From NCBI GenBank assembly GCA_021299855.1, contig JAJTEY010000022.1, positions 1 through 32,450 of the forward strand: DNA of 32,450 bases, written 5' to 3'. This DNA is from Bacteroidota bacterium. Lineage in GTDB: Bacteria; Bacteroidota; Bacteroidia; Palsa-965. Below the pieces are notes generated by a model that had not been told where the DNA came from, ran no database searches, and saw nothing but the letters and a program-made list of their open reading frames with translations. The position numbers and the translations under genes were made by a program. Positions 1-32,450 of this stretch are shown piece after piece; the stretch's first letter is position 1; each line of letters opens with the position of its first letter.

Positions 1-265
1 AATAAAAGACGTATTTAATTATTGCCATACAATTGCTACAAGTTACAAATTAAAAATCCGATATTTTGATCCTTAGATCCAAATACTAAGTAGGGCGCTA
101 TTCAAAAATGTACCTGTGCTCCTCAGTGATAAAAATTGCTCTTGCCTACAAGGATTTGTGCATCATCGGTGTGTGGCTTAATTATACCGAGAAATTTGCG
201 GGCTCACGGCATCCTGCCATACAGGATATATAAATCGCGCATGGTGAATTAAGGACCATTTTTTC
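1..265. other. Gene-poor stretch, probable continuation of the decayed sensor gene
   Basis: No intact gene is visible. On the minus strand short fragments in changing frames follow the truncated sensor gene (stops at 266-268 and about 183-185), consistent with further decay, but I cannot align them to a family by eye. The window edge cuts whatever lies beyond. Confidence 0.3.
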
Positions 266-514
266 TTAGTATAAAATTTGACGATTGGCAGAACCCAAAT
301 TCACTGTAGTCCACGACCAACTTGTTCCGTTAAAGTGGTACACGTGCGAGGTTACGGCAATATGAATAATACCGCGCTTATCCTGCACGCCTTGCCAAAT
401 TTGTGCAATTGGCTTGTCGTCGGCTGTTGTATATTTCTTAATGTAATATGGACTATGCTGAGCGACAACAGTCAACAATAACAAGTGAAACCATATAACG
501 AGAAGCGTTCTCAA
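266..514 (-). pseudogene. Truncated propeller-type sensor protein, N-terminal remnant
   Basis: The 82-codon reading frame starts with a TTG (512-514) that overlaps the metZ stop by 4 bp (TTGA). No in-frame ATG lies before it, because an in-frame TGA comes shortly upstream. Residues 1-18 form a hydrophobic Sec-type signal peptide ending VVAQ. Residues about 28-65 (IWQGVQDKRGII, then a Y-H-F-N-G-T-SW segment) match the first blade of two-component-regulator propeller sensors, which usually exceed 700 residues. The frame stops at 266-268. Reading on past this stop gives an AIYIS segment, where the family has its next blade start (IYVGG-like), then more stops in 1-265. I read this as a decayed gene once co-transcribed with osmC-metZ. 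The family assignment is inference from short motifs. Confidence 0.5.
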
Positions 515-1674
515 ACTTTTTCCAGCGCTTGTTCAATATCAGCAACAATATCGGTGATATGTTCCAATCCAACAGATACACGCACGAGTCCGGGTGTAAT
601 GCCAACAGCAAGACGTTCTTCTTCGCTGAGTTTGGCGTGTGTTGTTGACGCAGGATGTGTAACTGTAGTTCGTGTATCACCGAGATTTGCGGTGAGCGAA
701 CACATTTTAATCGCATCCAAAAATTTTCTGCCGGCTTCAATCCCTCCTTTTATTTCGAACGTGATAACACCTCCGCCTGCGCTCATTTGCTTTCTTGCTA
801 TTTCATATTGAGGATGCGATAACAGGAATGGATATTTTACCTGTGCAATTTTTGGATGATGTTCGAGTAAGCCTGCCAATTTCAATGCGTTGGAACTATG
901 TCGTTCCATACGAATGAAAAGCGTTTCAAGACTTTTCGATAATACCCAGGCATTGAAGGGTGAAAGAGACGGTCCGGTACTGCGACAAAAGAGATATACT
1001 TCTTTAATCAAATCTTTTTTTCCTAAAACGGCACCACCCATTACCCGTCCTTGTCCATCAATGAACTTTGTTGCGGAATGTGTGATAAGATCTGCTCCAT
1101 ACAATGCCGGTTGCTGTAACGCCGGTGTTGCAAAACAATTGTCTACATTAAGCAGCACATTATTTTTTCGTGCGAATTGCCCGAGCCATTCCAGATCGAT
1201 GATATCTAGTCCCGGATTAGTCGGAGTTTCTACAAAAATCATTTTTGTGTTGGGACGAATTAACGATTGCCACTCTTCGGGTTTTGATAAATCTGCATAC
1301 GAGTACTCAATTCCCCATTTCGGTAAGTACTTCGTAATGACTGTATGCGTTGAACCGAAAATGGATCGACAGGCCAATAAATGATCACCGCTTTTCAGAA
1401 ACGTAAGAAACGAAGCTGTAATTGCAGACATTCCGGATGCTGTTGCAAAACACGCTTCAGTGCCTTCCAACGCGCACAATTTTTCTTCAAATTCCGTTAC
1501 ATTGGGGTTCACAAATCGACTGTAGATATTTACATCTACCTCATCTGCAAATGCAGCCCGCATGTCCTCCGCATTATCAAACACAAAGCTTGAGGTCATG
1601 TACAACGGCGTTGAATGTTCCTTTTCTTCCGTGCGTGGCGTTTGAATACGAATGGCTTTCGACTCCGGTTTCAT
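511..1674 (-). CDS. metZ: PLP-dependent trans-sulfuration enzyme, O-acyl-homoserine sulfhydrylase type
   Basis: Cytoplasmic 387-residue member of the Cys/Met metabolism PLP enzyme family (usual length 380-430). Visible family features: YSRFVNPN (about 51-58), which supplies the Tyr/Arg phosphate contacts; ASGMSAI (79-85); VDNCFATP (177-184), containing the Asp that binds the pyridine nitrogen; and the PLP lysine in HSATKF (K203). These enzymes replace the acyl group of O-acetyl- or O-succinylhomoserine with sulfide to give homocysteine, or act as cystathionine or methionine gamma-lyases. The divergent neighbour metX makes the acylated substrate, so the sulfhydrylase role in methionine synthesis is the best reading. 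The start lies 9 bp after the osmC stop, implying one transcript. Which acyl donor is used cannot be told from sequence. Confidence 0.85.
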   Translation of the reverse strand: MKPESKAIRIQTPRTEEKEHSTPLYMTSSFVFDNAEDMRAAFADEVDVNIYSRFVNPNVTEFEEKLCALEGTEACFATASGMSAITASFLTFLKSGDHLLACRSIFGSTHTVITKYLPKWGIEYSYADLSKPEEWQSLIRPNTKMIFVETPTNPGLDIIDLEWLGQFARKNNVLLNVDNCFATPALQQPALYGADLITHSATKFIDGQGRVMGGAVLGKKDLIKEVYLFCRSTGPSLSPFNAWVLSKSLETLFIRMERHSSNALKLAGLLEHHPKIAQVKYPFLLSHPQYEIARKQMSAGGGVITFEIKGGIEAGRKFLDAIKMCSLTANLGDTRTTVTHPASTTHAKLSEEERLAVGITPGLVRVSVGLEHITDIVADIEQALEKV

Positions 1675-1683
1675 CTTGAGCGA

Positions 1684-2115
1684 TTAATTGATCTTATTTC
1701 CGTTAACCCAAACTTCCCAAGTGATACTTGCACCCGCTTTCTCCAATGTTTTGGACACAGAGCAATATTTTTCCATGGATAAGGCACACGCGCGTTTGGC
1801 TTTCTCTTCATCGATAGTCCCTTCGAGTTTGTAAACCACATGAGCGTTTTCCCACAATGCAGGCTCTTTACCTTTTTCCCGTTGACCGTCAATATCAATT
1901 TTGAAGTCGGTGATTTCCTGCTTTTGTTTTTTCAAAATCATGATCATATCTATTGCACTGCATCCGCCAATGGACATCAACAAAGCTTGCATAGGTCGAA
2001 CACCCAGACCTTCACCTCCAATTTCCGGATTCGCATCAAAATGCATGGAAACGCCATCTTCCCCGGAAGCCACGAAATGGAAGGCATTGTTTAAACGACT
2101 TAACTGAACTTTCAT
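1684..2115 (-). CDS. OsmC/Ohr family protein
   Basis: A 143-residue OsmC-like protein. The two redox cysteines are present: C52 in the IGGCSAID motif at the start of the central helix and C118 in EKYCSVSKTL. Members reduce organic or fatty-acid hydroperoxides by a cysteine-based mechanism, usually recycled by a lipoylated protein or thiols. The spacing fits the YhfA/OsmC-like subgroup rather than classical Ohr, but this is a judgement by eye. It is the first gene of a two-gene unit with metZ. Its promoter lies back-to-back with metX, so a redox enzyme is linked to sulfur amino-acid synthesis here. A TATATTTG element sits 17 bases upstream of the ATG. Confidence 0.85.
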   Translation of the reverse strand: MKVQLSRLNNAFHFVASGEDGVSMHFDANPEIGGEGLGVRPMQALLMSIGGCSAIDMIMILKKQKQEITDFKIDIDGQREKGKEPALWENAHVVYKLEGTIDEEKAKRACALSMEKYCSVSKTLEKAGASITWEVWVNGNKIN

Positions 2116-2132
2116 AAGTTGTAATTATTGAT

Positions 2133-2140
2133 CAAATATA
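2133..2140 (-). promoter_or_regulatory. Bacteroidota -7 element for osmC-metZ
   Basis: On the minus strand this reads TATATTTG, a perfect match to TAnnTTTG. It would start transcription about 10 bases before the osmC ATG. I see no clear -33 TTTG at the expected 19-21 bp spacing. Confidence 0.55.
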
Positions 2141-2165
2141 GGAAATGTGCATCGCGCAGGCTTAG

Positions 2166-2173
2166 TATATTTG
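2166..2173 (+). promoter_or_regulatory. Bacteroidota -7 element for metX
   Basis: TATATTTG, a perfect TAnnTTTG match, ends seven bases before the metX ATG at 2181. The transcript would be leaderless or nearly so, which supports that ATG as the start. It faces the osmC element with only 25 bp between them, so the two units may share an operator. Confidence 0.55.
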
Positions 2174-2180
2174 AACCCAT

Positions 2181-3194
2181 ATGCCGGGACAAAAGCTTGT
2201 TATTCCTTCATTTACTGCAGAAACGGGGAGAACGTTTCACGAACTCGAACTGTTCTATTACACATACGGAACTTATCGCAAGGGAATTTCTAAAGTTGTT
2301 TGGGTGTGTCACGCGTTAACTGCAAGTGCAGATTGTGCAGATTGGTGGCCGGGACTCATCGGAACAGGTAAGACTATCAATCCGGAAGAGTACTTTATTA
2401 TTTGCGTAAATATTCCGGGATCTTGTTACGGATCAACGGGACCATTATCCGTGAATCCTCAAACGCAGAAACCGTATTACAGCGATTTCGGATATGTCAC
2501 TATTCGCGATATAGTAAGCGCGTTTACTATTTTGAGAAAAGCGCTGCATATAGAAGAAATCTACTTGCTTTTGGGTGGTTCGATGGGCGGTTATCAATGC
2601 TTGGAATGGGCCATACAGGAACCACAGGTCATTAAGCATTTGGCGGTTGTTGCTACATCGCCTAAAGAGTCGGCTTGGGGAATTGCCATTCATACTGCGC
2701 AGCGTTTGGCAATTGAAGCAGACGCAACATTTGGAGACCATTCCAATACTGCAGCAAGCAAAGGTTTAAAAGCAGCACGCGCAATCGGTATGTTAACATA
2801 CAGAAGTTATGAGGCCTTCGTTGCTGCTCAAACAGATGTTGACGACCGCATTGATAATTTCAAAGCGTCTTCCTATATCGATTATCAGGGAGACAAGTTG
2901 GTGAATCGTTTCAATGCGTACTCTTATCACGCACTTACAAAAACGATGGACAGTCATAACGTTGGAAGAGCTCGGGGAAGTGCAGAGCTCGCCTTACGTC
3001 AAATTCAGGCGCCAACAATTGTAATTGGTATTAGTTCTGATTTCTTATGTCCGATCGCAGAGCAGCAGTTTCTTGCAGCACACATTCCTCAATCGCGCTT
3101 CGTGCAAATTGATTCACCATTCGGTCACGATGGTTTCTTGGTGGAAGGTGAAGTTATCGGAAGAGTTATTCAGGAGTTCCTGAAAAGCAAATAG
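2181..3194 (+). CDS. metX: Homoserine O-acetyltransferase
   Basis: A 337-residue alpha/beta-hydrolase-fold acyltransferase that transfers an acyl group from acyl-CoA to homoserine, the committed step of methionine synthesis. The family triad is visible: nucleophile S134 in LGGSMGGYQ, D287 in GISSDFLCP and H316 in FGHDGFLVE. The oxyanion-hole/substrate region HALTASA (44-50) and the segment SCYGSTGP (81-88) are also typical. Length is slightly below the usual 350-380, mainly from short N- and C-termini. The MetX family can use acetyl- or succinyl-CoA; acetyl is the usual assignment in Bacteroidota and is assumed. It is divergent from osmC-metZ, whose second product would use its product. The stop lies 1 bp from that of the convergent cutA-like gene. 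Confidence 0.93.
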   Translation: MPGQKLVIPSFTAETGRTFHELELFYYTYGTYRKGISKVVWVCHALTASADCADWWPGLIGTGKTINPEEYFIICVNIPGSCYGSTGPLSVNPQTQKPYYSDFGYVTIRDIVSAFTILRKALHIEEIYLLLGGSMGGYQCLEWAIQEPQVIKHLAVVATSPKESAWGIAIHTAQRLAIEADATFGDHSNTAASKGLKAARAIGMLTYRSYEAFVAAQTDVDDRIDNFKASSYIDYQGDKLVNRFNAYSYHALTKTMDSHNVGRARGSAELALRQIQAPTIVIGISSDFLCPIAEQQFLAAHIPQSRFVQIDSPFGHDGFLVEGEVIGRVIQEFLKSK

Positions 3195-3195
3195 T

Positions 3196-3507
3196 CTATA
3201 CCGCTCGTGTCCTGGAGCGGATGAGCTCTTCCTGAGATTTTTCGCACATCACTAACGGAAGCGCGTACATTTCCGGCAACTCTTGTGTGATATGCTCTCG
3301 GATATATTCTACAATAGTATTAAACAACAATGCTTTTGTTTTACATGCCAATAAGTAGCGTGGCACCATAACCAAGTTTTCTTGTTGTAGCGACAATCGT
3401 CGGATGTCGTCAAAACGAACATCAGCAACTAAATTTTCTTTGAGCAATAATTTGGCAACTTGTTGCAAAAGCTCCTGATTAGGAGAAGAAATATGCATAA
3501 GTATCAT
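3196..3507 (-). CDS. CutA1-like protein
   Basis: A 103-residue protein with the layout of the CutA1 family: a first strand MILMHISS, a helix with AKLLLKENLVADVRF where CutA has its ArLLeerLaAcv segment, ACKTK (53-57) for the LliKT strand, and ELPEMYALPLV for the conserved HpYevPeiialpi region. CutA1 proteins are stable trimers tied to divalent-metal tolerance in some bacteria, but their general role is unclear. It is divergent: the typical Trp-x-Gly segment of the middle hairpin and the His-Pro-Tyr are missing, so binding properties may differ. An alternative start, MHISS, lies three codons later. It converges on metX with a 1-bp gap. Confidence 0.55.
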   Translation of the reverse strand: MILMHISSPNQELLQQVAKLLLKENLVADVRFDDIRRLSLQQENLVMVPRYLLACKTKALLFNTIVEYIREHITQELPEMYALPLVMCEKSQEELIRSRTRAV

Positions 3508-3618
3508 AATACAACAGTTTATATGATAACCATCGATAAATGAAAATTGTTGCGACAGTCAATATTTACTACCACGAATTAGCATTTATTAAGATAATTA
3601 CCTTGATAAAGCAGGGGC

Positions 3619-3654
3619 TTACTGCAATAGATTGCTTCGTTTTACTGCAATAGA
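3619..3654. repeat. 13-bp direct repeat
   Basis: TTACTGCAATAGA occurs at 3619-3631 and again at 3642-3654. It lies in the decayed stretch after the VOC pseudogene. No function is suggested. Confidence 0.5.
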
Positions 3655-3699
3655 GTTATGTCCGCCCGTAATATTATTTGGTAATTCCGTCGATATTAA

Positions 3700-3986
3700 A
3701 AATTGAACGAGAAGATTCATCTATGGGCTTCCACAATTCAATCTTGTTGCCTTTAGGATCCATGATGTGTGCGAAACGACCGTATTCAAATGCCTATACT
3801 TACCCGATAATCTCAACGCCATGTTCTTGTAGTCGGATTAGCAATGGAGCAAGTTCTACGACAGAAAGATGAAGCGCAGTTATGTTAATACGTAAAGGTT
3901 TGTTGATCGAAATAAAATTCGTTCAGGACCTAGTCTGTATCAATACCTAATTGCGGGTAAACACGTGCCGCGTTTTTGCTAAATTC
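3700..3986 (-). pseudogene. VOC (glyoxalase/bleomycin-resistance) family pseudogene
   Basis: On the minus strand the C-terminal half of a VOC metalloenzyme-type protein is readable: INITALHLSV, then LLIRLQEHGVEIIG, two stops, FEYGRFAHIMDPKGNKIELW. The last block carries the family's typical metal-ligand glutamate (IELW). TAG at 3794-3796 and TAA at 3800-3802 stand where the family normally has charged residues just before the EYG motif, so single-base changes could have made them. The N-terminal part (GIDTD region near 3933-3986) is in another frame, implying at least one frameshift. The gene is clearly dead. It fills most of the 545-bp gap between the cutA-like gene and nrdA; 3508-3700 holds nothing else recognisable. 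Confidence 0.8.
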
Positions 3987-3994
3987 AACAGAAA

Positions 3995-4018
3995 GGGCTG
4001 TCGCGTTAACGACAGCCC
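3995..4018 (-). terminator. Terminator-like hairpin after nrdA
   Basis: A perfect 9-bp inverted repeat, GGGCTGTCG and CGACAGCCC, separated by CGTTAA. On the minus strand it is followed by TTTCTGTT. It lies 35 bp beyond the nrdA stop. Confidence 0.8.
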
Positions 4019-4052
4019 CTGAAAATCAACTTCAAAAAACCAAGCAGGCGAA

Positions 4053-6431
4053 TTATCCGCTGCAAGACTCACAAGCATCCGGATTATCCAGAGAGCAAGC
4101 AATTTCTGCCTGACGTTGCTCAACACTTACCGGTTCGGCATTTGGCGTTGAGATAGACAAAGCAGCTTGATCCACTGTAAACTTAATCGCATCCGCTGCA
4201 GCTTTTGTACGCAAGTAATACATGCCTGTTTTCAATCCACGCTCCCATGCGTAGAAGTGCATAGAAGTCAACTTAGCGAAGTTAGGATTGCTTACAAACA
4301 AGTTCAGCGACTGTGACTGACAGATATACGCGCCACGATCAGCAGCCATATCAATCAATGCACGTTGTGGTACCTCCCAAACTGTGCGGTAAATATCCTT
4401 GATGTTTTCCGGAACCTCAGGAATGTCCTGAATAGATCCGTTTGCAGCAATGATTTTATTTTTCAAGTTGTCATTCCACAAGCCCAACTTCACGAGGTCT
4501 TTCAACAAATGCTTATTCACCACCACAAATTCTCCGGACAATACACGACGTGTATAAATGTTAGAAGTATATGGCTCGAAACATTCGTTGTTACCTAAGA
4601 TTTGTGATGTGGAAGCGGTTGGCATTGGTGCTAACAACAAGGAGTTGCGCACACCATGAGTTTTAACTTCTTCACGCAAAACATCCCACTCCCAACGACT
4701 GCTTGGTGTTACGCCCCACATATCGAACTGGAAGATTCCTTTTGAAACCGGTGATCCCGGGAATGTTTCGTAAGGTCCTTGTGCTTTCGCCAAATCTTTC
4801 GACGCAGTCATTGCAGCGTAATAAATCGTCTCGTGAATTTCCTTATTCAACTGACGCGCTTCCGGGCTATCGAATGCCATACGCAACAAGATGAAGGCAT
4901 CTGCCAAACCTTGCACGCCTAATCCGATTGGACGATGACGCATGTTAGAGCGCCGTGCTTCAGGAACCGGATAATAGTTGTTGTCGATGATCTTGTTCAG
5001 GTTGCGTGTAACAACGTACGTTACATCAAACAAACGCTGATGATCGAATTCGCCTTTTTCTGTATCAACGAATCGTGGCAATGCTAATGACGCCAGGTTA
5101 CACACCGCGATTTCATCCGGAGCAGTATACTCGATGATTTCCGTACACAAGTTGGACGACTTGATCGTTCCCAGATTCTGCTGGTTGCTCTTACCGTTGC
5201 AGGCATCTTTATACAACATGTATGGGTTGCCTGTTTCGATTTGCGCTTCCATAACCGCGAACCACAAATCCTGCGCTTTGATAGTCTTGCGTTGACGACC
5301 TTCCTGCTCGTAACGCTCGTACAACTTTTCAAATTCTTCACCCCAGGTATCATACAAGCCCGGTGCTTCGTTAGGGCAGAATAATGACCATGAGCCGTTT
5401 TCTTTCACACGCTTCATGAACAAATCAGGAATCCACAACGCAGTGAATAAATCACGCGCGCGCATTTCTTCTTTACCGTTGTTCTTACGCAAGTCTAGGA
5501 ATTCGAAAATATCAGCATGCCATGGCTCCAGGTAAATAGCAAAAGATCCTTTACGCTTTCCGCCACCTTGATCTACATAACGTGCGGTATCATTGAATAC
5601 GCGCAACATCGGGATGATGCCGTTGGATGTTCCGTTAGTGCCTTTGATGTATGAGCCTGTTGCACGCACGTTGTGAATGCTTAGGCCGATACCGCCTGCG
5701 CTCTGAGAAATTTTCGCGCAGCTCTTTAAGCTGTCGTAAATACCATCGATGCTATCGTCTTTCACTTGCAATAAAAAGCAAGAAGACATTTGCGGCTTTG
5801 GTGTTCCTGAGTTGAATAGTGTTGGAGTAGCATGTGTAAACCAACGCTCACTCATCAAATTATATGTTTCGATTGCCGCATCGATGTCTTCTTTGTGAAT
5901 CCCCACGGAAACACGCATTAACATGTGTTGCGGACGTTCTGCTACTTTGCCGTTAATTTTCAGCAAATAAGAACGCTCCAATGTTTTGAATCCAAAGTAA
6001 TCATAACCGAAATCACGATCATAGATAATGGATGAATCCAAGATCTGAGCGTTATTCTTAATGATTTCAAAAACGTCATCAGCAACTAAAGAAGCACGTT
6101 GATTGGTTTTAGGATCCACATAGTTGTACAACAACTCCATGGTTTTCGAGAATGACTTCTCGGTGTTTTTATGCAAGTTGGAAACTGCGATGCGGGAAGC
6201 CAGCAACGCATAGTCCGGATGTTTCACGGTTAATGAAGCCGCGATCTCAGCCGCCAGACTGTCCAGTTCACTGGTCGTTACGCCGGGATAAATCCCTTGA
6301 ATAACTTTCATCGCTACTTCCACCGGGTTAACGTGTACCGAATCCAGTGCGTAGCACAATTTTTGAATTCGCGCAGTGATCTTATCAAACTTCACTGACT
6401 CTTTGCTGCCGTCGCGCTTAATTACATACAT
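4053..6431 (-). CDS. nrdA: Class Ia ribonucleoside-diphosphate reductase, alpha subunit
   Basis: A 792-residue catalytic subunit that reduces ribonucleoside diphosphates to deoxy forms for DNA synthesis. An ATP-cone allosteric domain occupies about 1-90 ([15 protein letters not shown]). The catalytic set is visible: C218 (MSSCFLLQ) and C444 (VCNLASL) for the redox pair, N427, C429 (thiyl radical) and E431 in NLCTEI. Tyr738-Tyr739 in GMYYLRT relay the radical from NrdB, and C787/C790 near the end (CESCSG) are the C-terminal shuttle thiols. Length is normal for the eukaryote-like class Ia branch. It follows nrdB with a 50-bp gap, so both are probably one transcript. The ATP cone implies dATP feedback inhibition. 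Confidence 0.97.
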
Positions 6432-6481
6432 AGGCTTTTATTTCGTAAGGGTTGTAATAGGTAGGTGATTGGTCTCTTGGT

Positions 6482-7459
6482 TTAAAAATCTTCGTCAAGG
6501 CTGAATACGTTCTGTGAACGATCGGATGTAACACCGGCTTTCTGGTATTCAGCAACACGTTTTTCGAAGAAGTTGGTTTTGCCTTGCAGGGAAATCATTT
6601 CCATGAAGTCAAATGGATTGGTTGCGTTATATACTTTCTTGCATCCTAATGCCAGCAATAAACGGTCCGCAACAAACTCGATGTACTGGCACATCAATTC
6701 AGAATTCATTCCGATTAATTTCACCGGCAAAGAATCAGTCACAAACATTTTTTCAATTGTTACCGCATTGGTAATGATTTCGGTAACGCGTTCTTCCGGT
6801 AAACGATTTTGCAAGTGAGCCGTGTACAGCAAGCATGCAAAGTCGCAGTGTAAACCTTCGTCGCGAGAAATTAATTCGTTAGAGAACGATAGTCCCGGCA
6901 TCAAGCCGCGCTTCTTCAACCAGAAGATAGAGCAGAATGATCCGCTGAAGAAGATGCCTTCAACCGCAGCAAATGCAATCAGACGCTCGGCAAAAGTTCC
7001 ATTGGAGATCCAACGCAATGCCCAGTCTGCTTTTTCTTTTACTGCAGGAACAGTTTCGATAGCATGGAACAAACTGTCTTTCTCTGCCGGATCTTTGATA
7101 TAGGTGTCAATCAACAACGAATACGTCTCGCTGTGGATGTTCTCGATCATGATCTGATAGCCGTAGAAACAACGACCTTCAGGATACTGTACCTCATTCA
7201 TGAAGTTGATCGCAAGATTTTCATTCACGATGCCGTCAGAAGCCGCAAAAAATGCGAGGACATTTTTGATAAAGAAACGTTCGTCGTCATTCAGCTTGTT
7301 TGCCCAGTCGGTTAAGTCGGCAGAAAGGTCAATTTCTTCAGCAGTCCAGAAGCTGGCCTCTGCTTTTTTATACATGTCCCAAATGTCGCGGTGCTTGATG
7401 GGGAAAAGAACAAAGCGATCTTTGTTCTCGGCTAAAATAGGTTCATTCACTTCTGCCAT
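6482..7459 (-). CDS. nrdB: Class Ia ribonucleoside-diphosphate reductase, beta subunit
   Basis: A 325-residue ferritin-fold subunit holding the di-iron/tyrosyl-radical cofactor that starts catalysis in NrdA. Metal ligands fit the family: D44 (EEIDLS), E106 and H109 (ENIHSETY), E167 (AVEGIFF), and E201 and H204 (RDEGLH). The radical tyrosine is Y113, four residues after H109, so this is a true tyrosyl-radical enzyme and not a Tyr-less variant. The GRCFYGYQ...ENIHSE stretch is close to the eukaryotic R2 form common in Bacteroidota. The C-terminus ends in an acidic-aromatic tail (VFSLDEDF) of the kind that docks into NrdA. No convincing NrdR box pair was seen upstream. A hairpin with a T-tract lies in the leader. 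Confidence 0.97.
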
Positions 7460-7518
7460 AACTGCGCTGTTAATGCGATTTATATTCTTAATTTATTGAA
7501 GGTCAGGTTCTTCTGGCG

Positions 7519-7542
7519 AAAAAAGCAGGCGTGTGGCCTGCT
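7519..7542 (-). terminator. Intrinsic terminator or attenuator in the nrdB leader
   Basis: On the minus strand AGCAGGC, loop CACAC, GCCTGCT is followed directly by a run of T (7519-7524 are all A on the plus strand). It lies 60 bp upstream of the nrdB ATG. No intact minus-strand gene ends just before it; the DUF3109 stop is about 345 bp away. It either ends readthrough from there or attenuates nrdBA. Confidence 0.6.
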
Positions 7543-7888
7543 GATTTTCTTTAAGGTGTTTGATATGAAGCACTTAACAAGTAAGGTGTTCGGCACATTC
7601 ACCGACAACAAATTTTTGCAAATGAGTCGGACTAGTCAAGTCTATTCCATTAACAAATGCCCGAAGTTTTGAACATACAAGCGTAACGGCTCTTGTTGAT
7701 AACGCGTAATAAAACCACCCTTTTTCAATAACGACGCGGAAGCCAGGCGGAGTATGTAAATTTTAATAAAAAAACAGGTTAAGTAGTTGCAAATATTGTC
7801 GCTGTAACATGTAGAAAACGTTATCGAAATAGGTAAAACAATTTACACGGCATTAAGCATGAAAATCGAGAAGAATCAATCCGACGAC
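7543..7888. other. Intergenic stretch with one possible decayed coding fragment
   Basis: No intact gene. On the minus strand an open stretch from about 7842 down to a TAG at 7642-7644 reads protein-like near its end (LASASLLKKGGFITRYQ, then EPLRLYVQNFGHLLME), but it has no usable start codon and further stops follow. It may be the remnant of a gene; I do not recognise the family. Confidence 0.25.
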
Positions 7889-8452
7889 TCATGTCAACTT
7901 CGCAGCTTCATCCAATGCGTCATACCACTCTTTCCCGTATTTACGAATGAGGGCATCTTTTACAAATTTGTAGACGGGAACTTTTAATTTTTCTCCGCAA
8001 GCACACGCGGGTTTACAAATGTCCCAGGTTTCGTAATTCACGGCGTCAAACTTCTTGTACGTTGTTATACGAACCGGATACAAATGACAGGAGACGGGTT
8101 TTTGGAAACCTATCTTACAATCTCGCCATGCTTTTTCTATACCGCAAAATGCAGTGCCGTTTTCAAATATCGTATACGCGCATTCTTTACCTGCAGCGAC
8201 AAGCGGAGTAACTTTATCACCATCGCCGTCAATAATCCATTTGCCTTGTTTCGCAATGGCCTTTTTGCCCTTCTCAGTTAGATAGGGTTCAATCGCAGGA
8301 TAAATGGCTTCCAGCACTTGTTCTTCGCCGGGTTCTAGTGGTGCACCGGAATCGCCATGCACGCAACAAGCGCCTTTGCATGCGTTAAGGTCGCACACAA
8401 ATTGTTTTTCCACTACTTCATCAGAAACGAGTGTTCTGCCAATTTCTATCAT
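7889..8452 (-). CDS. DUF3109 family cysteine-rich protein
   Basis: A 187-residue protein of the DUF3109 family, found mainly in Bacteroidota and related to the YkgJ-type CxxxCxxCC zinc/iron-cluster group. The cysteine pattern is clear: CDLNACKGACC (20-30), C-A-Y after KE near 91, C-G-I near 103, then C-K-I, SCHLYP, CKPACAC in the second half. About a dozen Cys residues make metal or Fe-S binding likely, but the function is unknown. The ATG is supported by a TATCTTTG element four bases upstream, implying a leaderless transcript. It is divergent from glyS. Confidence 0.85.
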   Translation of the reverse strand: MIEIGRTLVSDEVVEKQFVCDLNACKGACCVHGDSGAPLEPGEEQVLEAIYPAIEPYLTEKGKKAIAKQGKWIIDGDGDKVTPLVAAGKECAYTIFENGTAFCGIEKAWRDCKIGFQKPVSCHLYPVRITTYKKFDAVNYETWDICKPACACGEKLKVPVYKFVKDALIRKYGKEWYDALDEAAKLT

Positions 8453-8456
8453 ACGT

Positions 8457-8464
8457 CAAAGATA
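8457..8464 (-). promoter_or_regulatory. -7 element for the DUF3109 gene
   Basis: Reads TATCTTTG on the minus strand, a perfect TAnnTTTG match, four bases upstream of the ATG. Transcription would begin at or next to the start codon. Confidence 0.55.
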
Positions 8465-8710
8465 GTACCTCTAAAACAATCAGCTGTCGTTGTCGATGTC
8501 GTTATTGTCTGCATAATCTCAGTAGCGATACTTTGCATTGACACTATATTTTATTCAGAGTATTAATCGGACAAAAGAAAAACACGACCTCACAGCTCTC
8601 GCGTCGGGCTTGGAGGTTGGGAGCAGTCGCGTTCTTTTTATAGACGTAACTCGTAAGAGGAGTATCCGAAATTCAATGAGGACATCTTCAAATAAAACGG
8701 TTCAATCGGT

Positions 8711-8718
8711 TATCTTTG
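8711..8718 (+). promoter_or_regulatory. -7 element for glyS, fixes its start
   Basis: TATCTTTG, a perfect TAnnTTTG match, ends six bases before ATG 8725. An in-frame ATG at 8716 overlaps the element itself, so it cannot be on this transcript. The mRNA should be leaderless or nearly so. Confidence 0.6.
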
Positions 8719-8724
8719 CGCCTT

Positions 8725-10266
8725 ATGGCAAATCAAGAAGATCTTTTTAAAAATATCATTTCTCACGCAAAGGAATACGGCTTCATTTTTCCGTCCAGTG
8801 AAATTTACGACGGGTTAAGCGCAGTATACGATTATGGCCAAAACGGAGCGGAATTGAAAAAAAATATTCGCGAGTTCTGGTGGCGTTCCATGGTGCAGAT
8901 GAACGAGAATATTGTAGGCATTGATGCGGCAATCTTTATGCATCCTACAACATGGAAGGCTTCCGGTCACGTGGACGCATTTAACGATCCGTTGATTGAT
9001 AATAAAGATTCAAAAAAGCGATATCGCGCCGATGTGTTAATTGAAGACGCTGCGGCGAAGTTGGAAGATAAGATCAAGAAGGAAGTAGAAAAGGCCGCGA
9101 AACGATTTGAAAATTTTGATGAAGCGATGTTCCGCTCGACGAATGGTCGTGTAGTAGAATATCAAAAGAAGATAGATGAGATCAATACGCGCTTCAAAAC
9201 AGCAATGGAAAATAACGACATGGCTGAAATGAAACAGATTATAGTTGACCTCGAAATTGTTTGTCCAATTTCGGGAACACGTAATTGGACGGATGTTCGC
9301 CAATTCAATCTAATGTTCGGCACGCAGGTGGGTTCGGTAGCGGAAGATTCCAGCACGATTTATTTACGTCCGGAAACAGCACAAGGAATTTTCGTGAATT
9401 TTTTAAATGTGCAAAAAACAGGAAGGATGAAAATTCCTTTTGGTATTGCGCAAACCGGAAAAGCCTTTCGTAATGAGATTGTAGCAAGACAGTTTATTTT
9501 CCGTATGCGCGAGTTTGAACAAATGGAAATGCAATTCTTCGTGCGTCCCGGAACCCAGAAAGAATGGTACGAACAATGGAAGGCTGCACGTATGAACTGG
9601 CATCGCGCCATGGGATTTGATGCCTCAAAGTATCGTTTTCATGATCACGTTAAATTAGCGCACTATGCCGATGCGGCTTGTGATATCGAATTTGAATTTC
9701 CGTTCGGATTCAAGGAGTTGGAAGGTATTCACTCGCGCACCGATTTCGATTTGGCGAATCATGAAAAATTCTCGGGTAAGAAGTTGCAGTACTTTGATCC
9801 GGAATTGAATCAGAATTATGTTCCATATGTGGTAGAAACTTCAATCGGATTAGATCGCATGTTTTTGGCGATAATGTCAACTGCATACACTGAAGAAAAA
9901 CTGGATGACGGAAGTGGACGTGTTGTTCTAAACCTTCCTGCATTTTTAGCTCCGATTAAAGCTGCTGTGTTGCCATTGTTGAACAAAGATGGTTTACCGG
10001 AGAAGGCCAAAGAAGTAATAGATTTATTAAAGTATGATCACATCATCACTTCGGAAGAGAAGGATACCATCGGTAAACGTTATCGTCGTCAGGATGCAAT
10101 TGGAACTCCATATTGCATCACTGTTGATCATCAAACACTTGAAGATAATACGGTAACAATTCGTGAACGCGATACCATGAAACAAGAGCGCGTATCAATC
10201 GATCGATTGCCTGAAATTATCGATGCTCGCGTGAGCATGAAGCACGTGCTGAAAAAATTGGCTTAA
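8725..10266 (+). CDS. glyS: Glycyl-tRNA synthetase (single-chain, homodimeric type)
   Basis: A 513-residue class II aminoacyl-tRNA synthetase that charges tRNA-Gly. It begins MANQEDLFKNI. The N-terminal part contains the family segment FIFPSSEIYDG, then YDYGQNGAELK. Class II motif 2 is FRNEIVARQFIFRMREFEQME, with the ATP-contacting Arg residues, and motif 3 is ETSIGLDRMFLAIM. The C-terminal anticodon-binding domain follows from about 410 (YRRQDAIGTPYCITVDHQT). A middle insertion (about 110-180) is charged and coiled, as in this family. The ATG at 8725 was preferred to 8716 because the promoter element covers the latter. The stop TAA shares TTAA with the stop of the convergent MutS-like gene. 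Confidence 0.97.
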   Translation: MANQEDLFKNIISHAKEYGFIFPSSEIYDGLSAVYDYGQNGAELKKNIREFWWRSMVQMNENIVGIDAAIFMHPTTWKASGHVDAFNDPLIDNKDSKKRYRADVLIEDAAAKLEDKIKKEVEKAAKRFENFDEAMFRSTNGRVVEYQKKIDEINTRFKTAMENNDMAEMKQIIVDLEIVCPISGTRNWTDVRQFNLMFGTQVGSVAEDSSTIYLRPETAQGIFVNFLNVQKTGRMKIPFGIAQTGKAFRNEIVARQFIFRMREFEQMEMQFFVRPGTQKEWYEQWKAARMNWHRAMGFDASKYRFHDHVKLAHYADAACDIEFEFPFGFKELEGIHSRTDFDLANHEKFSGKKLQYFDPELNQNYVPYVVETSIGLDRMFLAIMSTAYTEEKLDDGSGRVVLNLPAFLAPIKAAVLPLLNKDGLPEKAKEVIDLLKYDHIITSEEKDTIGKRYRRQDAIGTPYCITVDHQTLEDNTVTIRERDTMKQERVSIDRLPEIIDARVSMKHVLKKLA

Positions 10267-12029
10267 TCGATAAGCCCTAATTGTCGCATCAGGAAAGAGG
10301 CTGTTCTATTTTGAACAATGCCTCTTTCTATTTTATAGGCGAAGTGCAATTCATTATTTGTAACGACACCTTCAAACTTATAGTTGTTTACCGCAGGGGC
10401 GTGAGTCTGCGCCATTGCGCATAGTTTTAAATCGTGCGTTGCGAAAATGGTTAACGCGGGTAATGGCAATAATTTTTCTAAAAACTGAAATGCCCCATTG
10501 TACTTATCGTCTGAATTTGTTCCGCGTAGAATTTCATCCAGCAAAACGTATGCGGTTTGTCCGCTTTGCAATCTTTCTAAAATGTGTTGCAGCTGCTTCA
10601 GCTCCTGAAAAAACAGCGATGTATTTTCTTCCAGTGAATCAGTAACGCGAATGCTGCTCAACACAGGAGCCGGGGTATAATGAAAATGTGTGGCAGCTAC
10701 GACGCATCCTGCATTAGCTAATACGATGTTCAACCCCAGAGTCCGCAGAAAAGTACTTTTCCCCGACATGTTTGATCCTGTTACTAAAATCAATCGGGCC
10801 GGTAAACTAAAGTTGACATCATTCGAAATGACACGATTCGGGGCAATTAAAGGATGTCCCAGTTCTTTTGTTTCGACTGCTATTGACCCTTCTTGTAATT
10901 GCGGAATGGTAAAATGAGGATGATTAAATGAAAACGTAGCGGTACTCACCAATACTTCCATTTCTGCTAGAGCATCGAACCATCCTGCAACATGTTGACC
11001 GTATTTGGTGCGCCACTGTTCTGCTTCGCTGATGCATAATAGATCATGTAATCCGAACGTGGTTAACAAGAAGTTACCCAAAACATTTTTTCGGTTATCA
11101 AATCGTTTAGAAACATTGGCAAGTGCGCGGACACCTGCAGCAGCATCTTGCGCTTGTGTTTGAATCTGTTTCAGTTTTTCGGCGTGAAAGGACTCCTGCT
11201 CAATACTGCGAAATACCTCAGTGAATTTTTTCATCAGTTCGTTGTGCTTCCCAATAATTTCACTGAGTTCATCGCAGTGTTTTTTATATCGTCCGTTGAT
11301 GATCCATGCTACAGCAATAATTGGTGTAAACAACCACGTCCAATCAAAATATAGTGCACATGCGGCACCTCCTATGGAAAGTACGATCCATGTGTAACGA
11401 ATAGCAGCGAAATAGCTTGTGTTCGCTTGTTGACTTTGAGCGGCCCATTTCAATAGCGGAGCATAGTCAGCATTGTCCTTATTTTCCTGATACGTTAATG
11501 CAATGAAGTGTTGACGAAATTCTTCTTTGTCCTGCAGCTCTTGATTGGCGGCTTGTTGGGAACGAATATGTGCACCGGTCGGAATTCTTTCAGGTGCGAG
11601 TAAATCTCCTAAACGCTGTTGACCTTGAGGAGAAGCGATACGATTGATAGTTTGGAACAGACTATGCACACCAAAAATGTCGAGATCGTCGCGTTCAGCG
11701 GATTTGAACAGAATAGGGAATAGATCGGGAAGTTGATGTGTGGTGCAATAGCGCAATTCTTGTTGATTTAATTTTAATTTGAAAGCAACCAACTCCTGCT
11801 GTGATTGCAGATCCGCAAATTTTTTAACCAGAAAAAGAAAAGCAGCAATCAAGCCAATTAATGGGAGAAAAAAGTACGGAATATAAGTGTGATAGAATAA
11901 CAACAGAACAACAGTGAGAATGGTTGCGAGCCGCAAACGAGCCAGCAGGGTTACTTTTTTACTGATGGATAGCAGTTCCTGTTCGAAACGTTGAATGCGG
12001 GCTTGGTAATATTGTAGTTTGTTACTCAT
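10263..12029 (-). CDS. MutS-like ATPase with membrane segments
   Basis: A 588-residue protein whose C-terminal third is the MutS ATPase domain: Walker A GSNMSGKST (418-426), the S-x-x-x-x-N-x-SLFFQEL region (465-477), Walker B YVLLDEILRGT (494-504) and switch ATHD (530-533). Ahead is a MutS core-like helical region. There is no mismatch-binding domain I. Two hydrophobic spans (about 33-48 and 52-68) and another pair (about 211-228 and 232-246) suggest membrane anchoring, which mismatch-repair MutS lacks. This architecture is common in Bacteroidota and usually named a MutS-related protein; its role is not established and mismatch repair should not be assumed. A TAACTTTA element lies four bases upstream of the ATG. 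The stop overlaps that of glyS. Confidence 0.9.
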   Translation of the reverse strand: MSNKLQYYQARIQRFEQELLSISKKVTLLARLRLATILTVVLLLFYHTYIPYFFLPLIGLIAAFLFLVKKFADLQSQQELVAFKLKLNQQELRYCTTHQLPDLFPILFKSAERDDLDIFGVHSLFQTINRIASPQGQQRLGDLLAPERIPTGAHIRSQQAANQELQDKEEFRQHFIALTYQENKDNADYAPLLKWAAQSQQANTSYFAAIRYTWIVLSIGGAACALYFDWTWLFTPIIAVAWIINGRYKKHCDELSEIIGKHNELMKKFTEVFRSIEQESFHAEKLKQIQTQAQDAAAGVRALANVSKRFDNRKNVLGNFLLTTFGLHDLLCISEAEQWRTKYGQHVAGWFDALAEMEVLVSTATFSFNHPHFTIPQLQEGSIAVETKELGHPLIAPNRVISNDVNFSLPARLILVTGSNMSGKSTFLRTLGLNIVLANAGCVVAATHFHYTPAPVLSSIRVTDSLEENTSLFFQELKQLQHILERLQSGQTAYVLLDEILRGTNSDDKYNGAFQFLEKLLPLPALTIFATHDLKLCAMAQTHAPAVNNYKFEGVVTNNELHFAYKIERGIVQNRTASFLMRQLGLID

Positions 12030-12033
12030 ACCG

Positions 12034-12041
12034 GTAAAGTT
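12034..12041 (-). promoter_or_regulatory. Probable -7 element for the MutS-like gene
   Basis: Reads TAACTTTA on the minus strand, one mismatch from TAnnTTTG, just upstream of the ATG at 12029. Confidence 0.35.
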
Positions 12042-12062
12042 AGTAGTAGCACGTAGTTATTA

Positions 12063-12098
12063 ACGCAGAAAGCCCCATTGTTATGAGGCTTTCTGCGT
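12063..12098 (-). terminator. Hairpin after the T9SS-protein gene
   Basis: A perfect 12-bp inverted repeat (ACGCAGAAAGCC and GGCTTTCTGCGT) with a 12-base loop, lying 17 bp beyond the 12115 stop. The following T-tract is weak (TTAATAACT on the minus strand), yet the stem is strong. It separates this gene from the MutS-like gene. Confidence 0.65.
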
Positions 12099-12114
12099 GT
12101 AAAGACTTTTAATC

Positions 12115-13158
12115 TTAGTTGCGCACCATCTTCAAAGTTTCCACTTTGCCGTTGTGTACTACTTTAATAAAGTACACACCTGCAGCGAATGAAGAAACGT
12201 TGATGTAGTTGTTCAACGCAACTGTGTTAGTTTCGAAAACTACTTTTCCTGTTACGTCAACAATTTGCATCTGCATTGCGTCCGTATTCTCACGACGAAC
12301 GCGAACGTTGATCATGTCTGAAGAAGGATTTGGCAATACAGATAGGAAGTCAATAGGTAATGTGTTATCCTGAATGCCGGTGACTCCTGCAATGTCGTAA
12401 GCAAATAAGTAGTTTGGAGAACCTTGTAGAACACCAATCAGACTTAAAGCAGGAGTAGAAACAATATGACATCCGCCCGCAAGATCACCGGCTGTTCCCA
12501 TGTCTGCAGTGACGTTATGAATTACGCTTGTTTGAACCCCTGTTGCAACGTTTACCTGAATTAGATCCGCGTTATTTGTAGTTGTGCCGGTTTGGTGGAA
12601 AGCCCATAAGTATGGTCCGCCTGCATTGGTATTGTCAAAGCCAAGACCATAAGTTGCGGTTAAGCCGTGTAATCCTGCCGCAACCTGAGATACCGGAACC
12701 CCGGTCATATCCACTAATGTGAAATCAGTTGCCCATGTTCCTACCCAGAAACCACCTGCATTGCTGTTGGCTGTTGGGTCGTACGCATAAATAACGGCAG
12801 TGTTAGCTCCTGCATAAATGCTGGTGCCATCAGTAGTCATGGAACGAACTCCTGTTACTCCGGGAACGGTGAAGCTTCCATTAAGTGAACCTGTTAAGCT
12901 GAAACTCCAGATAGTGTCACTACCCCAGCGGGAAACCCAAAATTCTGTGCCGAATTGCACAACGCCTGCGTTTCCTGAACCTGCACCTGCAGCCGTAATG
13001 TCGTAGCTAAACAATACTTGCCAAGGTGCAGCAAGTGACGGGTTAAAATTGTGTTGGCCAACGCTTGGGGCTGCTTCTGCAGTGTTGTTGGATTGTTGTG
13101 CTTGTGCAGCAAAAGAAAATACCGCAACTACGCTAAGTGTTAAGTAGATGTTTTTCAT
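12115..13158 (-). CDS. Secreted protein with type IX secretion sorting domain
   Basis: A 347-residue protein with a Sec signal peptide (1-20, cleavage after AQA). A middle region (about 40-265) of Gly/Thr-rich beta repeats such as FGTEFWVSRWGSDTIWSFSLT and IYAGANTAVIYAYDPT resembles a beta-propeller. A type A T9SS C-terminal domain follows (about 268-347) with VLPNPSSDMINV, a DVTGKVVFE strand, AGVYFIKV and the closing LKMVRN. It should cross the outer membrane by the Por/T9SS machinery and be released or anchored at the surface. The propeller may bind a ligand or be a lyase-like fold; no catalytic motif is recognised, so the function is unknown. A TAATATTG element (one mismatch from the consensus) lies upstream, and a strong hairpin follows the gene. 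Confidence 0.85.
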   Translation of the reverse strand: MKNIYLTLSVVAVFSFAAQAQQSNNTAEAAPSVGQHNFNPSLAAPWQVLFSYDITAAGAGSGNAGVVQFGTEFWVSRWGSDTIWSFSLTGSLNGSFTVPGVTGVRSMTTDGTSIYAGANTAVIYAYDPTANSNAGGFWVGTWATDFTLVDMTGVPVSQVAAGLHGLTATYGLGFDNTNAGGPYLWAFHQTGTTTNNADLIQVNVATGVQTSVIHNVTADMGTAGDLAGGCHIVSTPALSLIGVLQGSPNYLFAYDIAGVTGIQDNTLPIDFLSVLPNPSSDMINVRVRRENTDAMQMQIVDVTGKVVFETNTVALNNYINVSSFAAGVYFIKVVHNGKVETLKMVRN

Positions 13159-13180
13159 TAAAATTTGGTTTAAGGTGAAA

Positions 13181-13188
13181 CAATATTA
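13181..13188 (-). promoter_or_regulatory. Probable -7 element for the T9SS-protein gene
   Basis: Reads TAATATTG on the minus strand, seven of eight positions fitting TAnnTTTG, 22 bases upstream of the ATG. Confidence 0.35.
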
Positions 13189-13214
13189 GGCATATTTCTC
13201 CCATTACACAATGA

Positions 13215-14138
13215 TTACCACAGATATCCGAATAACTCCATCATCCAGGCAATGCCCAAATGAATGATAACTCCGCCCCAGATCGATTTGCTTTCAATAA
13301 CCCAAACACTCAGAAGAATGCCACCAAACAATGAACTTATTGCTTCAGCCGGCGGTTTACCTAAATGGGCGCAAACGTAAAAGAATGCTGCAGGAAGTAT
13401 AATTTGTTTTCCGAGATACTTGGTGAATGCTAAAATCAGAAATCCACGAAAGAAAAACTCCGTTGTAACAAAATCAACTCCGTAACAAGATTCAAACAGC
13501 AAAGTGTAAGCTGTTTGGTTTTCGGTGATTTGTGCAGCGCAAAGAACTTTTTCGGCGAGCGGATAAAATTTTTGAAAGGATGGCTCTACTGCGGCTATCG
13601 CAACTACTGCAGAAAAAATCAGCAGTGTGATCAGATAACCTTTGGGTTTAAGTTGTTTCGTGCTGAAACCATATAAGGGTTGTGTATTTCTATCCATGAA
13701 ATACCAAAAGACGATAACCGGCAATCCTAACGTAAATACGCGGATGACATTATTGATGCATTTCATCCAGAAACGAAATTCCGGAGTGGTGTTGAAGTCT
13801 TGCAGCCAATTTTGATGCTGGTAGAAGTAAATGCGAAATGCGAAAGCACTAACGGCAAAGATGGCTGTGAGCCACAACCCGCGTTGATGAAATGGTTTCT
13901 TATTCGTAGAAAAAGGAATAAGCAAAAGCAAACTACCTATAAATGCGGCAGCATAAAACAGCCAATTAATAATAAACTGTAGATCGCTTTGATTACCACT
14001 TTTGCTGACTACTGCTGCAAACCGAAATTGCTCTTGAAAGTAAACCAACGTCAGGGTAATGACGAGCAGGATAAGAAAGTAACGCTTGTTAAGATCTGTT
14101 TTATAGTAAGTGTAAGCGCTTGACCATAATGCTCGCAT
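13215..14138 (-). CDS. CPBP-family intramembrane protease
   Basis: A 307-residue polytopic membrane protein of the CPBP (CAAX/bacteriocin-processing, Abi) family. Motif 1 reads TTEFFFRGFL (E227, R231), motif 2 FFYVCAHLGKP (H258) and motif 3 GGVIIHLGIAW (H293). The family usually has Glu-Glu at motif 1; here the first is Thr, while the second Glu, the Arg and both His remain, so activity is possible. Eight or so hydrophobic spans are visible. I start at ATG 14138 (MRALWSSAYTYY). The frame is open further upstream, but only from a TTG inside the stem of a strong terminator, so an earlier start would not be transcribed with the body. Substrate unknown. Confidence 0.85.
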   Translation of the reverse strand: MRALWSSAYTYYKTDLNKRYFLILLVITLTLVYFQEQFRFAAVVSKSGNQSDLQFIINWLFYAAAFIGSLLLLIPFSTNKKPFHQRGLWLTAIFAVSAFAFRIYFYQHQNWLQDFNTTPEFRFWMKCINNVIRVFTLGLPVIVFWYFMDRNTQPLYGFSTKQLKPKGYLITLLIFSAVVAIAAVEPSFQKFYPLAEKVLCAAQITENQTAYTLLFESCYGVDFVTTEFFFRGFLILAFTKYLGKQIILPAAFFYVCAHLGKPPAEAISSLFGGILLSVWVIESKSIWGGVIIHLGIAWMMELFGYLW

Positions 14139-14164
14139 CCGATAAACATAATGATAAGTGTGAT

Positions 14165-14202
14165 AAAAAAACAAAGGGCCGCTTCCCCAAACGACCCTTT
14201 GT
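14165..14202 (-). terminator. Strong intrinsic terminator of the small RNA
   Basis: On the minus strand ACAAAGGGTCGTTT pairs with AAGCGGCCCTTTGT (two G-T wobbles) around a GGGG loop, and is followed by seven T (14165-14171). It faces the CPBP gene but ends an upstream transcript, with no protein gene between it and the promoter at 14275-14282. Confidence 0.85.
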
Positions 14203-14270
14203 ACTTGCAGATGTGTTGAACGGTATTCCGTCTAGCTGACTGATCCCAAAACCCTCATGGACAGTACAGC
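14165..14270 (-). ncRNA. Candidate structured small RNA, about 100 nt
   Basis: A TACTTTTG promoter element (14275-14282, minus) is followed about 100 bases later by the strong terminator at 14165-14202, with no protein gene in between. The RNA would fold as a closed domain: TGTACT (14263-14268) pairs perfectly with AGTACA (14200-14205). Inside it are a GUCC/GGAU stem and an ACGG-AAUA-CCGU hairpin. The AGTACA strand shares three bases with the terminator stem, so the two structures might compete. An ATG frame of only eight codons lies inside, too short to weigh. It does not show the SRP RNA GGAAGCAGC motif or a tRNA-like shape, and 6S identity cannot be judged by eye. Confidence 0.6.
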
Positions 14271-14274
14271 GATA

Positions 14275-14282
14275 CAAAAGTA
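14275..14282 (-). promoter_or_regulatory. -7 element for the small RNA
   Basis: Reads TACTTTTG on the minus strand, a perfect TAnnTTTG match. A TTTG 25 bp further upstream is somewhat too far to be an ideal -33 element. Confidence 0.5.
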
Positions 14283-14353
14283 GGAGCAGGTGTTGTATTC
14301 CGCTAGCCAAATTTTAGCAAAGGGTTTGCAAATAATGACCTATTTTAGATCTC

Positions 14354-14407
14354 GAACCATGGAAAATGATTAAATATGGACTATTTATGTGTAATTTTTG
14401 ATGGTTC
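14354..14407. repeat. Inverted repeat flanking the AraC-gene promoter region
   Basis: GAACCAT (14354-14360) and ATGGTTC (14401-14407) are perfect inverted copies 40 bp apart, the second touching the start codon of the regulator gene. They could be an autoregulatory site, but short repeats like this also arise by chance. Confidence 0.2.
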
Positions 14408-15310
14408 ATGAAAACGTTGCCTTTTAAAATTCCTTTACCGTCTGAAACCTCTATCGTTGTTGAAGAGGAGATTCAGCCGCATTTTTATACGTATTTGCAC
14501 CAGCATCAGGAAGTGCAGATTACGTGGATTTTGAAGGGAGAAGGAACACTACTGGCAGGCAATTTTACGGGAAACTTTGGTTCGGGAGATATCTTTTGGT
14601 TTGGTCCGAATCAGCCGCATGTGTTTCGGTGTGATCCAATTTATTTTCAGAAGAAGAATTGGTTGAAGGCCCAATCGATATCGGTATATTTCAATATCAA
14701 TGAAGCGCAATCTGCTTTAATGGGGTTACCCGAACTGGAACTGCTCAAAAAATTTTCACAGCGATCCTCCAGAGGTTTTCGCATAGAACCGGACGATTAT
14801 GTTGCGATCACGGAAGCATTCCTGAAAATACGAGTTAAACACGGCATTGCACGATTAACGGCATTTTTGGAGTTGATTGATCAAGTGCTGAGCAACAGCA
14901 AACACATTCCTCTATCTGATGAACCTGTCGGGCATAACTTATCAGAAAAAGAAGGAACGCGTATGCATTCCATTTACGATTTTACATTGAAGAATTTTCA
15001 CAAGGACATTTCCGTAGCCGAAGCCGCCGATATCGTACACATGACTCCTGAAGCATTTTGTCGCTTCTTCAAAAAACATACGCGTAAAACATATGTCACG
15101 TTTTTAAATGAAGTACGTGTTGATCACGCGTGTCGTCGACTAAAAAACGCGGACGATAAATTGGTTAGCGAAATTGCCTATTCTTGTGGCTTTGGAAACG
15201 TTTCCCACTTTAATCGTGTGTTCCGAAAAGTCACGGGTAAAACACCGCGTGAATATCAAACACAAGCATTAGCACGTTTTAAAAAGAGCGATTTGCAAGA
15301 GCGTCTATAA
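14408..15310 (+). CDS. AraC-family transcriptional regulator with cupin sensor domain
   Basis: A 300-residue regulator. Residues about 15-110 form a cupin-like ligand domain (HFYTYLHQHQEVQITWILKGEG, then GSGDIFWFGPNQPHVFRCD, with the His residues expected of this fold). Residues about 185-290 form the two-helix-turn-helix AraC domain: ISVAEAADIVHMTPEAFCRFFKKHTRKT for the first HTH and VSEIAYSCGFGNVSHFNRVFRKVTGKTPREY for the second, with the family signature at the end. Such proteins usually activate carbohydrate or stress genes upon ligand binding. No neighbouring catabolic gene points to a ligand. It converges on the kinase operon with an 8-bp gap. The small RNA and CPBP gene are upstream and divergent. 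Confidence 0.92.
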   Translation: MKTLPFKIPLPSETSIVVEEEIQPHFYTYLHQHQEVQITWILKGEGTLLAGNFTGNFGSGDIFWFGPNQPHVFRCDPIYFQKKNWLKAQSISVYFNINEAQSALMGLPELELLKKFSQRSSRGFRIEPDDYVAITEAFLKIRVKHGIARLTAFLELIDQVLSNSKHIPLSDEPVGHNLSEKEGTRMHSIYDFTLKNFHKDISVAEAADIVHMTPEAFCRFFKKHTRKTYVTFLNEVRVDHACRRLKNADDKLVSEIAYSCGFGNVSHFNRVFRKVTGKTPREYQTQALARFKKSDLQERL

Positions 15311-15318
15311 CGCCGCTA

Positions 15319-16752
15319 TTAATTGGCGGAGCGCATGTAGGACATCGTATCAGCAAAGTTCAAATCAGTTACTTCCAACTCCCTGTAAGATGTGATCATT
15401 CCGTTCCGATCAAAACAGATCTCGATACTTACCGTACAATATTGAGTGGCTTCTTTCGATGGGCGATAAACCTGCATATCCATATTGAACGTAACAACAT
15501 GTTCATCGTTAATTTCTTGATGGAAAAACGATTCGGGATTTATCGCATACACCGGATTTTGAAAGTCGGCGTGTATGGCGGCATCCTGAATTTCCTGTAC
15601 TGTAACATCGGATAAACCTATGAACGTGCGAACGGTAGTTTGATAATAATTGCTTGCGTCGAATGCGTTATTAGTTAAATCAGTGTAGTAATTCGAGATG
15701 ATTTGCTCATAATCAGCATTAGACATGAATGCAACCTCGTCAACATACTGGGTAGTTATCTCCTCTTTGGGTTGTGATTCTTTCACCGCTAAAATGACAA
15801 CCACAGCAATCACCAATATAGCAGAAGGAATTATGATGGCCCACCAATTTGTTTTTTCCCCGGATGCAACCGTCTTCGTCTGAGGTTGTGGTGAAACTTT
15901 TTCTTTCGTTGCACCGGCATGCATGCTTTGAGAAAGTGCATGTTGTATGGCGTGTGCAAATTGATCACACGTTTGAATACGACGACTTACATCTTTGGAT
16001 GTTGCAGCCTCAATGACATATTCAATATGCAAAGGAACAGCCGGATATACTTCCGATGCTCTAGGCAACGGCACACTCACAATCTTATTAAACACCTCAA
16101 ACTCTGAGGTCATTCCATCGTACGGACATTGTCCCGTAAGCATTTGGTAAAACGTAACGCCAAGCGAATAAATATCGCTGCGTACATCCGCCGGTTCACC
16201 TTTTACTTGTTCCGGACTCATGTAGTAGACCGTACCCATCTGTGTCCCAGTGCGCGTGAGTTTCGCATTGCTGTCGTTGAGCAATTTGGCAATACCGAAA
16301 TCCAGAATTTTAATTTGACCTTCGTTCGTGATTAAAATGTTGGAAGGTTTAATGTCGCGATGAACAATGTTTTTACCATGTGCAAAAGAAAATGCAGATA
16401 GAATTTGTAACATCCACGCTGAAGCTTTTTCAAAAGGTATCGGCCCTGAAACATTTCTAATGTAGTCGTCCAGCGGTGTGCCATCAACGTATTCAAGAAT
16501 CAGGTACAAGCCTTCACTATCCTCGTAATAATCGATAAGATTAACGATTCCGGGATGTTGCAATTGCACTAAAAGTGCAGCTTCGTTTTTGAAACGTAAA
16601 CGTAATTGTTCATTACGTACCAAATGAGCATGCAACGATTTGATCGCCACTTTTCTTGAAAGATGCGTATGCTCTGCTAACCATACCGCCCCCATTCCTC
16701 CTTCACCAATCAGTGAAAGAATACGGTACTGTAAAATCTGTTTGCCAATCAT
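15319..16752 (-). CDS. Membrane Ser/Thr protein kinase, last gene of the FHA operon
   Basis: A 477-residue Hanks-type kinase. The catalytic domain (about 8-272) has the glycine loop GEGGMGAVW, catalytic K38 in VAIKSL, HRDIKPSN (D134), DFGIAK (152-157) and SPEQ (180-183), all intact. The activation loop is Thr-rich (KLTRTGTQMGTVYY), typical of autophosphorylation. After a linker comes one membrane span (about 304-323). Then there is a 150-residue extracytoplasmic domain whose start (YEQIISNYYTDLTNNAFD) suggests an NTF2-like fold, an inference only. By topology the outer domain could sense and the inner kinase phosphorylate the operon's FHA-linked targets. It sits 9 bp after the kinase-TonB gene and is close to it in the kinase domain, suggesting duplication. 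Confidence 0.92.
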   Translation of the reverse strand: MIGKQILQYRILSLIGEGGMGAVWLAEHTHLSRKVAIKSLHAHLVRNEQLRLRFKNEAALLVQLQHPGIVNLIDYYEDSEGLYLILEYVDGTPLDDYIRNVSGPIPFEKASAWMLQILSAFSFAHGKNIVHRDIKPSNILITNEGQIKILDFGIAKLLNDSNAKLTRTGTQMGTVYYMSPEQVKGEPADVRSDIYSLGVTFYQMLTGQCPYDGMTSEFEVFNKIVSVPLPRASEVYPAVPLHIEYVIEAATSKDVSRRIQTCDQFAHAIQHALSQSMHAGATKEKVSPQPQTKTVASGEKTNWWAIIIPSAILVIAVVVILAVKESQPKEEITTQYVDEVAFMSNADYEQIISNYYTDLTNNAFDASNYYQTTVRTFIGLSDVTVQEIQDAAIHADFQNPVYAINPESFFHQEINDEHVVTFNMDMQVYRPSKEATQYCTVSIEICFDRNGMITSYRELEVTDLNFADTMSYMRSAN

Positions 16753-16761
16753 GTGCTAAAT

Positions 16762-18555
16762 TTATAACTGGAATTTGATTGGAATTTTCTGATCGGTACG
16801 AACGGACTGTCCTCCAATTTTACCCGGATTCCATGCCGGCATTGACTTTACAAGACGAATCGCTTCTTTCGTTAAGCCCGGTCCGTTTTTCACTTCAACG
16901 GATGCGCGGACATTAGAAAGGCGACCATCTTTTTCGACAGTTGCAACAATCATTACGGTCCCTGTAATTTCATTTTCGCGTTCGTAAGAAGGATACTTCA
17001 AGTTGCGCGAAATGAAAGCAGACATGGCGTCGTAGCCTCCGGAGTATGTTGGCTTTACATCCACATCATAGGTCTGGTAAACAGTTCCACTGCCGGGAGT
17101 TGGCTCCGGTTGTGGTTTGGTTGTTGGACCCGTAACGACTGTTGGTACCGGTGGTGGAGGAACAACTGCCAAGCCCTTATCGGCTTCGGCAATCTTAGTG
17201 TCAACAGCTGTGTTCGATGGATCCACTTGTTTCGCTGCAGTATAGGCGTCCTTCGCTTCTTTCCATTTCTTTTGCTTTAACAGTTTATCGCCGACCTGAA
17301 TCAAGCTGTCAGCACGCTTTTTCAAAGCTTCTGCATTGCCTTTATCCACAAGCGACTGAGCAACTGCCTTATCAGTACTGTCTTTGGTTTTTGCTTCAGC
17401 AATACTGTCGTTTTTGCGAACGGTTTCTAAACTGTCCTTCTTGCGCTTCTCGGCTATAGCAGTATCTTCATTGCTTCCTCCGGAATTTATAACCACGATT
17501 ACGATTATCGCTATAACAGCAAGAACACCTCCGATAATACCAATCATGTTACCGTTACTCTTCTTTGCGCTTGGTGGCGCGTCAGCAAGAGCGGCATCAC
17601 TTTGGTAAGTAGGCTTTGGTGTTGGTGTAACTTGAGGATTCGTGCGATCAAACGCAACAGTTTTTTCAAAATCAGGTTGCTGTTCAACTACAACGGTTTT
17701 TTCAAAGGGAGCAGGAGCAGCCGGTGTGCGTTCGATGTTTTCTACAGCTGCTAAAAACTCACGACAGCTTTGGAAACGATCAGCAGGATTTTTAGCAGTT
17801 GCCTTTGCTAACACTTGCTCCATGGCTGAACTTACAGCAGGATAAACCGTGCTCGCATTGGGCAACGGTTCATTGACGATCTTATTGTAGATCTCATACT
17901 CCGTTGTTAAATCTTTGTAAGGATTGGTTCCGGTTAACAACTGGAAAAACGTGACCCCGAGCGAATAGATATCGGAGCGCTGATCTACATTTTCACCTCG
18001 AACTTGTTCGGGACACATATAATAAATTGTCCCTACCTGAGTTCCTGTCTTCGTTAACTTCTTATCAACCTCCGATAAAAGTTTCGCAATACCGAAATCA
18101 AGAATCTTACAACGCTCGTCTTTGGTTAATAAAATGTTGGATGGCTTAATATCACGGTGTACAATTCCCTGATCATGTGCATATGCAAATCCGGTTAAGA
18201 TTTGCTTCATTAATTTAAGTGCACGTTCTTCCGGAACAGGACCAGTTACTTTACGGATATAATCATCCAACGCTGTGCCGTCCACGAATTCCATAACGAG
18301 GTACAATCCGTCTGCTTCCTCCAGGTAATCGTACAATGCAACAATTGCAGGATGCTGCAAATGAGCCATCGTAGAAGCTTCTTTCTTAAAACGCTCACGA
18401 ATACTTTCGTTGTTCGCTAATCGTTCGTGCAATGATTTGATAGCCACCATACGACCCAACTTCACATGCTCAGCCAGGTACACATTACCCATGCCGCCTT
18501 CACCAATCATCTTTTTGATTTCGTAATGTAAAATCTGCTTACCGATTAAACTCAT
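16762..18555 (-). CDS. Ser/Thr protein kinase-TonB C-terminal domain fusion
   Basis: A 597-residue multidomain protein. The kinase domain (about 10-275) is complete: GEGGMGNVY, K40, HRDIKPSN (D135), DFGIAK (153-158). A Pro-rich cytoplasmic linker carries two FEKTV motifs (284-288 and 297-301), candidate phosphothreonine sites. One membrane span follows (about 337-356), then a Lys/Asp-rich helical stretch and a TPR-like pair (about 418-460), a Pro-rich spacer, and a TonB C-terminal domain (about 503-597: YPSYERENEITGTVMIVATVEKDG, with the closing SMPAWNPGKIGGQ). TonB domains contact outer-membrane partners in the periplasm. No exbB/exbD is present here, so energy coupling by this protein is doubtful; a sensor or structural role fits better. 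Confidence 0.92.
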   Translation of the reverse strand: MSLIGKQILHYEIKKMIGEGGMGNVYLAEHVKLGRMVAIKSLHERLANNESIRERFKKEASTMAHLQHPAIVALYDYLEEADGLYLVMEFVDGTALDDYIRKVTGPVPEERALKLMKQILTGFAYAHDQGIVHRDIKPSNILLTKDERCKILDFGIAKLLSEVDKKLTKTGTQVGTIYYMCPEQVRGENVDQRSDIYSLGVTFFQLLTGTNPYKDLTTEYEIYNKIVNEPLPNASTVYPAVSSAMEQVLAKATAKNPADRFQSCREFLAAVENIERTPAAPAPFEKTVVVEQQPDFEKTVAFDRTNPQVTPTPKPTYQSDAALADAPPSAKKSNGNMIGIIGGVLAVIAIIVIVVINSGGSNEDTAIAEKRKKDSLETVRKNDSIAEAKTKDSTDKAVAQSLVDKGNAEALKKRADSLIQVGDKLLKQKKWKEAKDAYTAAKQVDPSNTAVDTKIAEADKGLAVVPPPPVPTVVTGPTTKPQPEPTPGSGTVYQTYDVDVKPTYSGGYDAMSAFISRNLKYPSYERENEITGTVMIVATVEKDGRLSNVRASVEVKNGPGLTKEAIRLVKSMPAWNPGKIGGQSVRTDQKIPIKFQL

Positions 18556-18589
18556 GTCTTACTGATATTGAATGAATATTGTATTGCTT

Positions 18590-20971
18590 TTATTTCCCGC
18601 CCATTCCCGGGATAGAATCTTTCTTTTTCAATGCTATATAAATTCCCACAATGAAAATCAATGAAATGATTCCAACTGCATAATAGTCTAATGACATCTC
18701 TCCCGCACTTTCAAAACGTTCAGTGTAATCCTTATAAAATTGCTTGTGGAGAATTTCAACTGAACTGACGTTAACAGTATCTGTCACCGGTTCAGGAATA
18801 ATTAACTTGCCCGGATTGGCACTGTCCATCTTAATTTGGGAAGTGTCTATTTTCATGACTTCCGCTACTACAGTATCTTGTAAAATGCTGAAGCCTTCTG
18901 TTCCCCAACGCGATAATGTTCCGTAACTGATAAATTCAACCAACGGATTTTTAATTTTTGCAACAAGACCTGCAAGCATAATTTGCGGAATCAACGCTAA
19001 TGGAACAAGCGTCATTACTTTCTCCGCAGTATCCACAACTGCAGATAACAACAAGCCCATCAATGTTGAGCTCAACGCCAATACCAGCATCCAGTTGAAT
19101 GAACCCATCGGATCGTTCCATTCCGGATTATCGCCGGAATAGTTAAGGTAAACGATACCCACAAACAACAACGATTGCACTGCGCTGAAGAATCCTAACA
19201 CGAATAATTTCGACATCATGTATGTCGGAATTAACATGTTGAACATTCGTTCACGTTTGTATATCGGAAGTTCGCTTACGATTTCACGCGCTGCATTATT
19301 CGCTCCAAACCAAATAGCGCAGATAGCCATCAAGAATGGAACCGATTGCACCACGTCTTTGAAGATCAAACAAATTAGTCCGGCAATAATCGGCGCTTGC
19401 GCAATCATGATAATAGTATTAACACGATCGTTTGTCTTGATTTTGAAATAACGCGCTGTTAACCACCGCAACTGATCGAACCACGAAACTTTGGTCCGCG
19501 CAGGTTTTTCTGCAGGCGGTTCCGGAACAACGTCAGGATGCGGATGCTCGCGCTCGTATTTTTCAATCCACGGCTTCGAACGATCTCCCGCGATGTTAGC
19601 GTACACATCAACCGAATTTTTAACGTTGAAATAATTCTTGTAACCGTCGGTACTGCCATAGTAAACCAGGTGTCCGCCTTCTGCAAGGAACATCACGGAA
19701 TCCATGTAGTTCAAATCTTCCGGCTTGTGAGTAACCATAACGACGGTGGTGCCGCGTTGTGCTAATCCGCGCAGAATCCCTAAAAATTCTTCGATCGTTT
19801 GCGGATCGAGTGGCGAAGTAGGTTCGTCCAAAAAGATCACCAAAGGATCAGTAAGCAACTCAACAGCAATTGAAACACGTTTGCGCTGGCCTCCGGAAAT
19901 TTTTCCGACCAGATTTTTGCGAATATGTGCAATGTTCAGATCCTGCAAAACCTGATCAATTTTTTCTGCAATTAATTCCGGGTTCGCATTTTGTAATCGC
20001 AATCGCGCTGCATAGTATAATGATTGTTCCACCGTCAATTCACGGTGTACAATATCATCCTGCGGAACATATCCAATTTGTGTTTTTAAGAATTCATAAT
20101 TCTGAATTAATTCCAGATCGAATAGATAAACGGCACCACTCGTGATGGGAGCATCGCCGTTCAAAGCTTTCATCAATGTGGATTTACCGCATCCCGAAGG
20201 ACCCATAATTCCCATTAGTGAACGCGACGGAATAGTAAAGGACATTTCTTTCAATCCCTTATATCCGTTCGGATAGGCTTTTTCAATACGCTCTGCACGT
20301 ATCGCGACATCTTTCGAAATGTCTTTCGCTTCTCCTTTTAATTTCATTTTGAAGCGACCAACCAAAATCACATCACGCTCGGTGACTTTAGTGGCGCCCG
20401 TGATTCGCTTGCCGTTAACATAAGTGCCGTTCAGTGAATTCAGATCTTTAACCTGAAAACTTCCGTCACTTAATTTTTCTATTGCTGCATGACGACGACT
20501 AACAGAAGCATGATTGAAAACGACATCACACTCTGCATTACGTCCAATTACGACAACATTTTTGTTGGCGAACTTGTCCATGATGTTCGTGTGTTCGCCG
20601 GTGGATTTGTCATCCACCGCGGCACCTGCAGCATTAAACTGTGATTCGTCGCCATTAACCAATAAGCGCAACGACTTATTGCCGGAAAACCAGATTTCAT
20701 CACCAGGATTTATTTTTACCGGAACACCAACATTCAAACGATTGCCGTTTACAAACGTACCGTTCGAACTTCCGATGTCCTGTAACAACAATTGTCCCTG
20801 CGTGTCACAAATAATTTGTGCGTGCTGACGAGAGACCGTGTTGTCCGGAATTAAAATATCTACCTGACCTTCTGCTTTACCGATGGTCAGTACAAGATGC
20901 GATCCTTTAATCAGTTTTACTTTCCGCAGTAACTGATTTCCGGCGACGAATAACAGTTTGATTTCGTTCAT
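18590..20971 (-). CDS. FHA-FHA-ABC exporter (ABCG-type half-transporter)
   Basis: A 793-residue fusion. FHA-1 (about 22-104) has VSRQHAQI and SSNGTFVNG, but the usual GR is GK (31-32). FHA-2 (about 138-212) is canonical (IGRNAECDV, SRRHAAI, LNGTYVNG). The ATPase (about 225-465) has Walker A GPSGCGKST, signature SGGQRKR and Walker B VIFLDEPTSPLD. About six membrane spans of the ABC-2 permease fold follow (about 525-785). The same layout occurs in mycobacterial Rv1747, whose activity is controlled by the kinase PknF through FHA binding. A linker motif HTNI (T128) lies between the FHA domains. Next to two kinases, regulation by phosphothreonine docking is likely. The exported substrate is unknown. 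Confidence 0.93.
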   Translation of the reverse strand: MNEIKLLFVAGNQLLRKVKLIKGSHLVLTIGKAEGQVDILIPDNTVSRQHAQIICDTQGQLLLQDIGSSNGTFVNGNRLNVGVPVKINPGDEIWFSGNKSLRLLVNGDESQFNAAGAAVDDKSTGEHTNIMDKFANKNVVVIGRNAECDVVFNHASVSRRHAAIEKLSDGSFQVKDLNSLNGTYVNGKRITGATKVTERDVILVGRFKMKLKGEAKDISKDVAIRAERIEKAYPNGYKGLKEMSFTIPSRSLMGIMGPSGCGKSTLMKALNGDAPITSGAVYLFDLELIQNYEFLKTQIGYVPQDDIVHRELTVEQSLYYAARLRLQNANPELIAEKIDQVLQDLNIAHIRKNLVGKISGGQRKRVSIAVELLTDPLVIFLDEPTSPLDPQTIEEFLGILRGLAQRGTTVVMVTHKPEDLNYMDSVMFLAEGGHLVYYGSTDGYKNYFNVKNSVDVYANIAGDRSKPWIEKYEREHPHPDVVPEPPAEKPARTKVSWFDQLRWLTARYFKIKTNDRVNTIIMIAQAPIIAGLICLIFKDVVQSVPFLMAICAIWFGANNAAREIVSELPIYKRERMFNMLIPTYMMSKLFVLGFFSAVQSLLFVGIVYLNYSGDNPEWNDPMGSFNWMLVLALSSTLMGLLLSAVVDTAEKVMTLVPLALIPQIMLAGLVAKIKNPLVEFISYGTLSRWGTEGFSILQDTVVAEVMKIDTSQIKMDSANPGKLIIPEPVTDTVNVSSVEILHKQFYKDYTERFESAGEMSLDYYAVGIISLIFIVGIYIALKKKDSIPGMGGK

Positions 20972-20973
20972 TT

Positions 20974-21876
20974 TTATTTACCGCTGGTAATCGTGATTTC
21001 GTTGGTTGATGGTTTGTACTTAAAGCTGGTAGAAATTGGAACGGTAATTTGATAATCGTCCACAAGCACATCAGCTTGTCCGTCTACGAAGTATTCAAAA
21101 TCTCCGCTGATCACGGAAGTGGCTCCGCTTAAGGCAGTATACAAATTATTTACCGCAAGATCGCCCGCAACGTCACCTTCTTCGCCCGGCTTCAATTTGT
21201 TAGGCTGTTTCCCTAACCATTCACCTACACGCTTCTTGTAATCTTTATCAGCGAATACATCAATCCAAACGTTCTTAATCTGAACATCTAAAGGCAGTGT
21301 ATTTTTCAAGTGAACTTTAAAATCGAAAGTGCTGGTTGTTGCTTCTGCCTTTTTCAATTTCACTTCATTCAAAGTCACCGAATTGTTTCCAAGGCCATCT
21401 TCAATCAACATCGGAACAAAATCTTTCGGACGGAAATAAATGCGTGTCTTCTCTGACTTGTTTGATCCGAGCATGCTGAATTTGCCTTCCACCTGAATGT
21501 CGAATGCAATGGAATCTTTAGTTTTCATCAGCGTTGGCAAATCATTGCGCATCGCAGCAAGATGAAACTCAATGTTAAGGCCGATGGTGTCGGATGATTT
21601 TCTTTTTAATGAAACATCATCAACACCTTTCGTTTCACCTATCAGAGAATCTTTGTAATATAATTTCACAACCAGATCTTTTCCTTTGATAGAAAAGAAA
21701 TTGTCGTTACGAACGATGATGCTCGTGCGCGCAATAAACCCGCGATCTGTGCGATCAACCACTTCAAGATTAATAGCTTTTTCGAAGTTGGGATATTTGA
21801 ACATGGCAAATAGTGCGCCTACGATTACAGCAATCAGGCCAACGTTCAATACGATAAGTCTAGTTCTGTTGCTCAT
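20974..21876 (-). CDS. LEA14/WHy-like membrane-anchored protein
   Basis: A 300-residue protein with one N-terminal membrane span (about 8-25) and the rest predicted outside the cytoplasm. Two beta-sandwich units of the LEA14/WHy type follow: one at about 30-140 (NLEVVDRTDRGFIARTSIIVRNDNFFSIKGKDLVVKLYYKDSLIG) and one at about 160-300 (VTLNEVKLKKAEATTSTFDFKVHLKNTLPLDVQIKNVWIDVFADK). The pattern N-x-hydrophobic with I/V-K-x-hydrophobic is that of the WHy fold. In other bacteria such domains bind or shield envelope components. It has 1- to 2-bp junctions with the FHA-M48 and FHA-ABC genes, so it is likely made with the exporter and could be its periplasmic partner; that is an inference. Confidence 0.7.
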   Translation of the reverse strand: MSNRTRLIVLNVGLIAVIVGALFAMFKYPNFEKAINLEVVDRTDRGFIARTSIIVRNDNFFSIKGKDLVVKLYYKDSLIGETKGVDDVSLKRKSSDTIGLNIEFHLAAMRNDLPTLMKTKDSIAFDIQVEGKFSMLGSNKSEKTRIYFRPKDFVPMLIEDGLGNNSVTLNEVKLKKAEATTSTFDFKVHLKNTLPLDVQIKNVWIDVFADKDYKKRVGEWLGKQPNKLKPGEEGDVAGDLAVNNLYTALSGATSVISGDFEYFVDGQADVLVDDYQITVPISTSFKYKPSTNEITITSGK

Positions 21877-23246
21877 TATTCGGGGCAGTTATATTTATAA
21901 TTCGATAACATGTGGTTGCGGATACAAACCGCGCGCTTGTTGGAGTATGGGTGAGAACGGAAAATGTTATCCAGTGGATCGTATTCCGGATTTCCATCAG
22001 CATCATGCATACGCTCCCACAAACCGATTCCTACACATGGATCCCATCCACACTTCATGCACAAGTCTGAGCCCCACAAGTCGCAGTGTGATTCATTTTC
22101 TTGATTAAATGAAGTTGTTACGATTGACTCCAGCATTTGTGCGCCCATTCCAATTTCGTTATTGCCAAATGTCTGTTCGAACCACTTGTTCTTTTGAATA
22201 TGTTGGCGAATATGGCCTAATTGGTTGTGACCGATTTCATGTCCTAAGATCGCAGCAATCTCATCGTCATTTTTGCAGAAGTCGATAATACCGGTGTAGA
22301 TGAATACTTGTCCACCTGCAGTGAATGCGTTCAATACATTGTCATCAACCACGTAGATTTCGTAGGTCATTCCGTAAGGATTTGGAATGTTCTGTACCAA
22401 CTTGTTAAAGATACGCTGAATGCGAGCAACAACAGAACCGCTTTCTATGATGGTTGCCGTCTTGAACATTTCATCTTTGATAGACTGGCCAACTTCCAAT
22501 TCCTCTTCCAGCGTCACTTCAATTCCTGAATCTTCAATAGTTTCTTTTTCGAAACCACGAATGATGTCAAGAATGCTTCCTGTGCCCATGTCATTTTCAT
22601 CTTTCAGACACGAGAAGTCATAAACGATTTCTGAACCCGCCGGCTCTTCAACCACAACAATTACAGGCTCTTCATTCGGTTGAGTTGGTTGTTGTTCAAT
22701 TTCTTTCCTGCGTCTCTCGCCTTCAGCAGGAGGTACAGGTGCTTCTGCTTTTTGTCCTTCTTCATCACGGGTAACATCCGTTTTCGGCAGATCTTTTTTC
22801 TTCAGCACTTCCGATTTTTTCAAATCGCTATCATCACCGGCTCCCCCTTCATTCGCGAAATACATCACTAGGAATAAAGCGATCACCGCACCCATCGATA
22901 TGATGGCGCTTCGCATAAAGTTGTCCTGAGCGGCAGGTGCTTTTTTCGGTGCGGACTTTGGCGATGTAAAGCCGCGCGTTTTATCGAGGTTGGCTTGTTT
23001 TAAACCTGACGTGTGTTTTTCCCAATCCAGTTGCGCTTCACCAAGCTTTACAATGTCGCCTGAAACTAAGAATACGCTTTCGGCAATTTTTTTACCATTC
23101 ACATACGTGCCCGATGTGGAGTTGAGGTCGGTGAGGAAGATATTTCCATCATCGTCCAGGAAGATCTCAGCATGCTTACGACTTACCGCAGCATCATTGA
23201 GAACAACGTCATTTTCGGCATCCCTGCCGATTCGAATCATTTTCAT
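21876..23246 (-). CDS. FHA-transmembrane-M48 metalloprotease fusion
   Basis: A 456-residue protein. The FHA domain (about 3-78) is canonical: IGRDAENDV, VSRKHAEIFL, STSGTYVNG. A cytoplasmic linker with LDKTRGF leads to one membrane span (about 111-130). A charged spacer (140-200) follows, and then an M48-type peptidase region (about 265-450) with the zinc motif HEIGH (336-340) and a downstream glutamate (E383 or E385, in ENES) as third ligand. By topology the FHA is cytoplasmic and the protease periplasmic, so phosphothreonine binding could be communicated across the membrane. Nine Cys are present, several after the active site (CDLWGSDLCMKCGWDPC). The start overlaps the preceding gene by 4 bp (ATGA), indicating translational coupling. 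Confidence 0.9.
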   Translation of the reverse strand: MKMIRIGRDAENDVVLNDAAVSRKHAEIFLDDDGNIFLTDLNSTSGTYVNGKKIAESVFLVSGDIVKLGEAQLDWEKHTSGLKQANLDKTRGFTSPKSAPKKAPAAQDNFMRSAIISMGAVIALFLVMYFANEGGAGDDSDLKKSEVLKKKDLPKTDVTRDEEGQKAEAPVPPAEGERRRKEIEQQPTQPNEEPVIVVVEEPAGSEIVYDFSCLKDENDMGTGSILDIIRGFEKETIEDSGIEVTLEEELEVGQSIKDEMFKTATIIESGSVVARIQRIFNKLVQNIPNPYGMTYEIYVVDDNVLNAFTAGGQVFIYTGIIDFCKNDDEIAAILGHEIGHNQLGHIRQHIQKNKWFEQTFGNNEIGMGAQMLESIVTTSFNQENESHCDLWGSDLCMKCGWDPCVGIGLWERMHDADGNPEYDPLDNIFRSHPYSNKRAVCIRNHMLSNYKYNCPE

Positions 23247-24460
23247 CTTGTTGGAGTTTGATTAGGGGGTGTTCTTGCGGTTAAATGAGAATTTAAAAAT
23301 AAGGTTATTACTCCAATGATAAACACCCAGCATCCGGGACCGGAGTTACTTTCTTCGGATGTAATATTAAAAACGCCTGCAAAACCGAATGTTTCGTGGC
23401 CTGCGAATACTACGGTTAATGCTGAAACACTTCCCCACAGAACAAATGCGGGACGCAGGTTTTTACCTGTGGCCGAGCCCGGAAAATAATAGCGCACTAA
23501 TGTGAAAAACAATGCACCGTATAGCAGTAACCAAATCAGGCGAAAGATAAGTCCTCCATATTCGTTGCCACCGCCGATCATAGAGGTCATTAACGTAAAA
23601 CCGCTCAGATGAATAATTCCGGGGTGTCCGCTCCAATGCTCAATGGTAAACCACATGGGTAGGTTGCTGAAAAACAGAAACGTTAGTAATGCCATAACTA
23701 TAAATTCGATTTGCAAATAAAATTCCTGTTCAACGGGAAATACATGATTCAAAATAGCACCTGCAACAAGCAGCGACAAAATAGTCAAACCATATCCCGC
23801 ACCTAATAATGGAGTCGCAGTATCAACTTCTTCTGTTGATGCAGTTAAAATCAACACGGTTAATAGCCCTTGCATACTTAAACCTGCCCAGGGTAAAAAG
23901 TGACACAACGGCAATTTCCGGCCCCAAGGAGTTGCGCTAAAAATCGTTAAGCCGATGACCAGACATAAGATGATTCCCGATGATGCAATTAAACCCGAGT
24001 ATCCCGAAAGCGCCGCTAAAGGTTCGTCTCCCGATAAATTAATTATTAATGAAATCAGCGAATAATATGCTTTACCCGATGTTGAGTAGTACGGCAACAG
24101 TACACTTATTGCGGCAACTATTCCGGATATCATTAATGCAACAAGTACTCTATCTTTTTCGGTAAACTCCTGAGCCGATGCTGTCGGAGGAATAACAATA
24201 TCTGGTTGAGAAGTGGATGTTTTGAAATAATTTTTCCAAGGCAAAACAGAATTGCCGGCTTTAACGATATCGTTATCCTCCAACATCACAGAGCCGCTGA
24301 TTTTTCGCCCATTTACAAAGGTGCCGTTACCCGAGTCCAGATCAGTTAAAAAAACGTGCCCTTCATCATCACGGAATAATTCCAGATGATAACGTGAAAC
24401 CGATGTGTCCTGCAACACGATGTCATTTTCACGGGCGCGTCCTACTTTAACTAATTTCAT
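23243..24460 (-). CDS. FHA domain fused to polytopic membrane protein
   Basis: A 405-residue protein. The FHA domain (about 3-80) is near canonical: VGRARENDIVL, VSRYHLELFR, SGNGTFVNGRKI. A short linker (TSQPDIVIPPTA) precedes about eight hydrophobic spans between 118 and 395 (VLVALMISGIVAAISVLLPYY, IIVGLTIF-like spans, LLVAGAILNHVF, FFTLVRYYF, GVITLFLN). No transport or enzyme motif is recognised in the membrane part. Four-base overlaps with both neighbours indicate translational coupling. It could be a phospho-dependent membrane scaffold or channel; I cannot choose. The FHA is highly similar in layout to that of the M48 fusion, suggesting a duplicated FHA module. Confidence 0.85.
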   Translation of the reverse strand: MKLVKVGRARENDIVLQDTSVSRYHLELFRDDEGHVFLTDLDSGNGTFVNGRKISGSVMLEDNDIVKAGNSVLPWKNYFKTSTSQPDIVIPPTASAQEFTEKDRVLVALMISGIVAAISVLLPYYSTSGKAYYSLISLIINLSGDEPLAALSGYSGLIASSGIILCLVIGLTIFSATPWGRKLPLCHFLPWAGLSMQGLLTVLILTASTEEVDTATPLLGAGYGLTILSLLVAGAILNHVFPVEQEFYLQIEFIVMALLTFLFFSNLPMWFTIEHWSGHPGIIHLSGFTLMTSMIGGGNEYGGLIFRLIWLLLYGALFFTLVRYYFPGSATGKNLRPAFVLWGSVSALTVVFAGHETFGFAGVFNITSEESNSGPGCWVFIIGVITLFLNSHLTARTPPNQTPTR

Positions 24461-25266
24461 ATTAAATGTATTAACGCATTTTTAAAATCTGTGCACGTTT
24501 GAAAGCGATGCTCCGGTTGTTTCATGGTTGCTTTGCGGACGATAGCTGCAATCGTAGGCGACAAATCTTTACGGATATTTCGCACATCGGAAATTTGCTC
24601 TTGCATTACTGCTTTGAATACATCATCACGCCCTGTTGAGTTGGGGAATGGTGTTTGTGTGGTGAGCAATTGAAATAAAGTCACGCCCAGCGAATATATA
24701 TCCGACAAAGTACTTACTGCTTTTCCTGAAATCTGTTCCGGACTCATGTACACCGGACTTCCCATAATTTTTTCGGGATTTCCTTCCTGCAAAGTATGCG
24801 CAATACCAAAGTCAAGCACTTTGATTTCTCCGGAGTTGGTAATCATAATATTTAAAGGTTTCAAGTCGAGATGAATGACATCCTGTGAATGTGCATAGGC
24901 AATTGCATCCAACACTTCACACATCATCGCAGCAGCAACAGATTCCGGTAAGGGTCCTGAAACCTTATTTATATAATCTTCCAGATTTACACCGTCTACA
25001 AACTCCATCACCAAATAAACCGCTTCACCTCCGTCAATAAAATCAACAAGGCGAACAATATTCGCATGATTTAAGTATAAATATCGATTAGCTTCTTCTT
25101 TAAATTTCTTACGCACAAATTCATTATTCCGAAATCCTGTGCGCAGTTCTTTTATCGCAACAGGAAACCCTGTGTGCAAATCAACTCCCTGATATACGAT
25201 AGCCGTGCCGCCCGTGGAAAGCTGGCCAACGATTTCGTATTGAGTAGTGATTTTATTTAAGAGCAT
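24457..25266 (-). CDS. Soluble Ser/Thr protein kinase, non-RD type
   Basis: A 269-residue kinase, almost only the catalytic domain. K39 (VAIKEL), catalytic HLDLKPLN (D134), DFGIAH (152-157) and SPEQ (173-176) are present. Two deviations: the HRD arginine is Leu133, making it a non-RD kinase, and the glycine loop reads STGGTA in place of GEGGMG. Non-RD kinases often do not need activation-loop phosphorylation. The activation segment is short (HTLQEGNPEKIMGSPVYMSPEQ) and lacks the TxTGT run of the other two kinases. There is no membrane segment, so it acts in the cytoplasm. It lies directly after the PP2C gene (18-bp gap) and before the FHA-membrane gene (4-bp overlap). Confidence 0.92.
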   Translation of the reverse strand: MLLNKITTQYEIVGQLSTGGTAIVYQGVDLHTGFPVAIKELRTGFRNNEFVRKKFKEEANRYLYLNHANIVRLVDFIDGGEAVYLVMEFVDGVNLEDYINKVSGPLPESVAAAMMCEVLDAIAYAHSQDVIHLDLKPLNIMITNSGEIKVLDFGIAHTLQEGNPEKIMGSPVYMSPEQISGKAVSTLSDIYSLGVTLFQLLTTQTPFPNSTGRDDVFKAVMQEQISDVRNIRKDLSPTIAAIVRKATMKQPEHRFQTCTDFKNALIHLI

Positions 25267-25284
25267 ATGTTATAATAAATGCAA

Positions 25285-26619
25285 TTATTGACCATCTTTT
25301 CCTCCCGGAGGCGGTGGTGTTGTGGTCGGCCCTGTTGACCCGGGAGCAGGTTGTTCCGTCGGCGTTGTCGGGTCAGTTTGAGGAATGGTTGTACCGGTCG
25401 GGCCGGTTGCTCCCGAAGTTCCTCCGGTATTGGTTGCGCCAGTTGAACTGTTTGTAGGTTTTGGGGAGGTAGCGCCAGTAGCGCCTGTTGTCCCGGTTTT
25501 ACCGGTAACCCCTGTCGGCGACGGTTTGTTAGTTGGAGTTTCTTTTTTAGGTGCAACCGTTGGATTTTCTTCCTGTTTTTCCTCCGGTTGGTTCGGGTTA
25601 TTACCGATTTTAAATTCTTTCGGTTCGTCCTTTTTGGGTTCAGGCGTTGGCTCTGTTTTGTTATTATAAATGAAAAACAGAATTATTAAAACAATGAGAA
25701 AAGCAATGCCGCCAATTAGAAAAAGTTTACTCTTTTTCTTCTCTTCATTTACGGCAGGAATTTCAGCAGTTGTTTCAAACGGATCTTTCTTCGGTGTATT
25801 GATGATTGTTGTTTTACCGGACATGTCGCCGGTATTCACCAGATCGGCAGGATTCATGTCCACGAACACACTGGCAGTAAATGGACTTGATGTAATTTCA
25901 ATCAACTGCACCGTAATGTTATCATGTCCTCCCGCTGCTTTCGCTGCATTAATTAAAGTTGTGGCTTGTTGTTCCAGCGAACCTTCACGCAGAATTTTTT
26001 TCATCGATGCATCATTCACCAATCCGCACAAACCATCCGAACACATCATGAACACATCGCCAACTTTGGGCTGAATGGGATGTTCGTTTACGGTAGGTTC
26101 AACATTCGGACGAATGCCTAATGCTTTTAATAACTCGTTTTTTCGCGGATGATTTTCTGCTTCCGCATCAGGAATAATGCCCTGATCAACCAAAGACTGA
26201 ACGAATGAATGATCCTTTGTGATGCGATGCAAACCTCCAGCGGTAAACAAATAGATACGACTATCGCCAACATGGCCAATGTGCACATGATCACCATGAA
26301 CGACTAAAACTGTACATGTAGTTCCCATTCCTTTTAGGTTGGGATCCATTTGCGCTGTGGCATAAATCTGTTCGTTCGCAAATTGAATAGCGGAAGAAAT
26401 ACCGGAAGGAATATCCGTCAAGTCCTGACTATCCATAAATTCAAGAATACTCTTGACCGCAATTGATGATGCTGTTGCGCCTCCTACGTGTCCGCCCATG
26501 CCATCGCATACCACGAATACATAACCATTCCGCGTTTGTCCGGATCCCATAGAATCTTCGTTGGCTTTGCGCACCAAGCCAACGTCTGTAAGACCGAATT
26601 CTTTAAGTTTTTCGCTCAT
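25285..26619 (-). CDS. PP2C-type phosphatase with membrane span and Gly/Thr tail
   Basis: A 444-residue protein. The PPM/PP2C catalytic domain (about 5-242) has its metal-binding motifs: VRKANEDS, CDGMGGHVGG (D39), HVGDSRIYL (D119), MCSDGLCGLV (D195) and GGHDNITV (D233). It removes phosphate from Ser/Thr and is the only phosphatase in the locus, hence the likely opponent of the three kinases. A linker with GKTTIINT (T270/T271) and FETTAEI leads to one membrane span (about 299-318). The outer part is low complexity: a Pro/Glu/Lys stretch, then about 370-444 rich in G-x-T/G-A-T units, collagen-like in look but irregular. Such a tail may span or bind the cell wall; no fold is predicted. Confidence 0.93.
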   Translation of the reverse strand: MSEKLKEFGLTDVGLVRKANEDSMGSGQTRNGYVFVVCDGMGGHVGGATASSIAVKSILEFMDSQDLTDIPSGISSAIQFANEQIYATAQMDPNLKGMGTTCTVLVVHGDHVHIGHVGDSRIYLFTAGGLHRITKDHSFVQSLVDQGIIPDAEAENHPRKNELLKALGIRPNVEPTVNEHPIQPKVGDVFMMCSDGLCGLVNDASMKKILREGSLEQQATTLINAAKAAGGHDNITVQLIEITSSPFTASVFVDMNPADLVNTGDMSGKTTIINTPKKDPFETTAEIPAVNEEKKKSKLFLIGGIAFLIVLIILFFIYNNKTEPTPEPKKDEPKEFKIGNNPNQPEEKQEENPTVAPKKETPTNKPSPTGVTGKTGTTGATGATSPKPTNSSTGATNTGGTSGATGPTGTTIPQTDPTTPTEQPAPGSTGPTTTPPPPGGKDGQ

Positions 26620-26624
26620 GCAAA

Positions 26625-28193
26625 TTATAGATGGAAGGTGAATGCAACATCACCCAGTAAAACATGATCCGCATCATTGAGCGGATGCGTTCCGCTAATT
26701 TTTGTCCCGTTAACTTTTACACCATTAGAGCTGTTCAGGTCGCGTATATAATACTTTCCGCCTTCATAAGTTACAACGGCATGCTTGCGTGAAACCGTAT
26801 TGTGAGCAAAAACAATATCTGCTCCGGCTTCACGGCCAATAATTATTTCAGGTTTGTTAATTTCCAGTACACCGCCAAATTCTTTCGCAGTTACAATTCG
26901 TGCAAATGAGCCACGGGCGCGCATTTCATGAATAAGTTGTTTTTCCCTTTCCTGCTCATGTTTACGACGCTCTTCTTCCTGCTGCTTTCTTTTTTCCTCC
27001 TCGGTCTGTCGCACGATGTTTTCAAGATGCCTATCCTGAGCTGCAATTTTTTCTTCTGCCTGACGTTGCTTTTCCTGCATGCTTTTCAAATTCTTCTGAC
27101 GCAATGCTTCTTCCGCCGCAATGCGCTGTACACGGGCTTTATTCCATTTAAAGCCGGCAAAAATTAAGCCGATAAATGCAACGCCCAATAGAATGAACAA
27201 GAGTTTATTTTCTTCGAAACGATCTGCAAAAGTTGGCGGAGGCGCAGTGTATGAAAACAGAATTGATTGTCCGGTTTTTGTTTTTAAAACAGCACTGTGA
27301 TTTTTTCCATCGCGTGAAGAAGCGGCAGTATAAGAAATCGTGTACTCAGATCCTGCCAATCGTTGAGGAGCGTTTTTAATAAACTTGATCAACTGCTGAA
27401 CAACATTTTCTGCGTTGTTTCCGTCTGTCCACATCGTTTCTCCGAAAGAAGCATCCACCACATCTTTAATGGTGTATTTATCTTTCATGCCGATGTCATA
27501 ACGCAACGAGTAGATCGGAATGTTTAAAGCAACAGCCTTATCACTCACGGATCCTGCAGTCTGGCGCGTATCGAAGATGTTGTAATACTCATCAGATAAC
27601 AACAGAATAATTTTCTTCTTGTCTGTTTTATATTTTTCGAAATACGATAACGCTTCATGCAAGGCCAAAAATATTTCCGAACCTTGATTCTGATTTGCTA
27701 AGGCACTTGGTGCCGTTATTGCATTTACTTTTTCTTTTACGACATCAGGTTTGTTCGTGAATTCCGGTTGTGCAGGATATAATAATTGATCATTGCGATA
27801 CCAGTCAAACGTGACTACAGCCATTTCGTCTATTGCGCCCAACATGCCGCTCATCGCATTGCTCAATACGCCTTTGAAAAATTCACGTTGCATCGCGCGT
27901 TGGGGCAGATAGTGATTTTCCATAACAACAAGTATGGAAAGTCCCTGATCGTCGGGTTTCGCGGGTTTCGAAGCGAAAGTAAACGTGCAATTCGCGCCGT
28001 CTTCAACTATGAAGAAGTCGCTGTTGTGTGAAACGGGATTGCGATCTGTTGCAACAAGTTTAACGGACGGAAAGCTATCCGCGCTTACGGATTTAAACTG
28101 AACCTGCGCGTATAGTGGCATGCAGAGGAAAGCCCACAGCACAGCAAGGCATCCGAAGCGCCGATAGCGTTCCAAGCAGAACGTATTTCGCAT
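26625..28193 (-). CDS. vWA-transmembrane-coiled coil-FHA protein
   Basis: A 522-residue protein with a signal peptide (1-29), then a vWA-like domain outside the cytoplasm (about 84-275). The MIDAS DxSxS position reads VVMENHYL, so the metal-site aspartate and serines are missing; the downstream LLLSDEYYN (198-205) is the only family-like acidic strand. A membrane span (about 331-349) is followed by a highly charged Glu/Arg/Lys coiled coil (about 355-425) and a canonical FHA domain (about 445-522: IIGREAGADIVF, VSRKHAVV, SSNGVKVNG). Phosphopeptide binding inside the cell is therefore tied to a ligand-binding domain outside. With the next two genes it resembles the vWA-PP2C-kinase (TerY-P) triad known from tellurium-resistance loci. 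Confidence 0.88.
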   Translation of the reverse strand: MRNTFCLERYRRFGCLAVLWAFLCMPLYAQVQFKSVSADSFPSVKLVATDRNPVSHNSDFFIVEDGANCTFTFASKPAKPDDQGLSILVVMENHYLPQRAMQREFFKGVLSNAMSGMLGAIDEMAVVTFDWYRNDQLLYPAQPEFTNKPDVVKEKVNAITAPSALANQNQGSEIFLALHEALSYFEKYKTDKKKIILLLSDEYYNIFDTRQTAGSVSDKAVALNIPIYSLRYDIGMKDKYTIKDVVDASFGETMWTDGNNAENVVQQLIKFIKNAPQRLAGSEYTISYTAASSRDGKNHSAVLKTKTGQSILFSYTAPPPTFADRFEENKLLFILLGVAFIGLIFAGFKWNKARVQRIAAEEALRQKNLKSMQEKQRQAEEKIAAQDRHLENIVRQTEEEKRKQQEEERRKHEQEREKQLIHEMRARGSFARIVTAKEFGGVLEINKPEIIIGREAGADIVFAHNTVSRKHAVVTYEGGKYYIRDLNSSNGVKVNGTKISGTHPLNDADHVLLGDVAFTFHL

Positions 28194-28840
28194 TATTGTG
28201 CGCTTTTAAACTTAAACGTTGTATTGGCTACTTTAATCGTGTCGCCGTCGTTCAAGTCGTACGGTTTACCTATTTCTAATTCTTCGTTGTTCAGGAATGT
28301 CGCGTTAGCAGCCATTTCGTCTTTGATGAAAAACTTGCCTTTCTTGCATAAAATAGTAACGTGCTTTCCGGACACGGCAGCATCATTCGTGATAACAATG
28401 GAATTGCCCGGATCGCGACCAATGCTGTTATTTCCTTCATAAATACGGAAATCTACGCCCATCGGATCAATGGTGTACGATATCAACCATCCGGTAATCA
28501 TGCGTGTTGCGCGAGGATTTTCAGCAACGGTATTTCCTGTTTCGTCAATCTCTAAGCCCTGAATAAAAGTGCGGTTAAGATCTTTTGCAGGTGTTGCAGG
28601 TGTGTTCGGATTAGCACCTGAAATTTGTGTTTTGTCCGGTGTAACGGTCGGGCCGTGTCCACCGAATATCTGTGTCTTGGCAGCATCGAGTCCACCTTGC
28701 GTATTTTCAAAGTTACCGCTGATCATAGTCTTGTCCATGTTGCCGCCTTCAGAGCCGGACGCAGACTTTGGACAATACGGACATTCTTCCAACGATTCCT
28801 TATAGAAGTGACCGTTGTTGCAACGCTTAAAACCTTTCAT
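28193..28840 (-). CDS. Zinc-ribbon-FHA protein with repeated threonine motifs
   Basis: A 215-residue soluble protein, first gene of the operon. The N-terminus is a zinc ribbon (C7, H11, C20, C23; CPYC). A Gly/Pro/Thr-rich linker carries four motifs of the form K/R-T-x-I-x-G (T38 in DKTMISG, T56 in KTQIFG, T71 in DKTQISG, T91 in NRTFIQG). The FHA domain (about 127-212) has SIGRDPGNSIVI; the usual SxxH is SGKH, and the asparagine after the beta turn is kept (ATFLNNE). In mycobacterial GarA a single N-terminal phosphothreonine binds its own FHA domain and shuts it off; four such sites would allow graded or intermolecular binding. It ends 1 bp inside the vWA gene start (TAATG). Confidence 0.9.
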   Translation of the reverse strand: MKGFKRCNNGHFYKESLEECPYCPKSASGSEGGNMDKTMISGNFENTQGGLDAAKTQIFGGHGPTVTPDKTQISGANPNTPATPAKDLNRTFIQGLEIDETGNTVAENPRATRMITGWLISYTIDPMGVDFRIYEGNNSIGRDPGNSIVITNDAAVSGKHVTILCKKGKFFIKDEMAANATFLNNEELEIGKPYDLNDGDTIKVANTTFKFKSAQ

Positions 28841-28871
28841 AAATTATTCTTGTTTGGGTTAGGGTTTCCAC

Positions 28872-28889
28872 ACCTGCAACAGGGCAGGC
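28872..28889 (-). promoter_or_regulatory. Hairpin in the leader of the FHA operon
   Basis: On the minus strand GCCTGC and GCAGGT pair around a six-base loop, between the promoter element and the first start codon at 28840. There is no T-tract, so it is not a terminator; a role in mRNA stability or translation is possible. Confidence 0.3.
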
Positions 28890-28899
28890 GTTGTTCTGG

Positions 28900-28907
28900 T
28901 AAATATA
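28900..28907 (-). promoter_or_regulatory. Possible -7 element for the FHA operon
   Basis: Reads TATATTTA on the minus strand, one mismatch from TAnnTTTG, 59 bases upstream of the first start codon. The pth stop lies 38 bp upstream with only a weak hairpin around it (28933-28956), so readthrough from prs-rplY-pth is equally possible. Confidence 0.3.
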
Positions 28908-28944
28908 GTAAATCAGGGATAAAACGTTGGTTAACGGCTAATTA

Positions 28945-29508
28945 TTATTTGCCGTTGAATTGATTCATGGTAAATGCAAGGCCGATAGTTCCAAAACCTT
29001 TAACGGCCTCAACGCATTTTTCCAATCGTTCGGACAACACCTTCTGTTCCTCGCTGTTCCATTTGCCTAAAACATATTCAGCTTGACGACCTTTCGGAAA
29101 ATCATTCCCTACGCCAAAACGTAATCGTGCGTATTCCGCGGTTTGCAATGTTTGTTGAATATGAGATAATCCGTTGTGCCCGCCATCACTACCTTTTGGC
29201 TTGATGCGAATGGTGCCGAAGGGTAAAGCAATGTCGTCGGTGATGACGAGCAAATTTGAAACGGAAATTTTTTCTGCCTGCAACCAATATTGAACAGCCT
29301 TGCCGCTCAGGTTCATGTATGTGGTAGGCTTAATTAAAATAAAGGTTCGTCCTTTGAATTTGTATTCCGTGACAAATGCATGACGATCCTGCCGGAAAAT
29401 AAGACTGGATGCCCTCGCAAGAGCATCCAGTACTTCAAATCCGATATTATGTCGTGTGCCGGCGTATTCATCGCCGATATTACCCAGTCCTGCGATCAGG
29501 TATTTCAC
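28945..29508 (-). CDS. pth: Peptidyl-tRNA hydrolase
   Basis: A 187-residue enzyme that frees tRNA from prematurely released peptidyl-tRNA. The start LIAGLGNIGDEYAGTRHNIGF is the Pth family signature. Catalytic and binding residues match: N10, catalytic H20, N66 (TYMNLSGKA), D91 (ITDDIALPFG) and N112 (SDGGHNGLSHI). The length is typical. It follows rplY with a 9-bp gap. Pairing with the L25/Ctc gene and prs is a common bacterial arrangement and suggests one transcript from the prs promoter. Only a weak hairpin lies around the stop codon, so transcription may continue into the FHA operon. Confidence 0.97.
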   Translation of the reverse strand: MKYLIAGLGNIGDEYAGTRHNIGFEVLDALARASSLIFRQDRHAFVTEYKFKGRTFILIKPTTYMNLSGKAVQYWLQAEKISVSNLLVITDDIALPFGTIRIKPKGSDGGHNGLSHIQQTLQTAEYARLRFGVGNDFPKGRQAEYVLGKWNSEEQKVLSERLEKCVEAVKGFGTIGLAFTMNQFNGK

Positions 29509-29517
29509 GTGCTCGAA

Positions 29518-30102
29518 TTATTTTTTAGCAGCCTTAGCTTCTTCAGCAGGGGTTGCTACGTTACGCGTAGTCTGAATAGTAACGATAGTAACATTCTTGT
29601 TATCCAGGAACGTTAAGCCGTCGATGCTCATATCGGCAACACGAATAGCCTGACCGATGTTCAGGTTTTCGATGTCGATCGTGATCATGTCAGGCATCTT
29701 GTCCAACATGCCGCGAACTTTAAGTTTACGCTGCTTCTTGATCAACTTACCACCGGCTTTAACACCTGCAGAGTTACCTACGAATTTTACAGGAAGGCTT
29801 AAAGTAACCCCTTTGCCCGGAAGGATTTGTAAAAAATCCACGTGAACAAATTGGTCAGTAACCGGATGCGTTTGGTAATCCTGTACGATAGCGGTGTACT
29901 TGTTGCCGTCGATGTCCAGATCAACTGTGCGTACTTCAGGGCTGTTGATCAACCCTTCCAACGCCAGATGGCCTAATTGAAAAGCCACCTGATCAGAACC
30001 ACCGTACAACACACAAGGAACGTTACCGCTTCTGCGGATTTCTGCAGCATCTTTTTTCCCTACGCTCGCACGACGCGAGCCGCTCATTGCTACTGATTTC
30101 AT
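29518..30102 (-). CDS. rplY: Ribosomal protein bL25/Ctc, TL5 form
   Basis: A 194-residue protein of the TL5/CTC form of bL25, the 5S rRNA-binding protein of the large subunit. The N-terminal RNA-binding domain (about 1-92) has GSRRASVGKKDAAEIRRSGNVPCVLYGG and DLDIDGNKYTAIVQDYQTHPVTDQFVHVDF. The C-terminal beta domain (about 95-180) has LPVKFVGNSAGVKAGG and ITIDIENLNIGQAIRVADMSIDG. It ends in an Ala/Lys tail. It is the middle gene of prs-rplY-pth, with a 33-bp gap after prs and a 9-bp gap before pth. In several bacteria it is a general stress protein (Ctc), which may explain its linkage with pth. Confidence 0.96.
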   Translation of the reverse strand: MKSVAMSGSRRASVGKKDAAEIRRSGNVPCVLYGGSDQVAFQLGHLALEGLINSPEVRTVDLDIDGNKYTAIVQDYQTHPVTDQFVHVDFLQILPGKGVTLSLPVKFVGNSAGVKAGGKLIKKQRKLKVRGMLDKMPDMITIDIENLNIGQAIRVADMSIDGLTFLDNKNVTIVTIQTTRNVATPAEEAKAAKK

Positions 30103-30135
30103 GTTGTGATTGTTTATTGGTTATTAATTAAAAAA

Positions 30136-31068
30136 TTACATGATAAAGTGATTGCTGATGGATTCGTAATTCACCACGCGGTGGAATACATCTGCAAACA
30201 TGTTGGCTACGGAAAGCACTTTAATTTTCGGGCTTTCGCGTTTCAACGGAATCGTGTCCGTTACAATTAACTCGGTAATTCTCGATTGTTCGATGATGTC
30301 GTAAGCTTTGCCCGACAATACAGGATGCGTAATCAATGCGCGCACGCTTGCAGCACCTCGATCCATCATCATATCCGCAGCTTTGCACAACGTGCCGCCC
30401 GTATCTACGATGTCATCAATCAAAACAATATTTCTTCCTTCAATTTCTCCGATTGCAGTCATACTATCTACCACGTTCGCTTTAGAACGCTGCTTGTAGC
30501 AAATTACAATCTCGCTTTTCAAATGCTTCGCATAAGCGTTCGCACGTTTTGATCCGCCCATGTCAGGAGCTGCCATCGTTAAATTCGGCAATTGCAAACT
30601 TTCGATATACGGAATGAACATGGTTGACGCATACAAATGATCTACCGGAACGTTGAAGAATCCCTGTATTTGATCAGCATGCAAGTCCATCGTTACAATA
30701 CGATTTACTCCTGCAGCAGCCAACATATCAGCTACCAGTTTCGAGCCAATCGCAACACGCGGTTGATCTTTACGATCCTGACGAGCAAAACCGTAATATG
30801 GAATTACCGCAATAATTTCCTTTGCTGATGCACGTTTCGCAGCATCTACCATCAACAACAATTCAAATAAATTGTCCGTTGGAGGAAACGTACTTTGAAT
30901 TAAAAACACCGTTGATCCACGCACTGTTTCCTCCAAAGAGGTTTGAAATTCTCCATCGCTGAAACGACTTACAGTAAGTTTACCTAAAGGCTGACCATAA
31001 GCAGCAGCGATTTTTTCTCCAATGTAATTGGAGGCAGTGCCGGAAAATATTTTTACTTGTGCAGACAC
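30136..31068 (-). CDS. prs: Ribose-phosphate pyrophosphokinase
   Basis: A 310-residue enzyme that makes phosphoribosyl pyrophosphate from ribose 5-phosphate and ATP for purine, pyrimidine, NAD, His and Trp synthesis. Family motifs: VKIFSGTASNYIGEKIA at the start, PYYGFARQDRK (ATP flexible-loop area), DLHADQIQGFF for the divalent-cation site, and DDIVDTGGTLCKAA, the PRPP-binding loop. The start is GTG (31066-31068), chosen because the family N-terminus begins within a few residues of it and no ATG lies nearby. The promoter element TACCTTTG lies 22 bases upstream. It is the first gene of prs-rplY-pth. Confidence 0.97.
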   Translation of the reverse strand: MSAQVKIFSGTASNYIGEKIAAAYGQPLGKLTVSRFSDGEFQTSLEETVRGSTVFLIQSTFPPTDNLFELLLMVDAAKRASAKEIIAVIPYYGFARQDRKDQPRVAIGSKLVADMLAAAGVNRIVTMDLHADQIQGFFNVPVDHLYASTMFIPYIESLQLPNLTMAAPDMGGSKRANAYAKHLKSEIVICYKQRSKANVVDSMTAIGEIEGRNIVLIDDIVDTGGTLCKAADMMMDRGAASVRALITHPVLSGKAYDIIEQSRITELIVTDTIPLKRESPKIKVLSVANMFADVFHRVVNYESISNHFIM

Positions 31069-31090
31069 GGTATTGTGTGTTGAAGGGCTG

Positions 31091-31098
31091 CAAAGGTA
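31091..31098 (-). promoter_or_regulatory. -7 element for prs
   Basis: Reads TACCTTTG on the minus strand, a perfect TAnnTTTG match. A TTTG (31121-31124) lies 22 bp upstream, close to the -33 spacing. Confidence 0.6.
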
Positions 31099-31270
31099 AG
31101 TATTTCCACGATTTAACCGCCAAAAAATAGCGGTTTTTCGGCGAAAACTGCCAAAATATAACGCATCTTCCTTAAAAAGAAAGTGTAATCGAATTCAATT
31201 CCGGGAAAAGACAACTTTTGATGATGGTCTATTTGATTGAATAACAGCAGATTGTATTTTCCGTGTCCGC

Positions 31271-31411
31271 TTATAAGAAATCCGCAACCGATTCACCGCG
31301 GCTTTGGTGCGCCACTCCTGCTGGGTTGGCAAATGCAGAAGAAATTACCCTGTCGTCGGATGAAATTGTAGGCGTGCCCGGGCATTTCCAAAAACAGAAT
31401 TTTTTATTCAT
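31271..31411 (-). CDS. Possible small ORF, 46 codons
   Basis: ATG at 31409-31411 to TAA at 31271-31273 gives a 46-residue frame beginning MNKKFCFWKCPG and containing SSAFANPAGVAHQSRGE. It lies in the 490-bp gap between prs and the oxidase gene. The opposite strand is also open over most of this stretch (about 31264-31420), so the open frame alone is weak evidence and at most one strand is coding. No family is recognised and no promoter is apparent. Apart from this and an AACCGC/GCGGTT hairpin at 31115-31135, I see nothing in 31099-31510. Confidence 0.2.
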   Translation of the reverse strand: MNKKFCFWKCPGTPTISSDDRVISSAFANPAGVAHQSRGESVADFL

Positions 31412-31516
31412 CGGATATTAACTTCGTTTGGAAATTGATGTCCGCCTGCCTTCAAGCACAGTAATAGTCAATGTTGGCGAATAATTAAACGTCAAGAAAA
31501 TCTTTCATCGGTGAAC

Positions 31517-31524
31517 TATTTTTG
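31517..31524 (+). promoter_or_regulatory. -7 element for the oxidase subunit III gene
   Basis: TATTTTTG, a perfect TAnnTTTG match, 35 bases upstream of ATG 31560. No clear -33 partner. Confidence 0.45.
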
Positions 31525-31559
31525 CACTTCGTTGTTCTATAGGCGAACGTCATCCTCAC

Positions 31560-32180
31560 ATGCAAGTACTCGAGAAACAAGGACGGAAGCATCCGTTAGT
31601 CAATTTGGTCAACTTTGGTTTAGCCGGAGTCACCATGTTGTTCGTCACCTTGTTGGTGTTGTTCGCGTTATCGCATCCGGAGCGCGAGTTGAGTCATCGT
31701 GAATTCCCGCGCATATTTTTCTTAAGCACGCTTATTATTATCGCCGGAAGCTACACGGTAGAACGCGCCTACAAAGGATTTGATGTAGATAACGGCGAAC
31801 AATTGATGAATAATTTATTGCTTACAGCCGGCATCGGTGCTGCGTTTTCTGTCACACAATTTATCGGTTGGAATCAGTTATGGACATCCGGAATAACCTT
31901 GTACGAAGTTGGAGTAGGAGGCAGCACGCACACTACAGCAGCCGGTGCATTTTTGTTTGTGTTATCCGGGTTGCATGTATTGCATTTGGCGGTAGGTTTG
32001 GGTTTTCTGTTTATGGCCATGTTTAAACTGGTGCATGTGCGTCAGGATGCGGTGAAAGCAGTAATTTATTATACCGATCCCGTTGAGCGTGTGCGCATTC
32101 GCATGTTGGCCCGTTATTGGCATTTTCTGGATGTGGTTTGGGTGATTATGTTCTTATTCTTCCTGTGGTTCTTTTTGTAA
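31560..32180 (+). CDS. Heme-copper oxidase subunit III
   Basis: A 206-residue inner-membrane protein of the cytochrome c oxidase/quinol oxidase subunit III family, part of the aerobic terminal oxidase. Five spans are visible (about 18-40, 55-73, 88-106, 126-153, 187-206). Family residues include FFLSTLIIIAGSYTVERA in the second span, TQFIGWNQLW, the SGLHVLHLAVGL segment and RYWHFLDVVWVIMFL at the C-terminus, which contains the lipid-contacting Trp-His pair. It has five spans instead of seven, the short bacterial form. Subunits I and II are not in the window, so the gene stands apart from a ctaCDE cluster; whether it belongs to a caa3- or bo3-type enzyme cannot be decided here. Confidence 0.9.
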   Translation: MQVLEKQGRKHPLVNLVNFGLAGVTMLFVTLLVLFALSHPERELSHREFPRIFFLSTLIIIAGSYTVERAYKGFDVDNGEQLMNNLLLTAGIGAAFSVTQFIGWNQLWTSGITLYEVGVGGSTHTTAAGAFLFVLSGLHVLHLAVGLGFLFMAMFKLVHVRQDAVKAVIYYTDPVERVRIRMLARYWHFLDVVWVIMFLFFLWFFL

Positions 32181-32220
32181 CTACGTGAAAAACAGGTTAT
32201 ACGTCAAGCGGTTTCAATTT

Positions 32221-32253
32221 TTTGCCGGAATTCAAAAACAATACTTATTTTCG
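32221..32253 (+). promoter_or_regulatory. Promoter of the tRNA-Leu gene
   Basis: TTTG (32221-32224), then 21 bp, then TATTTTCG (32246-32253), the -33/-7 pair of the Bacteroidota primary sigma factor with one mismatch. Transcription would start about ten bases before the tRNA. Confidence 0.6.
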
Positions 32254-32270
32254 CATCCCCGTACCGAAAT

Positions 32271-32354
32271 GCCCAGATGGCGGAATCGGTAGACGCGCTG
32301 GTCTCAAACACCAGTGGATTCACTTCCATGCCGGTTCGACTCCGGCTCTGGGTA
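32271..32354 (+). tRNA. tRNA-Leu (anticodon CAA)
   Basis: An 84-nt type II tRNA. Acceptor strands GCCCAGA and TCTGGGT (one G-U pair). The anticodon stem CTGGT/ACCAG encloses loop CTCAAAC with anticodon CAA at 32305-32307. A long variable arm (TGGATTCACTTCCA) and the T-arm CCGGTTCGACTCCGG follow. Discriminator A at 32354; CCA is not encoded. It reads the UUG codon. Confidence 0.97.
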
Positions 32355-32360
32355 CGAACA

Positions 32361-32384
32361 AAAAGCCTCACTAGAGGCTTTTTT
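32361..32384 (+). terminator. Terminator after tRNA-Leu
   Basis: AAAAGCCTC, loop ACTA, GAGGCTTTT followed by more T. It begins six bases after the tRNA and ends four bases before the next ATG. Confidence 0.9.
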
Positions 32385-32387
32385 ATT

Positions 32388-32450
32388 ATGGCCACGGTTT
32401 ACATTCTATATTCAACCCAAGCGGATAGATATTATATCGGATCATCGAAG
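32388..32450 (+). CDS. GIY-YIG family protein, 5' end only (cut by window edge)
   Basis: Twenty-one codons from ATG 32388 to the window edge read MATVYILYSTQADRYYIGSSK. The VYILYS then YYIGSS spacing is the GIY-YIG nuclease core: the first motif (here VYI) and second motif (YYIG) are about ten residues apart. Small stand-alone GIY-YIG proteins of about 80-100 residues are frequent next to tRNA and rRNA genes in Bacteroidota and are often annotated as putative endonucleases. Here the start codon directly follows the tRNA-Leu terminator. The catalytic arginine and glutamate lie beyond the window, so activity cannot be judged. Confidence 0.75.
   Translation, partial: MATVYILYSTQADRYYIGSSK

Follow-up and report, generated by a model that had tools for sequence, protein, structure and literature searches.

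A small RNA (sRNA) encoded back-to-back with an AraC-family regulator gene probably acts in trans, under the control of that regulator, by pairing with the RNA of a cysteine attenuator. We consider this reading, which was built from comparative sequence analysis, a likely one. The sRNA is previously undescribed and comes from an uncultured group of Bacteroidota. The window (i.e. the whole stretch of DNA that was analysed, 32,450 nucleotides) contains the following features:

13215 to 14138, minus strand: CAAX-protease-like (Rce1-like) gene, 3' of the terminator and outside the system.
14165 to 14202, minus strand: intrinsic terminator with a 14-bp stem and a U-run; the stem covaries.
14165 to 14272, minus strand: small RNA of ~105 nt, with its 5' end approximated by reference to the -7 box; homologues in genomes G002, G003, G005 and G006.
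14206 to 14222, minus strand: conserved pairing stretch CGUUCAACACAUCUGCA, complementary to the cysteine-leader site.
14219 to 14232, minus strand: hairpin P2, which ends where the conserved stretch begins; an equivalent hairpin was folded in five of five homologues.
14235 to 14270, minus strand: 5' hairpin P1, obtained by folding, with GGGUUUUGG at 14254-14246.
14275 to 14282, minus strand: -7 box TACTTTTG (perfect TAnnTTTG), conserved at five of five sRNA loci.
14311 to 14340, minus strand: candidate AraC-type operator GGTCA-N6-GCAAA-N6-GCTAAAAT (GGTCATTATTTGCAAACCCTTTGCTAAAAT in the window), between the AraC gene and the sRNA promoter.
14408 to 15310, plus strand: AraC-family regulator (domain matches HTH_18 and AraC_binding), divergent from the sRNA.

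Further along the window (15319-20971), two serine/threonine kinase-like proteins are encoded beside an FHA-ABC transporter fusion, as judged from the translations.

A sequence-only reading of this DNA had proposed a small RNA without family assignment that has a promoter and a terminator of its own, and this proposal was borne out: the RNA is conserved in the genus, its terminator covaries, and no Rfam family matched it. The perfect -7 element (a TAnnTTTG box at 14282-14275, minus strand), the inner hairpins (two by folding, P1 and P2) and the strong terminator (a 14-bp stem and a T-run at 14202-14165) were all recovered as well. The same reading had closed the RNA with a TGTACT/AGTACA pairing, whose closing strand overlaps the terminator stem by three bases, and had suggested that this could act as a switch. 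The pairing exists and overlaps the terminator stem by ACA, but neither the pairing nor the switch is supported by energy or conservation. Forcing the pairing costs ~9 kcal/mol (-30.1 versus -39.3 unforced), it competes with the 5' hairpin of the window sRNA, and the only counterparts in the homologues were unrelated 5-bp candidates of the size expected by chance. The feature that the sequence-only reading missed is the conserved, largely single-stranded stretch before the terminator.

The window sRNA folds better than its dinucleotide shuffles (z = -4.0, with 0 of 200 shuffles as good), and this is due to the terminator alone, since the fold without the terminator gave a z of -0.8. The conserved stretch, directly 5' of the terminator, is largely single-stranded; the folds predicted for G002 and G005 pair part of it. 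No open frame common to the sRNA homologues was found across the genomes.

Searches with known families returned nothing at the locus. None of the Rfam 15 families, including Flavo-1 and Bacteroidales-1, reached its gathering score, and relaxing the E value to 10 added just two matches, both to unrelated families, at chance level and off the strand of the RNA. The homologous loci of the relatives likewise gave nothing convincing in Rfam. The 6S-Flavo model (RF01685) produced a single 19-bit match genome-wide, located elsewhere, and nothing at the locus even with E values of up to 10; membership of 6S-Flavo is defined by a covariance-model match >85 bits. The RNA fits none of the 6S, Flavo-1 and Bacteroidales-1 families that had been suggested for comparison. 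A BLASTN search with the region recovered no homologue over the full length among 59 relatives. The homology surfaced through synteny with the AraC gene rather than by direct DNA search; synteny with the CAAX-protease-like gene was also tried as a route to homologues, and nothing was gained.

Orthologues of the AraC-family gene, 72-78% identical, are present in five other genomes of the genus, and in four of these (G002, G003, G005 and G006) a homologous RNA lies divergently beside the gene. With the window included, the regulator stands back-to-back with the sRNA in five of the six genomes that have the regulator. The five sRNA copies share a TAnnTTTG box and a core like CUCAACACAYCAGCA, followed by a terminator; GGGUUUUGG was found in all of them except G005. 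Built from just the window and G002, a covariance model of the 3' portion located the remaining three copies at the equivalent locus (E values of 4e-7 to 2e-6). The five-sequence model identified one strong copy per genome, always beside AraC (5e-11 to 5e-16), and nothing convincing in ~290 other sampled Bacteroidia. An absence of conservation in relatives would have counted against the sequence-only reading; instead, four other genomes have homologues in the corresponding position. It had also pointed to covariation across relatives. The terminator stem is paired in all five sequences (100% of cells) and 5 of its 10 pairs changed on both sides, a count from five genomes of one genus that favours this stem because the alignment was fitted to it. 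G001, a complete genome with the AraC gene, has no such RNA beside AraC and no strong model match genome-wide.

Weak R2 matches outside the genus proved to be terminators alone or the ATCAACACATCAGCACATCAGC repeat. Other Bacteroidota contain intergenic repeats, CTTCGACTTCGCTCAGGG (L068 ~1440-1570) and ATCAACACATCAGCACATCAGCACATT-like runs (also in L057 and L059), that partly resemble the pairing stretch.

Genomes differ in what follows the terminator: the window has the CAAX-protease-like gene, G002 a gene for a protein with a Por-secretion tail and G006 one for an astacin-like protease, and the neighbouring gene of G003 and G005 is convergent. Since the downstream genes are not conserved, the RNA is best described as a stand-alone sRNA, not as a leader. 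The riboswitch and cis-leader class requires a conserved downstream gene on the same strand, and the genomes did not show one. In the window, the CAAX-protease-like gene does begin ~30 nt past the terminator on the same strand, as it would if the RNA were a cis-acting 5' leader or riboswitch of that gene with the terminator as its switch. However, orthologues of this gene in other genomes lack the RNA, the RNA tracks AraC while its downstream neighbours vary or are convergent, and the competing stem that had been proposed has neither energy nor conservation in its favour, which makes a cis leader extremely improbable. A predicted promoter and terminator of its own, independent of the downstream gene, are what the RNA shares with trans-acting base-pairing sRNAs.

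All six genus genomes with the AraC gene keep a GTCA-like element followed by GCAAA-N6-GCTAAAAT (GTTAAAAT in G001) between the gene and the promoter. This conserved site is a probable AraC-type operator. Its half-sites are ~11 bp apart, as would be expected of a site for the two helices of an AraC-type protein. In each of the five genomes with the sRNA, the -7 box starts 28-29 nt after the site, a spacing that was reproduced by only 0-3 of 1000 shuffles per genome. No -33 box was found at the usual distance from the -7 box, which would fit an activator-dependent promoter.

A pattern search was used to look for targets of the conserved stretch, with up to 3 mismatches in 12 genomes. One orthologous intergenic place was matched in G002, G003, G005 and G006, in the orientation opposite to transcription, and this place is a cysteine leader. 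No other intergenic place recurred between genomes. The remaining matches were scattered and mostly inside open reading frames; each complete genus genome had 2-10 copies, and of the inspected ones outside the sRNA and leader nearly all lay in open reading frames. We also considered whether the stretch is a mere Bacteroidota intergenic repeat of the ATCAACACATCAGCACATCAGC kind (weak matches L057, L059 and L068), and rejected this because copies are few genome-wide and the orthologous leader recurs in four genomes.

The leader encodes a peptide with MCMCCC or a similar run of cysteines, followed by an intrinsic terminator, and is present in all four complete sRNA-carrying genomes (G002, G003, G005 and G006). 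It precedes genes for sulphite reductase, sirohaem synthesis, TauE and homoserine dehydrogenase in G002 and G003, homoserine dehydrogenase in G006, and tRNA-Cys (anticodon read by eye), peroxiredoxin and homoserine dehydrogenase in G005. If the ribosome is taken to stall on the cysteine codons, a competing antiterminator (CGGGAG:CUCCCG) folds. With tandem cysteine codons, an antiterminator that competes with a terminator and sulphur genes downstream, the predicted target thus has the features of a ribosome-mediated cysteine attenuator, as far as sequence and modelled folds can tell. No Rfam family reached its gathering score at the four genus leader loci, and the leader motif was not found in viral contigs. 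Leader peptides with cysteine codons (MCMCCC etc.) and intrinsic attenuators also occur across Bacteroidia families (L104, L105, L106, L107, L116 and L142). In G001, a second, tandem leader with methionine and cysteine codons (MMNSMMCCALS*) and its own terminator (L143; G001:C37:32239-32325) lies upstream of the cysteine leader L104.

Within the leaders of the four genomes, UGUUGGUGUGUUGAGCGAAGCCCUCCCGG is invariant; it starts 7-10 nt past the leader stop codon and reaches the terminator stem. The site is unchanged over ~30 nt while its flanks vary. When each genome's own sRNA stretch was paired with its own leader site, 17-18 uninterrupted pairs were obtained (-24 to -30 kcal/mol), and cofolding placed this 17-18 bp helix in all four genomes. 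The stretch of the window sRNA forms 13 pairs with the leaders of the relatives. Control cysteine leaders without the site gave 7-12 bp with the sRNA stretch. Across samples of 0.25-0.85 Mb from each genome, the second-best helix that the stretch can form had 11-14 bp, in a listing that omits the full-length leader helix of G002 and G006, which was computed separately. Moreover, the pairing stretch is duplicated in the G002 sRNA (L034 2514-2674), where the copies form 17 and 18 bp with the leader, and the G003 sRNA (L035 1226-1365) has a second, shorter pairing stretch of 13 bp.

Energies of the full-length molecules were less telling. For the whole sRNA, chance helices of similar stability exist elsewhere and involve other, unconserved segments of the molecule. 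When the entire sRNA core was run through duplexfold, its energies did not clearly beat those of shuffles. Unlike this whole-length comparison, scoring the conserved stretch alone was informative. The argument for the sRNA and leader draws on conservation and not on energy alone. Complementarity between a conserved stretch and a conserved, predicted target site, as is expected of a trans-acting sRNA, is present in four genomes, and the predicted pairing of the sRNA stretch with the leader RNA of the cysteine attenuator is well supported by genome comparison.

The common sequence might instead be a DNA site for one protein inside both transcription units, with no pairing of RNAs. An identical double-stranded motif is present in both loci and an AraC-type regulator is at hand. 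Yet the motif lies at the transcript ends, directly before the terminators and outside the promoters, and the AraC-type operator at the sRNA promoter differs from it in sequence. Furthermore, the majority of substitutions in the sRNA stretch (C to U and A to G) leave it able to form G-U pairs with the invariant leader, although transitions are common anyway. Together, these points leave the DNA-site explanation very unlikely.

The leader model also finds cysteine leaders in G001, G007, G011, G009, G059 and G092, all of which lack the site. In G001, which is complete and belongs to the same genus, the leader is kept (E = 2e-17), the site is replaced and the sRNA is missing. In the informative genomes, the leader site and the sRNA are present together or absent together. 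No cysteine leader was found in the window's own metagenome-assembled genome (72% complete) or in G004 (66% complete); these absences are uninformative because the genomes are incomplete.

The leader site has a second, weaker partner within the leader itself. All four site-bearing leaders (L071, L072, L086 and L093) begin with UCAACAUG, and none of 111 other open frames carries TCAAC ahead of its ATG. UCAACAUG can pair with the leader site over 8-10 bp in three of these four genomes, so the conservation of the site may partly have another cause. This would suit a genuine, conserved sRNA that in fact targets other mRNAs and matches the leader as a by-product, for example of common ancestry of both sequences, and the comparison is limited to five genomes. 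We regard such a by-product as improbable, given 17-18 uninterrupted pairs in four diverged genomes and the joint absence in G001 and in the sampled outgroup leaders.

The relation could also run in reverse: the terminated cysteine-leader RNA, abundant when cysteine is plentiful, would be a sponge that titrates the sRNA from other targets. The complementarity is identical in both readings, leader-derived RNAs have been documented as sRNA sponges in E. coli (PMC7815308), and the conserved stretch could serve several targets with short seeds. However, the pattern search found no second conserved intergenic site, and the two copies of the stretch in the G002 sRNA both match the leader (17 and 18 bp), a better fit to capture of the leader. 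A sponge therefore seems unlikely.

In the preferred reading, in which the sRNA acts on the attenuator, the AraC protein would bind the conserved site and activate the sRNA promoter. The sRNA would then pair with the attenuator RNA in the antiterminator loop, just before the terminator stem, and the pairing would shift the balance between termination and read-through. The sRNA thus probably tunes how the cysteine attenuator switch works. Our guess at the direction is more termination and hence lower sulphur assimilation, and the opposite direction is also possible. We lean to termination because a stiff 17-bp duplex in the loop should hinder the antiterminator; in the predicted complex of sRNA and leader the terminator stays formed, and folding does not predict the direction. 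In view of the internal pairing of UCAACAUG with the site, the sRNA may compete with that pairing. More tentatively, and somewhat short of an even chance, the full arrangement might be a regulator-controlled sRNA that governs a ribosome-mediated attenuator with an intrinsic terminator, giving a second, AraC-sensed input to a switch that is regarded as reading charged tRNA-Cys only, possibly with the GGGUUUUGG loop acting on the 5' arm of the terminator too.

A two-part pairing, in which GGGUUUUGG also binds the terminator arm CGAAGCCCU (~9 pairs on paper), was considered as a candidate and set aside: cofolding does not select it, and GGGUUUUGG is missing from G005.

Amino-acid attenuators of the classical kind are regarded as closed circuits that act only in cis. 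If the preferred reading is true, a trans-acting sRNA that co-evolves with one cysteine attenuator would show how another signal can override or tune such a circuit. It would also provide an sRNA target prediction in Bacteroidota that is supported by shared presence and shared absence in the compared genomes. Searches of open-access papers turned up neither an sRNA that acts on a cysteine attenuator nor a system of this kind in Bacteroidota, an absence that is weak evidence.

Divergent pairs of a regulator and an sRNA are known from enterobacteria as SgrR/SgrS, OxyR/OxyS and GcvA/GcvB. The present locus resembles them in that the regulator stands back-to-back with a stand-alone, terminator-ended sRNA, with a regulator site (here predicted) in between. 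Unlike these pairs, it combines an AraC-type regulator with a Bacteroidota promoter, and there is no sequence relation. In Bacteroides, no obvious homologue of Hfq or ProQ is known (PMC7366714). GibS (PMC7366714) and Rfp18 (PMC9723704) are intergenic Bacteroidota sRNAs with predicted or shown trans effects on mRNAs; as described, they differ in locus and in their targets, which are metabolic or protease mRNAs.

On the target side, uORFC-8-2 upstream of cysS in Rhodobacterales is a cysteine uORF attenuator that likewise combines a leader peptide with tandem cysteine codons and an intrinsic terminator; it belongs to another phylum and precedes other genes, and the description consulted names no sRNA partner (PMC8632094). 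Spot42 base-pairs with tnaCAB over ~15 nt, in an amino-acid operon and past the ORF of a leader peptide, which resembles the pairing predicted here. Its site is 3' of the Rho-dependent terminator region, and the mRNA is repressed (PMC5748587), whereas the site predicted here lies between the leader stop codon and an intrinsic terminator. Finally, the sRNAs at rpoS and SraL at rho act on Rho-dependent premature termination in leaders (PMC6582626). As in these cases, a trans-acting sRNA is predicted to pair in a 5' leader where transcription can stop; unlike these Rho-dependent cases, the target proposed here is a ribosome-mediated attenuator with an intrinsic terminator.
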